Source: Acidobacteriota bacterium (GTDB lineage Bacteria > Acidobacteriota > UBA6911 > RPQK01 > JAJDTT01). From it: a stretch of DNA of 64,000 bases. The position numbers and the translations under genes were made by a program. The DNA is taken from the NCBI GenBank assembly GCA_022827025.1, contig JAJDTT010000065.1, positions 1 to 64,000 on the forward strand. The letters are read 5' to 3'. The stretch's first letter is position 1. Every line of letters starts with the position of its first letter. A model generated the notes under the pieces. The model did no database searches, was not told the origin of the DNA, and saw only the letters and a list, made by a program, of their open reading frames with translations. Shown piece by piece: positions 1-64,000 of the stretch.

Positions 1-150
1 CTGCGCGGCAGAAATTAATCTACTGCGAAAGCGGAGAATCGGTCCATATTTCCCCGATTTCTCGGCGAATAGAACAACTATGCACCTCTAAATCGTGAAA
101 ATCTGGCCTCGATTCTCCACTTTCTCGCTACGATCATTTCTGCCGCGCAG
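1..150. repeat. Imperfect long palindrome beside the cytochrome-WD40 gene
   Basis: The first 15 bases (CTGCGCGGCAGAAAT) are the exact reverse complement of 136-150. Similarity continues inward with mismatches: GGAGAATC at 33-40 pairs with GATTCTCC at 111-118, and the AT-rich arms around 48-60 and 90-102 also pair. The whole segment can fold into one stem of roughly 60-70 bp. It ends five bases before the stop codon of the minus-strand gene. No coding potential is visible. It may be a small palindromic mobile element (MITE or REP-like). It starts exactly at the window edge, so its true extent is unknown. Confidence 0.6.
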
Positions 151-154
151 ACTC

Positions 155-1447
155 CTATTCCACAGCGTCGGCGACGAGCCTCAGGGCCCCGTCATAACGG
201 CCCAGAGCGAGGCTTCCGTCGCCGGACACGGCCAGGGCCAGGATGGTGTCGGGTTCCGGGTCCCGGGTCCCGACGCGCGACAGCGGTGTCGAGTCCCAGA
301 TCTTGACCACCCGGTCCGCTCCGCCGGTGACGATCCTCCGGCCGTCCGTGGAATAGACGATGTGCTCCGTCCCGCTCCGATGCGCTACGACGGAGCGTCC
401 CACCTGCCACTCTTCCCCTTCCCGGACCCAGACCCGGATGGTCCCGTCGCCACCGGCAGTCGCAAACCGGCCGCCCTCCGGATGGACGGCGACGCTGTAG
501 AGGGGGCCCTCGGCTCCGGTCAGGGTGACGAGGCGCCGGCGGGAGGCGACATCCCAGACCTTCACCGTGCCATCCGCCGAAGCGGATACGATTTCCTTTC
601 CCGAAGGCAGGAAAGCGATGGAGTAGACGGGGCCGTTGTGCTCCTCCAGGACACCGATATCGGCTCCGGTTTGGACATCCCAAAGCCGGATCACGCGATC
701 GTAGCTGGAGCTGGCCAGAAGCCGGCCGTCGGGACTGAAATCCAACCCATAGACACAGTCGGAGTGCCCCTTCATGTCCATCAGGAGCACGGCGCCGTCC
801 AGGCTCCAGACCCGTATCTCCCCTTGCCGCGCCGGAGCCCCGCCTCCCGCCGCCAGCAGCTTGCCGTCGGGGCTGAAGCTGAGGCTTCGCACCAGGTCCC
901 GGGGACCTTCGAGGCTGTGAAGGGTCCGATTCTCCACCAGGTCGATCAACTCGACCTTCCGGAACCCTCCCCGCGCCAGCCACTTCTCCCGGGGATGGAA
1001 AGCGAGGGCCGCAAGCGGCGGCTCCACCTGAACACGGGGACGGATCTCCGGGATGGGAACCTCGTGGTCGGCCGCCGCCCTGGTTTCGGGAGGCCGGGCG
1101 CTGGCGTCGATCCAGGCTCTCACCAACCGGATCTGTTCCGCCGGCAACTGGCCGTTGAGGGGCATTCTGGGCTCGGCCGTTCCCTCCAGCATCCTCACCA
1201 GGAGGCTCTGATCGGCGTGACCCGCCACCAGCGGGGTTCCCTTCCCGCCCCCCTTCATCAAGTCCTGGTAGCTCTCCAGGACCAGTCCGCCCATCTTCAG
1301 AGCCGAGCTGTGGCAACCCACGCACTCGCGCTGGAAGATGGGCAGGATATCTCGATTGAAGTCAGGGCCGGGCGGCGACTGCACTGCCCCAAGGATCGAA
1401 GCGGGCAACAAAATAAGGAGAACCGGGGAACAGGCCCGAAACCACAT
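155..1447 (-). CDS. Secreted c-type cytochrome domain fused to WD40 propeller
   Basis: The 430-residue product starts with a signal peptide (about residues 1-21). A PSCyt1-type haem domain follows, with a CxxCH motif at 42-46 and the usual 'ILPIFQRECVGCHSS' context. From about residue 140 to the C-terminus there are roughly seven WD40-like blades, recognisable by repeated FSPDGxxLA...IRVWD patterns. This architecture is common in Planctomycetes, Verrucomicrobia and Acidobacteriota and is exported; the partner is unknown. The ATG at 1447 places the signal peptide correctly. The gene stands alone between a palindrome and a small coiled-coil gene. Whether it transfers electrons or only binds haem structurally cannot be told from sequence. 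Confidence 0.88.
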   Translation of the reverse strand: MWFRACSPVLLILLPASILGAVQSPPGPDFNRDILPIFQRECVGCHSSALKMGGLVLESYQDLMKGGGKGTPLVAGHADQSLLVRMLEGTAEPRMPLNGQLPAEQIRLVRAWIDASARPPETRAAADHEVPIPEIRPRVQVEPPLAALAFHPREKWLARGGFRKVELIDLVENRTLHSLEGPRDLVRSLSFSPDGKLLAAGGGAPARQGEIRVWSLDGAVLLMDMKGHSDCVYGLDFSPDGRLLASSSYDRVIRLWDVQTGADIGVLEEHNGPVYSIAFLPSGKEIVSASADGTVKVWDVASRRRLVTLTGAEGPLYSVAVHPEGGRFATAGGDGTIRVWVREGEEWQVGRSVVAHRSGTEHIVYSTDGRRIVTGGADRVVKIWDSTPLSRVGTRDPEPDTILALAVSGDGSLALGRYDGALRLVADAVE

Positions 1448-1482
1448 CTGCCTCGTCTCTTCTCCCGGTCTCTCTGTTCCCT

Positions 1483-1779
1483 TTAACCCGCGGTTGAACG
1501 TCTGACGATGGTTTCTTGAAGTCCCTTCAGAAGCCCCTCCAGGTGCGCTATGCGCTCGCGCACCGAGGCAATCCGACGGTCCATCTGCGATTGAAACTCA
1601 TCGAAGCGAGATTCCAGGGCGTCGATCCTCCTGGCCAAGGCATCGATCCTGCCATCCAAACGGTTTTCCATTCGGGCCATGTCCTGGCGCAGACCCCGGT
1701 TGGTGGCCAGGATCAGCCCGGACAAAGCGACCCCGATCGCTACCATCGCCACCAAGACACTGATCAATTCGACGCTCAT
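1483..1779 (-). CDS. Small membrane-anchored coiled-coil protein
   Basis: This is a 98-residue protein with one N-terminal membrane segment (about residues 4-25, rich in V, A, I and L). A long charged helix follows (about 30-92), with heptad-like repeats of R, D, L and I ending in an LLKGLQ stretch. This is the typical shape of small 'DUF1640/hemolysin-XhlA-like' coiled-coil proteins, but I cannot assign a family with confidence. It lies 35 bases upstream of the cytochrome-WD40 gene on the same strand and could be co-transcribed with it. Function unknown. Confidence 0.6.
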   Translation of the reverse strand: MSVELISVLVAMVAIGVALSGLILATNRGLRQDMARMENRLDGRIDALARRIDALESRFDEFQSQMDRRIASVRERIAHLEGLLKGLQETIVRRSTAG

Positions 1780-1984
1780 GTTGCCTCCAGTGGAACCTAC
1801 TGACTGGTTCAGGTCCTGTCAATTTAAACGACTATGTGGCGAAATCCATGAATCTTGAGGGAAGGATTTAGAAGAAAACTTCGTGGTAGCGGCTTCGAAA
1901 CCATCCGCAACAAACCATGCAGGGCATTGCGCCGTCTTGACACCGTCCGTGGCGACCGAATAGCCTCGTTCGCGCGATCTTCCC

Positions 1985-4837
1985 ATGCCTCGACGCCTCT
2001 CGGCTGTGCTCATTCTGGCTCTGGCGGCGGCCGTAGCGATCCGTTTCGGATCCCATTGGCTCCCGTCCACGGGGAATCCGGCGCAGGCCTCGTCTCCGGC
2101 GACCCCCTTCGAACCTTCGCAACTGCCCCTCACGGTGAAAGTCTCACTGGGCCTGAAGGACACGGAAATCCGGGACTGGAACGGAATCGCCCACCTGAAC
2201 CGGGGCGATTTCCACCGGATCCAGGGCTGGAACTTCGACGAGGAGCGGTCCGAGGTGGTCCAGGAACCCAAGATCGCCTGGAGGGCCGTGACCAAGCGTC
2301 CCGACGTGGACTCGAGCTGGACCGTCAAGGGACTCGGGAACTCACGGCCCCGCTATGGATTCAAGCTCACCCGCCCCGTGGGCGTCTGGCTGCAACTGGA
2401 CTCGCTTCCCGGAGCCCGGCTGGACGTGAACACGCTGCAGGGAGATTTCCAGGTCGATCTGGACCAGCTTCCGGACACGGAGCCGGTATCGTTTCTGGAC
2501 GGCGCCGCCTCGGTGGAGAGATCCCCGGCGGCCCTCCCGGTTTCCCGCTCATCGGGTGAAGAGGACTATCCTTCCGTCGCCGCCGGTCCGGACGGTCGAA
2601 TTCACGCGGCCTGGATCCAATACCAGGACGGAGCCGATCACTTCTACACCAGCACTCTGGGACCGACCGGATGGGGGCCGCCCCGCCGAATCCCCCCGGC
2701 AGGCGGGGACCCCATCTACGGGACGGTCCTGATCACCGATGGACCGGACGACAGCCTCTGGATCATCTACAACCAACTGGCGGAAGACCAGTTCGACCTC
2801 TGGGCCCGCCAAGTGAAACCGTCGCTCGGAAATCCCATTCAACTGACGCGGCATCCGGGCAACGACATCAACCCGGTGACCGCTTCCGACGGCCGGGGAA
2901 GGAACTGGCTGGTCTGGCAGGGGTTGAGGGAGGGAAACTCCGACATCTACGCCCTCTCCATTGCCGATTTCGGCCGCCTGCCCAACGAGATCCGCGTCAC
3001 CGAGCATCCCGGGACCGACTGGCACCCGTCCGTGGCCGTCGACTCTTCGGGCGGGGCCGCCATCGTCTGGGACACCTACCGGAACGGCGACTACGACATC
3101 TATCTGAGGACCATCGGACCCCGGGGCCGTCCGGGGAAAGTGGAACCGGTCTCGGCCACACGCTATTTCGAAGCCAACGCGTCGGTTGTTTTCGACTCCC
3201 GGGACCGGCTCTGGGTCGCCTGGGAAGAATCGGGTCCCGAGTGGGGCAAGGACTACGCCCAGGAAAGCAACTTCGCGGCGACCCTGCTCCATTCCGACCG
3301 CAAGATTCGGATTCGTTGCCGCAGCCAGGGGAGCTGGCACCGGATGGGACAGCCCCCCGGAAGCCGCTTCCTGGACCTGCCTCTCAACTTCCAGGAACAG
3401 CCGCGGCTCCTGATGGGGCGAAACGGCAACCTCTGGCTCATCTTCCGCCAATGGACCAGCCGCATGTACCCGGACGAGGTCTGGAACGTGTACGCCGTCC
3501 ATTTCAATGGGGAACAGTGGTCCAGGCCCCGGGAGCTGGCCTTCAGCAGCGGCCGCTTGACCCAGGAGTTTCCCGCGGCCGCGCACCCGGACGGAAGCGT
3601 CTGGGTGCTCTATCCGACCGACTACCGGGCGGGCGGAAACCGGCGCCTGGGACAGTGGGACCTCTGGTCCTCGCGCCTGGCCGCGCCGCCGGCCACCGGC
3701 GAGTCCGGGGACCTGCGGCCGCTTCCGCCTCCGGCGCCCGAGACCCGGTATGTCCCCACGCCCAACAAGCTCTACGAGACCACGGTGGGAGGAAAGACCT
3801 ATCGCCTCTACTACGGAGACCTGCACCGCCACACCGACATCGTGGGGCACGGTTGGACCGACCTCTCCATCTCGGGCCAGTACCGCTACGCACTGGACGG
3901 GGCAGAGCTGGATTTCATGGCCACCACGGACCACAACCAGACCTACAACATGGTGGCGGGCGGGGAGAGGAAAGCCGGAAAGGAGGACGCGCTGGGCGAG
4001 TATGGCTGGTGGCGGACCCAGAAGGTGGCGGACATGTACCTGTTTCCGGGCCGCTTCGTGTCCCTGTTCGGATACGAGCGGAGCATGGAATATCCGGGGG
4101 GACACCGCAATCTGATCTGGCCCGAGCGGCGCGGCGAGCTGATTCCCGGCGACGTGGGCATCCCTTCGGACAACATTCCGCTGGGCCTCTGGGAAAGGCT
4201 CAAGGGGACCGACGGCATCTCCATTCCCCACTCTCCGCTGGGACCGCGGGTGAGCTGGAAATGGCATGACCCGGTGAGCCAGCCGGTGCTGGAAATGTAC
4301 CAGGGCTTCCGCCGCTCCTACGAGCATTCGGACGCCCTCCCCGAAGAGAGCCGGGGCCCCCTGGGAAACCGGCCCGAAGGACCCCACATGTTGTGGGACG
4401 CCCTGGCCCGCGGACACCGCATCGGCGTCATCGCCAGTTCCGACCACGAATCCACCCACATGTCCTACGCGGGCGTCTGGGCCACCGAGTTCACTCGGGA
4501 AGGGATCTTCCAGGGCCTGAAACAGCGCCACACCCTGGCCTCCACCGACAACATCGTCATCGACTTTCGGATCGGCGACGCCTTCATGGGGGACGAGACC
4601 ACCGTCACCGAAACCCCGAAGCTGGAAATCAAGGCCATCGGGACCGGACCCATCCGCCAGATCGACGTGGTCAAGGACAACACATTCGTCTACCAGACCC
4701 GGCCCCACCAGCGGGAGGCCGAGGTGACCTACCTGGACCAGGACTCCAGACCGGGAACCAGCTACTACTACGTGAGAGTGATCCAGGAAGACGAGATGAT
4801 GGCCTGGTCTTCGGCGATCTGGGTCACGCGCCGGTAA
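1985..4837 (+). CDS. Secreted DUF3604-like PHP-superfamily hydrolase with N-terminal propeller
   Basis: The product is 950 residues long. A hydrophobic signal or anchor occupies residues 1-25. Residues of about 190-560 contain repeated 'DIYxR/DLWAR' strand patterns (for example NGDYDIYLRT and GNSDIYALS) that suggest a beta-propeller. The C-terminal third is a PHP-like metallohydrolase resembling DUF3604, with GDLHRHTD at about 611-618, TTDHNQTYN, GYERSMEYPGGHRN and SSDHESTHM at about 818. The His/Asp residues of these motifs would bind metal. The substrate is unknown; related proteins are annotated as secreted phosphoesterases. A GWxTD gene follows after 14 bases, so the two are probably one transcript. 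Confidence 0.8.
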   Translation: MPRRLSAVLILALAAAVAIRFGSHWLPSTGNPAQASSPATPFEPSQLPLTVKVSLGLKDTEIRDWNGIAHLNRGDFHRIQGWNFDEERSEVVQEPKIAWRAVTKRPDVDSSWTVKGLGNSRPRYGFKLTRPVGVWLQLDSLPGARLDVNTLQGDFQVDLDQLPDTEPVSFLDGAASVERSPAALPVSRSSGEEDYPSVAAGPDGRIHAAWIQYQDGADHFYTSTLGPTGWGPPRRIPPAGGDPIYGTVLITDGPDDSLWIIYNQLAEDQFDLWARQVKPSLGNPIQLTRHPGNDINPVTASDGRGRNWLVWQGLREGNSDIYALSIADFGRLPNEIRVTEHPGTDWHPSVAVDSSGGAAIVWDTYRNGDYDIYLRTIGPRGRPGKVEPVSATRYFEANASVVFDSRDRLWVAWEESGPEWGKDYAQESNFAATLLHSDRKIRIRCRSQGSWHRMGQPPGSRFLDLPLNFQEQPRLLMGRNGNLWLIFRQWTSRMYPDEVWNVYAVHFNGEQWSRPRELAFSSGRLTQEFPAAAHPDGSVWVLYPTDYRAGGNRRLGQWDLWSSRLAAPPATGESGDLRPLPPPAPETRYVPTPNKLYETTVGGKTYRLYYGDLHRHTDIVGHGWTDLSISGQYRYALDGAELDFMATTDHNQTYNMVAGGERKAGKEDALGEYGWWRTQKVADMYLFPGRFVSLFGYERSMEYPGGHRNLIWPERRGELIPGDVGIPSDNIPLGLWERLKGTDGISIPHSPLGPRVSWKWHDPVSQPVLEMYQGFRRSYEHSDALPEESRGPLGNRPEGPHMLWDALARGHRIGVIASSDHESTHMSYAGVWATEFTREGIFQGLKQRHTLASTDNIVIDFRIGDAFMGDETTVTETPKLEIKAIGTGPIRQIDVVKDNTFVYQTRPHQREAEVTYLDQDSRPGTSYYYVRVIQEDEMMAWSSAIWVTRR

Positions 4838-4851
4838 TCCAAGCCTCTCTC

Positions 4852-6492
4852 ATGGCCAGCGGGCGTCCTGTTTGCTTCTGCCTCCTCTTGGCGCTCTTGT
4901 CCTCTTCCGGCGCGCCGGGCGGAGCAACGGCGTTTCCCCATCCATCGAAGACCGGCGCGGTCCTGTTCGGCGGCGGCCAGCAGGAGATCCGGGACTACTT
5001 CGGAAAGTGGCTCAACGAAGACGTCGCCTACATCATCACCCCGGAAGAAAAAACCGTCTTCCAGAGCCTGACCACGGACCTGGAGCGGGAGAGGTTTATC
5101 GAGCGTTTCTGGAGGCGCCGTGATCCGGACCCCGGCACCGCCGTCTGCGAGTACAAGGAAGAGCATTACCGGCGGATCGCCTACGCCAACCAGTGGTTCC
5201 GGAGCGGGAAACCCGGCTGGATGACCGACCGGGGCCGGATCTACATTCTTCACGGCCCGCCGGACGAGATCGAGAGCCACCCCTCCGGCGGGCCCTATCA
5301 GCGTCCCGTTCACGAAGGCGGCGGATTCACCTCCACCCACCCCTTCGAGATCTGGCGTTACCGCCGGATCGAAGACGTCGGCGAAGACGTGGAACTCGAG
5401 TTCGTCGACCCCGTGGGAGGCGGTGAATACCGGTTGGCCCTGAGTCCGGACGAAAAGGATGTCCTGCGTCAGGTGCCCGGCGCGGGACTGACCTGGTCGG
5501 AGGGGAGAGGCTTGACCCGGAAGGCGGATCGGCTGCCTCCTTCCTTCGACACCTTGCGAGCCAAGGACTCGCCGTTCGATCGCTACGAGACCTACAGCCG
5601 AGTCCAGCGCCCCAAGGAAATCAAGTCGACGGAACTGAGGGAACTGGTCCGGCTCAAGGTCGGCTTTCGTGACCTCCCCCTCAAGATGCGGCAAGACCAC
5701 TTCAGGCTGGACCCGGATCGGGCGTTGACCTCATTCACCGTGGAAATCGCCAACCGGGACCTGACCTATGAGCCTGAAGCCGGTTCCCTGGTGGCCAGAG
5801 TGTCCGTCTACGGGATCGTCACCAGCGTCGCCCGGCAGGTCGTCGCCGAGTTCGAGGACGAGCTGATATCGGCCTACTTGCCCGGCGAAATGGACCGCGG
5901 CCTGGCCGCGCGATCGCTCTACCAGAAGCTGGTTGCCCTCGAAAACAGGGGACGCTACCGGATCGACCTGGTGGTCAAGGATCTCAAGAGCCGCAAGGTG
6001 GGGATCGTTCGCCGCCCTGTCGCTCCGCCCTCCTACCCGGACGGCGCCCTGGCTGCCAGTTCCCTCATCCTGTCCCACGACCTCCGGCAAGTCGGCGGGA
6101 CTCCGGAAGCGGACCGCAGGTTCGTCCTGGGGGACGTCAGGATCCATCCGGCCCTGGACAACATTTTCGTCTCCGGCGGCCCCATTGGAGCGTACCTGCA
6201 ACTGTACAACGTCGGTCTGGACCAGTCGGCCCTGGCGCCGTCACTGAGAATCGCCTACGGGATCTCCCGGAGGGGCGTCCCGGTCGTCGAGGTGGTTGTG
6301 GATGGAGACGAGTCCGTCTTCTGGTACTCGGACCGGAGAGTGGTGCTGATCCGGGCCTTGCCGGTCCGGAACTTGAGGCCGGACCAGTACGATCTGAAGG
6401 TTGAGGTTCACGACCGGATCGGGGACCAGCGCCTGACGCTGACGGAGAGCTTCCGGATCATCGACGGCGCCGCGTCGTCACCGGTCGATTGA
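4852..6492 (+). CDS. GWxTD-domain secreted protein (copy 1)
   Basis: The 546-residue product begins at ATG 4852, which gives a signal peptide (MASGRPVCFCLLLALLSSSG). A longer open frame upstream overlaps the preceding gene and is not used. The domain that names the family is present: KPGWMTDRGR with GWMTD at residues 122-126, preceded by FIERFWRRRDPDPGT and EYKEEHYRRIAYAN. The C-terminal half is beta-rich. The GWxTD domain is characteristic of Acidobacteriota and related lineages and has no established biochemical role. The gene sits between a secreted PHP hydrolase and a TonB-dependent receptor, which suggests an envelope or surface role. A paralogue lies at 37959-39644. Confidence 0.85.
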   Translation: MASGRPVCFCLLLALLSSSGAPGGATAFPHPSKTGAVLFGGGQQEIRDYFGKWLNEDVAYIITPEEKTVFQSLTTDLERERFIERFWRRRDPDPGTAVCEYKEEHYRRIAYANQWFRSGKPGWMTDRGRIYILHGPPDEIESHPSGGPYQRPVHEGGGFTSTHPFEIWRYRRIEDVGEDVELEFVDPVGGGEYRLALSPDEKDVLRQVPGAGLTWSEGRGLTRKADRLPPSFDTLRAKDSPFDRYETYSRVQRPKEIKSTELRELVRLKVGFRDLPLKMRQDHFRLDPDRALTSFTVEIANRDLTYEPEAGSLVARVSVYGIVTSVARQVVAEFEDELISAYLPGEMDRGLAARSLYQKLVALENRGRYRIDLVVKDLKSRKVGIVRRPVAPPSYPDGALAASSLILSHDLRQVGGTPEADRRFVLGDVRIHPALDNIFVSGGPIGAYLQLYNVGLDQSALAPSLRIAYGISRRGVPVVEVVVDGDESVFWYSDRRVVLIRALPVRNLRPDQYDLKVEVHDRIGDQRLTLTESFRIIDGAASSPVD

Positions 6493-6526
6493 CAAACAGA
6501 GTCCCGCTCAAAAGAATCGTCCCGGC

Positions 6527-9500
6527 ATGCGGAAAAGTGGCTTATGGATCCTCCTGCCGGCCGTTTTTCTTTTCGCTTCATCCGATCTGTTTCCTCAGGG
6601 GTTCCAAGGGACCATCCGGGGTGAAGTCCGGGACCCGAGCGGCGGGGTGATTCCCGGCGCTACCGTCACTCTGAAGAGTGAACGGACAGGCGAGTCCCGG
6701 ACCCAGATCAGTTCCGACGCCGGGGGTTACGATTTCCCCCATCTGCTGGTCTCCATCTATACCCTCACCGTGGAGCTTTCCGGCTTCAAAAAGTACGTGC
6801 GGCCGGGGATCGCGGTCCGGGCCAACCAGGTCTCGGAGGTCAAGGTCCGGCTGGAACTGGGAGAGCTCAGCCAGATCGTGACCGTCTCGGCCGGCGCCGA
6901 CCTGGTCCAGACCAAGGACTCCCAGTTGACGGGCGGCACCTTCGGGTCCCGGGAGATCACCGAACTGCCCCTGGCCGACCCGGCGGGAAGCGGTGGAAAT
7001 CCCATCGGGCTGGCCATCCACGCTCCGGGGACCACGACCCAGTCCGGGGGCGTGGTGGGCGAAGGCGGGTCCATCGGCGGCAACCGGCCGCGCCAGAACA
7101 ACTTCGTTGTCGACGGAGTCGACAACAACGACCCCACCAACACCGGCAGTCTGACCCCCGTCATCCAGGAAGCGGTCGAGGAATTCAGTCTTCTGACCAA
7201 CCATTTCAGCGCCGAATACGGTCACTCCACCGCCGGACAGTTCATCACCACCACCAAGTCGGGGACCAACGAGTGGCATGGCCGGGCCTGGTGGTTCAAC
7301 CAGAACCGGCATACGAATTCGCTCGACACCTTGACTCGCGCCGCCACTCAGCCCGGGGGACGCAAACCCCGATACGACCGGAACCGGTTCGGGGGCCAGT
7401 TGGGAGGTCCCCTGCTCAAGGACAGGTGGTTCGTTTTCACTGCCTACGAGTACCGGAACCTCACTCTGGACGGGACCTCTCCGGGCCAGATCCTGGGACC
7501 GACCCGGACGGGTCTCGCGGCTCTGCGCAACCTGGCGGCGGAGCCGGGCAGCGGTGTCAGTCCCGTGACCGTCGGCATCATCGCGGACCACGTGCCTCCT
7601 GCCGGCGCGGCCACCTCCACTGCGACGGTCCTCAACGAAGCCACCGGCCGGCTCGTCCCCGTCGAACTGGGAGTGTTGTCTCTGTCGGCTCCCCAGTTCG
7701 ACCGAACCCATCTTTTCCTGGTGAGCAGCGACTATCAGACGGATCGGCACCGCATCAGCACTCGATACCACTACAGCCGCAATCGGCAGGTCGCCGCCGG
7801 CGAACTTCCCGTGGCTCGATTCAACAGCGACGTCTTCACCGACACTCAGCGGGTCACGGTCAGTGACGTCTTCACCCTCGGCCCGACCCGGATCAACGAG
7901 CTCCGACTCGGCTACAACCGCAACGCCACCGGGTTCCCCGTGAATCTTCCCCCCGCCCCGGGACCCACCGATACTTTCGGCAACTACAACATCAACGACC
8001 TCAGCCTGTTCATCGGACCTCAAGGGGGATTCCCTCAATGGGGAACCGACAACGTCTACCAGCTCAGTGAGAACTTCAGTTGGAGCAGGGGTTCCCACAC
8101 CTTCAAGATGGGAGCGGACTACCGGAACATCATCGCGGGCAGCTCATTCCTGCCGCGGGGACGGGCCGAATACACTTACGCGGACCTGGACGAGTTCGTC
8201 CGCGACCGGTTCCCCAGCGTGGTGGCGATCCGAGGCGTCGGCAGCGGGTTCTTCTCCCAGGGCCGGGCGGCGATGTTCGGCTATTTCCAGGACAACTGGC
8301 AGGTCCACCCGCACCTGACCCTGGATCTGGGAGTCCGCTACGAATATACCCAGGTGGCCAGGGATACGGCCCTGCAGGATCTCAACGCCTTATCGAATAT
8401 CGAGTCCATCCGCGACGAGGTCTTCACACCGCAGCTCCTGAGGTCGCTCGGGGTGGCTCCCGGCTCTCCTCTGTTGGGCGCCAAGATCTTCGATTCCCTC
8501 CCCCAGGCCCACCAGTCGGCGCTCATGAACCACGTGGGCGAGTCGCTCATCTTTCGCAAGCCGCAGGCGGACCGCAACAACTGGGCGCCCCGGTTCGGCT
8601 TTGCCTGGGATCTCTTCGGGAACGGCAAGACCTCGCTGCGGGGCGGCGCGGGAGTGGCTCACGACGTCATCTTCGGCAACCTGCCGCTGTTGATGCTGCC
8701 GCCGCAGTTCCAGGCGGAGAATCGCGAAACCAACGCCTGCTCCATCAGCCCCTCGCCCGGTTGGTGCTCCCTGGTATCACCGGGCAGCGACGCTCTCAGC
8801 GCCGACATCCGGCATTCCACCATCGGGTTTCTGGCCGGCGGCGGGCTGTTGACGAGCCTGCCATCCTCCACTTTCACCGATACCTACGTCGCCCGGGCCG
8901 CCACAGGGGTGTTCGTGCGCAATGACGTGTCGCCCGAGACCTACACCTGGTCCCTGGCCCTGCAGCACCAAATGGGCAACGACTACGTGATCGAGGCCCG
9001 ATACGTCGGCAACCACGCCATCTACCTCCCCATCCAACGCTGGAAGAGCGCAGGACTCCCCAACCCCTCCCGCCTTCCCACCTTCACCCGGGAGTCGGAC
9101 GCCCTGGAGCAGAACTTCCACGGCGCACCGACCCTGGCCGATTTTCTGAGTGCCCGGCGTTCCACCGCCCAGGATGGGACGCCGCTGGGTCTCGGCCTCC
9201 TGCTGTGGCCCTATGGCTTTGCCGGAGTCGTGACCGAATTCGCCCCGGACGGCCAGTCCTGGTACCACGGAGGGTCGCTGATGTTGCAGAAGCGTTTCTC
9301 CAACGGGTTCTCGCTCAACGCCAACTACACCTGGAGCAGAACCATCGATCTCATAGAGAACGACCTGTTCACCAGCTTCATGAATCCCCGCCGGCCATTC
9401 GATCATCTGGACCTGCGTTCCGGTCGCGGACTCTCCGGCCTCCACCACGGGCACAAGCTCTCGGTCAGTTGGTTGTGGAACATCCCCGCCGTCAACCTGG

Positions 9501-10126
9501 GGAACCGTTTTCTGAACCGGTTGGTCCGCGGCTGGCAGATCAACGGGACCTACCTGGCCGAGTCCGGCCAGCCCCTCACCATCATCTCCCGCCGGGACCT
9601 GAATGGAGACTTCGACACGGCCGGAGACACGGCCATCGAGAATCCCGCGGGCCGGGGCCTCACCGGCACGGATGTGAACTTCGTCTGCCGCCGGGAGACC
9701 GGAATCGGAATCGCGGCGAGCGCGGCCCTGTGCGGCGGTCCGTCGAACGTGGTGGGTTACGTCGCGCGGGACCCGGGGGCCAGGTACATCCGGGGAGGAA
9801 CGGGCGCCCGGACCAACATGGGCCGGGGCACGTTCCTCTCACCCGGGATCAACGTCTGGAATCTCGCCTTCTTCAGAAACCTGGAGCTGCCGGGCAAAGA
9901 AGGGCTGAAACTACAGTTCCGCGCCGAGCTGTGGAACGCGTTCAATCACCCCAACACCATCGTGGGCAACGGATCCGTCTTCAACACCACGACGAATGCC
10001 ACCGGCTTTCCCGGCTACGTCACTCCCGGCACCGGTCAGTTCCTGGACAAGACCATCTTCAGCGGAGGCATGGGCACCGCTCCGTTTCAACGGATCGTCC
10101 AATGGGGACTCCGTCTCATCTTCTGA
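6527..10126 (+). CDS. TonB-dependent receptor with carboxypeptidase-regulatory-like N-terminal domain
   Basis: This 1199-residue outer-membrane protein has a signal peptide (about 1-24). A CNA-B/carboxypeptidase-regulatory-like domain follows at about 25-110 (GTIRGEVRDPSGGVIPGATVTL). Next is a plug-like region with the phrase NNFVVDGVDNNDPTN at about 190, then a long barrel that ends in an aromatic residue (GLRLIF). This is the 'Oar-like/CarboxypepD_reg' receptor type that is greatly expanded in Acidobacteriota and usually takes up oligosaccharides or other large ligands. The ligand cannot be inferred. It follows the GWxTD gene by 34 bases and may belong to the same transcription unit. A GC-rich hairpin lies 29 bases after the stop. 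Confidence 0.92.
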   Translation: MRKSGLWILLPAVFLFASSDLFPQGFQGTIRGEVRDPSGGVIPGATVTLKSERTGESRTQISSDAGGYDFPHLLVSIYTLTVELSGFKKYVRPGIAVRANQVSEVKVRLELGELSQIVTVSAGADLVQTKDSQLTGGTFGSREITELPLADPAGSGGNPIGLAIHAPGTTTQSGGVVGEGGSIGGNRPRQNNFVVDGVDNNDPTNTGSLTPVIQEAVEEFSLLTNHFSAEYGHSTAGQFITTTKSGTNEWHGRAWWFNQNRHTNSLDTLTRAATQPGGRKPRYDRNRFGGQLGGPLLKDRWFVFTAYEYRNLTLDGTSPGQILGPTRTGLAALRNLAAEPGSGVSPVTVGIIADHVPPAGAATSTATVLNEATGRLVPVELGVLSLSAPQFDRTHLFLVSSDYQTDRHRISTRYHYSRNRQVAAGELPVARFNSDVFTDTQRVTVSDVFTLGPTRINELRLGYNRNATGFPVNLPPAPGPTDTFGNYNINDLSLFIGPQGGFPQWGTDNVYQLSENFSWSRGSHTFKMGADYRNIIAGSSFLPRGRAEYTYADLDEFVRDRFPSVVAIRGVGSGFFSQGRAAMFGYFQDNWQVHPHLTLDLGVRYEYTQVARDTALQDLNALSNIESIRDEVFTPQLLRSLGVAPGSPLLGAKIFDSLPQAHQSALMNHVGESLIFRKPQADRNNWAPRFGFAWDLFGNGKTSLRGGAGVAHDVIFGNLPLLMLPPQFQAENRETNACSISPSPGWCSLVSPGSDALSADIRHSTIGFLAGGGLLTSLPSSTFTDTYVARAATGVFVRNDVSPETYTWSLALQHQMGNDYVIEARYVGNHAIYLPIQRWKSAGLPNPSRLPTFTRESDALEQNFHGAPTLADFLSARRSTAQDGTPLGLGLLLWPYGFAGVVTEFAPDGQSWYHGGSLMLQKRFSNGFSLNANYTWSRTIDLIENDLFTSFMNPRRPFDHLDLRSGRGLSGLHHGHKLSVSWLWNIPAVNLGNRFLNRLVRGWQINGTYLAESGQPLTIISRRDLNGDFDTAGDTAIENPAGRGLTGTDVNFVCRRETGIGIAASAALCGGPSNVVGYVARDPGARYIRGGTGARTNMGRGTFLSPGINVWNLAFFRNLELPGKEGLKLQFRAELWNAFNHPNTIVGNGSVFNTTTNATGFPGYVTPGTGQFLDKTIFSGGMGTAPFQRIVQWGLRLIF

Positions 10127-10154
10127 TCCGGCGAGGAGCGAAAAAGGCGTGAGG

Positions 10155-10178
10155 AGCGGGGGTTTTCCTACCCCCGCT
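10155..10178. repeat. GC-rich hairpin, left-half type of the repeat family at 61.3 kb
   Basis: A perfect stem (AGCGGGGGT / ACCCCCGCT) encloses the loop TTTCCT. The same hairpin, followed by the same CTTCCGGTT, occurs three times at 61315-61619. It lies 29 bases after the TonB receptor stop and could act as a terminator-like or mRNA-stabilising structure, but it has no following T-run. It is treated as a dispersed REP-like element. Confidence 0.7.
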
Positions 10179-10340
10179 TCCGGTTTCCCGGCGAATAGAC
10201 CGGATTTGGCGGCCTCGACTTTCCGGTCCTTTAATCAACTTGGCGCTTATGGACGGCAATCCCCCCAATTACATTCCTCGGTATTCCGATTTTCCGCCTC
10301 CATATCCGACCAGGAACCGGAGCCCGGCCACCAACCCGGC

Positions 10341-10835
10341 TCAACCAGCCGCTGACGGAGGAAGTTCCCCTCCCTCCAACCACCGGACCAACGCCTTGCC
10401 GGGATCGGCGATCTCGTCGATGGACGTGTACCAGTAGGCCTCCCATCCCGTCTCCGGGAGACCCGTGAACAGCATCAGGTTGAGAGGATAGACCTCGCTG
10501 TCGGTGCACCGGCGGAAGTCGTCCCGGAACAGGAACACAGGTTTTGCCCAGGCGATGGCCAAGCCGAGTTCCACCATGACTCCCTCGTCCGGCGGACAGC
10601 CGTTGACCACCCCGAAAAAGCCGTCTGCCTCCCTCACGTCCCGGACATCGGCCTGACCGATCCGGTAGGCCCACCCTGGATTCGCGTGGTCGACCTGGTT
10701 GTTGCGGGCGAATGGTTCCCACACGTCGGCGCCCGCCTCCTCCAACGCGGCCACCAGGAGCGCCAGCGGACCTTCACGCTGCTGCCGGGAAAAACCGTAA
10801 GGATTGGCCAGATACAGAGTCTTCTTGGTGGACAT
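10341..10835 (-). CDS. Nucleoside 2-deoxyribosyltransferase family protein
   Basis: The product is 164 residues. The N-terminal KTLYLANPYGFS is the usual first strand and loop of this family. The catalytic region DEGVMVELGLAIAWAKPVFLFRDDFR contains the conserved Asp/Glu pair, with Glu as expected nucleophile. These enzymes cleave or transfer the N-glycosidic bond of deoxynucleosides in purine and pyrimidine salvage and are cytosolic. ATG 10835 is preferred; a TTG one codon upstream is also possible. It lies 58 bases downstream of the sulfatase-like gene on the same strand. Its exact nucleoside specificity is not visible. Confidence 0.85.
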   Translation of the reverse strand: MSTKKTLYLANPYGFSRQQREGPLALLVAALEEAGADVWEPFARNNQVDHANPGWAYRIGQADVRDVREADGFFGVVNGCPPDEGVMVELGLAIAWAKPVFLFRDDFRRCTDSEVYPLNLMLFTGLPETGWEAYWYTSIDEIADPGKALVRWLEGGELPPSAAG

Positions 10836-10893
10836 CAATCGATTACCTGAGTGTGGCGCCAGCCGATCTCGCCATGCGGGAACGGCCGGCGGG

Positions 10894-13490
10894 TTAATTC
10901 TCCAACGGAGTATGCAACATCACTCCTTCTTCGGTCTGCGCCACGGCAAACGTCCGGACCCGATTGGAACCGTTCCGGATGGCGGACTCCGGGACCAGCG
11001 CCTGGAAACGCCGCCGGCCGTCGGGTCCGTCGAACGTGGGAGCCACGGTGCGGAGAGTTCCGTTCACGGAGACGGCCACGAATTCAACGTCCGGCACCGA
11101 GATCCAGCCTTCGACGGCGGCGGGAATGAAGTCGCTGTCCAGGCGAACCGTCTCGTAGAGGTCCGGATGGTCCAACTCGATACGCAACCCGTCGCGTTCG
11201 GTCACCTGCAGTTGGCTCAGTGGTTTCCCCAACAGCGATTCGGAAGGGCCGAATTTGAACAAGCCGTCCGGACCCGCTTCCCAGGCCAGTTCGCGCAAAC
11301 CCGCGAGAAATTCAGTGGAATGACCCGAATCCCCACGTTCGTCCGGTCCGATCGCGCGATCGATGAGAAAAGACCGCGGCGCCTCCTGGCCGTTGGAACA
11401 CGGCTGTTCGAGTTGGGAGGCGTGCGTTTCCCCCTGCACCGACATCGGTTCGACCGACCATGGGAAACGGAGTGGATAAGCCAACTCGTAGATTCGGTCT
11501 CCGAAAACGGCGAAGCATCGGACCCGCTGTTTCCCCTGGAAGAGTTGCGAATCGAACTTGAGATGGAACCCGGACTGTTCCAGATCATCCTTCTTGTAGT
11601 ACTCGGCCACATCGGGCCGCGGGTGCCGGTTCATCCCCTGATAGACCAGGTCGCCGTCGGCGAACAGCAGGATGGAATCGGCCGGTTTCAGGGTGCGCAT
11701 ATCGGCGGCCCAACCGAAGAAGGACATCTTGCCGTCCCTTTCGACGACGACGTCCAGCAGACTCCAGACACCGCCCTGGCTCACTTCGATCGACGCGCCC
11801 TCCAGGCACACGGTGGTTCGATGGCCCGGGAACTGGAACATGCCGGCGGCAACCGACACCAGGTTCCTGTTCTCCGGACCGCCGGTTTTCACGGCGGGAA
11901 CCCCATCGGTCGGCCACGGGGCCGAAACTCCCAGGATGCCGGCAATGCTGGGAAAGATATCGGTGGTCAGCGTCGCACGATCCGACACCCGGCCCCGCTT
12001 CTGGTTGGGGACCTTGATAATTAAAGGCACGGCCAGAAGGTCCTCGAAGTTGTCCACCGTGATCCGCCTCCTGCTGGCGCCGGGACGAAAGCTGGCCCCG
12101 TGATCCGAGACGACGACGATCAGGCTCCGATCGAAAAGACCGGACGTCCTGAGTTTCCGGAGCAGACGGCCCAGGAGCCGGTCCGCAAAACCGACCTGCA
12201 ACAGGTGACGCTGAAACGCAAGCGTCACCAGAGTCTCGTCACTTCTCCAGACCTCATACTCCAGGAACAAATTCATTTTCCTCGAGGAAATATGGCGTTT
12301 CCCGGACGGGAGGTAGATCCAAGGCGCATGCGGGGTCTGGACGTGAATGAAATTCAGACCAGGCTTCCCCTCTTCCGGGAGCGCTTCGAGGAACGCCTCG
12401 AATTGGCGTACGGGGTGGGCGCTCCACCACTTCTTCGCCTTCGGAAAAGTCCAGCCGTGACGAACGTCCGGCAAACGGGACGTGAGATCCTCGGGAAGAA
12501 CCAGGTGCAGATAGACTGCTGAGAGATCCAATAGGAGCGGAATCACTTTTTGGACGGGGCCCGGTGCCGAACTCGGACATGTGGGACAGAAATGCGTGGC
12601 CGACTCGAAGACGTTGAGCCGGTGCGAGTCCCGCAGCCAGGTGAACAGATTGTTCGGGTACCCGGCCAAATTCGGAAGAATCCCAAGATCTCCTTCCGGG
12701 CGGTTGCCGGTCAGGATGGCAGGCACTGCGTATTGGGTCACGTGGGAAACAGTCGCGGCGTTCCGGTACCAGGTGGCTTGGCCGGCCAGCTCGGCGAAAC
12801 TCGGAAAACGTTCAGAGTCGATTCCGCCCTGACGATTCAGGAGAGATTGCACGGGGAGTTCGTCGAAGACGACCATTATGATGGGGGTGTCCGTCACGCC
12901 GTCTGCCAGCGCGGGCCCGTGAGGCTCGGCGGGAGCAGCAATCCTCCGGACCGATGCTCCGGTCAGGAAAAGGACCGGCACGACCAGCATTGCGGGCGAG
13001 AGAAAGGTCAGGTAACGGCGCAGGGACCGGTAGCGAAGGTAGGCGAGACGGCTCAACCACGCCAGAACCGCCGCGAGTCCAACCAGGAGCAATGCCGGCA
13101 GCTCCGGGATGCGTTTCAGAACCAGCAGTGCGAGCGGAAACACAAACAGTGCGGCGCCTGAGCCGCGGACGCTGAACCTGTCTCCCGCGCTCCGATCCAG
13201 CAACCGTTCGATTGCCGCCACCGCTGCCGGACCGGCCAGGCAGAGGACAAGCACAAGAAGACAAATTTCGGCGACTCCCGCACGGTGGGCGACGAGAAAT
13301 TGAGGATATCGTGACAGCAGATCGAAAACGGGCTGGGCCAGCGACAGGCTGGCCAAAGTTCCAACGTGCAGGAAGCAGGTCCAGGCTCGTGTTGGCCCCA
13401 CATCCAGACCAGAGGTGCCGCGATTCGAGTTCCGGCGGCGCGGCCTGCGGGGCTTTCGGCCGCCGCTCAATATTGCGAGACGCCAACCCT

Positions 13491-13494
<4 letters not shown>
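10894..13494 (-). CDS. Membrane-anchored sulfatase-like (alkaline phosphatase superfamily) protein
   Basis: The product is 866 residues, with several N-terminal membrane segments between about 40 and 185. An alkaline-phosphatase/sulfatase-fold domain starts at about 203 (TPIIMVVFDELP, metal ligand near D211) and contains SDHG at 463-466. The formylglycine motif CxPxR of true sulfatases is absent. The equivalent region reads HVTQYAVPAILTG, with Thr253 a possible nucleophile as in phosphoglycerol transferases. About 300 C-terminal residues form an unassigned beta-rich region. The GTG start overlaps the RecQ stop (GTGA), so translation is probably coupled to RecQ. A cell-envelope phospho- or phosphoglycerol transferase is a reasonable guess, not shown. 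Confidence 0.75.
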
Positions 13495-15860
<2,366 letters not shown>

Positions 15861-16392
15861 GATAATAATATACGAAACTATATTCTGATCCGTCTCGTAG
15901 AACTGTAGAACCTGATGATTCTAAATTATCCCCACTATTGCGAATCGTAGTTCTTTGATGACCCATCCCCAATTGCTGCAGCTATCCGATTAGTGATTCT
16001 TTCGCGTAGTTCCTCTGGTGTCCCCCACACCCAATAGGAGCCGATACCATAGGACATCTTGAAACAACGGCTTATTTAGATCTCTATGACATTGGAAACC
16101 ACTTTAGAAACAGACACTCTAGCAATGACTCAATAACGGACTTGTTTCGGGATTCATCTCGCGTAGCCTTTCACCGGAGCCGGCGCCATTAACTTATAAA
16201 CTACGATGTCCCGGATGCATGGAATATCTCTTCAGCGGATCGCATCCGGCAGCACGACAAACGTATTCGAACGTGGGCCGAAGCGTCGCATTCACGATGT
16301 GTCGAAAGTTCCATGACGTGAGGCGAAATGCCCACATCTGAACGCGTCGCAATCCATAGTACGTCCCGGACGTCCGGCTGGCTTCAATATCC
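15861..16392. other. Intergenic, no gene recognised
   Basis: About 530 bases separate the RecQ start from the end of the SPFH operon; both flanking genes are on the minus strand. The stretch is noticeably more AT-rich than its neighbours. I see no credible coding frame, tRNA or repeat. The part next to RecQ (15861-15890) is very AT-rich and is the likely RecQ promoter region, but no convincing -35/-10 pair could be fixed. Confidence 0.5.
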
Positions 16393-16866
16393 CTAACGAC
16401 CCACATCCCGAATCGACTTGCCAAATTCGTTTTCCCAGTCGCTGACCATCTCGAAATCGCTTTGGGTCACCCTCCAGGATCCGAACTCCCGTTCCAACAG
16501 GAAGGATTGGCGGGTGTTGCGGTCGTTGTAGACCGTCTCGGTCAGGACCCGGACCTGATCCGGACTCAGTTCCTCCTGGCCCAGAATGGCCAGACCCTTG
16601 ACGGCGGTTCCCCGCCTCCTGAGCCACTCCGACAGCCACGGCGCCGAATCCCGCGCCAACAGGTCCTCCAGGCGCCGCCTCAGGTCTCCGCCGAAGCACT
16701 CCTTGAGCGCCTCCACGTCACCGCGCTCCATGGCCTGGACCATGGCGATCAGGACGTCGTCCGGATTCTCTTCCCTTTCCGTTTCCGTGATGGGCGTCTC
16801 GCGCGTGACGAAATAGACGAAGCACCCCAGGATCGCCAGCACGGAGAACCATTTTCTGGATTCCAT
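16393..16866 (-). CDS. Small membrane-anchored NTF2-like/DUF4878-like protein
   Basis: The product is 157 residues. It starts with one hydrophobic segment (WFSVLAILGCFVYFV) and continues as a soluble domain. That domain has the pattern ENPDDVLIAMVQAMERGDVEALKECF near its start and GSWRVTQSDFEMV near its end, the usual layout of NTF2-like small ligand-binding domains that count or bind something outside the membrane. It is the last gene of the SPFH operon: a GGAG-type ribosome site precedes ATG 16866 and the gap to the preceding SPFH gene is 36 bases. Function unknown. Confidence 0.65.
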   Translation of the reverse strand: MESRKWFSVLAILGCFVYFVTRETPITETEREENPDDVLIAMVQAMERGDVEALKECFGGDLRRRLEDLLARDSAPWLSEWLRRRGTAVKGLAILGQEELSPDQVRVLTETVYNDRNTRQSFLLEREFGSWRVTQSDFEMVSDWENEFGKSIRDVGR

Positions 16867-16902
16867 CTCCGTCTCCCCGAAGGTCCGCCTCGCCGGCTTC
16901 CC

Positions 16903-17826
16903 TCAGTCCTCCACCGCGAAGATATCCAGGTCCAGACCCTGCCGGCTTCCGGCATCGTCCAGAATGACCTTGCGGGTGCGGGGCAGGATCTCTTCCATGG
17001 CCTCCAGGAAGAGGCGGGCCGTGGTGACGGTGGGATGGCGCCGGTACTCTCCCCACAGGCTCAGGAAATGCTGCGACTCGCCCTGAGCCCGGTCCACCAC
17101 CTCCCGGCCGTAGATTCGGGCCTGCTGGAGGTTTTCCTGGGCCTGGCCCCGGGTTCGAGGCAACAATTCGCTGGAGTATCCCCGGGCCTCCTGCACGATC
17201 CGGTTCCGGTCCTCCCTGGCGTTGGCCACCTCCAGGAAGGCATCGCGGACCTGTTCGGGAGGACGGACCTGTTCCAGGGCCAGGGCGGTCACGGCCACGC
17301 CCAACGCCAAGCGGTCCGCCTCGTGCTGCAGATCCTCCCGGACGCGATTCTGGATCTCGATGCGGCCCGTGGTGAGCACGTCGTCGACGCCCCGGATCGC
17401 CACGGCTCGAGAGAGGGAACGATAGAGGAGGGCCTCCAGGACCCGGGGAAGATCCTGGGACCGATACAGATACCGGCCCGGGTCCTGGATGTAGTACTGA
17501 ATGGAGGCCCGGAACCGGACCAGGTTCTGGTCGCCGCTCAACAGGGAGTCGTCCTCCGTCAGGACCCGCACTCCCAAGGCCCGGTCCAGATCGGTGCCCC
17601 CGATGGTGAGACGCTGGGCCTCGTTCGTCTTCAACAGGATCACCTCTTCCAGAGGGTACGGAAAGGCGTACTGGAGGCCTGGTTGGATCCGCTCCGGAAG
17701 CAGCCGGCCCAACCGCAACTTCACCGCCTGCCGATCGGTGGGGACATAGTAGATACCGGACGCCAGGTACAGGGCGAGAAACAGTGCCGACAGCAGCAGG
17801 ATGTTCTGTCGCAACCAGGTTCTCAC
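16903..17826 (-). CDS. SPFH/Band 7 protein, HflK/HflC-like (SPFH-1)
   Basis: This 307-residue protein has an N-terminal membrane segment (about 8-26) and then a stomatin/prohibitin-type SPFH domain, recognisable from YYVPTDRQAVKLRLGRL, GLQYAFPYPLEEV and the LVRFRASIQYYIQDP strand. A helical part ends the domain (RNRIVQEARGYSSEL...QAQENLQQARIYGREVV). In E. coli, HflK and HflC form a membrane cage around the FtsH protease. This copy resembles HflK more than HflC. Its GTG start overlaps the stop of SPFH-2 (GTGA), so the two are translationally coupled. It is the third SPFH protein of this operon; no ftsH gene is in the window. Confidence 0.85.
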   Translation of the reverse strand: MRTWLRQNILLLSALFLALYLASGIYYVPTDRQAVKLRLGRLLPERIQPGLQYAFPYPLEEVILLKTNEAQRLTIGGTDLDRALGVRVLTEDDSLLSGDQNLVRFRASIQYYIQDPGRYLYRSQDLPRVLEALLYRSLSRAVAIRGVDDVLTTGRIEIQNRVREDLQHEADRLALGVAVTALALEQVRPPEQVRDAFLEVANAREDRNRIVQEARGYSSELLPRTRGQAQENLQQARIYGREVVDRAQGESQHFLSLWGEYRRHPTVTTARLFLEAMEEILPRTRKVILDDAGSRQGLDLDIFAVED

Positions 17827-18770
17827 CGGGCCAACCTTCCGTTGCGCCCCTCGGTCAGCAGCTTGAGCAACTCCGAGTCGGCCGAGAGGACGGCGGTGGT
17901 CTTGTCGTCCAGGATTCGCTGGTACGCTTCCAGCGTCCTTACCATCTGGTAGAACTCGGGGTCCCGGGAATAGGCCCTTCCGTAGATCCGGGCGGCCTGG
18001 GCGTCCGCCTCGCCCCGGATGATCTCCGTCTGCTTGTAGGCCGCCGAAAGCAGCGCCTCGGCCTGGCGGTCCGCCTCGGCCCGGATCTTGCGGGCCTCCT
18101 CTTCCCCTTCGGCCCGGTATTTCTTGGCGATGCGGTCCCGTTCCGCCCGCATCCGGGCGTAGACGCTCTCGCGGTTCTGGGTGGGCAGATTGATCCGCTT
18201 CACGTCCACGGACGCGATCCGAATTCCGTACCGTTGGCGGGAGATCTCATCGCACTCGCGCGTGAGCTTCTCCATCACCGGCTCCAGGCGAACCTGTTCC
18301 GGGTCCGTGGCCACCAGCTCGGAAAGCTCGGTCCGGCCCAGATCGGCGGAGACCGACGACCACACGATGTCGTGCAAGCGCATCTCGGCCCCGGAGCGAT
18401 CCCCGACCGTGCGCAGGTATTGGAGCGGCTCCTGGACCTGCCAGATCACGTAGGTCTCCACCAGGAGATTCTTCTTGTCCCGGGTCAGATACTCGGACGG
18501 CCGGGGATTGTAGAGATGCAACCGCTTGTCGATGCGCGTGAGCCCCTGGAAAAACCACTTGAAACGGAGTCCCGCCTCCTTGTACTCGGCGACGGGGCGG
18601 CCGAACTGGGTGACCAGGACCATCTCTTCCTCGTTCACCGTGAACAGGCTCCGGTACGCCAGAATCAACAGGACCACGATCCAGAAGGCCTTGTTTCGGA
18701 TCACCTTTCCGGTTCGGATCATCTGCCGTTTTTTCTCACCCTCCGCGGGCGCCTTCACTGGGTAGTGCAT
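17823..18770 (-). CDS. SPFH/Band 7 protein, HflC-like (SPFH-2)
   Basis: The 315-residue product has a short cytoplasmic tail, one membrane segment (FWIVVLLILAYRSLF) and an SPFH domain with FTVNEEEMVLVTQFGRPV, a near-perfect HflC signature. The ETYVIWQVQEPLQYL strand and a long charged helix (RAERDRIAKKYRAEGEEEA) follow, as in HflC. ATG 18770 is chosen: it sits 7 bases after the stop of the ATPase-SPFH fusion and has GGGAG upstream. A longer open frame runs into the fusion gene and is not used; ATG 18722 is the shorter alternative. It probably forms a hetero-oligomer with the neighbouring SPFH subunits. Confidence 0.85.
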   Translation of the reverse strand: MHYPVKAPAEGEKKRQMIRTGKVIRNKAFWIVVLLILAYRSLFTVNEEEMVLVTQFGRPVAEYKEAGLRFKWFFQGLTRIDKRLHLYNPRPSEYLTRDKKNLLVETYVIWQVQEPLQYLRTVGDRSGAEMRLHDIVWSSVSADLGRTELSELVATDPEQVRLEPVMEKLTRECDEISRQRYGIRIASVDVKRINLPTQNRESVYARMRAERDRIAKKYRAEGEEEARKIRAEADRQAEALLSAAYKQTEIIRGEADAQAARIYGRAYSRDPEFYQMVRTLEAYQRILDDKTTAVLSADSELLKLLTEGRNGRLAR

Positions 18771-18777
18771 CTCCGAG

Positions 18778-21700
18778 TCATCTCCCGCTGGAGGAGACCG
18801 CCTTCTCCAGGTCTCCCAAGTTGAACACCGAGTTACGGAACAGCAGCATCTTCCGGCGTCCCGAGCCCTGGTCCAGGATGTACTTCTTTTTGCCCGCCAG
18901 ACCCGCCTCGACAGCCTCCAGGTAGACACGGACCCGGGTCGTCTCGGGAGACTGGCGATAAGCGCCGTAACGCAGTTCGAAGCGGCGGGATTCCCCCTCG
19001 GAACGCCGGACCCGGGAGACCGCATAGGCCCCAGCCTGGATCTGCCTGCCCTGGGCCTCGCCCGCCGCGATGGGCACCCGCTCGTTGGCGTAGGCATGCG
19101 CCTCGTTGATCATGCGGCTCTTCTGCTCCAGGGCGCTGGCCACGTCCCGGAACGCCCCCACCACCTCCAGCGCCGGATGCACGTCCAGGAGCTGGAACGC
19201 CTGGACTCGAACTCCCAAGCCCAGGCGGTCCGCCTCCGATCGCACCATCTCCATCGCCGCGCTCTCGATGGCGCGCCGGTCGAGAGCCAGAATCCGGTCC
19301 AGCTCCATGGTGGCCGCCACCTGGCGCAAGGCGCTCTCGCACAGGAACTGCAAGGTGGATTCCAGGTTCGAACTGGCGAAGAGATACTGGTGGAAGTCGG
19401 CGAGGGTGTAGTGGACGACCGCGTTCACCTCCACCAGGTACTCGTCTCCCGTGAGCATGAGCGCCTCGTCTTCCCTCCGCAGATAGCGTCCCTGGCGATG
19501 CTGAATGTTCCACTCGTAGGCGGCTGGCCCCCCTTCGGCCTCGGCCACCGAGTCGGAAATCCGGAAGCCCAGCTCCACGGTGCGGACCTGTGCGGGCCGG
19601 AGGCGGTGGAGGGTCTCCACGGGCCAGGGCGCCACGTAGTGAAGGCCAGGACCCAGCGAACCCTCGACCAGCCGGCCCAGGCGCTGGACCACTCCCACCT
19701 CCTCCGGCGCCAGCATCCGGACCCCGGAGAGCAGGTACACCAGGACGGCCGCCGCCCCGGCCCACCGCAGCAGGGACCCCTTGCGATGGCCCGCCCAGTG
19801 GAGAAAGTGCCGGAAAAGATGGGCCGGATTCCGATGGTGCAGCCAATGGAGGGCATCGTGCTGGAGATGGTGGAGGTCGTGGCGGAAATGGCGGTACCGG
19901 TGGCCCAGGTGGTGCAGCCGGTGGCGAAGCCCGTGGGGAAGAAGCTCCGACGGCCGGCGATCCAACAGCTTGAGGGAATTCATCAGGACCAGGAAGGAGG
20001 ATCCCTGGTGGACGACGGCGGCACCCACGGCGCTCAGGTACCCCCAGAAGGCGGCCATGACCGCGGCCAGGTTGAAGACCAGGCCGAACCAGAAGATGTT
20101 GTCGTGAATGGTCTTGACGGCGCGCCGGCTCATGCGGATCAACGGCTTCAGGCGGTCGAGCCCCCCATCCCCGACCAGCACCACGCCCGACGCTTCGGCG
20201 GCGATATCGGTCCCCGTGTCCCCCATGGCGATGCCCACGTGAGCGGCGGCCAGGGACGGCGAATCGTTGACGCCGTCTCCCACCATGGCCACCCGGAGGC
20301 CTTGGAGCTTGAGCTCCTCCAGGTGGGCCAGCTTCTCCTCCGGGAGCAGCCCGGCGTGCACCTGGGCGAGCCCCACCTCCCGGGCCACCCGAAGGGCCGC
20401 CTTTTCGTTGTCTCCCGTCAAGAGCAGGGACTTCCGGATCCCCAATTGGCGCAGCTCGGCCACCGCCCGGCTCGCCTCCTGCCGGGGCTGATCCTGCAGG
20501 AGGAGGACTCCCGCGGCCTGCTCTTCCCACCCGACCAGGACGGCGATGCCTCCTTCGGACGCGGCTTGATCCAGGACTTCCTGCTCCGGCTTGGAGAGGG
20601 TGACTCCCTGCTGTTCCAGGAATCGCGCGCTGCCGACCAGTACGGTGGGACCCGCCTCATCGCCGGTGGAAGGCACCGTCCCCTTCAGACCCAGACCCGC
20701 ATGCCTTTGGACCGACTCCCCGGGTGAGACGTCGAGGCCCCGGCTCCCGGCCGCCTCGCGAATCGCCTTGGCCAGCAGATGCTCGGAAAAGAACTCCAGG
20801 GAGGCCGCCCAACCCAGGATCGCGTCGGGCCGAAATTCTCCGAAGGGGATCACCCGGACCAGCTCGGGCCGGCCCCGGGTGAGGGTGCCGGTCTTGTCGA
20901 AGGCGAAGCAGTCGATCTTGGAGAGCTCCTCGATCTGGACCCCGCCCCGAACGACGATCCCTTTCCGGGCCAGGGAGCTGATGGTGGCCAGGACCGCCGC
21001 CGGCGTAGCCAGGACCATGGCGCAGGGACAGGCCACGATGAGGATCGCCACGGAGCGCATCCAGTCCCCCGTCACCACGTAGCAGAGGACCGCGATTCCC
21101 AGCACCAGGGGCAGGAACCATTGGGCGTAGCGGTCCGCCGTCCGCTGGATGGGAGCCTTGCTCTCCCGGGCCTGGCGCACCAGATCCACGATCCGGTTCA
21201 ACACCGTGGTTTCGCCCACCTGGCGGGCGCGGACCAGGAGCCGGGCGGTCTGGTTCACGCTGCCGGCGTAGACCTGGTCGCGGACCGACCGCTCCCGGGG
21301 CACCGACTCTCCCGTGATGGAGCTCTCGTCCAGGAGCGATTCCCCCTCCACGATGACGCCGTCCACCGGGACCCGCTCGCCGGGATAGACCACCACCCGG
21401 TCCTCCGGCCGGAGCTCTCCCAGCTCCACCCGCTCCTCGCCGTCGTCGCCCCAGCGGTGGGCCTCCCGGGGCAACAGCGAGAGAAGCCGGGTCAGGTCGG
21501 TGTGGAACCTCTGAGAGGCGTAGGCCTCCAACGTCTCCCCGACGAGCATGATGTAGACCACCTCGGCGGCGGCCAGGTACTCGCCCACGTAGAGGGCGGC
21601 CAGAGCCGCCAGAGTCACCGCCTGATCGGCGCTGATCCGCCGGGAGATCACGTCCTGGAATGCCCGGTGGAAGGTGCTGTACCCGTAGAGGAAGGTCAGG

Positions 21701-21864
21701 ACGATGCCCAGGTCCCAGGGGAAGGGCGAAACGATCCACTCCTGCCAGTAGGCCACCAGGAGCAGGCCCCCCAGGACCAGCCCCGCGAAGCGCCAGCGGA
21801 AGACGGCCCCTTCGTCCAGATGGAAGGTGTGTGCGAGGGGCAGGATCATGGTGGCGCCGTCCAC
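18778..21864 (-). CDS. P1B-type metal ATPase fused through a His-rich helix to an HflK-like SPFH domain
   Basis: This single frame of 1028 residues is unusual. Residues of about 20-635 form a complete P1B heavy-metal ATPase: TGES at 184-187, the intramembrane CPC at 279-281, DKTGT with the phosphorylated Asp323, GDGVND at 529-534, and a last membrane helix reading HQGSSFLVLMNSLKLL. There is no N-terminal heavy-metal-associated domain. The conserved SEHP motif reads SEHL at 360-363. Residues of about 644-694 are a linker with 17 His, spaced so that they line a helix. A new membrane segment follows at about 700-715, then an HflK-like SPFH domain (EEVGVVQRLGRL; NIQHRQGRYLR) to the C-terminus. 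The start is GTG 21864 or ATG 21849. The transported metal cannot be assigned. Confidence 0.88.
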   Translation of the reverse strand: MDGATMILPLAHTFHLDEGAVFRWRFAGLVLGGLLLVAYWQEWIVSPFPWDLGIVLTFLYGYSTFHRAFQDVISRRISADQAVTLAALAALYVGEYLAAAEVVYIMLVGETLEAYASQRFHTDLTRLLSLLPREAHRWGDDGEERVELGELRPEDRVVVYPGERVPVDGVIVEGESLLDESSITGESVPRERSVRDQVYAGSVNQTARLLVRARQVGETTVLNRIVDLVRQARESKAPIQRTADRYAQWFLPLVLGIAVLCYVVTGDWMRSVAILIVACPCAMVLATPAAVLATISSLARKGIVVRGGVQIEELSKIDCFAFDKTGTLTRGRPELVRVIPFGEFRPDAILGWAASLEFFSEHLLAKAIREAAGSRGLDVSPGESVQRHAGLGLKGTVPSTGDEAGPTVLVGSARFLEQQGVTLSKPEQEVLDQAASEGGIAVLVGWEEQAAGVLLLQDQPRQEASRAVAELRQLGIRKSLLLTGDNEKAALRVAREVGLAQVHAGLLPEEKLAHLEELKLQGLRVAMVGDGVNDSPSLAAAHVGIAMGDTGTDIAAEASGVVLVGDGGLDRLKPLIRMSRRAVKTIHDNIFWFGLVFNLAAVMAAFWGYLSAVGAAVVHQGSSFLVLMNSLKLLDRRPSELLPHGLRHRLHHLGHRYRHFRHDLHHLQHDALHWLHHRNPAHLFRHFLHWAGHRKGSLLRWAGAAAVLVYLLSGVRMLAPEEVGVVQRLGRLVEGSLGPGLHYVAPWPVETLHRLRPAQVRTVELGFRISDSVAEAEGGPAAYEWNIQHRQGRYLRREDEALMLTGDEYLVEVNAVVHYTLADFHQYLFASSNLESTLQFLCESALRQVAATMELDRILALDRRAIESAAMEMVRSEADRLGLGVRVQAFQLLDVHPALEVVGAFRDVASALEQKSRMINEAHAYANERVPIAAGEAQGRQIQAGAYAVSRVRRSEGESRRFELRYGAYRQSPETTRVRVYLEAVEAGLAGKKKYILDQGSGRRKMLLFRNSVFNLGDLEKAVSSSGR

Positions 21865-21951
21865 TATACAAGCCGGTCTGGCCGGTTCAAATGCGTCTAA
21901 ATCAAGTCCGCACCGGACTCGCGAAAAAATACGGCGCGAACGGCCGAGGCA

Positions 21952-22188
21952 TCAAGAACGGTTCTGGGCATCTTCGCATTCTCTTCGAGCCTCCGCGCGA
22001 CGATCCTCGATCAGTTCTTTCGAAATGAGTTTGGATCCCGCCGGAACGATTCTGGCGAGCCGTCGCTGTGCCCGTCTCAGCGCCCGCATCTTCGTTGTCA
22101 CAATCACCTCCGAGCCGAGAGTTTCGAAGAAGATGCCCTGGCGCTGTCCGGACACACCAGGCTCCTTACGAAGCGCCGCAGAAATCAC
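21952..22188 (-). pseudogene. Relic of an AbrB/MazE-type antitoxin
   Basis: The frame gives 78 residues from a GTG. It resembles the C-terminal two thirds of small AbrB-fold antitoxins: VISAALRKEPGV matches the usual VIPAALRKELG strand-helix, then GSEVIVTTKM, then ALRRAQRRLARIVPAGSKL and ELIEDRRAEARRE. The similarity continues upstream of the GTG in frame (KKRESGRI) to a TGA with no usable start, so the N-terminus seems to be lost. No toxin gene is adjacent. It may be a decayed antitoxin, or a short functional form; the former seems likelier. Confidence 0.4.
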
Positions 22189-22210
22189 GATCCTGCCACT
22201 TTCCCTCTTT

Positions 22211-22240
22211 TTGCCGATTCATGGTATCTGTCATTATATT
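22211..22240 (+). promoter_or_regulatory. Candidate promoter for the 22246 gene
   Basis: TTGCCG at 22211-22216 and TATATT at 22235-22240 are separated by 18 bases. If used, transcription would start almost at the ATG at 22246, implying a leaderless mRNA; no ribosome-binding sequence is visible before that ATG. This rests on pattern matching alone. Confidence 0.3.
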
Positions 22241-22245
22241 ATTGG

Positions 22246-24039
22246 ATGCTCAATCGATTCCGGAGACAGAACGAACCCATCTACCTGGCCGATCTGGACC
22301 GCTGCCAGCCGGCGAGCGCCCTCAGCCGGACGGCTCGCCGATTCGCCTGGAGAATGCTGGACTTCGAGACCGACAAGGCCGCGGGAACGCTGCTTTTCGC
22401 CGGCGAGGAGACGGAAGCGGCCGAGATCACCTATCCGCTGGAGGTCCAGGGGTGGCACGACGTCTATGTCGGCCTCTTCAACAACGCGTGGCGGCCCTAT
22501 GAGGCGCAACGGGTCTTCGCCCGCCTCAGCGGTGATCCGGCATTCTCGCTCGTCTATCTTCCCGTCCCCAGCGAACGCGCCTGGGGCGTTCCGGCCGACG
22601 ATCAGAGACAGGGCCCCAGAATCCAGGACGTCTTCTGGAAGACCGCCGACCTGACGGGCCAGACCCTGGCGTTCCGGCAACCGTGCCAGCGGGCGGTGCC
22701 CGACGAACAGGCCTTCGGAAACATCAGCGGCAAGGTCTGGCTCGCCTACATCAAGCTGGTCCCACTGACCAGCGAAGAGGTGCAAGACCTGGAACTCGAC
22801 CGGTCCGACGCGGCCCATCGCCGGCTGTTCGCCTACAACGACTCCTGGTTCGACGGAGACCGGGGATACCGAATGCCGGGAGGCCGGTCCGAAGAGACGG
22901 CCATCCAGGCCCAACTGGAACCCTACCGGAACACCGATTTCGGACGCATCTACTGGGATGGCGCCCACGGAGACATCTGCAACTACCTGACCGGCATCGG
23001 GCGGGTCTGGGACGGCCGGGGCATCCGGACCCAGGATCCCCCCAGGCGCTACGACCGCCTGGCCCGGGAGGCCTGGGACGACTACGTGGAACGCGGCATC
23101 GATCCTTTTCGCGTCGCCGCCGACTTCGTTCACGAACTGGACATGGAATTCCACGCCTGCTACCGCATCGGGTGGCGGCCCTTCTACTGGCCTCCGCCAT
23201 TCGACGAATTCAATCGAGGCGGACTCTACGACCAGCGCCCCGAGCTCCGTTGCGTGGGCCGCGACGGGCGGCCCTCCCTCGGTCTGTCGTTTGCCTTTCC
23301 CGAAACTCGCCGCTACGTCCTCTCGCTGATCCGGGAGATGACCGGCTATCCCATCGACGGCGTCGCGATTCTCTACAACCGTCAGCCCCCCTTCCTGGAG
23401 TACGAAAAGCCGCTGGTGGAGGGTTTCCAGGAGGAGTTCGGCGTGGACCCCCGGCGCCTGCCCGAAACGGACCCCCGCTGGCTGGCGTACAAGAGCCGGA
23501 TTCTCACCCGTTTCATGGAAGACCTGAAGACCGAGCTGGCGGAGGCCGCCGCGGAGCAGGGCCGGTCCACGCCGTTCCCGGTCACGGCCTGGCTGTTCGG
23601 CTCCCGCGAGGAGAATCTGCTTTACGGGATCGATGTCGAGCAGTGGGTTCGGGAGGGCCTGGTGGACACCCTGATCCCCTACACTTCGGCCCGGAGCCTG
23701 TTCAGCTTCGAGACCGCCTGGGAAGACCCCGCCGACGTCACATGGTGGGTTCGCCTGGCCCGCGCCGGGAAATGCCGGCTGGCGCTCAACGTGATGCCCC
23801 GAAACCTGGACGCCACGCAGTACCGGAACAAGGCGGGACAGCTCTACTCCCTGGGAGTCGAGCACCTGGCCTTCTGGGACACCGCCATCGCCGGCGGCCA
23901 GGCCTCCGAGACTCTGGCCCGCCTGGGACACCACGAGGAGATCGCCGCCTGGATCATGGCCGGACGCCCCGAACCCCGATCGACGTCCAGTCCCCTGTGG
24001 AAGCTGGGAGAGTGGGATCTGAGCTATTTCCCCGAATGA
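22246..24039 (+). CDS. Uncharacterised TIM-barrel glycoside-hydrolase-like protein
   Basis: The product is 597 residues, with no signal peptide at ATG 22246. The N-terminal 150 residues are beta-rich (GWHDVYVGLFNNAW). From about residue 180 the order of elements resembles a TIM-barrel hydrolase of the GHL10 or related 'glycosyl hydrolase-like' type: RIYWDGAHGD, MEFHACYRIGWRPFYWPP, SFAFPETRRYVLSLIREM, PIDGVAILYNRQPPF, FPVTAWLFGS and LIPYTSA. I do not recognise a numbered GH family and no catalytic pair can be fixed. The gene precedes a secreted PHP-type protein by 36 bases and may be co-transcribed. Related proteins are common in Planctomycetes and Acidobacteriota. Confidence 0.55.
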   Translation: MLNRFRRQNEPIYLADLDRCQPASALSRTARRFAWRMLDFETDKAAGTLLFAGEETEAAEITYPLEVQGWHDVYVGLFNNAWRPYEAQRVFARLSGDPAFSLVYLPVPSERAWGVPADDQRQGPRIQDVFWKTADLTGQTLAFRQPCQRAVPDEQAFGNISGKVWLAYIKLVPLTSEEVQDLELDRSDAAHRRLFAYNDSWFDGDRGYRMPGGRSEETAIQAQLEPYRNTDFGRIYWDGAHGDICNYLTGIGRVWDGRGIRTQDPPRRYDRLAREAWDDYVERGIDPFRVAADFVHELDMEFHACYRIGWRPFYWPPPFDEFNRGGLYDQRPELRCVGRDGRPSLGLSFAFPETRRYVLSLIREMTGYPIDGVAILYNRQPPFLEYEKPLVEGFQEEFGVDPRRLPETDPRWLAYKSRILTRFMEDLKTELAEAAAEQGRSTPFPVTAWLFGSREENLLYGIDVEQWVREGLVDTLIPYTSARSLFSFETAWEDPADVTWWVRLARAGKCRLALNVMPRNLDATQYRNKAGQLYSLGVEHLAFWDTAIAGGQASETLARLGHHEEIAAWIMAGRPEPRSTSSPLWKLGEWDLSYFPE

Positions 24040-24074
24040 GCTTCCAACCGCTCTAAAATAAGAGGGAACACGCT

Positions 24075-26228
24075 TTGAATCGACAGTCGTGGGGTGCAGT
24101 TGCCGTTCTGGCGGTCCTTCTGTCGGCGAGTCTTCCGGGTCAGTCGGGAGAGCCGTTCTTCAATCCTTACGGCCTGACCGAAGACACCCTCGACGGCCTG
24201 CAGATGCGGAACCCCGGCCACCGGCACTTCGTCGAGTTCTTCTCGGCAATGCTCCTGAACCAGCGGGCGAACCGGGAGGCGGCCTTCGCCGTCTACGGGC
24301 AGGTCCGGCCTCTCACCCTCCTCCAGAGGAACGTCTACGGCGACCAGGCCGTCTTGGCCGCTGCGAACGTGAGGACTCAAATCGGCGCCGGTCTCTGGAA
24401 CCTCTCTTCCCCGGAACTCCTCAAGATCGAGGTGACCCCGCCGGTGGTCCGGGTCCGGCCGTCCCCCTTGCAGTTCACCCGGGGGCTGGAGAATCGGGCG
24501 TTGATCCTGGTTCAGAACGGATCCCAAGTCCAGCAGGACGTGAGCCTGGAACCGGCGGAGGGGCCGTTGTATTTCCGGCCTCAGCGAGTCCGGTTGGCTC
24601 CCCGGGAAGTCCATCCCGTCATCGTCCGGGTCTGGGGAGAGGAAGGAGAGAACCTGGATCTCCAAGTCCGTTCCGGACGCCATCTTCGTCGGGTGAGTCT
24701 TCCCCTGGCCTGGAGCCCCGCCTGTCGTCTCCAGATCCGGGTCTTGGACGAGTCCGGCCGGCACGTCCCGGCCCGCGTGGAGGTGGTGGGGTCCGACGGC
24801 CTGGGACGGGCCCCCTCGGGAACCTATCTCCGCTACACTCCGATTCGGGCGGGCGCCTACTTTCACACGCGGGGAGTCAGCCGCCTAGTGCTGCCGGCGG
24901 GAAAGACCCGAATCCGCGTCGCGAGGGGATTCGAGCACCGCTACCAGGAACGGGTCGTCGACCTGCAGCCCTCCGGCCCCCGCTCACTGGAGTTTCGTCT
25001 GGAGCGCTTCCACGACGCGGCCGCCCGCGGCTGGTACTCGGGAGACATCCACATACACCCCAACCTGGTCCACAAGACCATGGACCAGGTCATCAATCCC
25101 GTCGACATCCGCCTCCAGACGGTGGCGGAGGACCTGAACGTGGCCAACCTCCTGATCTGCAATTCTCAGGGTGCGGTCCTCTACGACCGTCAGCACTTCA
25201 CCGGCGCTCCCCACCCCCTGAGCACACCGCGGCATATCCTCTACTGGAGCCAGGAGCTCCGTCCGGCCCTCTACGGCCACATCGGCGTGCTGAACCTGAA
25301 GCGTTTTCTGGAGCCCCCCTACAACGGGTTTCCCGCCAGCTTCTACCCGTTCGACTACCCCTCCAACGCCACCGCCGTCAGGGAGGTCCGCAAGGAAGGG
25401 GCGGCCGTCTTCTACGTCCATCCTTCCCTGGGCCGGCAACGCTGGATCCCGGTGGACGCCGCGCTGGGGGCCGTCGACGGCATGGAGATCCTGGGCTTGT
25501 CCAACACGCAGGGCTCCAACGCTCTCTACCGCCTGCTGCTGAATTGCGGCTGGCGCCTGAGCGCCGTGGCCGGCACCGACTCCTTCAACAACGTCCGCCG
25601 CCACAAGGTCCTGGGCGGGGATCGAGTTTACGCCTACACGGGGGACAAGCTTTCTTACGAGGGCTGGGTTCGCGCGCTGCAGCAGGGGAGGACGTTCGTC
25701 AGCAACGGACCCTTTCTTTATTTCCGGGTCCAGGGCCGGCTCCCCGGAAGCGAGATCGCCCTGGACGAGCCCGGTCCGGTGGAATTGGAGGTGGAGGCTC
25801 ATTCCCAGGTCCCCATGGAGAAGGTGGAGATCCTCTTCAACAGCGAGGTCCTGCAGGAGATCCCCCTGCAAGACGGCTACAAACTGAATCATCGGGGGAC
25901 GATCCGGGTTCCGTCCAGCGGCTGGATGGCCGCCCGGATTTGGGGAAAACCTCATCCGTTGGTGGTCAACAATCCCGAACTCTTCGCCCACACCACGCCG
26001 GTCTACCTCACGGTGGGAGGCCGGCCCTACGCCGAACCCGAAGCCCTCGAATTCTTCCTGGAGAGGTTCCGGGAGATGCGCCGGACCTCTCTCGCCGGCG
26101 GCTCCTTCGAGAGCCTCCACCAGCAGCGCGAGGTCCTGGGGCAGTTGGCGGAAGCGGAGAAGATCTACCGGGAGCGCCTGAAATGGTCCCTGAATTCTCG
26201 CGCGGGCACCGCGAACTCAGCTCCATGA
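24075..26228 (+). CDS. CehA/McbA-type secreted PHP metallohydrolase
   Basis: The product is 717 residues, from a TTG start at 24075 with AGAGGGAAC just upstream. It has a signal peptide (MNRQSWGAVAVLAVLLSASL). The first 310 residues are beta-sandwich-like. The PHP domain begins at W320 with WYSGDIHIHPNL (Asp324, His326 and His328 as metal ligands). It contains EGAAVFYVHPSLG and AGTDSFNN (Asp502). The CehA/McbA family of PHP hydrolases cleaves carbamate or phosphoester bonds; the substrate here is unknown. It probably shares a transcript with the preceding hydrolase-like gene. Confidence 0.78.
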   Translation: MNRQSWGAVAVLAVLLSASLPGQSGEPFFNPYGLTEDTLDGLQMRNPGHRHFVEFFSAMLLNQRANREAAFAVYGQVRPLTLLQRNVYGDQAVLAAANVRTQIGAGLWNLSSPELLKIEVTPPVVRVRPSPLQFTRGLENRALILVQNGSQVQQDVSLEPAEGPLYFRPQRVRLAPREVHPVIVRVWGEEGENLDLQVRSGRHLRRVSLPLAWSPACRLQIRVLDESGRHVPARVEVVGSDGLGRAPSGTYLRYTPIRAGAYFHTRGVSRLVLPAGKTRIRVARGFEHRYQERVVDLQPSGPRSLEFRLERFHDAAARGWYSGDIHIHPNLVHKTMDQVINPVDIRLQTVAEDLNVANLLICNSQGAVLYDRQHFTGAPHPLSTPRHILYWSQELRPALYGHIGVLNLKRFLEPPYNGFPASFYPFDYPSNATAVREVRKEGAAVFYVHPSLGRQRWIPVDAALGAVDGMEILGLSNTQGSNALYRLLLNCGWRLSAVAGTDSFNNVRRHKVLGGDRVYAYTGDKLSYEGWVRALQQGRTFVSNGPFLYFRVQGRLPGSEIALDEPGPVELEVEAHSQVPMEKVEILFNSEVLQEIPLQDGYKLNHRGTIRVPSSGWMAARIWGKPHPLVVNNPELFAHTTPVYLTVGGRPYAEPEALEFFLERFREMRRTSLAGGSFESLHQQREVLGQLAEAEKIYRERLKWSLNSRAGTANSAP

Positions 26229-26523
26229 CAAGAGTCGCCGACGGCTGTTCGCATCCTGCGGCAAGAGTCCCGCGAGCACCGAGACCGGGGCTGCGCCCGC
26301 CGGACAAGGCGCTCTGAGGGAGCATTCCGGGAGTATGTGACCGAGGAGCAGCACAGTCCGCCGGACTGTTCCCATAATTTCTGTGAACCACTTACAGTAT
26401 GTTAATGCACTGAAATGCAGCTAAAAACGAATACCGTGTCAGTGATGAGAAACTGGTGGATGAACTTGCCAGCGTCGCACGCCAGACGCGTTGATTTTTG
26501 CGTCCGGTAATTGCGCGACTCTT
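26229..26523. other. Convergent intergenic region with a dispersed repeat
   Basis: About 295 bases between two convergent genes. A GC-rich first half shows no structure that I can assign. The AT-richer second half contains the roughly 48-base repeat listed at 26410-26457. No coding frame is credible here. Confidence 0.4.
26410..26457. repeat. Dispersed ~48-bp repeat, copy 1
   Basis: The segment begins CACTGAAAT and ends GTGTCAGTGATGAGAAACTG. A close copy occurs at 48845-48893 (CACTGAAAT ... GTGTCGGTGATGAGAAATTG), on the same strand, with most positions identical and one small gap. One copy lies beside the alpha/beta hydrolase gene, the other touches the decayed vapC. It may be the end of a lost mobile element; no element or transposase is visible. 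Confidence 0.55.
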
Positions 26524-27534
26524 TCATGTGGCGACCTCGTTGTCGGCGAGGAAAGCGTCGAACAGGGCGAAGCACTGCTCAGGCTCCTCGAGTTGCAGGA
26601 GGTGGCTCGTATCGGGCACAAAGGCGTATTCGATGCCGAATGTCTCGCAGAATAACTTGCAACATGGCGCAGTCTTCGGCGCGTCCTCCGACACCGGGTC
26701 GGAACCGACGATCAAGAACGGGCGCCCCGCCGGGTTGGGCTGCCGCCATATATCCAGTTCGGCGACGTCGGTATAGAGATCCGCCTCGACTGTTCCAGGG
26801 CAACGGAGCAGCCATTCTCCGCTGGCGCGATCGAAATGCAGCACCGAGCGTGCATTGAGTTCCGCCACTCCCGGCCGCAGGCGATGGAACCGGTGCAGCC
26901 AACGGAAAACGTCGGCAAGTTCCTCTGGGTCCCGGAACCGGTTCTGGCGGACCAGGGCGGCGTCGCGCAGCGTTTCGCCCCCGGACATCAGTGGGCCGCG
27001 CCGCGGGTCACCCTCAGGCGGGACCACCGGCGGGTCGAACAATACCAGCGCGTCCCAGTGCCAGACGCCGCCGATGATCGCTATCAGGGCTGCGATCGCC
27101 GTCATCGAATGGAAGACTCCGATCGTGGTCTTCTCGCCCCATTCTTCCGCAATCGCGCCGTGCACCTGCGCCATGTCGTGCGCGAAGTGAGGATAGTCGT
27201 GAGCCTCGCCCGCGTGAAAGGGGTTGCGCCCACAGTTGCGGACGTCGTACAGCGCAAGGTCGAACCGCTCAAGCATATGTCGCCAGAATGGGAAGTAGGA
27301 ATCGCTCGCGAAGCCATTGCCGTGGCTCAGCACGACACGCGGCCCTGACGGGTTGCCGTGGCGCACGACGCGAATCGGCGCGCCATCGTCCATCACGACG
27401 TCGAGGGTTGCGACAGGTTCGGGAAGGACGAATCCAGCCGTTGTCCGCCGGGCTGTTATCGGAGAATAGGGCAGGTCTGCCACGTGTACGCGTCTCCCTT
27501 CAGCGGCACTGGCGACGATACGATCACGATTCAT
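26524..27534 (-). CDS. Alpha/beta-fold hydrolase
   Basis: The product is 336 residues from ATG 27534; an upstream open stretch reaching 27807 has no coding character and is left out. The alpha/beta hydrolase signatures are present: VVLSHGNGFASDSYF (oxyanion strand), LALYDVRNCGRN, and the nucleophile elbow GVFHSMTAIAAL. The elbow has Ser but lacks the second Gly of the GxSxG pattern. LIVGSDPVSED and DTSHLLQLEEPE probably supply the Asp and His of the triad. It is cytoplasmic. The substrate is unknown; C-C hydrolases and lipase/esterase-like enzymes share this layout. It is preceded by a truncated secreted gene and converges with the PHP-type gene. Confidence 0.72.
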   Translation of the reverse strand: MNRDRIVASAAEGRRVHVADLPYSPITARRTTAGFVLPEPVATLDVVMDDGAPIRVVRHGNPSGPRVVLSHGNGFASDSYFPFWRHMLERFDLALYDVRNCGRNPFHAGEAHDYPHFAHDMAQVHGAIAEEWGEKTTIGVFHSMTAIAALIAIIGGVWHWDALVLFDPPVVPPEGDPRRGPLMSGGETLRDAALVRQNRFRDPEELADVFRWLHRFHRLRPGVAELNARSVLHFDRASGEWLLRCPGTVEADLYTDVAELDIWRQPNPAGRPFLIVGSDPVSEDAPKTAPCCKLFCETFGIEYAFVPDTSHLLQLEEPEQCFALFDAFLADNEVAT

Positions 27535-27601
27535 CGCGAAGATGCCTTCGCGAGTGATGACCTCGCGCAAGCCGTCCCGCGGACCCTCTCGCCCGCAGTT
27601 T

Positions 27602-27886
27602 TCAATCGTCCGGATAGTTGGTTCCTTGATACCAACGTTCGTCTTCGTGGAAGGCCCTTCGCGCCTCTTCAAACCCCACTTCCTGGACGAACTCGTAGGC
27701 GCACTTGACGAACGCCTCCACGTCCTCGTATGTCCGCACCGCCCCGGCGGAAATCGTGTGACCGGCGCACGCCGAGGTTTGCGCCGGAGCGAAACCGTGC
27801 GCGGCAACGACGAGAATCGGGATGATCAACAGATGAGTCAGTCGATGTCCGGCCATGGTGAAAGCCCTCTGCCTCCGCTCCGGCAT
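27602..27886 (-). pseudogene. Truncated secreted Cache-like domain gene
   Basis: The frame gives about 94 residues from ATG 27886 (or ATG 27856). A signal peptide (MAGHRLTHLLIIPILVVAAHG) is followed by RTYEDVEAFVKCAYEFVQEVGFEEARRAFHEDERWYQGTNY and an early stop. The pattern matches the N-terminal part of secreted Cache-like domain proteins, in which the strand after ERW normally continues for another 100 or more residues. That C-terminal part is absent. The remaining sequence runs directly into the alpha/beta hydrolase start. It looks like a deletion remnant rather than a whole gene. Confidence 0.5.
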
Positions 27887-28436
27887 TGACGAGCGCGGCG
27901 GCAATTCACGGTTCACAGGTGATTTGGGGAAGGTGCGCTCGGGAATGGGTCCGGGAGACTACGCTATCTTCTTTCGGCCCTCCCTATATTTCTTGGAACC
28001 TTGAGTCGGCACGTGCAGATGAAGGTGTTGTTCGCGACCACGGATTTTCCAGGGATAGCACGAAAAATTGGACAGGTCCAGAATGAACCCTGGAATCCGA
28101 CCGTTTCCCGTCATTGTCTGATACAGCCAGCTCCTCCAGTTTCCCGAGACGCACACGCTCCATTGCCCACGTCAGTCGCATTTCAGCCAGTGCCGCGGGT
28201 AACCGGCCAGTCTCATGCCTTGGCGCGTCAGAGGGTCCGGGGTTTCCTCAAGGCCCATCAGGCCGAACCGGGGAAGCTCTGGTGATCTTCCTCTGGCGTC
28301 GCGGCACTCCAATCTATCCGCCTTCCCGCCGGGATGCAGAACCGGTCGAACGCCGTGACGACTCTTGCCACGGGATGCTAAGATCAAAGATATTCGATCG
28401 GATCGAGTGGTGAACGATTCGCAGCCTTTCCCCGCC
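27887..28436. other. Intergenic, no gene recognised
   Basis: About 550 bases lie between the start of the Cache-like remnant (minus strand) and the DUF1549 gene (plus strand), so the promoters of both should lie here. Several short open frames exist on both strands but none has a convincing start, ribosome site or family resemblance. No repeat or hairpin was noticed. Confidence 0.4.
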
Positions 28437-31067
28437 ATGCCAGGACACTGCCTTCGGGCCGTTCTCTTAATGGTTGCCTTCAGCGCCGGTACTGGCCAGT
28501 CCGCTTCCTCCGCGTCCAGCCCTGCCGATCGGGCCTCCGAGATCCTCAAGCATGAATGCCTGAGTTGCCACGGCTCCATCCGCGCCTCGGGCCTGGATCT
28601 CCGGTCCCGGGAGGGGATGCTGCGCGGCGGCAACCGCGGTCCGGCAGTGGAGCCGGGCCGGCCCGCTTCCAGCCTGCTCTACCAGGCGGTCGCCCACGCG
28701 GGCGATCTGGCCATGCCTCCCGGAGAGAAACGGCTCCCCGACCGGGACGTGGAGACCCTCAAGGCGTGGATCGAGGCCGGGGCCTCCTGGCCCGACTCTG
28801 CCGGCGATGACGGCAGCGGTCCCGCCTGGTGGTCCTTTCGCCCGCCGGTCCGTCCCGAGCCCCCCCAAGTCCTCGAGGCAGCCCACCGGGTGAGCAATCC
28901 CATCGACAACTTCGTCCTGGCCCGGCTCCATGCCCAGGGACTGAAACCGGCTCCCGAAGCGACCCGGCCGGAGTTGGTCCGCAGGGTCTACGTCGACCTG
29001 ACCGGACTGCCGCCCACCCCGGAACAAGTGGAGTCCTTCCTCCGGGACGAGTCTCCCAAGGCGTTCGAAAAGCTGGTGGACCAGTTGCTGGAGTCGCCCG
29101 CCTACGGGGAGCGTTGGGCCCGGCACTGGCTCGACGTGGTTCGGTACGCCGACAGCGGCGGGTTCGAGACGGACGAGTACTACCCCAATGCATGGCGCTA
29201 CCGGGACTACGTGATCAAGTCCTTCAACGAAGACAAGCCGTACGACCGCTTCATCCAGGAACAGATCGCGGCCGACGAGCTTTGGCCAGACAACCTGGAC
29301 CTCTACGACACCAGCTACGCCATTCGTCCCGAAAAGGTGGCTCACATGGAAGCCCGCGTCGGCACCAGCCTCTACGGGTTCGGACCTTCCATCGGCGAGT
29401 CCACCCTGGACGCCCCCAAGCTCCGCTACGAGCGCCTGACCGATTGGGTGGACATGACGGGAGCAGCCTTCATGGGCCTGACCCTGGCCTGCGCCCGCTG
29501 CCACGACCACAAGTTCGATCCCATCAGCCAGGAAGACTATTTCCGGGTGCAGGCCATCTTCGCTCCCTCCCACCCGGTGACGCTTCCGGTGATCACGGCC
29601 ATGAGCATGTTCCATCGGAACGAGTACTACCCCCGGACCATCGCCCTGGACGAACGGCGCCGGTCCCACGAGATGTTCGAGGCCAAGGTCCGTCAGCGTT
29701 TGACCGAGGAACGTAAAGCACGGTTCTCGGAAGAGGTGCGCCGGGCCTACGAGAGGCCGGAAGGGGAACGCTCCGAGGAGGAGAAGACGCTGGCGGCGCC
29801 CCTCCAGGAGGATCTGGCTGACTTCTTCAATAGAACGACCTTCACGCTCAAGGAGCACCTGACGCCAAAGGAGAAGGAAGAACACACCCGTCTGCTGCTG
29901 GCCATCGCCGAGAAGGTGCTGGAGATCCCCGTCAAGGACGCCTCCCACAACATCCGATGGGATGGATTCTACGACCCGCCTTCGGCCACCGTCCTAGGTC
30001 ATATTCAAGGGGAGTTGATCCCGGAGACCCGGATCCTGGAACGGGGCGATCTGGACCGCCCCGGGAAGCTCGTGGAGGCCGGACTGCCCCGAATTCTGGG
30101 AGACGGAGTTGAATTCCACACCAATGAAGGCCATGGCCCCCGGCACCGGAAGCAGCTGGCCTTGTGGCTGACCCGTCCCGACCATCCGCTGACCGCACGG
30201 GTCATGGTGAATCGCCTCTGGCAGTGGCATTTCGGACGGGGGATCGTGTCCACCTCCAACGATTTCGGCCTCCAGGGACAACCCCCATCCCATCCTGAGC
30301 TGCTGGACTGGCTGGCCACCGAGTTCGTCAACCAGGGCTGGAGCCTCAAGGCAATGCACCGGCTGATCGCCCAATCCTCGACCTACCGGCTCACCAGCCG
30401 GTTCGACGATCCTCGCAACACCGCCGCCGACCCGGACAATGCCTACCTCTGGCGGGCCAATCGGAGACGGATCGAGGCCGAGGTCCTGTGGGACAGCATC
30501 CATGCCGTTGCCGGTACTCTGAACTCCAAGATGTACGGCCGGCCCCTCGTGCCGCCGCTGTCGGAGGACGAACTGGCCGGCTTCCGGCTCAAGTGGGCGT
30601 GGACCGTGCCGGCGGACCCGTCGGAGCACAGCCGAAGAGGCATCTATATCCTCTCGCGGCGGAACTTCGTCTTCCCCATGTTCGAGAAGTTCGATACTCC
30701 CGATCCGGCCGTCAGTTGTCCCGAGCGCTCCGTGACCACGGTGGCGCCCCAGTCCCTCTGGCTCCTCAACAACGATGCCGTCTTCCGGCAGGCCCTGGCC
30801 TTCGCCGGGCGCCTGGTCCGGGAAGGGGGTTCCGAGCCGGGCCAGTGGGTCGACCGGGCCTGGCGCACCGCGCTGGGACGTCCGCCCAGCGATCAGGAGA
30901 CTCGGGACGCCCTGGAGACCTTGGCCTCTGCCGGGGGCGAGCGGTGGGAGGAGTTGCCGGAGGGCGCTCCCCCGGAGCTGAAGACCATCGAGCCGAGTCA
31001 GGCCCAGGGACTGACGGAACTCTGTCTGGCCGTCTTCAACCTCAATGAGTTCCTCTTTGTCGACTGA
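28437..31067 (+). CDS. DUF1549/DUF1553 cytochrome (PSCyt1-PSCyt2-PSD1 type), copy 1
   Basis: The product is 876 residues. It has a signal peptide (MPGHCLRAVLLMVAFSAG) and a haem domain with CLSCHGS, followed by LYQAVAHAGDLAMPPGEKRL. A DUF1549 domain follows (NPIDNFVLARL; LTGLPPTPEQV; SPAYGERWARHWLD) with a second haem-type site CARCHDHKFDPIS. A C-terminal DUF1553 domain contains RVMVNRLWQWHFGRGI and FPMFEKFDTPDPAVSCPERS. The architecture is frequent in Planctomycetes, Verrucomicrobia and Acidobacteriota, and the paired DUF1501 gene follows directly here. Roles in polysaccharide degradation or periplasmic electron transfer have been proposed, not proven. ATG 28437 is preferred over an upstream TTG at 28365 because it places the signal peptide at the N-terminus. 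Confidence 0.88.
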   Translation: MPGHCLRAVLLMVAFSAGTGQSASSASSPADRASEILKHECLSCHGSIRASGLDLRSREGMLRGGNRGPAVEPGRPASSLLYQAVAHAGDLAMPPGEKRLPDRDVETLKAWIEAGASWPDSAGDDGSGPAWWSFRPPVRPEPPQVLEAAHRVSNPIDNFVLARLHAQGLKPAPEATRPELVRRVYVDLTGLPPTPEQVESFLRDESPKAFEKLVDQLLESPAYGERWARHWLDVVRYADSGGFETDEYYPNAWRYRDYVIKSFNEDKPYDRFIQEQIAADELWPDNLDLYDTSYAIRPEKVAHMEARVGTSLYGFGPSIGESTLDAPKLRYERLTDWVDMTGAAFMGLTLACARCHDHKFDPISQEDYFRVQAIFAPSHPVTLPVITAMSMFHRNEYYPRTIALDERRRSHEMFEAKVRQRLTEERKARFSEEVRRAYERPEGERSEEEKTLAAPLQEDLADFFNRTTFTLKEHLTPKEKEEHTRLLLAIAEKVLEIPVKDASHNIRWDGFYDPPSATVLGHIQGELIPETRILERGDLDRPGKLVEAGLPRILGDGVEFHTNEGHGPRHRKQLALWLTRPDHPLTARVMVNRLWQWHFGRGIVSTSNDFGLQGQPPSHPELLDWLATEFVNQGWSLKAMHRLIAQSSTYRLTSRFDDPRNTAADPDNAYLWRANRRRIEAEVLWDSIHAVAGTLNSKMYGRPLVPPLSEDELAGFRLKWAWTVPADPSEHSRRGIYILSRRNFVFPMFEKFDTPDPAVSCPERSVTTVAPQSLWLLNNDAVFRQALAFAGRLVREGGSEPGQWVDRAWRTALGRPPSDQETRDALETLASAGGERWEELPEGAPPELKTIEPSQAQGLTELCLAVFNLNEFLFVD

Positions 31068-31199
31068 TGGCCAGATTCGGAGTCGGACAGCGCCGGACGA
31101 GGGAATTCGTCGAACGAGTGGATCGGCTCGGAATGGGAAATGGGGCTCTTCACCCCCCGTATCTTGGGATTTGGGGGAGACGCATGTACCCTTCCCATT

Positions 31200-31220
31200 G
31201 GGGGACAGGAAAGTCCCCCC
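31200..31220. repeat. GC-rich hairpin, right-half type
   Basis: The stem GGGGGAC/GTCCCCC encloses the loop AGGAAA and is followed by CTCCT. It is the same element as at 52747, 61385, 61486 and 61665. It lies between the DUF1553 stop and the DUF1501 start. It may attenuate or stabilise the transcript between the two genes, or simply be a dispersed repeat. Confidence 0.7.
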
Positions 31221-31236
31221 TCCTGAGGAGAGGAAC

Positions 31237-32709
31237 TTGATCCCCAACGGTTGCCAGGGCAATGTTCAGGTCGGTTCGCGGCGCGAATTTCTGAAGGCAT
31301 CCTCCTTTGGATTCGGTTCTCTCGCGTTGGGCGGTCTGCTGGAGCGGGAGGGCCGGCTTCTGGCGGGCATCGACCGGCCGGAGTATCCGCTCGCTCCCAG
31401 AGAACCTCACTTTCCGGCCCAGGCCAAGAGCGTCATCTTCCTCTTCATGCAGGGCGGCTTGAGCCAGGTGGACAGCTTCGACCCCAAGCCGGCCCTGGAT
31501 CGCTACGATGGCCAGCCCCTTCCCGCCAGCTTCCGCAACGACCTGGAGCTGGCCCAGATCAATCCCTACGAGTCCAAGCTCATGGCCAGCCGCCGGACCT
31601 TCAAGAAGAGGGGCCGGTCCGGCATCGAGATCTCGGATCTCTTCGAAGGGCTCGCGAAGCATGCCGACGACATGGCCGTCATCCGGTCCTGCCACCACGA
31701 GTCGTTCATCCACGGACCGGCTCTCACCTACGTGCACACCGGAAGCCTGCAGTTGGGCAGCCCGAGCATGGGCTCCTGGATCCTGTACGGCCTGGGGAGC
31801 GAGACGGACAACCTCCCCTCCTACATCGTGATGACCGACAGCATCTTCCGGTCCAGCACCTCCAATTTCGGCACCGGATTCCTTCCGGCCATCTACCAGG
31901 GGACGCTCATCAATACCGACGGCCAGCCCTTTCAGAACCTGAAGCCCCCTTCCCGGATGGACCTGGGCCGGCAACGCGCGCTGCTCGAGCGGATCGAGGG
32001 CTGGAACCAGACCCATCTGCGGACCCGGCCCGGAGACAGCCGCCTGGAGGCGAGAATCCGGAACTACGAGTTGGCTTTCCGGATGCAGATGGCGGCGCCC
32101 GAACTCATCGACCTCTCGGCGGAACCGGAGCATGTGAAGCGGATGTACGGGCTGGACCGGGATCCGACCCGCAAGTTCGGCCGCATGTGCCTGCTGGCCC
32201 GGCGAATGGTGGAGCGGGGCGTCCGCTTCGTGCACCTCTACAGCGGCGGTTGGGACGCTCACGGCGAGTGCGACAAGAACCACATGGAGAACTCGTGGAA
32301 GACCGACCAGCCCATGGCCGCTCTGCTGGAAGACCTCAAACAGCGGGGTCTGCTGGAGAGCACTCTGGTCATCTCCACGGGCGAGTTCGGCCGGACTCCC
32401 GTCATGCAGGGCAAGGAGGGGCGCGACCACAATCCCTTCGGCTTCAGCGCCTGGATGGCGGGAGGCGGTGTTCGCGGCGGCCAGGCCATCGGAGCCACCG
32501 ACGACCTGGGTTTCGTGGCCGTCCAGGACAAGATGCACGTCAACGACCTCCACGCCGCCATGCTGGGGCTGATGGGACTGGACCACCGCCGGCTGACCTA
32601 TTTCTTCCAGGGTCTGGACCGGCGCCTCAGTGGAGTCGGTGAAGCGGGCGAGGCCGGCGAGGACCTGTACCGGAAGCTGACTGGGAGGTCCATTGGCCAT
32701 TCCTCTTGA
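31237..32709 (+). CDS. Tat-exported DUF1501 protein
   Basis: The product is 490 residues. It begins with a twin-arginine signal (SRREFLKASSFGFGSLALGG) and continues with the DUF1501 (sulfatase-like/alkaline phosphatase fold) signatures: SVIFLFMQGGLSQVDSFDPKP, CHHESFIHGPALTYVHTG, GWDAHGECDKNHM and STGEFGRTPVMQGKEGRDHNP. TTG 31237 is preceded by GAGGAG, the only good ribosome site near the Tat motif. A longer frame from 31045 overlaps the previous gene and crosses a hairpin repeat, so it is not used. The protein works in the periplasm next to its DUF1549/1553 partner. Its reaction is unknown. Confidence 0.88.
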   Translation: MIPNGCQGNVQVGSRREFLKASSFGFGSLALGGLLEREGRLLAGIDRPEYPLAPREPHFPAQAKSVIFLFMQGGLSQVDSFDPKPALDRYDGQPLPASFRNDLELAQINPYESKLMASRRTFKKRGRSGIEISDLFEGLAKHADDMAVIRSCHHESFIHGPALTYVHTGSLQLGSPSMGSWILYGLGSETDNLPSYIVMTDSIFRSSTSNFGTGFLPAIYQGTLINTDGQPFQNLKPPSRMDLGRQRALLERIEGWNQTHLRTRPGDSRLEARIRNYELAFRMQMAAPELIDLSAEPEHVKRMYGLDRDPTRKFGRMCLLARRMVERGVRFVHLYSGGWDAHGECDKNHMENSWKTDQPMAALLEDLKQRGLLESTLVISTGEFGRTPVMQGKEGRDHNPFGFSAWMAGGGVRGGQAIGATDDLGFVAVQDKMHVNDLHAAMLGLMGLDHRRLTYFFQGLDRRLSGVGEAGEAGEDLYRKLTGRSIGHSS

Positions 32710-33232
32710 AGCGGCGTGGCGGGCGCTGGCGTTCCTGGCTCTGATGTCCGCCGCGGCTGCCGGTCCCCTGCCCCGGAGCGCAGCCCCCTTCACCGGCAAG
32801 ATCCGGCTCCCGGTGAGTCTCCAAACCGCAGCGGGGACAATTCTGGAAAAGGGACCCTTCGATCTGGAGGTCCGGTCGGAGGACGGAAGGTTCTGGCTGC
32901 GGTTTCTCTCCCCGTCGGGCGGGCCGGTCCCGCTCCGGGGTACGCCCGTGGACCCGGACGACTGGACTGCCACCGCCGGGTGGCCCCTGGTAGGAACGGT
33001 GCACCTGCACCCCGTGTCCATCCCCATCGGCACCGACGCCGAGCGCCACAAGAGCAAGACCGGCATGCCCCAATACCTGGAGACGCCGCGAGTCTGGAAC
33101 GCCACGCTGCGCCTGTACCGTAGCGAGGACCCGGGCGGAGCGGTTTCGGTCCTGTTCCATGAGAATCATCCCAACGGCCCGATCCGGGCTCGGTTCGAGC
33201 TCTACGCCGGCGGCGGCGATGGGAAACCCTGA
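32693..33232 (+). CDS. Small secreted protein of unknown function
   Basis: This 179-residue protein starts at TTG 32693, overlapping the DUF1501 stop by 17 bases with GGGAGG before it. It has a signal peptide (about residues 1-23) and a beta-rich domain with AGTILEKGPFDLEVRSEDGRFWLRFL and DPDDWTATAGWPLVGTVHLHPVSIPIG. No family is recognised. The overlap with DUF1501 and the short gap to the next gene (13 bases) make it part of the same operon. Confidence 0.65.
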   Translation: MAIPLEAAWRALAFLALMSAAAAGPLPRSAAPFTGKIRLPVSLQTAAGTILEKGPFDLEVRSEDGRFWLRFLSPSGGPVPLRGTPVDPDDWTATAGWPLVGTVHLHPVSIPIGTDAERHKSKTGMPQYLETPRVWNATLRLYRSEDPGGAVSVLFHENHPNGPIRARFELYAGGGDGKP

Positions 33233-33245
33233 GGAGTACGCCCCC

Positions 33246-34727
33246 TTGAAATTTCGATTCCCAAGCCTGTTGCTCGTCCTGATCCTGATCTCGCTCCCCG
33301 CCCTCGAAGGCGGCCGGCACGACCAGGCGGCCGACTCCGAAGTCCGGGACATCGACTCCCGGTTGGAGCTCTTTGTCGACGACTACCTCATCGACTCTCT
33401 CGACGGTCTGGAACTCAAGCTCCACACCCCTCGGCGCGCCGGGAAGGCAATGGTCTTCGACCGGCCCTGGGAGGGAGTGACCAGTGGAAGCACGGCGGTC
33501 GTCTTCCAGGACGGTGACTATTACCGCATGTACTACCGGGGCAGCAGTCACGCCGGATACGCCCTGGAGTCGCTCCTGGAACCGGGCGAGGAGGTGATCC
33601 CCGAACACCCCCACACCGCGTGCTACGCCGAGAGCCGGGACGGGATCCACTGGTCCCGGCCCTCGCTGGGGCTGTACGAGTACGAAGGATCCAGGGACAA
33701 CAACATCGTCTGGATGGGAAAGGGCACGCCGGCTTTTCTCCCCTTCAAGGACTCGAACCCGGAGGCCCCTGCCTCCGAACTCTACAAGGCCGTGGGGCCT
33801 CACCGGCGGGCCCTCTACGCATTCGTTTCCCCCGACGGAATCCACTGGAAGGAGATGAGGGAGGAGCCCATCATCACCGACGGGGCCTTCGACTCTCCCA
33901 ATCTGGCCTTCTGGGACGCGGTCCACCAGCGTTACGTCTCCGTCTACCGGGATTTCCAGCTCGGCGTTCGGACCATCAAGATCGCCACTTCCACCGACTT
34001 CAGGAACTGGGCGCCGGGTCAATTCGGCGAGTTCGGCGATGCGCCCGCCGAGCACCTCTACACCAACGCGACCCAGCCTTATTTCAGGGCGCCCCACATC
34101 TTTTTCGCCTTCCCCCGGCGATTCCATCCCTGGAAGACGCGGGTTCCATTCGATCAGGCTCATTCCGGCGGTTGCTCCGACGCCATCTTCATGTCCAGCC
34201 GCGACGCGGTCCATTGGAACCGCCAACTGGAGGCCTTCATCCGGCCAGGGGGCGAGCTACGGAACTGGTCGCATCGCTCCAACACCCCCGCCTGGGGCTT
34301 GCTGGCCACGGCACCGGACGAAATCTCCCTGTTCGTCCAACGTCACTACACGTTCCCCACCAACTACCTGGAACGGATGGTGATCCGGACCGACGGATTC
34401 ATGTCGGTGCATGCCGGCACGTCGGAAGGCGAACTGATCACCCGGCCGTTGACCTTCGAGGGCGGGAACCTGGTGTTGAACTTCGCGACCTCGGCGGCGG
34501 GGAGCATTCGGCTGGAGATCCAGGACGCCGGGGGGCAGCCGCTGGCCGGATTCGCCCTGGAGGAGTCTCCGCTGATCTGGGGGGACGAGATCGAGCACAC
34601 GGTGCGGTGGAAACGAAGCCACGCCCGGGCGGACACGTCCAAACCCCTGGCGCGTATCTCGGGCCAGACGGTGCGCCTGCGTTTCGTGATGAAGGACGCG
34701 GACCTCTACTCGCTTCGGTTCCGGTGA
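33246..34727 (+). CDS. Secreted five-bladed-propeller glycosidase-like protein
   Basis: The product is 493 residues with an N-terminal signal peptide (MKFRFPSLLLVLILISLPALEG). TTG 33246 is chosen because GAGGAG lies 9 bases upstream; ATG 33219 is the alternative. The body is a propeller of the GH32/GH43-like kind, with repeated 'SRDGIHWSRP', 'SPDGIHWKEM' and 'SRDAVHW' blade motifs and short DxY turns. A C-terminal beta-sandwich contains GSIRLEIQDAGGQPLAGF. Related to the N-terminal half of the 49440-52706 protein. The sugar substrate is unknown. It is the last gene of the DUF1553-DUF1501 operon. Confidence 0.75.
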   Translation: MKFRFPSLLLVLILISLPALEGGRHDQAADSEVRDIDSRLELFVDDYLIDSLDGLELKLHTPRRAGKAMVFDRPWEGVTSGSTAVVFQDGDYYRMYYRGSSHAGYALESLLEPGEEVIPEHPHTACYAESRDGIHWSRPSLGLYEYEGSRDNNIVWMGKGTPAFLPFKDSNPEAPASELYKAVGPHRRALYAFVSPDGIHWKEMREEPIITDGAFDSPNLAFWDAVHQRYVSVYRDFQLGVRTIKIATSTDFRNWAPGQFGEFGDAPAEHLYTNATQPYFRAPHIFFAFPRRFHPWKTRVPFDQAHSGGCSDAIFMSSRDAVHWNRQLEAFIRPGGELRNWSHRSNTPAWGLLATAPDEISLFVQRHYTFPTNYLERMVIRTDGFMSVHAGTSEGELITRPLTFEGGNLVLNFATSAAGSIRLEIQDAGGQPLAGFALEESPLIWGDEIEHTVRWKRSHARADTSKPLARISGQTVRLRFVMKDADLYSLRFR

Positions 34728-34747
34728 TCAACCAGCCTGGCCCGGAT

Positions 34748-35830
34748 CTACCCGCTCAACCACTCACGATGGAGGTCCAGGGCCTCGTCCAGAGCTTCGA
34801 ACGGTTTGTAGACCACCCTCAGCCGAAAGCTGTAGCGGCGTCCTTCCTCCGGGTTCGGGACGACTGCCTGGTAGTCCCATGCGGGGCCGCCGACTCCTCC
34901 CCCGCCGGCATTGAAGGCGGGGCGGACCTCCAACTCGTCTGAAGGGCGGAACAAGTAGGCCAACAACATGCCGTGGACCTTGCCGGCCATCAGGGGCTCA
35001 ACGTAGCGCACCGAGCCGAAACTGTAGAGCAGCCTTCTTCCCTGCCCCCGGAATCCATCTCCGACGGGACCCCTCTCGGCCTGAATCGCTCCCGACTCGT
35101 GCAGGTCCAGGGCGTCGAAGATGCCGTGCCACGCCGGAGCCTCGAAACTGGATCGCCGGCCCCAAAGGTAGTAGCCGGGATTGCGGGGAGCCTGGATGTA
35201 GCTGGCCCAGAACACGCCCAGATACCGGGTGCGAATCTTGTCCAGCCGGGTGGGGGTGAAAGCGTGCTCCACGTCCAGGAACCACGGTTCCACCAAGCGG
35301 AACGTAGTCTCCACGTGGACTCCCCAACGCTCGCCCGGTTCGATCTGGAGCCAGGCCTCCTGCTCGGAAATCCGTTTCAGGCTCGACGGCTGGGCCTGAA
35401 AATTCTCCAGGTCACTCCAGCGGGGTTCGAAGGTGCCCTCGGTACCGTCGAAAAAGAACTCGCAATTCAACCCTGAAGCAACGGGGAGAAAGGGGTGGGG
35501 AGAACCTCGGTGACTCAAGCGGGCGATTCCGTTGTAGCCATTGTGACGCCTCTCAAAGGGAGTCGCGACAATCAGGCGTCCCAGTCCCCCGGCGACATGG
35601 GGGACCGCAGCCCGGTTGCGTTTTTGCTCCTCGCCTGCCAGCCCGTCGTGGTTGTCCACGACCAAGGCCTCCAACTCCCCCGCCTTCAACGCGAGACGGT
35701 GCGGACCCGCCGGTGTTTCCGAGGCCGCCTGCCGGGGTCGGGCGGCGACTGCCGTGACGCCACCCAGTGCAGCCAGCCTCATCCACTGGCGACGGGAGTA
35801 CGATGGATCTCTGGGCTCGTTTCCCATCAT
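34748..35830 (-). CDS. Tat-exported protein of unknown function
   Basis: The 360-residue product begins with a twin-arginine-type signal (YSRRQWMRLAALGGVTAVAA) after ATG 35830 (35827 is one codon on). The rest is beta-rich with many Trp/Tyr residues (EPWFLDVEHAFTPTRLDKIRTRYLGVFWASYIQAPRNPGYYLWGRR). Acidobacteriota and Planctomycetes carry similar Tat-exported proteins, but I recognise no family. The gene is last in the minus-strand run GWxTD-MFS-AlgH-this gene and converges with the glycosidase-like gene (20 bases between stops). Location should be periplasmic. Confidence 0.65.
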   Translation of the reverse strand: MMGNEPRDPSYSRRQWMRLAALGGVTAVAARPRQAASETPAGPHRLALKAGELEALVVDNHDGLAGEEQKRNRAAVPHVAGGLGRLIVATPFERRHNGYNGIARLSHRGSPHPFLPVASGLNCEFFFDGTEGTFEPRWSDLENFQAQPSSLKRISEQEAWLQIEPGERWGVHVETTFRLVEPWFLDVEHAFTPTRLDKIRTRYLGVFWASYIQAPRNPGYYLWGRRSSFEAPAWHGIFDALDLHESGAIQAERGPVGDGFRGQGRRLLYSFGSVRYVEPLMAGKVHGMLLAYLFRPSDELEVRPAFNAGGGGVGGPAWDYQAVVPNPEEGRRYSFRLRVVYKPFEALDEALDLHREWLSG

Positions 35831-35874
35831 TCGCCTCCTATGAACCGGCGCCACAGACGCCTGGCCCGAAATGC

Positions 35875-36519
35875 TCACCGGGCCGCCACTTCCCTTTCGG
35901 ATTTCGGGGGCTCCATGAAGTCGGACCAGATGCTGTCCAGGCGCTTCTCGAACACGGTGAAGGCATTGGCCCGAAAGAGGCGCCAGTCACCCCGGTCCAA
36001 TTCCGAATCCAACTGCCCCGGAGCCCAGCCCGCATGCCCGACGAAAAGACGGAGTTCGTGGGATTCCCTTTCCTTTTCCAGGAGACGTTCCAGTGTGCTC
36101 TTGTCGCCTCCGAAGTAGACGTCCCCCATCACATTGGTCGCCTGCTCCAGCGGCTCCTCACTCCGGATCAGAAACATGAGCGTATCCAGAGCCACCGGGC
36201 CGCCGTAGTAGAGGCGAGCCTTTCGGCCCGGTTTCTCGATCTGGGGCAGGACGTCCTTCAGGGAGACGTCGGTAGCCCGGTTGACGATCACACCGAGCGT
36301 GCCGGCCGGACCGTGAGCCACCAGCAGGACCACGGTGCGGCGGAAACGGGGGTCGAGCATTCCCTGCTTGGCTACCAGAAAGACTCCCTTGCCCGGCTGG
36401 ACCGATTGAAAAGGGATGCGGGGCCGTGGCTTGGGAATGGAGGCGGCTTGGATTCCGACGCTTTGGCAGACCTGGAACAGAACGCCCAAGACCACCAAAG
36501 GCTTGAGAGTGACCCGCAT
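35875..36519 (-). CDS. AlgH/UPF0301-family protein with an N-terminal signal-like segment
   Basis: The 214-residue product contains the UPF0301/AlgH (DUF179) domain: GKGVFLVAKQGMLDPRFRRTVVLLVAHG, GTLGVIVNRATDVSL, YYGGPVALDTLMFLIR and RLFVGHAGWAPGQLDSELDRGDW. ATG 36519 is preferred over a longer frame that overlaps the MFS gene. It adds a hydrophobic N-terminus (LKPLVVLGVLFQVCQSVG), which typical cytosolic AlgH proteins of about 185 residues lack, so this copy may be exported or membrane anchored. The family's molecular function is not settled. The gene follows the MFS transporter by 17 bases and is probably in its operon. Confidence 0.82.
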   Translation of the reverse strand: MRVTLKPLVVLGVLFQVCQSVGIQAASIPKPRPRIPFQSVQPGKGVFLVAKQGMLDPRFRRTVVLLVAHGPAGTLGVIVNRATDVSLKDVLPQIEKPGRKARLYYGGPVALDTLMFLIRSEEPLEQATNVMGDVYFGGDKSTLERLLEKERESHELRLFVGHAGWAPGQLDSELDRGDWRLFRANAFTVFEKRLDSIWSDFMEPPKSEREVAAR

Positions 36520-36536
36520 GGATGCCGCCCAGTCTA

Positions 36537-37928
36537 CTACGATGACGGGACCCGAGAAAGCAGCGATTGCCCGACGAAGGTGCCCCGCGGTTTGAGCATC
36601 AGCCAGAACAGCCCCGCCGCGACGTAGACGCCGCAAAACACCCACAGGACCGGAGTCCAGTTGTCACCCGATGGTCCCAGAAGCAGCGGGACGACGACGG
36701 GAAACGTAGCCGCTCCCAGATTGCCCGACATGTTCATGGTGCCGAAGATCGTCGCCACGTTTTTTCCGCCCATGGCAATGGTCAGGGAATTGACGATGGG
36801 ACTGCAGAAAGCGGAGAAGAAGCCGCCGATCCCGATGAGAGAGACGGCAAGCAACGGGTTCTGGACCAGGCATCCCGCCCCCGTGAGGAGGACGCCGATC
36901 AGCAGGCAACTCAAGGCCATACCCTTCCGGGCCAGCTCGGGATTTCCGCTTTTGGAGTAGATCCAATCGGAGATGATGCCGCCCAGCGGTCCTCCGAACA
37001 GAATCGCAATCAGAGGAACACTCGTCAGCAGTCCCGACTCGGCCACCGAGACCCCCCGAGACTCCTGCAGATAGGTGGGAAACCAACTGGCATAAAAGAT
37101 ATACCCGGCGGCCCGGAAGTACTGCTGACCGCAAATGGCCCACATGGCCGGACTTGCGGCCAGATGCTTCCAGGGAGTCTTGACGGGCCGGCTGCGGCCC
37201 GATCCCTCTTTTGCGGCCGCTTCCGGTTCCTGGGCGGCCTTCGACTCGGCCAGCAGAAGATTCAGTTCGCCGGCCGTCACGGAGGCGTGGTCCTGCGGGC
37301 GGTCACGAAACCAGCGATAGAACAGCAACGCCCAGATGCCGCCGGGTAGCGCATAGAGTACGAAGAGCCAGCGCCAGCCGACACCCCATTCCAGGAGAAT
37401 CCCGGTCAGGAAGGCGACGAGGATGGCCCCGATCTGCATCCCGGCTCCGAGAGAGCCGCTCGATACGGCCAACCGGTTCACCGGCATCCATCTCGACAGC
37501 ACGACCGCGGAACAGGGGAAGAGGCCCGCCTGGGCGGCGCCGGAGAACATGCGGGGGACCAGCAACCAGAGGTAGGCCGCCAGAATCGCTCCACCCGGAC
37601 CGGCCAGCCAGAGAGCCAACACCGTTCCCGCCACCGCCGAAGCCACGGTGCAGACCGACCAGACCACCGAGTAGAACGGGAGGGTCCGCCGCGCGCCCCA
37701 GCGATCCCCGAGCCAACCGGCAGGCACCTGGAACGCAGCGTAGACCCAGAAGAATCCGCTCAGGATCCACCCCATCTGCTCCTTGCTCAGACCCAGGTCG
37801 GTCCGAATGGTGCTCTCGGCAACCGAGACGTAGTTGCGCTGGATGTAGGCGATGGCGGCTGCCACGCAGAGCCAGACCAGAACGGAGTAGCGGACCCGGC
37901 TCCTCGGAGGGGACGGGGTAGCGGTCAG
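36537..37928 (-). CDS. MFS transporter, anion:cation symporter-like
   Basis: The product is a 12-helix permease of about 463 residues, with MFS signatures GWLGDRWGARR between helices 2 and 3 and GGIISDWIYSKSG between helices 8 and 9. The layout resembles ACS-family sugar-acid or organic-anion symporters. The first membrane helix (RYSVLVWLCVAAAIAYI) is cut if translation begins at the internal GTG at 37865. An in-frame CTG at 37928 has a perfect GGAGG at 37935-37939, six bases upstream, and restores the helix, so the longer form is used. The substrate is unknown. It lies between the GWxTD and AlgH genes with gaps of 30 and 17 bases, which suggests one operon. Confidence 0.8.
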   Translation of the reverse strand: MTATPSPPRSRVRYSVLVWLCVAAAIAYIQRNYVSVAESTIRTDLGLSKEQMGWILSGFFWVYAAFQVPAGWLGDRWGARRTLPFYSVVWSVCTVASAVAGTVLALWLAGPGGAILAAYLWLLVPRMFSGAAQAGLFPCSAVVLSRWMPVNRLAVSSGSLGAGMQIGAILVAFLTGILLEWGVGWRWLFVLYALPGGIWALLFYRWFRDRPQDHASVTAGELNLLLAESKAAQEPEAAAKEGSGRSRPVKTPWKHLAASPAMWAICGQQYFRAAGYIFYASWFPTYLQESRGVSVAESGLLTSVPLIAILFGGPLGGIISDWIYSKSGNPELARKGMALSCLLIGVLLTGAGCLVQNPLLAVSLIGIGGFFSAFCSPIVNSLTIAMGGKNVATIFGTMNMSGNLGAATFPVVVPLLLGPSGDNWTPVLWVFCGVYVAAGLFWLMLKPRGTFVGQSLLSRVPSS

Positions 37929-37934
37929 AGAGAA

Positions 37935-37939
37935 CCTCC
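37935..37939 (-). promoter_or_regulatory. Ribosome-binding site that supports a CTG start
   Basis: GGAGG on the minus strand is followed by six bases and then CTG at 37928, in frame with the MFS gene. No ATG, GTG or TTG start closer to the first membrane helix exists, so this site decides the start. Confidence 0.6.
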
Positions 37940-37958
37940 GGGGATAGCTGCGAGCGCG

Positions 37959-39644
37959 CTACTGGAGAGACGCGGTCTTGTTCACGCCGTCGGCCGCAGA
38001 CGGTGCGCGCACCTGGAATACCTGGCCGGCGCTGACCTCCTGGTCACTGATCATGTCGTGGACCTTCACGTTCAGATGGTACCGGCCCGGCTTCAGTTGC
38101 TGAATGGGAAGGCTCTTGACCAGGACCATGCGCTGGCCGGAGAAGTACTGGATCGACGCTCCCGTCTCGTCCACTTCTTCCATGAGGACCTCCTTGCCCT
38201 TGGAGATCCGGTAGCTGGCCTGGATGGATGGGACCAGAGTGGCCTGGTCGGCGCTCACGTTGTAGACCTGGAGATAGATGGCCAGAGGCGTCGAGGCGGC
38301 GAACTTGTGATCCAGGACCGGACGCACCTTCACGTTTCCAAGGATGAACATCTCTTCCTGGGGCACGTCCTCCACCTGCCGAACCAGGTCCGTGAGGATC
38401 AGGGAACTCGCTTTCAGAATCTCTCCACCGAAAGCGGGAGGCACGATGGCGGTTCGGCTGACTCCCACCTTGCCGCTGCGCAGATCCTTGACTACCAGAT
38501 CCAGGCGGTAACGCAGCTTCCGGTCCAGGACCAGGATCTTCTGGTAGGTGGACCGGCCCTGCTTCTGAGCCTGGGCGGCGTAGGCCTCGGGAAGGTAGGT
38601 CTGGACCAGGTCATAATCGAACTCGTCCACCACCTGCTTGGTCATGCTGGTGACGGCGCCATAGACACCCACCTTGGCCACGTAGCTCTGGTTTTTCTCC
38701 AGCTTGAAGGACAACTCGCCGTTGTCGAGCTCGACCGTCACCGGCACCACCACACGATCGTCACCCAACTTGAAGTAGTCACGCCTCACCCGGAAGGGGA
38801 GCGTCTCGTAACCGATGGAGACATCCACGAGTCCCTTCAGATCGCCGTACTTGATGGGCTTCGGCGCCTTGATCCTGACGTAACGCTCGTAGCGCTCAAA
38901 CACGTCGTCCTGAGCCCGGGTGGCCATGTACGGGAAGCTGTCCCGCATGCCCGGGGAGAAGAACGGCCGGTCCTTCTTCTCGGCCAGACCCATCTCTTCC
39001 GCAAGGGTCAGTCCGCCGCCGGGCAGATAGAGCAGCGCGTCCTTCTCCGAGTGGTCCAGACTCAACCGGTACTCTCCACTCAGAGAAGCGTCCACAAACT
39101 CAAGTTCGATCTCCTGGCCCAGTCCCTCGATGTAGCGGTAGCGCCACGTCTCGAAGGGATAGGTGGAGGTCACGCCGCCCCCTTCGTGCATGGGTCGGGC
39201 GTAGTAGCCGCCTCCGGCCCGGGAGGTGATCTGGTCCGGCGGCCCATGAATGATGTAGACCCGGCCCCGATCGGTCATCCAGCCCGGCTTCCCACTGGGA
39301 AAGCGCTCGTTGGCATAGGCGATGCGCCGGTAGTGCTCTTCCTTGTATTCGTTGATGGCCGTTCTCAGGTCCGGGTCGCGCCGGCGCCAGAACTGCTCGA
39401 TGAACTGCTCCTTCTCCTCCATGGTGCCCAGGCCGTTGAACACGTCCAGCTCTTCATCGGTGATGATGTAGACGACGTCCTCCTTGAGCCATTTCTTGTA
39501 GTAGTCCTGCTGCTCTTCCTGGAGAACGGCCTTGTCGTCCCGCTTCTTCTCCTTGGCCTGGACCGGGAGCAGAACCAGAAACAAGGAAAGCAGAACGAAC
39601 CTGACCTTCAGGGGAGGATGTACGAAGGTTCCAAACATGAGCAC
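37959..39644 (-). CDS. GWxTD-domain secreted protein (copy 2)
   Basis: The 561-residue product has a signal peptide (about 1-30, VRFVLLSLFLVLLPVQA). The family core follows: DYYKKWLKEDVVYIITDEELDVF, FIEQFWRRRDPDL, EYKEEHYRRIAYANERF and GWMTD at 121-125, then RGRVYIIHGPPDQI. The C-terminal half is beta-rich. It is clearly paralogous to the protein at 4852-6492 throughout its length, with a divergent N-terminus. Its location is extracytoplasmic. The biochemical role of GWxTD is unknown. It begins the minus-strand operon that continues with the MFS transporter; the gap is 30 bases. Confidence 0.86.
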   Translation of the reverse strand: MLMFGTFVHPPLKVRFVLLSLFLVLLPVQAKEKKRDDKAVLQEEQQDYYKKWLKEDVVYIITDEELDVFNGLGTMEEKEQFIEQFWRRRDPDLRTAINEYKEEHYRRIAYANERFPSGKPGWMTDRGRVYIIHGPPDQITSRAGGGYYARPMHEGGGVTSTYPFETWRYRYIEGLGQEIELEFVDASLSGEYRLSLDHSEKDALLYLPGGGLTLAEEMGLAEKKDRPFFSPGMRDSFPYMATRAQDDVFERYERYVRIKAPKPIKYGDLKGLVDVSIGYETLPFRVRRDYFKLGDDRVVVPVTVELDNGELSFKLEKNQSYVAKVGVYGAVTSMTKQVVDEFDYDLVQTYLPEAYAAQAQKQGRSTYQKILVLDRKLRYRLDLVVKDLRSGKVGVSRTAIVPPAFGGEILKASSLILTDLVRQVEDVPQEEMFILGNVKVRPVLDHKFAASTPLAIYLQVYNVSADQATLVPSIQASYRISKGKEVLMEEVDETGASIQYFSGQRMVLVKSLPIQQLKPGRYHLNVKVHDMISDQEVSAGQVFQVRAPSAADGVNKTASLQ

Positions 39645-39779
39645 CTCGGAGATCCCGGCCGAGTTAAACGGCCGATGCGATTCATTATACCCGCTCCTCC
39701 GTTCGGTACAATGGGCCGCGGCCGTCCGCAGATCCGGATCGCCGGGAATGCCGCCGGTGGAACGGACGATGGGAACGAA

Positions 39780-40151
39780 TCAGCGTCCGCCCTTCCGATA
39801 GTAGGGCTGGTAGAGCTGCACCCGCACGCCGCCGGGCATCTTGAAATACGTCACGAGTCCGAAGCCCTGGTCCGTCACGTCGCCGTCGAACTCAACGCCC
39901 CGGTGCGCGAGATCCTCCACCGTGGCCCGAATGTCGTCACAGTAGAAGGAGATGGCGTGGGTGCCGGCCGGACTGCCGTGCTTCCCGGAGGGGTCGGTGG
40001 GATGCACGCCCATGTCCGCCTCCGGCAGGTCGAAGATGAGCCAACCGCCGCCGACGTCGGTGTAGGAGTCGAAGCCCAACTTGTCGCGCAGGAATTCCCG
40101 CAACGCTTCCGGCTCCGACGAATAGAACATGGTATGGACGCCTTTGATCAT
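39780..40151 (-). CDS. VOC-superfamily (glyoxalase-like) protein
   Basis: The product is 123 residues from ATG 40151; an in-frame extension to 40250 lacks coding character and is not used. It has the paired beta-alpha-beta units of the vicinal oxygen chelate fold: VHTMFYSSEPEALREFLRDKLGF, GWLIFDLPEADMGVHP, HAISFYCDDIRATVEDLAHRGVEF and GLVTYFKMPGGVRVQLYQP. Possible metal ligands are His in the first strand and Gln in the last (VQLYQP). Its substrate may be a glyoxalase-type or an antibiotic-type compound; this cannot be decided. It stands alone. Confidence 0.78.
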   Translation of the reverse strand: MIKGVHTMFYSSEPEALREFLRDKLGFDSYTDVGGGWLIFDLPEADMGVHPTDPSGKHGSPAGTHAISFYCDDIRATVEDLAHRGVEFDGDVTDQGFGLVTYFKMPGGVRVQLYQPYYRKGGR

Positions 40152-40168
40152 GGTCTCGCTCCTGGCCC

Positions 40169-40357
40169 TCACGCGCCATCTATCCACGGCACCCGGGCAA
40201 AATGGATGCCGTCCCGAAACCAAGCGCCATAGTAGCCGTTGACCGGACAACGCGGGTCGACGCGCCGGTATCCGTTGCAGACCCGCTCATATGCCTTCTC
40301 GGGATTGGCAGTCCGAAGGGCGTGGATCACCAGTGGGACGTGGCTCCAGGTTTTCAT
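40169..40357 (-). pseudogene. Fragment of a propeller glycosidase gene
   Basis: A 62-residue frame contains SHVPLVIHALRTANPEKAYE, CNGYRRVDPRCPVNGYYGAW and FRDGIHFA. These line up in order with SHIPLVIHTPWDPDPEKEYK, DPRHRVSGYYGAW and SRDGIHWS in the 49440-52706 protein. The DNA is also similar over about 150 bases (for example GTGGATCACCAG followed by a GTGGCTC in both). Only this central blade pair is present. It overlaps the vapC stop by four bases by chance. It is a remnant of a second copy or of a relative of that gene. Confidence 0.65.
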
Positions 40358-40788
40358 CGACCTGTGCCGGTCAACTCAGTTACTTCGGCCGCTGCCGCGC
40401 CGTTTCTCTTCAAGAGAGCGATGGCGTTGCGATCGAAACTTGCGAACACGTTTCCACCGAATGCCTCACCTTGATGGGCGATGACTCCGTCGGCGAAGTC
40501 TCCGCCCGCGCGCAGCAGAGTCAAACCCGCCTCGACCGCCGTAAGATCAGTGACCACGGCCTCGATCTCACATATCGCCTCGATCGCTCCAGCGATTTCA
40601 TCAACTTTGTGACGGTAGCCGCGTTTCAACACCCAGGCGAACTCGCAGAAGACCGGTACGGGGATGGCAATGACCGTGGCGCGCAGGAGCATCGCCTGTG
40701 CAACTGCGGCCTGTTCCTTGTCGTCCTGTAGGACGGTTCGCAGCAGCACATTCGTATCGGCTGTAATCCTCACTTCTCGCCCGCCCAT
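40354..40788 (-). CDS. vapC: VapC-type PIN-domain toxin (copy 1, intact)
   Basis: The product is 144 residues. The PIN-domain acidic residues are where expected: Asp11 in ITADTNVLLR, Glu49 in VFCEFAWVL, and Asp97/Asp100 with Asp118 in GGDFADGVIA and FASFDRN. VapC toxins are Mg-dependent RNases that cut specific RNAs, often tRNA. The gene begins 19 bases inside the end of the upstream antitoxin gene, the usual vapBC arrangement. It is full length and looks active. A decayed paralogue with the same order lies at 48896-49061. Confidence 0.88.
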   Translation of the reverse strand: MGGREVRITADTNVLLRTVLQDDKEQAAVAQAMLLRATVIAIPVPVFCEFAWVLKRGYRHKVDEIAGAIEAICEIEAVVTDLTAVEAGLTLLRAGGDFADGVIAHQGEAFGGNVFASFDRNAIALLKRNGAAAAEVTELTGTGR

Positions 40789-41021
40789 CCGGCAGCGGCG
40801 AATTCGTTGATCTCCTCGATGGATAGTTTTGGCGTTCCCGGTCTCGCAAGGATACCGAAGACGCTTGCCGCAGAATTTCCGCGCTTTGGCCTCAGTTGCA
40901 TCCGTCCGCCCGTCAGCAGATCGATGTCAAGCTTGTCGCCGGGACGCACCCCCAGATGGTTGAGCACCTCTTTGCGCAGTGTGATCTGCCCCTTGGCGGT
41001 TACTTTGAGTGTGATGGCCAC
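40770..41021 (-). CDS. vapB: AbrB-fold antitoxin of the vapBC pair (copy 1)
   Basis: The 83-residue product starts at GTG 41021 with GGAG upstream. It has the AbrB/MazE swapped-hairpin domain in its first half (AITLKVTAKGQITLRKEVLNHLG, RPGDKLDIDLLTGGRMQLRP) and a C-terminal toxin-binding tail (LSIEEINEFAAAGWAG). The antitoxin should bind VapC and repress the shared promoter. The longer frame extending to 41258 is not used. It is about 70% identical by eye to the antitoxin at 49043-49294. Confidence 0.85.
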   Translation of the reverse strand: MAITLKVTAKGQITLRKEVLNHLGVRPGDKLDIDLLTGGRMQLRPKRGNSAASVFGILARPGTPKLSIEEINEFAAAGWAGEK

Positions 41022-41445
41022 GGTCGCAACTCCATTGAACTCGATTGGCAAAGTGTAAGGCAATACTGCCTTGCTTTCAATGGTTGCGAATCCATAGCTT
41101 CCCTCGAACAACGGCCATTGGATCCCGATATCCGCCGGCCTGTCTCGGGGACAGTTCGGTTCCCCGCCCTGAAGCCGTACAGCTGCGTTCCTCTCGTCGA
41201 TTTTCCCCAGGCCCCTCTCGGCCCAACGAATGTGCCCGACCGATTCACCAGAAGACACCGCCTTTGTTGGCGGCGTATTGTGGGACGGGGTGGCAGTCTG
41301 GACGCCTGAGATTCTGTCATGGTCGCAGCGTAGAATCTGGGGATTTTCGAGAGGCCAGAATCGCTACGGCGCCCTGTACGAAGAGACCCAAAGCGGCAGG
41401 CTTCCGAAGCGGTTCTCTCAAAGTGGGGCTGCGTCAGGACGGGCA
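41022..41445. other. Intergenic between divergent genes
   Basis: About 420 bases separate the antitoxin start (minus strand) from the methyltransferase start (plus strand). Its first 60 bases resemble the sequence upstream of the second antitoxin at 49295-49360, so the vapB promoter region is probably duplicated with the gene. No coding frame is credible. The promoter of the methyltransferase must lie here but was not identified. Confidence 0.4.
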
Positions 41446-43638
41446 ATGAGTATCGAGCACCAATTCGATGTTTCCTTGGTTGCCCGCATGGCACTCAAGG
41501 AAAAACAGATCCAGCAGATCTACCGTCCCATCATCGGTGTCCATAAGTGGTTCGCCCGCCGTCCCGGCACTCTGTTTCGTGGCTTGATTCTGGCCGAATT
41601 CGGTCGGGACCGGCTAGAAAAGACTTTTTACCGAAGAAACGACCTTGCAGGGATCCGGATCGCAGACCCGTTCATGGGCGGCGGGACTCCGCTCATTGAG
41701 GCCAATCGTGTTGGATGCGAAGTGCAGGGTTTCGACATCAATCCGATGGCAACCTGGATTGTCCGCGAAGAGATCGATTCCATCGACGTGTCGGCTTACC
41801 GGCAAGCGGCTCGGCGCCTTCTGGAGGCTCTGCGTACCGAAATCGGTCCATATTACCGAACCTCCTGTCCACTCTACGGTGACGCGAATGTACCCGTGAA
41901 GTCCTTCCTGTGGGTCAAGATCCTCGATTGCACACATTGCGGGCAAGCGTTCGATCTCTTTCCGGGCTACTTGGTTGCGAGAAACCGGCGTCACCCGATG
42001 AATGTCTTGGTGTGCCCGACGTGTGGTGATCTGAACCAAGTCGAGGATTACAAGGAATTGGGAGATTGCTCAAGCTGTGGGACCAAACTTCGCCAAACCG
42101 GTCCCGCGCGCAGAGGGCGCTGCGAGTGCCCCCATTGCGGGCATTCCAACGCCTATCCGGGAGAGGTTCAACGTCCACTGCGACACCGCATGTTCGCAAT
42201 GGAATACTACAACCCCACGCGAAAGGCCAAACACAAGGGCCGATTCTTCAAGAAACCGGACAACGAAGATATCTTGCGAATGGAGGCCGCTACAAAGCGA
42301 TGGGAACAACTCACTCATCGCTTCGTCCCGGACCAGGAGATCCTCTCTGGAGACGAGACCGATCGTCTGCATCGCTGGGGCTACACCCGCTATCGAGATC
42401 TCTTCAATCCGCGTCAACTTCTGGGCTTGGAGTTGAGTTGCCGGATGATTTCCCAGTGCTCAGACCAGCGAATACGCCATGCGCTCGCCACCAATCTCTC
42501 CGACTTGTTGCGCTATCAGAACATGCTCTGCCGCTACGACACGACGGCGCTCAAGTCGTTGGACATCTTCTCCGTACACGGCTTTCCGGTGGGGTTGGTA
42601 CAGTGCGAATCAAATTTCCTCGGCATCACCAACGGACCCAGCCGCAACGTCGGCTCCGGCGGATGGTCCAACATTGTCCACAAATATGCCAAGGCGAAAC
42701 TGTATTGCACCGCGCCGTTCGAAGTTAGGCGCCAAGGGACCCGTAATGTCCGGATTCCCATCAAAGGGGAATGGATCGGCGATACTCGGAACGGGCAACG
42801 GCGCAAAGTGGCTATCCGTTGTGCTAGCGCTACCGCCATCGACCTCTCGCCGGAGAGCCTCGATGCCGTGTTCACAGATCCCCCATATTTCGGCAACGTG
42901 CAATATAGCGAGCTGATGGATTTCTGTTATGTCTGGCTTCGCCGCTTAGTGGGCAATGAAGCGGATGGCTTTGAGCGCTCGCTCACGCGATCTCAGGACG
43001 AACTTAATGGCAATATAACCCGGAATCATGGCTTGGATCATTTCACAGAAGGACTCTCCGCCGTCTATTCACGAATGGCACAAGCCTTGAAGCCCGGCGC
43101 GCCGCTCGCCTTCACCTACCACCATAACAAGCTGGAGACGTATCACGCCGTCGGAGTGGCCATCCTGGACGCCGAGTTGGTCGTTTCTGCCACACTGCCC
43201 TGTCCCGCCGAAATGGGGGGCTCCATCCACATCCACGGCACGAGTTCGTCGATCATCGATACCGTGTTCGTCTGTCGGACATCGGGTACAGTGCCGCGCC
43301 ACTGGATATTCGACACGCCCGAACAGCTTGCAGCAATCGTGGCGGTGGATTTGGCAGACTTGGAGCAGGCGGGCAGAACGCCAACCCGAGGAGACACACG
43401 TTGTATCGTCTTCGGCCATCTCACGCGTATGGCCGTCTGGAAACTCCGTCGGCACTGGGACAAGGGTCAGCCGATTGCTAAGAAACTCGCGGCATTTGGC
43501 GCCACAGTATCCAGCCTTGGAGATCCTGCCCAGATCTTGGAACTAGTGGCCGCCGCCGAACCAGTACCAATATCGCCGGGACCGTTGTTACGAAAGAGGC
43601 AGTCCAACGAAGAGACAAGTGATGTCGTTTCCTTTTGA
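41446..43638 (+). CDS. Zinc-ribbon DNA methyltransferase, DUF1156-like
   Basis: The 730-residue product starts at ATG 41446. It has an N-terminal domain (ALKEKQIQQIYRPIIGVHKWFARRP) and the SAM-binding-like DPFMGGGTPLIEANR at about 75-88. A central insert carries four CxxC pairs (CTHC, CPTC, CSSC, CPHC), probably two zinc ribbons. The catalytic motif DPPYFGNVQY is at about 478, as in N6-adenine or N4-cytosine methyltransferases. Such DUF1156-like methylases are often found in restriction or phage-defence loci. The next gene overlaps it by 17 bases and looks like its partner nuclease. The target sequence cannot be read from this. Confidence 0.8.
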   Translation: MSIEHQFDVSLVARMALKEKQIQQIYRPIIGVHKWFARRPGTLFRGLILAEFGRDRLEKTFYRRNDLAGIRIADPFMGGGTPLIEANRVGCEVQGFDINPMATWIVREEIDSIDVSAYRQAARRLLEALRTEIGPYYRTSCPLYGDANVPVKSFLWVKILDCTHCGQAFDLFPGYLVARNRRHPMNVLVCPTCGDLNQVEDYKELGDCSSCGTKLRQTGPARRGRCECPHCGHSNAYPGEVQRPLRHRMFAMEYYNPTRKAKHKGRFFKKPDNEDILRMEAATKRWEQLTHRFVPDQEILSGDETDRLHRWGYTRYRDLFNPRQLLGLELSCRMISQCSDQRIRHALATNLSDLLRYQNMLCRYDTTALKSLDIFSVHGFPVGLVQCESNFLGITNGPSRNVGSGGWSNIVHKYAKAKLYCTAPFEVRRQGTRNVRIPIKGEWIGDTRNGQRRKVAIRCASATAIDLSPESLDAVFTDPPYFGNVQYSELMDFCYVWLRRLVGNEADGFERSLTRSQDELNGNITRNHGLDHFTEGLSAVYSRMAQALKPGAPLAFTYHHNKLETYHAVGVAILDAELVVSATLPCPAEMGGSIHIHGTSSSIIDTVFVCRTSGTVPRHWIFDTPEQLAAIVAVDLADLEQAGRTPTRGDTRCIVFGHLTRMAVWKLRRHWDKGQPIAKKLAAFGATVSSLGDPAQILELVAAAEPVPISPGPLLRKRQSNEETSDVVSF

Positions 43639-44640
43639 AGTCAGCTTCGACGAAGTCCGCGCAAATTTGGATGATTATGTCGATAAGATATTCGGATGCC
43701 TTACGTCTGATTTCATGGTCATGCCAAAGGGACAGGATTCGTGGAGTTTTCGACCTTTGAATCTGGTTATGAGGCCCTCAAGCGTGCCACCAGTGCGTTC
43801 CAGCATGTAACGCCGTCCACAGTTGCACCAATCGTTTTCGAAACGCCAATTTCTCTGATCGTCCTTCGATGCATTTTGGGATTCACGCCTCCGGAATGGG
43901 CCTACTACACAAGTCGGCACACCAAAGTCGAAGTGACGCAGAGCGCGGCCCGAACCATTGACCGAAACATCCGTAGGAACCCGGGTGTGCCCTTACCGAG
44001 AAATGGAGGAATTACAGAGCAGCGTATTTGTGCAATGATCGCCTCTGCGTGCTATATGCTCAATTCTGGCGCCCCAAAGGTTCGTTCCGACAAACTTCAC
44101 AGGCTAGACAAGGTCGACACGATGTCGGGGCTGGAAAGTCTGAAAGCACTCGCGGTTCTCGGCGTTCCTTATTCTGTCCTGCTCTATGAACGATTTCTCG
44201 GCAGACCATTTGCAAGCCACCGGGATTCGATCAGTGAGCTTGTAGGTAGGATCGTCGAAGATGCCATTGAGAATATCCTATCCCACGCTCGGATCAGCTA
44301 CCGAAAGACTGGAAGCGTACCCGGATTGGACCAGGCTCCCGATTTCATCATCCCAAATGAGTTCAATCCTCAGGTCGCGATCGAGGCTAAACTTACCGAG
44401 GACGACGGTACGGCAAGAGACAAGGTCACGCGAGTTCAGCACCTCGCCTCATTAAGTATGCAGGGTCAGCCTCCAGATCAGCCAAAATTCGAACTGGTCG
44501 CTTGTATCGCTGGCCGTGGATTTGGCATCCGCCGCGAGGATATGAAGAAGCTACTTCTTGCGACGCGAGGAAAGGTGTTTACTCTCCAGAATATGCAACA
44601 GCTCGTAGAGCATACTCGATTAGCAGAGTTCCGCTCATAG
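43622..44640 (+). pseudogene. Restriction-endonuclease-like gene with a frameshift
   Basis: ATG 43622 starts inside the methyltransferase gene. The first about 39 codons (MSFPFEVSFDEVRANLDDYVDKIFGCL...MPKGQD) run into a frame that ends at 43810. The next frame, from GTG 43741, continues smoothly with VEFSTFESGYEALKRATS to 44640. A one-base loss in GATTCGTGG (expected GATTTCGTGG) at about 43738 would join the two into one protein of roughly 339 residues. The C-terminal half has APDFIIPNEFNPQVAIEAKLTEDDG, which resembles a PD-(D/E)xK nuclease core. The pairing with the methyltransferase suggests a restriction system. A sequencing or assembly error is also possible. Confidence 0.7.
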
Positions 44641-44761
44641 GAGAGCTCCGATCCGATGTCCAACGAATTGTCAATGACCAACTTCCATTGGGTTTCCACG
44701 CCCAATACATGTGCACGTCATGCATATTTCATCAACAGAACCAGGCTCCCCCATTCCTTCC

Positions 44762-44790
44762 TTGGTTAAGAGTAAGCCGTCTCCTATTAT
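44762..44790 (+). promoter_or_regulatory. Sigma-70-like promoter with tandem -10 repeats
   Basis: TTGGTT at 44762-44767 and TATTAT at 44785-44790 are 17 bases apart. The -10 lies inside an 11-base direct repeat (CCTATTATATT) at 44783-44793 and 44794-44804, giving a second TATTAT at 44796-44801. A short GC-rich hairpin-prone stretch follows near 44845-44880. The likely target is the protease gene at 44912. Confidence 0.45.
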
Positions 44791-44911
44791 ATTCCTATTA
44801 TATTGGGTATCAATTGAACAACGTCAAACGAGAGGTTGATTAGATCCCCGGGGGCCCTGTCCCTTTGGGGCTACGGGGAAGAACTCAAAGGAAGGAGGTC
44901 GAATTAAGTCT

Positions 44912-45580
44912 ATGTTTCAAAAGGCGAGTTGGCAAATTATGCCTCATATAGTTGGCTTGTTTACTCCGAAGTCCGGCATAGGAACTGGCACGATCATCAA
45001 TCGAAGAGGACTGATTTTGACGGCCAGCCACGTCATCCAAGGTGAAACAGGGTTTATCGTGGTCGCTCGGAATTATATGGACCGGCTGCCGCAGAGCCTC
45101 AACCTCCAATATCGCATCATTGAAAGGTACCCATCCCATGATTTGGCTTTAATCCATGTCCCGGGCCTCCCGCTCGACGGCATACAACTCCGAAGAAAGT
45201 TCAGATTTGAAGGGCTGGGATACGGCGAGCCAGTTGGATCATTCGGGTTTCCGGCTCCGGATTATGACGTTAGTCAACCCAATTCTCTTGACTCTTCCCT
45301 GGTTAGTATCACATTGACGCTACGCTTCAAGTCATATTTCATTTCGAGTTCCTTCCCAGGACCCCCTCCAGAAGAAGGCCCCCCGTCAAGGTTCTATTCA
45401 CTGGACTCGTTTGCTTACGGAGGACATAGTGGGGGACCGGTTTTTGATGCTGAGGGAAACATATTTGCTGTCATGGTCCGGTCCAACGTGGAACAAGGAA
45501 ATCATATCTCTTTCTGCGAGGCGGCTTGTCTTTCCAATATCCGGAAGTCACTGCTCCATCACCAAGCCCATGCTCCCTGA
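44912..45580 (+). CDS. Trypsin-like serine protease
   Basis: The 222-residue product has the full S1 triad in order: His40 in LTASHVIQ, Asp77 in YPSHDLALIHV and Ser173 in GGHSGGPVFD. The small size, without a PDZ domain or signal peptide, is like trypsin-like proteases associated with defence islands rather than DegP. AGGAGG precedes ATG 44912 by 13 bases. The gene is AT-richer than its surroundings. It stands between the restriction-like genes and a DUF262-HEPN pair. Its substrate is unknown; cleavage of a partner protein during phage infection is only a guess. Confidence 0.75.
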   Translation: MFQKASWQIMPHIVGLFTPKSGIGTGTIINRRGLILTASHVIQGETGFIVVARNYMDRLPQSLNLQYRIIERYPSHDLALIHVPGLPLDGIQLRRKFRFEGLGYGEPVGSFGFPAPDYDVSQPNSLDSSLVSITLTLRFKSYFISSSFPGPPPEEGPPSRFYSLDSFAYGGHSGGPVFDAEGNIFAVMVRSNVEQGNHISFCEAACLSNIRKSLLHHQAHAP

Positions 45581-45871
45581 TAAGAGCGTTCCCAGACTTA
45601 GCCCCTTCATTCCCGTAACAAGGGCGTAAGACTAGCTTATAATTCCCATAGATAACTGGTGAACTCAGTTCGGGAGAATTTGAAGAACCGATGACATAAA
45701 CATCGGTTGAAATTTGATGGTCATAGTTTCACCAGTGTCGCCATCGTACCACATATACAAAATCTACAATCCCCTTAACATTCCGTCGCGTTTTCCGCCC
45801 AAAACGGCGGCGGGCCGAACTCACGTAGGCTGGACTGCCATTATGCGCCAGATATCACTCGTTGTCTCGTA

Positions 45872-45899
45872 TTGCGTGACGCAAACGTCATGGTATAAT
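45872..45899 (+). promoter_or_regulatory. Candidate promoter in the 45.6-46.3 kb gap
   Basis: TTGCGT at 45872-45877 and a perfect TATAAT at 45894-45899 are 16 bases apart. AAGGAGG follows at 45914, inside the 22-codon frame that starts at 45907. What it drives is unclear, as no normal-sized gene follows. Confidence 0.3.
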
Positions 45900-46234
45900 G
45901 TCAACTATGAGCACTAAGGAGGAAGATGCCAGAAAATTATATTTTGTTCCGGTGACACAGTCACACCGACTCTGAATGTGTATCATATTTCTTTTTGGCC
46001 GGTTCGACCGTCACCACCGTAGCAACAGCTGACCACGGTAGTTGAGTCGTTAATTCGGAGATCTTCGCAGCATCCGGATGATACCTGGAGGCAAGGGATG
46101 CGTACCACTGTGATTTTGAGGGACACGGGTGCAACGACTGGTTCGCACAATGCAGACAAACGCGCATCTTGCACAAATTGGCCGCCTGACATAATAGTCC
46201 GTCCTTTTTGGCCTATTGCGGTCGGTCACGTTGA

Positions 46235-46263
46235 TTGACAGATAAAGACCATAACCATCTAGT
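46235..46263 (+). promoter_or_regulatory. Candidate promoter of the DUF262 gene
   Basis: A perfect TTGACA at 46235-46240 is followed after 17 bases by TCTAGT, a weak -10. Transcription would start close to 46270, just before ATG 46278. Moderate at best. Confidence 0.35.
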
Positions 46264-46277
46264 GTCGAGAATTACAC

Positions 46278-47384
46278 ATGAATGGAAACACAGCGGACAA
46301 CAAGGCAGGTACAGGAACCAATCGTATCCGATCTGAATCAGCTAAGCTACATGCTAATACCAGACGGGTTTATACTCAACCCTATGATCTCGTAGTTTCG
46401 TCATTAATCGACCAAATAAAAAATAATATAGTATTCCTGAGGCCACTTTCTGAACGTCCGCAATTCCAACGTCGATACGTATGGACGAACACTCGTGCCT
46501 CTCTGCTAGTCGAGTCGATTTTACTCAACGTACCGATTCCTCCGTGTTACTTGTCACAGAATGAACAATTTGAACTAGATGTCATTGATGGGCAGCAGCG
46601 CCTATACTCAATTTATCGTTTTGTGGAAAACGAATTTGCGCTAACAGGACTCAAAGTATTAGCGGACCTAAACCGTATGCGATTCCACCAACTTCCAGCC
46701 ATGTTACAGCGGAAAATTAGTACCCACACATTGCGGCTTGTTGCAATTACAAATGAATCGCATCCTGAAATCAAGTTCGATGTGTTTGAGAGGCTGAATA
46801 GCAACACTTCCCCCTTGAACGCGCAAGAACTACGAAATTGTGTCTATCGGGGTGCTTTGAACGAACTGTTAAAAGATGTAGTTTTTTATGAGCCGTGGCT
46901 GCGGATCGTTAATCGAAAGACACCAAACAAACGTATGCGAGATGAGGAGCTCGCACTTAGGTTTTTTGCCTGGCAACTTCAAGGCGTCGAAACTTACAGA
47001 ACACCCCAGAAGCATTGGCTAAATGATGCCGCACATGCCGGTCAATCGTATTCAGCAGCCAAGATTTCAGAACTACGGGCTATGTGGGAGGGTGCGATAA
47101 ACAATTCTCTGATCTGGTTTGATCCTTTGGAGTGTTTTCGTCGGTGGCCCGTACAGAGATACAGAACGATCAATCGAGCACTGTTTGATCTTACCATGTG
47201 TACGGCCGCTATAGTCTCTCCGGATACAGCCAAAGCTGTTCGATCCAGCTTTAGAGCTGAGTACGAGAGACTGCTTAGAAATGTCGAATTCGAAGACCTC
47301 ATTAGTAGGGCCATAGATCATACTAGGAGAACCAAACGGCGTCTCCAGATATGGAAAGACCACGTCGGACGAGTCCTTGTATAG
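46278..47384 (+). CDS. DUF262-domain protein (GmrSD N-terminal-like)
   Basis: The product is 368 residues with the DUF262 hallmark DVIDGQQRLYSIYRF (DGQQR at 104-108), preceded by FLRPLSERPQFQRRYVWTNTRASLLVESILLNVPIP and followed by FDVFERLNSNTSPLNAQELRNCVYRG. DUF262 is a ParB/Srx-like fold with proposed NTPase or nuclease activity. It is the N-terminal part of GmrSD modification-dependent restriction enzymes, but the C-terminal DUF1524 HNH domain is absent here. An HEPN protein gene follows after 24 bases. The pair recurs in defence loci. The gene is clearly AT-rich relative to the flanking chromosome. Confidence 0.82.
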   Translation: MNGNTADNKAGTGTNRIRSESAKLHANTRRVYTQPYDLVVSSLIDQIKNNIVFLRPLSERPQFQRRYVWTNTRASLLVESILLNVPIPPCYLSQNEQFELDVIDGQQRLYSIYRFVENEFALTGLKVLADLNRMRFHQLPAMLQRKISTHTLRLVAITNESHPEIKFDVFERLNSNTSPLNAQELRNCVYRGALNELLKDVVFYEPWLRIVNRKTPNKRMRDEELALRFFAWQLQGVETYRTPQKHWLNDAAHAGQSYSAAKISELRAMWEGAINNSLIWFDPLECFRRWPVQRYRTINRALFDLTMCTAAIVSPDTAKAVRSSFRAEYERLLRNVEFEDLISRAIDHTRRTKRRLQIWKDHVGRVLV

Positions 47385-47408
47385 ACGGTAAACTAGAGAG
47401 CGTTTTCG

Positions 47409-48107
47409 ATGCAGCGATTCACCGACGTGTATCATGAGATGGGAAATCGGCTTGAGGAAGTTAGCATGCTCACGGAGATGGCAGCCGATTTCGAGCGGAA
47501 AGATGCGATACGATTCCGCAAAAAGATTAATGCAATTTCTCGCGGTGCCATAGTACTTCTTTGCAGCCATCTTGAAGCATACATTAGAGAACTCGGCGAG
47601 AAAGCGTTGGACTCTTTGAGCGAAAATTCGACGCCGCGCACTAATCTTTCGTCGCGCGTCTATTACCATATCTCCATAGACCTCCTAGAGAACTTTTGTG
47701 CAATGAACAACCCAGAAAAAGCTGCGAATAAGATTTTTGAGTTTATTGAAAAAGACATATCATTCTGGTCCAAATCTGGGCCATTTCCTCGTCCGGTCGA
47801 GGCAAAACGTTTCAACAGAGGTTTTTCCACGCCGAAATTCAATAAGATAAAAGGGTATTTTAATCGGTTTGGTTACACCAGCTATAAGCATGATCTTGAG
47901 AGATGTTTGAAGGCAGACTTTAATCCAACAGTTACAATGGTAGATCACCTTGTTGATACTAGAAACCAGATCGCACACGGGGATTTTTCCATAAGTCTGA
48001 CGCCGCTTGACATAAATATTATGATTCAAAAGATTCTTGTTTTCTGTCAGAAGACTGAAGAGGTGTTTGCTATATGGTGGCGATTTAGTGTCTGCGGCGA
48101 AACGTAG
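47409..48107 (+). CDS. HEPN-domain protein (MAE_28990/MAE_18760-like)
   Basis: The 232-residue all-helical protein ends its core with LVDTRNQIAHGDFS, the HEPN RNase signature (Arg185, Asn186, His190; R-x4-H). Its first part, GAIVLLCSHLEAYIRELGEKAL, matches the leading helices of the MAE_28990/MAE_18760 HEPN group. Such proteins are often encoded next to DUF262 genes, as here. The likely role is an RNA-cleaving effector, kept in check or guided by the DUF262 protein. Both genes may be co-transcribed (24-base gap). Confidence 0.8.
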   Translation: MQRFTDVYHEMGNRLEEVSMLTEMAADFERKDAIRFRKKINAISRGAIVLLCSHLEAYIRELGEKALDSLSENSTPRTNLSSRVYYHISIDLLENFCAMNNPEKAANKIFEFIEKDISFWSKSGPFPRPVEAKRFNRGFSTPKFNKIKGYFNRFGYTSYKHDLERCLKADFNPTVTMVDHLVDTRNQIAHGDFSISLTPLDINIMIQKILVFCQKTEEVFAIWWRFSVCGET

Positions 48108-48412
48108 TTGGCGGAGCGTTGGTCTTGAGGTGTTCGCAACTGTTGGTGTGAGTAGTGGTGATAGCAATACGGATTCCCGTATCGAACCCCATTGCCTGTA
48201 GAATTTCACGTAGAGAACCGACTACTTACTCCCTGATTAGTGAATCGCGCGCTGTAAATGCGTCGTCGCGGATGAGGAGGAGCGAAGTTGATGCGAGCTG
48301 TGAGATGGCTGCGCGAAACACGTCGTCAGACTTGGAACACGGTTCGGGGATTAACCGGCTTCTCAAGCACGAGTTTATGGTGCGGGGCGGGGAGAAAGGC
48401 GTCGATTACATC

Positions 48413-48646
48413 TTAGGGCAATAGAAGAACCAGCGGCTGATTAGGCGGATCAGATTGGATGTGGAATCGGTCCGTCCATTGCAGTTGGAGTTCGGGAAAT
48501 GCGCAAGATATTTCCAGGAATGACGCTACTGGACCTTCGAGGATTGGCAGCGAGAACTGCGTGTGGCGTCGAAGGCGGGACACGTACCCCCTAGGATAAT
48601 CGTGACCTGGGTACGAATTCACGAATGCTATGGACGCCCCATACAC
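48413..48646 (-). pseudogene. Unidentified gene remnant
   Basis: A 77-residue frame (MYGASIAFVNSYPGHDYPRGY ... RFHIQSDPPNQP) has protein-like composition. The same frame stays open upstream for about 17 further codons (LRAKRSFNVFQSALDLLV) to a stop codon, with no start in the expected place. No family is recognised. It may be the end of a lost gene. Confidence 0.3.
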
Positions 48647-48844
48647 AAGCAGGTCTAATGCACTCTGAAAAACATTGAAGGACCGCTTAGCCCGGAGATC
48701 TCAACAGAAAGATAGATAGGGGAAAAACACCGCTCATGAGTGCCGCTGGGAGGTCAGATGCCCCTAGACATCGCCGAATTTCGGCTTTCGTCGCCGCATT
48801 CGAGTCGGCAGGACGGCTCTCGAATTCATGTAGACTAAAAACCA

Positions 48845-48893
48845 CTGAAATTCTGTAAAAAACCGATTATCGTGTCGGTGATGAGAAATTGCG
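48845..48893. repeat. Dispersed ~48-bp repeat, copy 2
   Basis: This is the partner of 26410-26457. It has CACTGAAAT at its left and GTGTCGGTGATGAGAAATTG at its right. Its right end touches the vapC-derived sequence directly. Confidence 0.55.
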
Positions 48894-48895
48894 GT

Positions 48896-49061
48896 TAGAG
48901 AGCGATGGCACTGCGCTCAAAACTCGCGAGCAGGGAGCGCCAATGACCGTGGCGCGCAGGTGCAACTCCTGTGCCGGCGAGGCGTATTCGTCGGGATCCT
49001 ACAGGACCGCACGCAGCAGCAGTTTCTCATAGGCTGTAATACTCACTCCTCGTCTGCCCAA
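48896..49061 (-). pseudogene. Decayed VapC toxin (copy 2)
   Basis: The DNA matches the intact vapC at both ends but lacks about 215 bases in the middle: the piece corresponding to 40416-40447 is joined almost directly to the piece corresponding to 40667-40790. The N-terminal reading is GVSITAYEKLLLRAVL followed by a TAG, so the first catalytic Asp (ITAD in copy 1) is Tyr, and a stop lies at codon 19. The toxin cannot be made. Its antitoxin gene (49043-49294) remains intact. Confidence 0.8.
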
Positions 49062-49294
49062 CTGGAGGCGGAGATTTGGTTGAGTTCTTGGATGGATCGA
49101 TGTGGTGCTCCGGGTCTTGCAAGCACACCGAAAATGCTTGCCGCCGAGGTTCCTGGCTTCGGACTCAGTTGCAGACGTCCTCCCGGTAACAGATCGATGT
49201 CGAGTTCGTCGCCGGGACGCACTCCCAGATGATTGAGAGCCTCTTTGTGGAGGGTGATCTGTCCCTTGGCGGTCACTGTGAGCGTAGTAGCCAT
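49043..49294 (-). CDS. AbrB-fold antitoxin (copy 2, toxin lost)
   Basis: The 83-residue product begins at ATG 49294 (ATTLTVTAKGQITLHKEALN). It keeps the AbrB fold and a C-terminal toxin-binding tail (RSIQELNQISASSWADEE). It has the same length as copy 1 and is about 70% identical by eye. With the adjacent toxin destroyed it could still bind VapC of copy 1 or its operator. The frame to 49348 is not used, because the ATG at 49294 aligns with the start of copy 1. Confidence 0.8.
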   Translation of the reverse strand: MATTLTVTAKGQITLHKEALNHLGVRPGDELDIDLLPGGRLQLSPKPGTSAASIFGVLARPGAPHRSIQELNQISASSWADEE

Positions 49295-49439
49295 GGTTCC
49301 AACTCCATGGAACTCAATTCGCAAAACTAAAGCAGAATGGCCTTTCATTCAATCGAAGTGCAAATGTTTGTACTCGACCGAGCAAAGGTAGTCGGTTCCC
49401 AGAATCCGCTGGCTCCCTATTGGCCCTTCACTCCGATCC

Positions 49440-52400
49440 CTATCGGGGGTTCAAGGTTATCCGCCAAAACCAGCCGTCCACCTGGACGAAGAGGACGTTG
49501 GGCTCCACCTCGATCACGGTGGAGTAGGACGAACCCATCTTCTCCGCCACGGTGGTGGTCCGCCAGGTCTTCCCCTCGTCTTCGCTGACGGCGAAACGCA
49601 CCAGCGCGCCCCGTTCCCTGGGCTGGAGATGGGTGCCGGCCGGGAACCTTTCGCCGTAGCTCAACAGCACCCTCCCGTCGCGAAGTTTGAGGAGGGTGGG
49701 GTCGCAGCCGCGGTCCAGGCCCGTATAGACCGGTTCGGACCAGGTCTTGCCCCAGTCCCCGCTCCAGCTTGCATACAGCGGCGTGAAGTGGCCGGTCCTC
49801 ATGACGCACAGGAGCCGGCCTCCGCCCAGATGGAGGAGGGACGGCTCGGTGAAGCCCTCGCCCACCGGGTCTCCCGGCTTGGGTGCGGCGACGGTGGAGA
49901 AGTAGTCCCAGGAGCGTCCCTGGTCCTTGGAGGTCAGGGTGAAGGTCCGCTGTTGGAAGTGGGTCTCCGACGAGCTGCGGCGGTCGGTCGGAGGCAGGTT
50001 GTCCTGTTCCAGGTTCCCCTCCATGGTGGTCATGAGGGTCCCGTCGGGCAGCTCCAGCATGTCCCGGTAGAAGTAGAGCCCGTACCACTCGCCCTTTTCC
50101 CGGGCTCTTGGCGGACCGCCCGGGACCCGGATCACCGATTCTTCTTCCTGGAGCGTCGCCAAGTCGTCCCGCGAACGCCAGGAGCGGACCGTATAGAGTC
50201 CGGGCGACTGAAAGTCGGCGGCTCCGCCCAGTGCGAAGAAATGCCCCTTGCGGACGTAGAAAACCCGCTCCGGAATGCGGAGGACCTCGCGCAGGGACGG
50301 CCCTGCGTGAGAAACATAGGTCTTGCCGCCATCCAGACTCTTCTTGTCCTCGTAGAGATAGATGGCGCCGTCGGGCGCCTGGAAGGATCGGGCCCATCCA
50401 CCCTCTCCCCAGCCTCCGCCCGGTCCGTAGCGCCGGATCGGCCCTACTTCCCGGATGAAGCTCGGTTCCGCCAGCGGCGGCCCGGCCGCCCCGGAGGTTC
50501 GCCGCGTGACTCGAACCTCGTCCACCAGGCCGACGAGCTGATTCCCGGGATCGCTCATGCCCTCGTGGCGGTGGGTGATGAAGCGTCCTTCCAGGTCCTG
50601 TCCCACCCTCAGATCGGATGCCAGGTAGAGACCCACGGCCGGGGCGCTGGCGGGAGAAGTCAAATGGCGGACGATGGAACGGTCGTAGTAGAGATGAGAG
50701 GTCCCCGTCATGAGTTGCTCATCGCCGACCAGGTCGCCGTCCAGGTAGAGACGGACGCGTCCCTCGTCGTAGGTGGCTTCCATGAGGTGGTCCCGGTCGG
50801 TGAGGATGGAAACCGACCGGGAACGCACGGTCTGACCGTTGACGACGAGGCGCAGATCGCCGCCGTTGGGATTGAAGTCGAAGATGAGCTCGCCCGTGGC
50901 CGGATCGCCTGTCCCCCGATAGTTGCTGAACAGGCGCATGCGCCGTTTCAGGGCCGGTTTCACCCGGGCCGACAGGGTAAAACGGGTGCCCAGGTAGCGG
51001 GTTCCCTGAATCTCGATTGAGTCGTGGGTCTTCCCTTCCCCGTAGAACTCCGCCGCTCCGCTGCCGGAGACGGCGCGATCCCGATCCTGGATCACCCGAA
51101 CCGAATTGTGCAGCCGTACACTTTGTTGGCCGTCTTCCGTCCGTTTGTCCTCGACGGAGGTCTCTGCGTCTCCCTCGAAATCGAGCAGGACGTCCAAGAG
51201 GGGCGATTGTTCCGCCAACTCCAGGGGATCGGCCGCCCGGAAAGAGTAGAGAGAGGCGTTTTTCAGGTAGAACCTCAGGTGCGCGGGCCGCGGGGATTCC
51301 GGCCACTGATCGCGCCCCCGCCAGCGGACGACCTGGTCGACGCCGTCGTCCGTCACCGGGTCGCATTGATCCTTGCCGTAACCGGGGATGACGTTTCCGG
51401 ACGAGTCCAGCAGCTCCACCCGTACCCAACCCCGGTGGGCGTCGGCATTCACCTGGAGAGGTCCGGAAAAACGACGCAGCCGGCGAGTCGTAAAGGAACC
51501 CACCTGATCCCCCGCATCCAGGGAGGCGAATCCGTCCTTGCGCAGGGTGGCCAGTCCGATGGCGCATTTCCCCCATCCGCCCGCCACCGGGCTCACGTGG
51601 GTCTGGTCCGAGGCTCCGTAGAAGAGCTTGATTTCGTCCCCTTCGACCAACGGCTGGCTCGGAGTGTGCAGCATGCCGTCGTCCCATGCCCCCGCAGTTC
51701 CCAGTTCCAGCAGGGGCGGCCGGTCCCCCTCCACCCGCTTCCACTCGATCCCGTCCCGGCTGCTTACCAGCTCCACGTGGATGGTCCCATCGTTGTGGCC
51801 GTCGTCGATCCGGAAGACCCACAGAAAGCCCAGGTACATGGACTCGTAGGCAAACGCGGAGAGACCGTAGAAATCGGTGTGTTGCCGGTCGGCGGTGACC
51901 CAACGGTCGTCCACGGCGTCCGGCGCCAGGACCAGTTGGGTCGGAGGCCAGTGGAGGAAATCGGTGGTGGCGGTCAGACCGATGGCCCGCCGCCGGTGTC
52001 CGCCGGTGGGCACGAAGATCTTCGCGTAGCCCAGATAGCGCTCCTGGTGGGGGTCCCAGACGAAGTTGCCCACGTCTCCGGGATCCGCGAACAGGGGCTC
52101 CTCCCGAATCGGGCTCCAATGGATGCCGTCCCTGGACCAGGCCCCGTAGTAGCCGCTGACCCGGTGGCGGGGATCGGTGCGCCCGTAGTCGTAGTAGACC
52201 AGCTTGTACTCCTTCTCGGGGTCCGGGTCCCAGGGGGTGTGGATCACCAGCGGGATGTGGCTCTCCCGCATCCGGTCCAGGAAGATGTTGTTGGCGCCCG
52301 AGTCCCGATACTGGACGATATTCAGGTCCGGCTTGGTCCAATGGACGCCGTCCCGGCTCTCGGCGTAGAGGTTGCGGTACTGATCCTTCGGGTCGGCGTC

Positions 52401-52706
52401 CGGATTGGCGGTGTGGTACCACATCCGGTAGCCCTTGCCGTCCGGGAACGGGAGGACGGTTCCCAGCAGGTAGGCCACCTGTCCCTCCCAGGGACGGTCG
52501 GGCTTCAGCACCGGGTTGGCGGCGTGCTTGCGAAAGGCGTGATAGCGGCGAACCAGTCCCTGCTTCTCCTGGATCAGGTGGTCGTCCACCACCAGCTCCC
52601 AGGGGCCGGTCAGGTCGCCCAGGGACCGGGGTTGGGGGACCTGGGGGGATCCCCAAACCCATCCGCTGAGGAACAGGAAAGTAACGACACGACCGATTCC
52701 ACTCAT
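49440..52706 (-). CDS. Secreted three-domain glycosidase/sialidase-like protein
   Basis: The product is 1088 residues with a signal peptide (MSGIGRVVTFLFLSGWVWG). The N-terminal 470 residues form a five-bladed propeller with SRDGVHWTKP, SRDGIHWSP and SRDGIEWKRV blade motifs. Residues of about 520-720 look like a concanavalin/LamG-type domain (FTLSARVKPALKRRMRLFSNY; VRLYLDGDLVGDEQL). The C-terminal part (about 740-1088) is a second propeller of the sialidase type, with Asp-box-like SKDQGRSWDY, SGDWGKTWSE and SEDEGKTWRT. Polysaccharide or glycoconjugate degradation outside the cell is likely; the specificity is unknown. A paralogous fragment lies at 40169-40357 and a smaller relative at 33246-34727. 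Confidence 0.82.
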   Translation of the reverse strand: MSGIGRVVTFLFLSGWVWGSPQVPQPRSLGDLTGPWELVVDDHLIQEKQGLVRRYHAFRKHAANPVLKPDRPWEGQVAYLLGTVLPFPDGKGYRMWYHTANPDADPKDQYRNLYAESRDGVHWTKPDLNIVQYRDSGANNIFLDRMRESHIPLVIHTPWDPDPEKEYKLVYYDYGRTDPRHRVSGYYGAWSRDGIHWSPIREEPLFADPGDVGNFVWDPHQERYLGYAKIFVPTGGHRRRAIGLTATTDFLHWPPTQLVLAPDAVDDRWVTADRQHTDFYGLSAFAYESMYLGFLWVFRIDDGHNDGTIHVELVSSRDGIEWKRVEGDRPPLLELGTAGAWDDGMLHTPSQPLVEGDEIKLFYGASDQTHVSPVAGGWGKCAIGLATLRKDGFASLDAGDQVGSFTTRRLRRFSGPLQVNADAHRGWVRVELLDSSGNVIPGYGKDQCDPVTDDGVDQVVRWRGRDQWPESPRPAHLRFYLKNASLYSFRAADPLELAEQSPLLDVLLDFEGDAETSVEDKRTEDGQQSVRLHNSVRVIQDRDRAVSGSGAAEFYGEGKTHDSIEIQGTRYLGTRFTLSARVKPALKRRMRLFSNYRGTGDPATGELIFDFNPNGGDLRLVVNGQTVRSRSVSILTDRDHLMEATYDEGRVRLYLDGDLVGDEQLMTGTSHLYYDRSIVRHLTSPASAPAVGLYLASDLRVGQDLEGRFITHRHEGMSDPGNQLVGLVDEVRVTRRTSGAAGPPLAEPSFIREVGPIRRYGPGGGWGEGGWARSFQAPDGAIYLYEDKKSLDGGKTYVSHAGPSLREVLRIPERVFYVRKGHFFALGGAADFQSPGLYTVRSWRSRDDLATLQEEESVIRVPGGPPRAREKGEWYGLYFYRDMLELPDGTLMTTMEGNLEQDNLPPTDRRSSSETHFQQRTFTLTSKDQGRSWDYFSTVAAPKPGDPVGEGFTEPSLLHLGGGRLLCVMRTGHFTPLYASWSGDWGKTWSEPVYTGLDRGCDPTLLKLRDGRVLLSYGERFPAGTHLQPRERGALVRFAVSEDEGKTWRTTTVAEKMGSSYSTVIEVEPNVLFVQVDGWFWRITLNPR

Positions 52707-52746
52707 TTTAAGAAGTCCCTCGCAAGCTCCGGTCGGGTGTGGAAGA

Positions 52747-52768
52747 GGGGGGACAGGAAAGTCCCCCC
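52747..52768. repeat. GC-rich hairpin, right-half type
   Basis: The stem GGGGGGAC/GTCCCCCC encloses the loop AGGAAA and is followed by TCCTAAG. It lies between the SDR stop (52771) and the start of the secreted glycosidase-like gene (52706), both on the minus strand, where it could separate the two transcripts. It belongs to the same family as the copies at 31200 and 61.3 kb. Confidence 0.7.
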
Positions 52769-52770
52769 TC

Positions 52771-53541
52771 CTAAGACATCACCTCCCCTGCCGAGATGTC
52801 CACGGCCTGGCCCGTGATGGCGGCTCCCGAGGGCGACACCAGAAAGTGGACCAGACCGGCCACCTCCTCGGGACGGATCATGGTCCCCAAGGGGATGCCA
52901 TCCAGGATGCGCCGCTTCATCGCTTCAACGGTCAGGCCCTCGAGCCGGGCGGTCTCCTGGAGGTCCCTGCGGGCCATGGAGGTTCGCACCCAGCCGGGGC
53001 AGACGGCGTTGACGGTGATCCCGCGGGGAGCCAGCTCCAGGGCCAGCGCCCGCGTCAGGCCGATCACTCCATGCTTGGAAGCGCAATAGGCGCTGTACTC
53101 GGCCGAGCCCACCTTCCCCGAGATGGAGGAGATGTGGACGATGCGGCCGCCGTCCTGGAAATGGGGCAGCGCCCGATGGGTGCAGTAGTAGACGCCGGTC
53201 AGATTGGTGGCCAGCACCTCATGCCAGGTCTCGTCGCCCGGCTCCAGTATGGGGTTCCGTTTCGAGATTCCGGCGTTGTTCACCAGGATCTGGATTCCGC
53301 CCCATTCCGCGGTGACTGCGGAGACGAACTCCTCCACCTGACGGCTTTCGCTGACGTCGCAGACCCGGGGCAGCACCTGGAACCCGGCCTCCGCCATCTG
53401 TCCGGCAGCGGCCTCGAGACCCTTCCGGTTGCGGTCGCAGATGGCCACCCGGGCGCCCTCGCTACCCAGTTTCCAGGCGATGGCCCGGCCCATGCCCTCT
53501 GCCGCGCCCGTGACGACGGCCACCGCCGATTCCAGGGACAT
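52771..53541 (-). CDS. Short-chain dehydrogenase/reductase
   Basis: The product is 256 residues from ATG 53541; an upstream in-frame extension is not used. It has the classical SDR motifs: TGAAEGMG (cofactor), NNAG, and the catalytic Ser with YCASK (in HISSISGKVGSAEYSAYCASKHG). The C-terminus PSGAAITGQAVDISAGEVM matches FabG-type SDRs. The substrate is unknown. It is divergent from the aminotransferase operon (122 bases between starts), so the two could share a regulatory region and a pathway. Confidence 0.88.
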   Translation of the reverse strand: MSLESAVAVVTGAAEGMGRAIAWKLGSEGARVAICDRNRKGLEAAAGQMAEAGFQVLPRVCDVSESRQVEEFVSAVTAEWGGIQILVNNAGISKRNPILEPGDETWHEVLATNLTGVYYCTHRALPHFQDGGRIVHISSISGKVGSAEYSAYCASKHGVIGLTRALALELAPRGITVNAVCPGWVRTSMARRDLQETARLEGLTVEAMKRRILDGIPLGTMIRPEEVAGLVHFLVSPSGAAITGQAVDISAGEVMS

Positions 53542-53662
53542 TCTGCCGTTCGACTCCTTCGCCTCCGCCCGGCCGATCACTTGACAGACCGGCCCTCGGC
53601 ATGCACAAGTAACACGGTGCCCGGAAGCTATCAATGGAAAGGAATCGAAGCAAGGTAACGCC

Positions 53663-54997
53663 ATGACCGTACTCGAAACCGTTCGCTCCAAGTCCGCTCA
53701 GGTGCTGGATTTCAATGAACGCTACATCCCCGGCGGGGTGGTCTCCATCGTCCGCAAGGCGGAGCCCGACCTGGCCTTCGCCCGGGGCCGGGGAGCCTAC
53801 ATCTGGGACGTGGACGGCAACCGATACCTGGACTACCACGCGGCCTTTGCCCCCATCGTCCTGGGCCACAACGACCCCTACGTCAACGGGGCGGTCCGGA
53901 AGGCCATCGACGCCGGCGCCAGCCTCTACGGGAGCGGGACCAACGAGTTGGAGGGCCGCCTGGCCGAGATGCTCTGCACCCATGTCCCGGCGGTGGAGAT
54001 GGTGGAGTTCCTCAATACCGGCACCGAGGCCTCCATGGCTTCCGTGCGCCTGGCCCGGGCCGCGACCGGCCGCGACCACGTCATCGTCACGCAGGGGGGC
54101 TTCAACGGCTCCCACAACGACGTGGCCTGCAACGTCCTCACGCCTCTGGACCAGATCGGACCCCGCGTCTCGCCCGGCGAGTACCGCTATATTCCGCTGG
54201 GACCCGGTGTCCCCGACGCTCACGCCCAACTGGTGCACGTCATCAACTTCAACGACCTGGATTCGGTCCGCTACGTCTGCGAGCGCCATGACGTGGCCGC
54301 CCTGGTGACCGAACCCATCCTGCAGAACATCGGCATCATGAAACCGGTCCCCGGCTACCTGGAAGGGCTCCGGGAGCTGGCCGACGAGTACGGCTTCGTG
54401 CTCATCTTCGACGAGGTCAAGACCGGGTTCCGGTACTCGGTGGGAGGCTACAGCGAAGTGAGCGGTGTGACGCCCGACCTGGTCTACTTCGCCAAGGCGG
54501 TGGCCAACGGCTATCCCTTCTCGGCGCTGGGCGGAAAGAGGGAACTGCTGGAACATTTCGCCCATCCCGATCCCGCCAAGCGGCCCATCGTCTCCGGGAC
54601 CTACAACGGCCATCCCGTCTCGGTGAGCGCCGCCATCGCCACCATCGAGCGGCTGCTGGAAGGCGACGGCCAAGTCTACCGGCACATCGGCCGGCTGGGA
54701 CAGCGGTGCCAGGCCGGGATCGAGTCGATCCTGAGTTCCCGGGGAATCACCGGGACCGTGGCCCGGCAGGGGTCCGCCTTCTGCCTCTACCTGATGGATC
54801 ACGAGCCGGTGGACTGGCACGACCTGGCCGGAAACCACGATTTCGACAAGGACCTGGTCATGCGGCGCGCCTTGATCGAGCGTGGAATCTACTTCTTCCC
54901 GGTGGCGACCAAGCAATGCTCGATCTCGGCGGCCCACACCGATTCGGACATCGACCGCACGCTGGAGGCCCTGGACGACGTCCTGTCCCAACTCTAG
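53663..54997 (+). CDS. Class III PLP-dependent aminotransferase (glutamate-1-semialdehyde aminomutase-like)
   Basis: The product is 444 residues. PLP-binding and active-site motifs are present: YIWDVDGNRYLDYHAAFAPIVLGH, EFLNTGTEASMASVRLARA, LIFDEVKTGFRYSVGGYSE and FAKAVANGYPFSALGGKREL, with the Schiff-base Lys in FAKAVANG. It resembles GSA aminomutase and other class III transaminases, but the neighbours are not haem biosynthesis genes, so a catabolic transaminase is more likely. It heads a plus-strand operon; the next start is 22 bases after the stop. Confidence 0.88.
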   Translation: MTVLETVRSKSAQVLDFNERYIPGGVVSIVRKAEPDLAFARGRGAYIWDVDGNRYLDYHAAFAPIVLGHNDPYVNGAVRKAIDAGASLYGSGTNELEGRLAEMLCTHVPAVEMVEFLNTGTEASMASVRLARAATGRDHVIVTQGGFNGSHNDVACNVLTPLDQIGPRVSPGEYRYIPLGPGVPDAHAQLVHVINFNDLDSVRYVCERHDVAALVTEPILQNIGIMKPVPGYLEGLRELADEYGFVLIFDEVKTGFRYSVGGYSEVSGVTPDLVYFAKAVANGYPFSALGGKRELLEHFAHPDPAKRPIVSGTYNGHPVSVSAAIATIERLLEGDGQVYRHIGRLGQRCQAGIESILSSRGITGTVARQGSAFCLYLMDHEPVDWHDLAGNHDFDKDLVMRRALIERGIYFFPVATKQCSISAAHTDSDIDRTLEALDDVLSQL

Positions 54998-55018
54998 GCC
55001 GCCGGGGCGGACTTATCC

Positions 55019-57172
55019 ATGGATGTTCGCCACCACTTCGCCGTTTGGTGCTGCCACTTGGTCTTTGTCTCCCTCCCTCTGTTTTCGCAGGGAGGTTCGA
55101 GTGAAGACTGCAATTCCTGCCACCAGGAGATCTACGACTCCCACCAGACCACCGGGATGGGCCGAGCCTTCTCGCTCCCCGATTCCACCAACACGCTGGA
55201 AGAAGGACAGGAGGAGGCAACGTACTACCACCCGGCCTCGGACCGGCATTACACGGTCGCCCGCAGAGCCAGCTCGTACTACCTGAGCCGGCACCAGTTG
55301 AACGAGAAGGGGAAGACCATCAACCGGGTGGAAAAGGAGATCCACTACGTGCTGGGTTCCGGGAACCGGGGCCGGACCTATCTCCACCGGGCTCCGTGGG
55401 GCGCCCTTTACCAGTTGCCCGTGGCCTGGTACTCCGAAGACGGCGGACACTGGGGCATGAGTCCCGGTTACGACCGCCCCGACCACAAGGGGTTCAGCCG
55501 GCGGATCGACTACTCCTGCATGTTCTGCCACAACGCCTACCCGCAACTACCGCCGGGAGACGACGCCAACGGCAAAGATCCCCTCTTCCCGGAAGAACTC
55601 CCCAACGGCATCGACTGCCAGCGCTGCCATGGGCCGGGCGCCGCCCATCTGAAGGCCGTTCGGAGCCGGGCCTCCAAGCAGGCGATCCGCGAGTCCATCG
55701 TGAATCCGTCCCGGTTGGATCCCGAAAGGCAGATGGAGGTCTGCCTCCAGTGCCACCTGGAGTCCACCACCAAGGGCCTTCCGGCGATGATTCGCAACTA
55801 CGACCGAGGGGTCTTCTCGTACCGGCCGGGAGAACCGCTGGCGGACTATATCCTCCACTTCGACGCTTCCGATCAGGAAGAAGCGGAGGCGCGGTTCGAG
55901 GTCAATCACGCCGGGTACCGGTTCCTCAGGTCGGCCTGCTTCCGGGAAAGCAAAGGCCGGCTCACCTGCGTGACCTGCCACGATCCCCATCGGCCGGCGT
56001 CGGCACCCGAGTCGCGGATCGCATCGCGGGATGCCTGTAATCGTTGCCACGCGAGCCACGTGGAATCTCTGGTGGCGGCAGGAGAGCACCCGGCGGACGA
56101 GGACTGCCTGGTCTGCCACATGCCCCGGCGCAGGACCCAGGACGTGGTCCACGCCGTCATGACCGACCACCGGATCGCCCGCCGCCCACCCGCGGGCGAC
56201 CTGTTGGCTTCGCTGGCCGAATCCCACCAGGAGGTGATCCTGGGAGAGGTCATCCGCTACTATCCGCCGGGTCCCGACGAATCAGGCCGGATCGAACTCT
56301 ACGAAGCGCTGGCTCAAGTCAAACAGGACGCCAACCTGAAGCCCGGGATTCCCAGGCTGGAAAAAGCCCTGAAGGCCCAACGTCCTCTCCACGCGGGCTT
56401 TTACTTCGAGCTGGGGGACGCCTATCTGGCGGAGGGCAGATTCCAGGACGCCGTCCGCCTCCACCAGGATGCCCTTCGCCGGCAACGAGACTATCTGCCG
56501 GCCCTGCGCAACCAGTGGGTGGCTCTGTCGAGGCAAGGATCCCTGGATCAGGGTCTGACGGTGCTTCGAAACACCCTCGCGGTGAAGCCGGACGACACGG
56601 TCAGCCTGACGCAACTGGGCTATGCCTTGTTGGAATCGGGTCGGTTGGCGGAGTCCACACAGGTCTTGCAATCCACCCTGCGCCTGGACCCGGATCTCCC
56701 CGATGCCCACAACAACCTGGGATTGGCCCTGGCCCGGCAGAATCTCGTAAGGCAAGCCACCGAGGCTTTCCAGGAGGCCATCCGTCTGGAGCCCAATTTC
56801 GCCAGCGCCCACTACAATCTGGGGCTACAACATTACGCCGCGAGGGCGGCCGGACCGGCCATCGCTTCTTTCCGCCGAGCCATTGCGCTGGCTCCCGAAA
56901 TGGCCACCGCCCACACCAACCTGGGAGCGACGCTGGCGGCCACGGGAAAGGTGGAAGAGGCGGTCGAGGCCTTTCGCCGCGCGCTGGAGATCGAGCCGGG
57001 TCTGCTGGCGGCTCAAGTCAACCTGGGCCTGTCACTCGCTTCCCTGGGGCATCTCCGGGAAGCGATCGACGCTATCCGGGCGGCCTTGAAGTTGAAGCCC
57101 GGCGACGAATTCCTGATGCAGCAGTTGGAGCAAATCGAAGCAAAGCTCGGAAAGGAGCCCGGGTCCCCATGA
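55019..57172 (+). CDS. Secreted seven-haem cytochrome with C-terminal TPR domain
   Basis: The product is 717 residues with a signal peptide (about 1-24). Seven CxxCH motifs are visible, CNSCH at 31-35, then CMFCH, CQRCH, CLQCH, CVTCH, CNRCH and CLVCH, in the first about 370 residues. From about 440 to the C-terminus TPR repeats follow (ALAQVKQDANLKPGIP; YFELGDAYLAEGRFQDAV; HNNLGLALARQNLVRQATEAFQEAI). Such multihaem-TPR proteins are found next to UnbV/CRTAC1-like genes in related bacteria, as here. It is probably periplasmic. The electron partner is not shown. Its stop overlaps the next start (ATGA), so the DapA-like gene is coupled to it. Confidence 0.87.
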   Translation: MDVRHHFAVWCCHLVFVSLPLFSQGGSSEDCNSCHQEIYDSHQTTGMGRAFSLPDSTNTLEEGQEEATYYHPASDRHYTVARRASSYYLSRHQLNEKGKTINRVEKEIHYVLGSGNRGRTYLHRAPWGALYQLPVAWYSEDGGHWGMSPGYDRPDHKGFSRRIDYSCMFCHNAYPQLPPGDDANGKDPLFPEELPNGIDCQRCHGPGAAHLKAVRSRASKQAIRESIVNPSRLDPERQMEVCLQCHLESTTKGLPAMIRNYDRGVFSYRPGEPLADYILHFDASDQEEAEARFEVNHAGYRFLRSACFRESKGRLTCVTCHDPHRPASAPESRIASRDACNRCHASHVESLVAAGEHPADEDCLVCHMPRRRTQDVVHAVMTDHRIARRPPAGDLLASLAESHQEVILGEVIRYYPPGPDESGRIELYEALAQVKQDANLKPGIPRLEKALKAQRPLHAGFYFELGDAYLAEGRFQDAVRLHQDALRRQRDYLPALRNQWVALSRQGSLDQGLTVLRNTLAVKPDDTVSLTQLGYALLESGRLAESTQVLQSTLRLDPDLPDAHNNLGLALARQNLVRQATEAFQEAIRLEPNFASAHYNLGLQHYAARAAGPAIASFRRAIALAPEMATAHTNLGATLAATGKVEEAVEAFRRALEIEPGLLAAQVNLGLSLASLGHLREAIDAIRAALKLKPGDEFLMQQLEQIEAKLGKEPGSP

Positions 57173-58083
57173 AAGAAAGATTGCAGGGCGTGATCGCCAA
57201 CATTCCCATGTGCTTCAACGCCGACTGGAGCATGGACGAGACCGCCCTCCGGAACAACATTCGCGCCTACCGGGGCGAGGGCCTGGAGGCCATGTACCTC
57301 TTGGGCACCAGCGGTGAGCTCTTCAACGTCTCTCCGGACGAGTACCGGCGAGCCGTGCGGATCTTCGTCGAGGAGGCGGGACCGGAGACGCTCAAGGTGG
57401 TGGGGGCGACCTCGGTTCGATTGGGGGGAATCCTGGAAACCGTCCAGTGGCTGGCCGACGCCGGCGCCGACGCGGTCCTGGCCATTCCGCCCCACTTCAT
57501 ACCCTTGAGCCCGGAAGAGCGGGCGGGAGCGCTACGGATTATCGCCCAGGCCTGCCCTTCCCTGGGAATCGTCCACTACAACACCAGCTACGCGCCGGAG
57601 GTGAAATTCGAGCCTCATGAATACGCATCCTTGCTGGACGTGCCCAACCTCTGGGGCACGAAGCAGGGGCAGTTGACAAATGAATTCTGGGACGGGCTGC
57701 AGGAACACTCCAGTTCCCTGCGGCACCTCAGCCTGGACGACTGGATGGTCCGCTCCATGAAGCAGGGCGGCTACGGGGCCTTCTCCCTGCTGACCAGCCT
57801 GGCGCCCCGATGCGCCCAGACCTGGTACCAGGCCTGCAAGGCCGGGGAGTGGGAACGGGCCGAGGAGATGCAGGTGGAGTTCGACCGCTGCATGGACCAG
57901 ATCTACTGGCCCCTGAGCCGGCGCGGCTACACCGACGTGGCCGTGGACAAGGCGTTGATCGAAGCCTTTGGCTTCCTCCAGTCCAGCGCCCCCCGGCCGC
58001 CGCTGAAGCCGGTCTCGGAATCGGAGAAGGAATGGGCCCGGGAAGTCATCCGGAGCGAAGGATACTTCAAGAACGTCATCTGA
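57169..58083 (+). CDS. DHDPS/DapA-family aldolase or lyase
   Basis: The product is 304 residues from ATG 57169, overlapping the preceding stop by four bases. The TIM-barrel motifs of the class I N-acetylneuraminate lyase/DHDPS family are present: GLEAMYLLGTSGELFNVS, DAVLAIPPHF, GIVHYNTSYAPE (catalytic Tyr) and LWGTKQGQ (Schiff-base Lys). The usual GIKES is changed to GTKQG. A role in a pyruvate- or sugar-acid-forming pathway is more likely than lysine synthesis, because the neighbours are a transaminase and a symporter. The true substrate is unknown. Confidence 0.85.
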   Translation: MKERLQGVIANIPMCFNADWSMDETALRNNIRAYRGEGLEAMYLLGTSGELFNVSPDEYRRAVRIFVEEAGPETLKVVGATSVRLGGILETVQWLADAGADAVLAIPPHFIPLSPEERAGALRIIAQACPSLGIVHYNTSYAPEVKFEPHEYASLLDVPNLWGTKQGQLTNEFWDGLQEHSSSLRHLSLDDWMVRSMKQGGYGAFSLLTSLAPRCAQTWYQACKAGEWERAEEMQVEFDRCMDQIYWPLSRRGYTDVAVDKALIEAFGFLQSSAPRPPLKPVSESEKEWAREVIRSEGYFKNVI

Positions 58084-58126
58084 TCTGTCCTCCACATTTT
58101 CGCATCTGTCCGTCAGGTAAGACCAA

Positions 58127-59653
58127 ATGAATCTCAACCCCATCGACATCCTGGTCATCATCGGCTACATGGGATGCCTCTCGCTCATCGGGATCTACTT
58201 TTCCCGCCGCCAGAAATCCCGCGACGAGTACTTCCTGGGCGACCGGAAAGTCTTCTGGTTTCTGGCCGGCGGCAGCGTTCTGGCCACCATTCTCTCCACC
58301 ATCAGCTATCTCTCGGTCCCGGGAGAGGTGATTCGCTACGGATTCGCCTACTGCTTCGGCCTGATCGTGGCGCCGCTGGTGATCCCCATCGTGAACCGGA
58401 TCCTGATCCCCACCATCAAGGGGCTCGAGATCACCAGCGCCTACGAATACGTGGGACGAAGATTCGACCGGGGAACCGGCACCCTGGCCTCCACCCTGTT
58501 CGTCTTTCGGACCCTGATCTGGTCCGGGATCATCATCTACACGGCCAGCTTCGCCTTCTCCGAGATCTCGGGCCTGGGCCTGTTCACCACCATCATCCTG
58601 CTGGGAATCATCACCACCTTCTACACCAGCGTGGGCGGCTTTCGAACCGTCATCTGGACCGACAACCTGCAGCTCTGGATCCTGCTGGCGGGCGCTCTCT
58701 CCATCCCCATCTACGTCTACTACCTGGTGGGAACGGGACCCATGGGCTGGTGGGACACCTTCTCCGAAGCCGGACGGGGCGAGATGCAGATCTTCAGCTT
58801 CGACCCCACGGTCCGAATCACCATCGTCGGCATCATGCTCAACATCCTGTTCTGGAACATCTGCGCCAACGGCGGCGACCAGGTGGCGATCCAGCGGTAT
58901 CTTTCGACCCCTTCGGTCAAGGCGGCCCGGCGCTCGGTCTGGGTCTACGCCTGGTCCAACGTGGTGCTCTACACCACCCTGGCCGTCTGCGGCCTGGCCC
59001 TGTTCGCCTTCTACGCCCACATCTCCAACCTGCCGGTGGCCGAGTTCCAGGCCAAGATCGCTCCCGAGGGAGACCGGCTGATGCCTCGGTTCATCGCCCA
59101 GCAGTTGCCCACCGGAGTCTCCGGGCTGGTCATGGCGGCCCTGCTGTCGGCGGCCATGTCCAGCCTCAGCTCGGCCATCAACTCCATCTCCGGCGTCCTG
59201 ACGACCCATTTCGGCGGCCAGCGCAAAGGCCCCCGGCGGGGCCTGCTATTGGACAAGGGCGTGGCCGCCGGGGCCGGCGTCCTGGGAATCGGAGTGGCCG
59301 TCATCATCGCCGTGGTCATGAGCCGGACGGACTGGAACATCCTGGACCTGAGCGGCCGGGTCAACGACGTCTTCGTGGGACCCATCGCCGTCCTCTTCTT
59401 CGGCGGCATCCTGTTTCGCAGGGTCGGACCGCAGGCGATCCTGCTGGGCTTCTTCCTGGCGGCGTCCGTCTCCCTGTTCATCAGCTTCAGCAAGGAGTGG
59501 TTCGGGATGGAAAGGGCCATCTCCTGGATGTGGGGAATTCCCTTCTCCTTCACCTTGGGCATGATCGTGGCGGGACTGGGCGGATTCCTCTTCCGCCGGC
59601 CCTCACCCGAACAGATTCAAGGCCTCACCTTCGGAGACCGAAACAGGACATGA
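58127..59653 (+). CDS. Sodium:solute symporter (SSS family)
   Basis: The 508-residue product has about 13 membrane helices. The SSS pattern is clear: DEYFLGDRKVFWFLAGGSVLATILSTISYLSVPGE near the start, RTVIWTDNLQLWILLAGA, and GVSGLVMAALLSAAMSSLSSAINSIS with the conserved Na-binding Ser region. It is a Na-driven uptake system for a sugar, organic acid or amino-acid-like substrate, probably the substrate of the pathway encoded around it. It is separated by 43 bases from the DapA-like gene, and its stop overlaps the next start (ATGA). Confidence 0.9.
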   Translation: MNLNPIDILVIIGYMGCLSLIGIYFSRRQKSRDEYFLGDRKVFWFLAGGSVLATILSTISYLSVPGEVIRYGFAYCFGLIVAPLVIPIVNRILIPTIKGLEITSAYEYVGRRFDRGTGTLASTLFVFRTLIWSGIIIYTASFAFSEISGLGLFTTIILLGIITTFYTSVGGFRTVIWTDNLQLWILLAGALSIPIYVYYLVGTGPMGWWDTFSEAGRGEMQIFSFDPTVRITIVGIMLNILFWNICANGGDQVAIQRYLSTPSVKAARRSVWVYAWSNVVLYTTLAVCGLALFAFYAHISNLPVAEFQAKIAPEGDRLMPRFIAQQLPTGVSGLVMAALLSAAMSSLSSAINSISGVLTTHFGGQRKGPRRGLLLDKGVAAGAGVLGIGVAVIIAVVMSRTDWNILDLSGRVNDVFVGPIAVLFFGGILFRRVGPQAILLGFFLAASVSLFISFSKEWFGMERAISWMWGIPFSFTLGMIVAGLGGFLFRRPSPEQIQGLTFGDRNRT

Positions 59654-61305
59654 GATTCGGCCCCTGTCTCCTGGTCCTCTCCCTGGTTGCGCCCGGAGAC
59701 GGCCTGACCAACGCGGAGACACAGGGGAGTGTCCCCCGGTTCACAGACCGGACTCGGGAGGCCGGAATCGATTTCCAACACCACAATGGAGCCCGTGGGG
59801 GCTACCACCTGTTGGAGATCATGGGATCCGGCGGCGCCCTGCTGGACTTCGACGGAGACGGCTACCTGGACCTGTTCGTCGTGGCCGGAAGCAGCATCCC
59901 CCCGCGCGACGATGAGGAATCCCGCAGCCGGCTCTACCGGAACCGGAGGGACGGCGCCTTTGAGGACGTGACCCGCGCCTCACGTCTGCAGATTCGAACC
60001 TACGGGATGGGGGCCGCCGCGGGCGACTACGACAACGACGGCGACCCCGACCTGTACGTCGCCGGATATCCACGGAGCTACCTTTTCCAGAACCAGGGAG
60101 ACGGCCGCTTCCGGGATGTCTCCCGCGAGGCGGGCGTAGAAAACGCAGGGCACTGGGGCTCCAGCGCCGGATTCTTTGACTACGACCGGGACGGTCTGCT
60201 GGATCTGTTCGTCTGCAACTACGTCGCCTACGATCCCGGCAGGGAGACTCCCTGTCACACGGCCGGCCGCAGGAACTACTGCCACCCCACGACCTTCGAG
60301 ACCGATGCCAGCGTGCTTTACCGGAACCAGGGGAACGGCAGGTTCCAGGACCGGAGCGAATCCAGCGGCATCGGGGGCGTCGGGGGCAAGGCTCTGGGGG
60401 TCGCCTTCACCGACCTGGAGCCGGACGGCTATCCGGACGTCTTCGTGGCCAACGACACGGTGGCCGACTTCCTCTTCCGGAACAACCGGGACGGCACCTT
60501 TCAGGAAGTGGGCTTCGACCAGGGGGTGGCTCTGGACGAGAACGGCCACCCCCGGGCCGGCATGGGAGTCGACTTCGGCGACTACGACGGGGACGGCCGG
60601 ATGGATCTCATCGTCACCAACTTCGCCGACGAGGGGAACGCACTCTTCCGGAGGGCGGGAGATTACTTCAATGAAGTCACCTACCAGTCGGGCATCCTGG
60701 AGAAGAGCTACGTCAAGGTGGGTTTCGGCGCCCGTTTCTTCGACTACGACAACGACGGGGACCTGGATGCATTCGTCGCCAACGGCCACATCGACCCCAC
60801 CATCAACCAGCTTCGTGATTACGTCTTCTTTCGCCAGGAGAACCTTCTCTACGAGAACCGGAAGGGCAGTTTCCGGGAGTGCTCGGGTGAGGCCGGGGCC
60901 TGGTCGCGGGTCCGGGACCTGAGCCGCGGAGCCGTCTTCGGGGACCTGGACAACGACGGCGACCTGGACATCGTCGTGACCAACAACGGCGGTCCCGTGA
61001 ACCTGTTGCGGAACGACTCTGGAAACCGGAACAATTGGCTCCTGATCCGGTTGGAAGGAGTCGACAGCAATCGGGACGGGCTGGGGGCCCGGCTTCGGGT
61101 CCGGGCCGGAGGCCGGGAGTTGCATCGAGAGGTCCAGCGGGCGGCCAGCTACCTCTCCAGCCACGACCCCAGGGTGCACCTGGGGCTGGGTCCCTCGGAC
61201 CAAGTGGATTTGCTGGAGATCCACTGGCCCTCGGGGACCCTCCAGATCCTCCGCAACGTCAGGGCCAATCAGATCCTGACGATTCGGGAGCAAGCCGACC
61301 CGTGA
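59650..61305 (+). CDS. CRTAC1-like FG-GAP/ASPIC-UnbV secreted protein
   Basis: The 551-residue product starts at ATG 59650, overlapping the symporter stop. The signal peptide spans about residues 1-20. FG-GAP-type integrin-like repeats follow (LLDFDGDGYLDLFVV; GDYDNDGDPDLYVA; FDYDRDGLLDLFV; GDYDGDGRMDLIV; GDLDNDGDLDIVV), each a Ca-binding DxDxDG loop. The C-terminus is an ASPIC/UnbV domain (NNWLLIRLEGVDSNRDGLGARLRVRAGG, SSHDPRVHLGLG). It is secreted; its role is unknown. A 91%-identical copy of its last 25 codons lies downstream at 61511-61586. It ends the five-gene operon. Confidence 0.88.
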   Translation: MRFGPCLLVLSLVAPGDGLTNAETQGSVPRFTDRTREAGIDFQHHNGARGGYHLLEIMGSGGALLDFDGDGYLDLFVVAGSSIPPRDDEESRSRLYRNRRDGAFEDVTRASRLQIRTYGMGAAAGDYDNDGDPDLYVAGYPRSYLFQNQGDGRFRDVSREAGVENAGHWGSSAGFFDYDRDGLLDLFVCNYVAYDPGRETPCHTAGRRNYCHPTTFETDASVLYRNQGNGRFQDRSESSGIGGVGGKALGVAFTDLEPDGYPDVFVANDTVADFLFRNNRDGTFQEVGFDQGVALDENGHPRAGMGVDFGDYDGDGRMDLIVTNFADEGNALFRRAGDYFNEVTYQSGILEKSYVKVGFGARFFDYDNDGDLDAFVANGHIDPTINQLRDYVFFRQENLLYENRKGSFRECSGEAGAWSRVRDLSRGAVFGDLDNDGDLDIVVTNNGGPVNLLRNDSGNRNNWLLIRLEGVDSNRDGLGARLRVRAGGRELHREVQRAASYLSSHDPRVHLGLGPSDQVDLLEIHWPSGTLQILRNVRANQILTIREQADP

Positions 61306-61314
61306 GTTGTCCGG

Positions 61315-61409
61315 AGCGGGGGTTTTCCTACCCCCCGCTCTTCCGGTTCAGGCAACGTCGAAAATCGTACGCGCAAAAGAAGAAGGGGGGACAGGAAAGT
61401 CCCCCCTCC
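61315..61409. repeat. Paired-hairpin repeat, unit 1
   Basis: This unit has a left hairpin (61315-61339; stem AGCGGGGGT/ACCCCC(C)GCT, loop TTTCCT) and a right hairpin (61385-61406; stem GGGGGAC/GTCCCCC, loop AGGAAA). They are joined by about 45 bases containing GTTCAGGCAACGTCGAAAAT. The two loops are reverse complements of each other, so the unit is an inverted pair. Confidence 0.8.
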
Positions 61410-61415
61410 CGCCGG

Positions 61416-61508
61416 AGCGGGGGTTTTCCTACCCCCCGCTCTTCCGGTTCAGGCAACGTCGAAAATGGTACGCGCAAGAGAACACGGGGGACAGGAAAGC
61501 CCCCCTCC
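61416..61508. repeat. Paired-hairpin repeat, unit 2
   Basis: The same two hairpins as in unit 1 occur at 61416-61440 and 61486-61505, with a nearly identical spacer. It is separated from unit 1 by six bases. Confidence 0.8.
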
Positions 61509-61510
61509 TA

Positions 61511-61586
61511 CTCGGGAACCCTCCAGATCCTCCGCAACGTCTGGGCCAACCAGATCCTGACGGTTCGGGAGAAAGCCGCCCCCTGA
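61511..61586 (+). pseudogene. Duplicated 3' end of the CRTAC1-like gene
   Basis: This 76-base segment corresponds to 61230-61305. It reads SGTLQILRNVWANQILTVREKAAP and a stop. The true gene ends SGTLQILRNVRANQILTIREQADP. The flanking TTGTCCGG is duplicated too. About 8 differences in 90 bases suggest that the copy is not brand new or came from a relative. It has no start and no upstream part. Confidence 0.8.
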
Positions 61587-61595
61587 CTTGTCCGG

Positions 61596-61688
61596 AGCGG
61601 GGGTTTTCCTACCCCCGCTCTTCCGGTTCAGGTGACGTCGAAAACCATACGCCCAAAAGAAGACGGGGGACAGGAAAGTCCCCCCTCC
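61596..61688. repeat. Paired-hairpin repeat, unit 3
   Basis: The left hairpin is at 61596-61619 and the right at 61665-61685. The spacer has GTGACGTCG where units 1 and 2 have GCAACGTCG. It follows the duplicated gene tail. Confidence 0.8.
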
Positions 61689-61750
61689 TGGCGACGATTT
61701 TCGCCCCGGACTGATATGCTGGTGCGACATCCCGAATCGAGGTTGACGGC

Positions 61751-64000
61751 ATGCATTGGACGCGAGTCTTGCAATTCCGAATCTGGATATTCCTCTTGTT
61801 TCCAGGCGTTTTGAGCACCGTCGCCCTGATGAGCGGATCGGCTCCGTCCCCCTCCGCAGACCCAGACGTCGACTTCGCCCGCGACATCCGGCCCATCCTT
61901 GAGGCCAACTGCAACCAGTGCCACGGCGCCGACCAGAGCATGAACGGCCTTCGCCTGGATACTCGGGAAGCGGCCCTGAAGAGCGGCCAGTCCGGACCGG
62001 CCATCCTCCCCGGCGACGGTTCCTCCAGCCTCCTTTACCGCAAGATCGTCGGCGACGCTCCGGGATCTCCCATGCCTCTCACGGGGTCGCTGCCGCCGGA
62101 TCAGGTCGAGATGGTCCGGGCCTGGCTGGATCAGGGAGCCCCCTGGACCGAGGCCCTCGATGGAACAGGCGCCAGCACCAAGAAGCACTGGGCCTACGTC
62201 AAGCCGGTCCGTCCTTCTCTGCCGACGGTCAAAGACGTGGCCTGGGTCCGCAATTCCATCGACCGCTTCGTCCTGGAGCGGTTGGAACAGGAAGGCCTGG
62301 AACCTTCCCCGGAAGCATCCCGGGAGACGTTGATCCGCCGCCTGACCCTGGATCTCATCGGGCTTCCGCCGACGCCCGAGGAAGTGGACGCCTTCGTTGA
62401 GGACGAACGCCCGCTGGCCTACGAGCGACTCGTCGAACGCCTGCTTGCGTCGCCCCGTTACGGCGAGCGCTGGGCCCGGCCCTGGCTCGACCTGGCCCGC
62501 TATGCCGACACCGACGGCTACATCCACGACCGGCGGCGCAACATGTGGCTCTATCGCGACTGGGTGATCAAGGCCATCAACTCGGACATGCCCTTCGACC
62601 GGTTCACCATCGAGCAGATCGCGGGAGACCTGCTTCCCGACGCCACTCCCGAGCAGAAGATCGCCACCGGGTTCCACCGCAACACCACCATCAATACCGA
62701 AGGTGGAATCGACTATGAGGAGTACCGGGTAGTGGCGATTCTGGATCGGGTCGAGACCACCGGAACCGTCTGGCTCGGAAGCACCATCGCCTGCGCCCAG
62801 TGCCACGATCACAAGTACGATCCCATCACGCAGGAGGAGTACTTCCGGATGTACGCCTTCTTCAACAGCACGATGGAGGAGTACAACCCGAATGCGAAGA
62901 TTGGGCCGCGAAATGCCAGCATCACCCTGCCTCCGGCCGACTATCTGTCCTCGCTCCGCTCCGACATCGAGCGGGAAATCGTGGTGCTGAAAGCGGCGCT
63001 GAAACGTTCCACGCCCGATTTGGAAGCGGCGCAAAAAGACTGGGAGACGCGCACAGCCAGGGAAATGGTCTCCTGGAGCTCCCTGGACCCGATCACCTAC
63101 TTTTCCCTCGGGGGCGCGGAATTGACCCTCCAGGAGGATGGTTCCCTGCTGGCATCGGGACCGAAGCCGGGACGGGAAACGTACGTGGTCGTGACCGAGA
63201 CCCCGGTCGAGGGGATCACGGCCATCCGCTTGGAAACCCTGACCGATCCCAGCCTGCCCCACGGCGGTTCGAGCCGGAGTTCCGAGGGCGATTTCCTGCT
63301 GACCGAATTCGAGGCGGCGGCGGAGCCCCTGGCCGTGCCCGGCTCCTCCTCGCCGGTCATATTCAGCCACGCCAAGGCCGAGATCGATCCCGTTCTCTCC
63401 GGGATTCGCCGCGCGCTGGACGGCGTACCCACCACCGGCTGGTCCAACGGCGACGCCGCGCTGGACGACAGCGACCCCACCGGCGCCGGTCACAAGAACC
63501 GGGTCGAGCGCCAGGCCATTTTCATTCCGAGAACTCCGCTGGGCTTTCCGGGGGGGACCCGGCTCACCATCCGATTGAGGCATGAGGGAGAGCATCCGGG
63601 AAAGACCATCGGGCGTTTCCGTTTTTCCGTCACCCGGGACCAGGACCCGGCTCGAAACGTCAAACTCCCGACGCGGGCGGAACGCGTACTGGTTGTTCCC
63701 GCCGGCCAGCGGACCGAGACTCAGCGGAAGGTTCTTAACGACTACTATCGCGGGATCGCCCCCCTGCTGACGCCGAAGCGGCAACGGCTCTCCGAGCTTC
63801 AGACCTTCTGGAAACAGTTGACCTCGCCCAACAGCCTGATTATGAAGGAGTTGGAAAAGCCCCGGACCAGTCACGTCTTCGACAAGGGAAGCTTTCTGTA
63901 TCCGGGCAAGGAGGTCCAGCCGGGTGTCCCCTCGATACTGCATCCCCTGCCCGGGGGCGACACGCCGCCCAATCGTCTCACCCTGGCCCGCTGGCTGGTT
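61751..64000 (+). CDS. DUF1549/DUF1553 cytochrome, copy 2 (3' end beyond window)
   Basis: The frame is open from ATG 61751 to the window edge (750 codons), with no stop. It has a signal peptide (MHWTRVLQFRIWIFLLFPGV), a haem domain with CNQCHGADQSMNGLRLDTREAALKSG, then DUF1549 (NSIDRFVLERLEQEGL, LIGLPPTPEEVDAFVED, SPRYGERWARPWLDLARYADTDGY). The second CxxCH is CAQCHDHKYDPITQEEYF. A coiled region and the start of the DUF1553 part (RLTLARWLV) complete what is seen. It is paralogous to the 28437 gene, but its long insert at about residues 400-700 is different. A long open frame on the other strand over the same interval is a shadow. Confidence 0.88.
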   Translation, partial: MHWTRVLQFRIWIFLLFPGVLSTVALMSGSAPSPSADPDVDFARDIRPILEANCNQCHGADQSMNGLRLDTREAALKSGQSGPAILPGDGSSSLLYRKIVGDAPGSPMPLTGSLPPDQVEMVRAWLDQGAPWTEALDGTGASTKKHWAYVKPVRPSLPTVKDVAWVRNSIDRFVLERLEQEGLEPSPEASRETLIRRLTLDLIGLPPTPEEVDAFVEDERPLAYERLVERLLASPRYGERWARPWLDLARYADTDGYIHDRRRNMWLYRDWVIKAINSDMPFDRFTIEQIAGDLLPDATPEQKIATGFHRNTTINTEGGIDYEEYRVVAILDRVETTGTVWLGSTIACAQCHDHKYDPITQEEYFRMYAFFNSTMEEYNPNAKIGPRNASITLPPADYLSSLRSDIEREIVVLKAALKRSTPDLEAAQKDWETRTAREMVSWSSLDPITYFSLGGAELTLQEDGSLLASGPKPGRETYVVVTETPVEGITAIRLETLTDPSLPHGGSSRSSEGDFLLTEFEAAAEPLAVPGSSSPVIFSHAKAEIDPVLSGIRRALDGVPTTGWSNGDAALDDSDPTGAGHKNRVERQAIFIPRTPLGFPGGTRLTIRLRHEGEHPGKTIGRFRFSVTRDQDPARNVKLPTRAERVLVVPAGQRTETQRKVLNDYYRGIAPLLTPKRQRLSELQTFWKQLTSPNSLIMKELEKPRTSHVFDKGSFLYPGKEVQPGVPSILHPLPGGDTPPNRLTLARWLV

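Follow-up and report, generated by a model that had tools for sequence, protein, structure and literature searches.

The question raised by this locus is whether a metal pump and a subunit of a membrane scaffold are really encoded there as one protein and, if so, what such a protein might do. The window, by which we mean the whole stretch of 64,000 nucleotides analysed, contains a minus-strand frame that ends with a stop at 18778 and comprises 1028 codons from GTG 21864, with no internal stop.

A pump and a scaffold domain in one frame

The fusion gene (18778..21849, minus strand, as are all features described here) encodes a P1B ATPase followed by a His-rich linker, a ninth membrane helix (TM9) and an HflK-type SPFH domain. 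A start at ATG 21849, giving 1023 aa, is likelier than one at GTG 21864, which gives 1028 aa, for two reasons: a TATAGT resembling a promoter element overlaps GTG 21864, and the Met of ATG 21849 is retained in the congeners. The hexamer is part of a candidate promoter, TTGAAC-16-TATAGT (21863..21890), located directly upstream of ATG 21849 and identified by consensus match only. Residue numbers of the fusion protein are counted here from GTG 21864. Pfam recognises E1-E2_ATPase at residues 129-301, Hydrolase at 317-542 and Band_7 at 720-925. Together with the NCBIfam profiles given below and the 1028 open codons, these matches bear out the claim of an earlier note on this DNA, that one uninterrupted frame holds a complete P-type metal ATPase and an HflK-like SPFH domain.

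The ATPase part (residues 20-633; 19966..21807), with its cytosolic actuator, P and N domains, has no HMA domain and carries the motifs TGES (184), CPC (279-281), DKTGTLT (323), GDGVND (529) and HQGSS (619-623). Its profile match, its phosphorylation and hinge motifs and the CPC in TM6 are those of a P1B ATPase. The NCBIfam profile of heavy-metal P-ATPases (TIGR01525) matches residues 82-633 with 547 bits, against a curated cut-off of 346, and the front part of the AlphaFold2 model has the P1B fold. The closest solved relatives in both sequence and fold are CopA, ZntA and CoaT (PDB 3rfu, 4umv, 7qbz), with which the fusion shares the TGES, CPC, DKTGTLT and GDGxND motifs, but from which it differs in having no HMA domain and in bearing a C-terminal SPFH domain. 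No PDB chain among the solved-structure matches covers both the ATPase and the SPFH parts.

The TM7-TM8 motif gave no metal subtype, as the H-Q-x-x-S of TM8 differs from the motifs of the aligned references, MxxSS for Cu/Ag and DxG for Cd/Zn. An assignment to Cu, Zn or Co from the membrane motifs was dropped for this reason. A motif pair of their own, CPC (TM6) with H-Q/E-x-x-S (TM8), marks the fused ATPases. Because of this His in TM8, which recalls the P1B-4 pumps, a divalent metal (Zn, Co or Cd) appears somewhat more likely than Cu+ as the substrate.

The linker that follows (residues 634-700; 19765..19965) contains 17 His at positions 644-693, against 19 in the remaining 961 residues of the fusion. 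As they are mostly spaced by three or four residues (i,i+3/i+4), these His would lie on one face if the segment is helical. The earlier note described a helix of about 50 residues with 17 His. The count was right, but the linker is of about 60 residues, and the helices placed there by AlphaFold2 (644-675, 680-693 and 695-712) are predicted with low confidence in the linker (pLDDT about 56-64). The second membrane segment that the note expected after the His region is present as a hydrophobic stretch at about residues 697-715 (19720..19776; TM helix 695-712 in the AlphaFold2 model), the ninth membrane helix of the protein after the eight of the ATPase.

Beyond this helix, residues 716-1006 (18847..19719) form an HflK-type SPFH (Band_7) domain with a coiled coil, matched by PF01145 and by the NCBIfam hflK profile TIGR01933 (173 bits; curated cut-off 159). 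In the AlphaFold2 model this back part adopts the SPFH fold, with a long coiled coil at 902-971, and its nearest solved relative is HflK. It departs from the usual HflK layout, a lone helix after a short N-terminal region, in that the helix at 697-715 is the ninth and stands behind a complete ATPase. Since HflK-type SPFH domains face the periplasm, the scaffold to be expected here is a cage of the HflK/HflC kind and not a flotillin raft.

Occurrence of the fusion and its operon

A frameshift, an assembly join or read-through of two genes might give a false impression of such a protein. A frameshift or join at 19750-19960 was looked for and is absent. Three congeners have the same frame at 92-95% identity, making four species with that of the window, and the comparison of three of these four revealed no indel, junction included. 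In the three pairs compared, dN/dS was 0.06-0.09 for the ATPase, 0.12, 0.26 and 0.17 for the linker, and about 0.12 for the SPFH part. More distant copies, of about 42-43% identity, occur in a second family of the class (G028) and, elsewhere in the phylum, in one further genus, of which 14 sampled species carry the fusion. Acidobacteriota MAGs with the fusion include Bryobacterales, Solibacteraceae, Sulfotelmatobacter, Terriglobia and Thermoanaerobaculia, and it is also present in Zipacnadia (Armatimonadota) MAGs and in a planctomycete. The genome survey detected it in 13 of 201 Armatimonadota genomes, three of the copies ending at contig ends, and in two of 343 genomes of the planctomycete phylum. 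These searches, made at the level of phyla, also suggest that the window is itself from an acidobacterium. Two candidate two-gene homologues (L062 and L068) were rejected, as their breaks consist of unknown bases (X in the translation, runs of N).

Far from always occurring as two genes, homologues are therefore fused in independent assemblies of three phyla. Considering that so many assemblies and four species of one genus share the frame, and that the junction is under purifying selection, we regard the chance of an artefact as negligible. As judged from the sequences compared, the fusion is real and is maintained by purifying selection across the junction. The earlier note knew of no protein with this domain order, and the open-access literature searched likewise holds no description of SPFH or HflK fused to a P-type ATPase or CDF; subscription papers, bioRxiv and InterPro lie outside that scope, and an earlier mention of such fusions may exist elsewhere.

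The His-rich linker has a narrower distribution than the fusion itself. Sixteen of its 17 His are conserved across all four species of the genus, whose linkers contain 17-19 His per 67 residues, whereas those of 20-odd other P1B fusions contain 0-3. A His linker as a general trait of P1B-HflK fusions was thus ruled out, and the idea that the His helix is part of a general design had to be abandoned. Other His-rich tracts were found at the N terminus of the ATPase (L146-L150 and L172), at the N terminus of HflC (L146-L150, L067 and Burkholderiaceae) and in a loop within SO_0444 permeases, where they reach 18 of 40 residues. The His-rich N termini of the ATPase and HflC should, like the linker, be cytosolic if the usual topology holds. 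Since the linker His are conserved within the genus and His-rich tracts recur in some other operons, the data support, without proving, a role in buffering, delivery or cytosolic collection of metal.

The fusion gene is the first gene of an operon. An HflC homologue of 315 aa (17823..18770; TIGR01932, 196 bits against a cut-off of 134) begins seven bases past its stop and overlaps by four bases (GTGA) the gene for a second, unfused HflK homologue of 307 aa, here called HflKb (16903..17826; TIGR01933, 199 bits). The fourth gene (16393..16866) encodes a protein of 157 aa whose single N-terminal TM helix precedes a domain of NTF2-like fold (pLDDT 81 in the AlphaFold2 model; E about 2e-4 for the Foldseek match to NTF2-like proteins). 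It matches no Pfam or NCBIfam family and has homologues in the 20 P1B-fusion operons aligned. Almost all the complete loci that were read, from three phyla, retain the order fusion - HflC - HflKb, and most of the P1B ones have the fourth gene as well.

Other exporters fused to the same scaffold

A look for long HflK proteins revealed two further families of transporters fused to HflK. A CDF (PF01545) stands ahead of HflK, followed by HflC and HflK, in a planctomycete (L168) and in four species of one genus from the window's class (L183-L186). The same CDF::HflK - HflC - HflK arrangement was found on a conjugative plasmid of Aquibium oceanicum, adjoining a peptidylprolyl isomerase and a His-rich, HMA-containing P-ATPase, which brings the total to six species; no further full CDF::HflK was present among the 349 Pseudomonadota genomes surveyed. 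The name given to the Aquibium protein, 'FtsH protease activity modulator HflK', makes no mention of the CDF part.

In 11 of 294 Planctomycetota genomes the fused transporter is an SO_0444 Cu/Zn efflux permease (SO_0444::HflK - HflC - HflK), and a congener of the window (L187) has an SO_0444::HflK copy at a contig edge. In the six proteins scanned, the permease profile NF033936 matches at full length ahead of HflK with 358-391 bits (curated cut-off 300). SO_0444 is needed for the growth of Shewanella under Zn or Cu stress (PMC3219624). The CDF and SO_0444 operons are like that of the window in the order exporter::HflK - HflC - HflK and in having most of their HflKb in the same clade, although their transporters belong to families unrelated to the P1B ATPase. 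The NTF2-like fourth gene was not detected in them.

In the careful tree, the P1B-fused SPFH domains form one clade (94/94), whose sister is the planctomycete CDF-fused SPFH domain (92/81). The HflKb proteins of the P1B, CDF (L168 and Aquibium) and SO_0444 (L169) operons also group in one clade (96/88), suggesting one scaffold used with different pumps; the HflKb of L183 and L184 fall outside it. The CDF fusions are scattered in both the quick and the careful tree, as several independent events would predict, yet the likelihood improved when they were constrained to a single clade, an arrangement that the test did not reject (p-AU 0.985), and they may have arisen once. The fused ATPases form one clade (SH-aLRT 96-100), apart from the CopA/SilP, CadA and HmtA-like ATPases. 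Such relationships would suit one ancient triple-SPFH module in which the pump has been exchanged, with L183-L186 possibly representing separate events.

Neighbouring genes of an operon often fuse, and the profile matches mark the SPFH parts as ordinary HflK. The fusion could thus be a case of plain co-translational coupling, which fixes the stoichiometry of pump and HflK or their membrane insertion, with neither a cage around the pump nor any special handling of metal. We consider this quite improbable, as unrelated exporters have used the same position and an unfused second HflK is retained in nearly every operon. The earlier note's proposal that metal transport is tied to an SPFH scaffold gains strength from these data, because HflK carries members of two further exporter families at the corresponding place in the operon, and because a zinc locus under Zur control, described below, holds the two parts as separate genes.

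A possible exporter platform and its known relatives

In our opinion, the evidence tips slightly in favour of a membrane metal-exporter platform, built by the operon on an HflK/HflC-type cage, with the pumps under or beside the periplasmic SPFH dome. Because the N and C termini of the ATPase would both be cytosolic, the linker is predicted to lie in the cytosol and the SPFH domain in the periplasm, where that of E. coli HflK lies too. In a ring with HflC at every other place, the fused HflK would occupy some of the HflK places and HflKb the remaining ones, which would leave space for the bulky pumps. Pumps would in this way be clustered and stabilised under or beside the periplasmic dome, and the exported metal would exit into the dome or next to it. 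In the window's genus, the His stripe may gather metal on the cytosolic side near the pump entry. Cage-forming HflK-type proteins would then probably serve to collect metal pumps at particular places in the membrane, and it is in this sense that we infer the metal-transport 'microdomain' suggested by the earlier note. More tentatively, HflK/HflC-type cages might be general metal-transport compartments, to which exporters were welded repeatedly in several phyla, the metal being released inside the dome or at its rim and there held, sensed or passed on.

The cargo of SPFH cages is a long-standing open question, and here evolution has covalently tied one of the subunits to metal exporters of unrelated forms. 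The fusions therefore give a directly testable function for an HflK/HflC-type assembly, and they suggest that the triple-SPFH locus beside HmtA in P. aeruginosa belongs to metal handling. As the copy on the Aquibium plasmid illustrates, fusions of this kind are masked by automatic annotation.

HflK and HflC are modulators of FtsH, and in E. coli HflK/C shifts the degradation of membrane proteins by FtsH both ways (PMC12048511). A fused HflK could therefore recruit FtsH and make the turnover of the pump depend on the metal load, or the pump could signal the metal state to FtsH, with clustering as a secondary matter. The only HflK genes above the TIGR01933 cut-off in G028, G396, G397, G398 and G401 are the two of the fusion operon, and for this reason the operon's cages may be the sole HflKC of those cells, in line with such a control. 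Nevertheless, the window's genome retains a separate canonical HflK (C211) on another contig, inspection of the loci, short of a systematic search, turned up no FtsH gene, and control of turnover alone leaves the fusion of unrelated exporters unexplained. Protease control is accordingly unlikely to be the main function.

Split counterparts of the fusion are known. In P. aeruginosa, PA2434-PA2439 comprises the P-ATPase HmtA and three SPFH genes, and mutation of znuA raises its expression 5.6- to 14-fold (PMC4542158). The PA2439 promoter, the first of the locus, is bound by Zur with zinc (PMC8531726), and zinc depletion raises the locus proteins, HflC included (PMC11761036). Two Burkholderiaceae plasmid loci (L188 and L189) have the order HflK-HflC-SPFH-P-ATPase and His-rich HflC N termini, and one of them adjoins a Znu-type zinc ABC transporter and PCu(A)C. 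As in the window, a P-type metal ATPase stands in these loci beside three HflK/HflC-type SPFH genes, but the ATPase and SPFH parts are separate genes. A deletion study published in 2026 dealt with three SPFH genes of one operon, PaFlo5-7; it reports assays of motility, biofilm, oxidative stress and virulence, and no metal assay was noticed there (PMC13086221). PaFlo5-7 are, we infer, PA2437-2439, because this is the sole triple-SPFH operon.

HmtA has been reported as an importer and is up in zinc depletion, for which reasons an export direction should not be assumed for all such loci. A fused ATPase that resembled HmtA would import or rescue metal in starvation, with the SPFH proteins serving uptake, and the induction in the znuA mutant, the binding of Zur, the rise of HflC in zinc depletion and the Znu-type neighbour of one plasmid locus would all agree with acquisition or recycling. 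We find this improbable, as the Burkholderiaceae HmtA-like ATPases form a clade of their own, with HNVGT and not HQxxS in TM8 and about 33% identity to the ATPase of the window, and the CDF and SO_0444 partners are exporter families. With its ATPase fused, and with these Burkholderiaceae proteins (stand-ins for P. aeruginosa) outside the fused clade, the window does not belong to the HmtA-type loci.

For the exporter platform that we prefer, a functional parallel is offered by the PacL1-CtpC zinc efflux platforms of mycobacteria, in which a P1B pump clusters with PacL1 and flotillin is not required (PMC9374683). The partner there is a one-helix protein with a metal-binding motif and not an SPFH protein, so that an SPFH scaffold is not the sole route to a pump platform. 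As to the scaffold, that of E. coli is a cage or open nautilus on the periplasmic side of the membrane, with HflK and HflC as alternating subunits (PMC12048511). The window, known from its genes, is alike in having these genes adjacent and SPFH domains above the NCBIfam hflK and hflC cut-offs, but its first HflK carries a whole pump ahead of the membrane helix, and its operon has three SPFH genes where E. coli has two.

Genes accompanying the P1B ATPase::HflK fusion

The fourth gene conserved in the P1B-fusion operons (16393-16866 of the window, minus strand) encodes a protein with one transmembrane helix and an NTF2-like domain that matches no Pfam family; the C terminus of the fourth-gene proteins is often PYGTPV. 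In the fusion-bearing genomes G028, G396, G397, G398 and G401, the sole HflK genes above the hflK cut-off (TIGR01933) were those of the fusion operon, and therefore HflKC may be absent elsewhere in these genomes.

Immediately 5' of the fusion gene, locus L064 carries a NicO-like nickel/cobalt transporter gene (5325-6098; Pfam match above cut-off), and L146 a gene for a membrane protein resembling this type, with a His-rich loop and without family assignment (7431-8186).

HflK joined to other exporters

A fusion of HflK to a CDF transporter precedes HflC and HflK in Acidobacteriota relatives (L184:5981-7798, and likewise L183, L185 and L186), one planctomycete (L168:3974-5779) and a conjugative Aquibium plasmid (L191:5320-6867). 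In Planctomycetota (L225-L234; for example L225:3004-5235), HflK is joined to an SO_0444 Cu/Zn efflux permease, HflC and HflK genes coming next. Several of these permease parts contain a His-rich loop, the richest being that of L232 (18 His in 40 residues).

The window's genus has a second exporter::HflK operon, distinct from that of the P1B fusion and of the SO_0444 type: it was found in the congener G003 (L187:6551-10337), where the contig end cuts the operon.

Burkholderiaceae plasmid loci

Two Burkholderiaceae plasmid loci (L188:7182-13234 and L189:7101-13113) each encode a P-type ATPase together with three SPFH proteins, of which one is a long HflK and another a His-rich HflC; a zinc ABC transporter adjoins L188. 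N-terminal to SPFH, both long HflK proteins carry a hydrophobic stretch of about 270 residues without family assignment.
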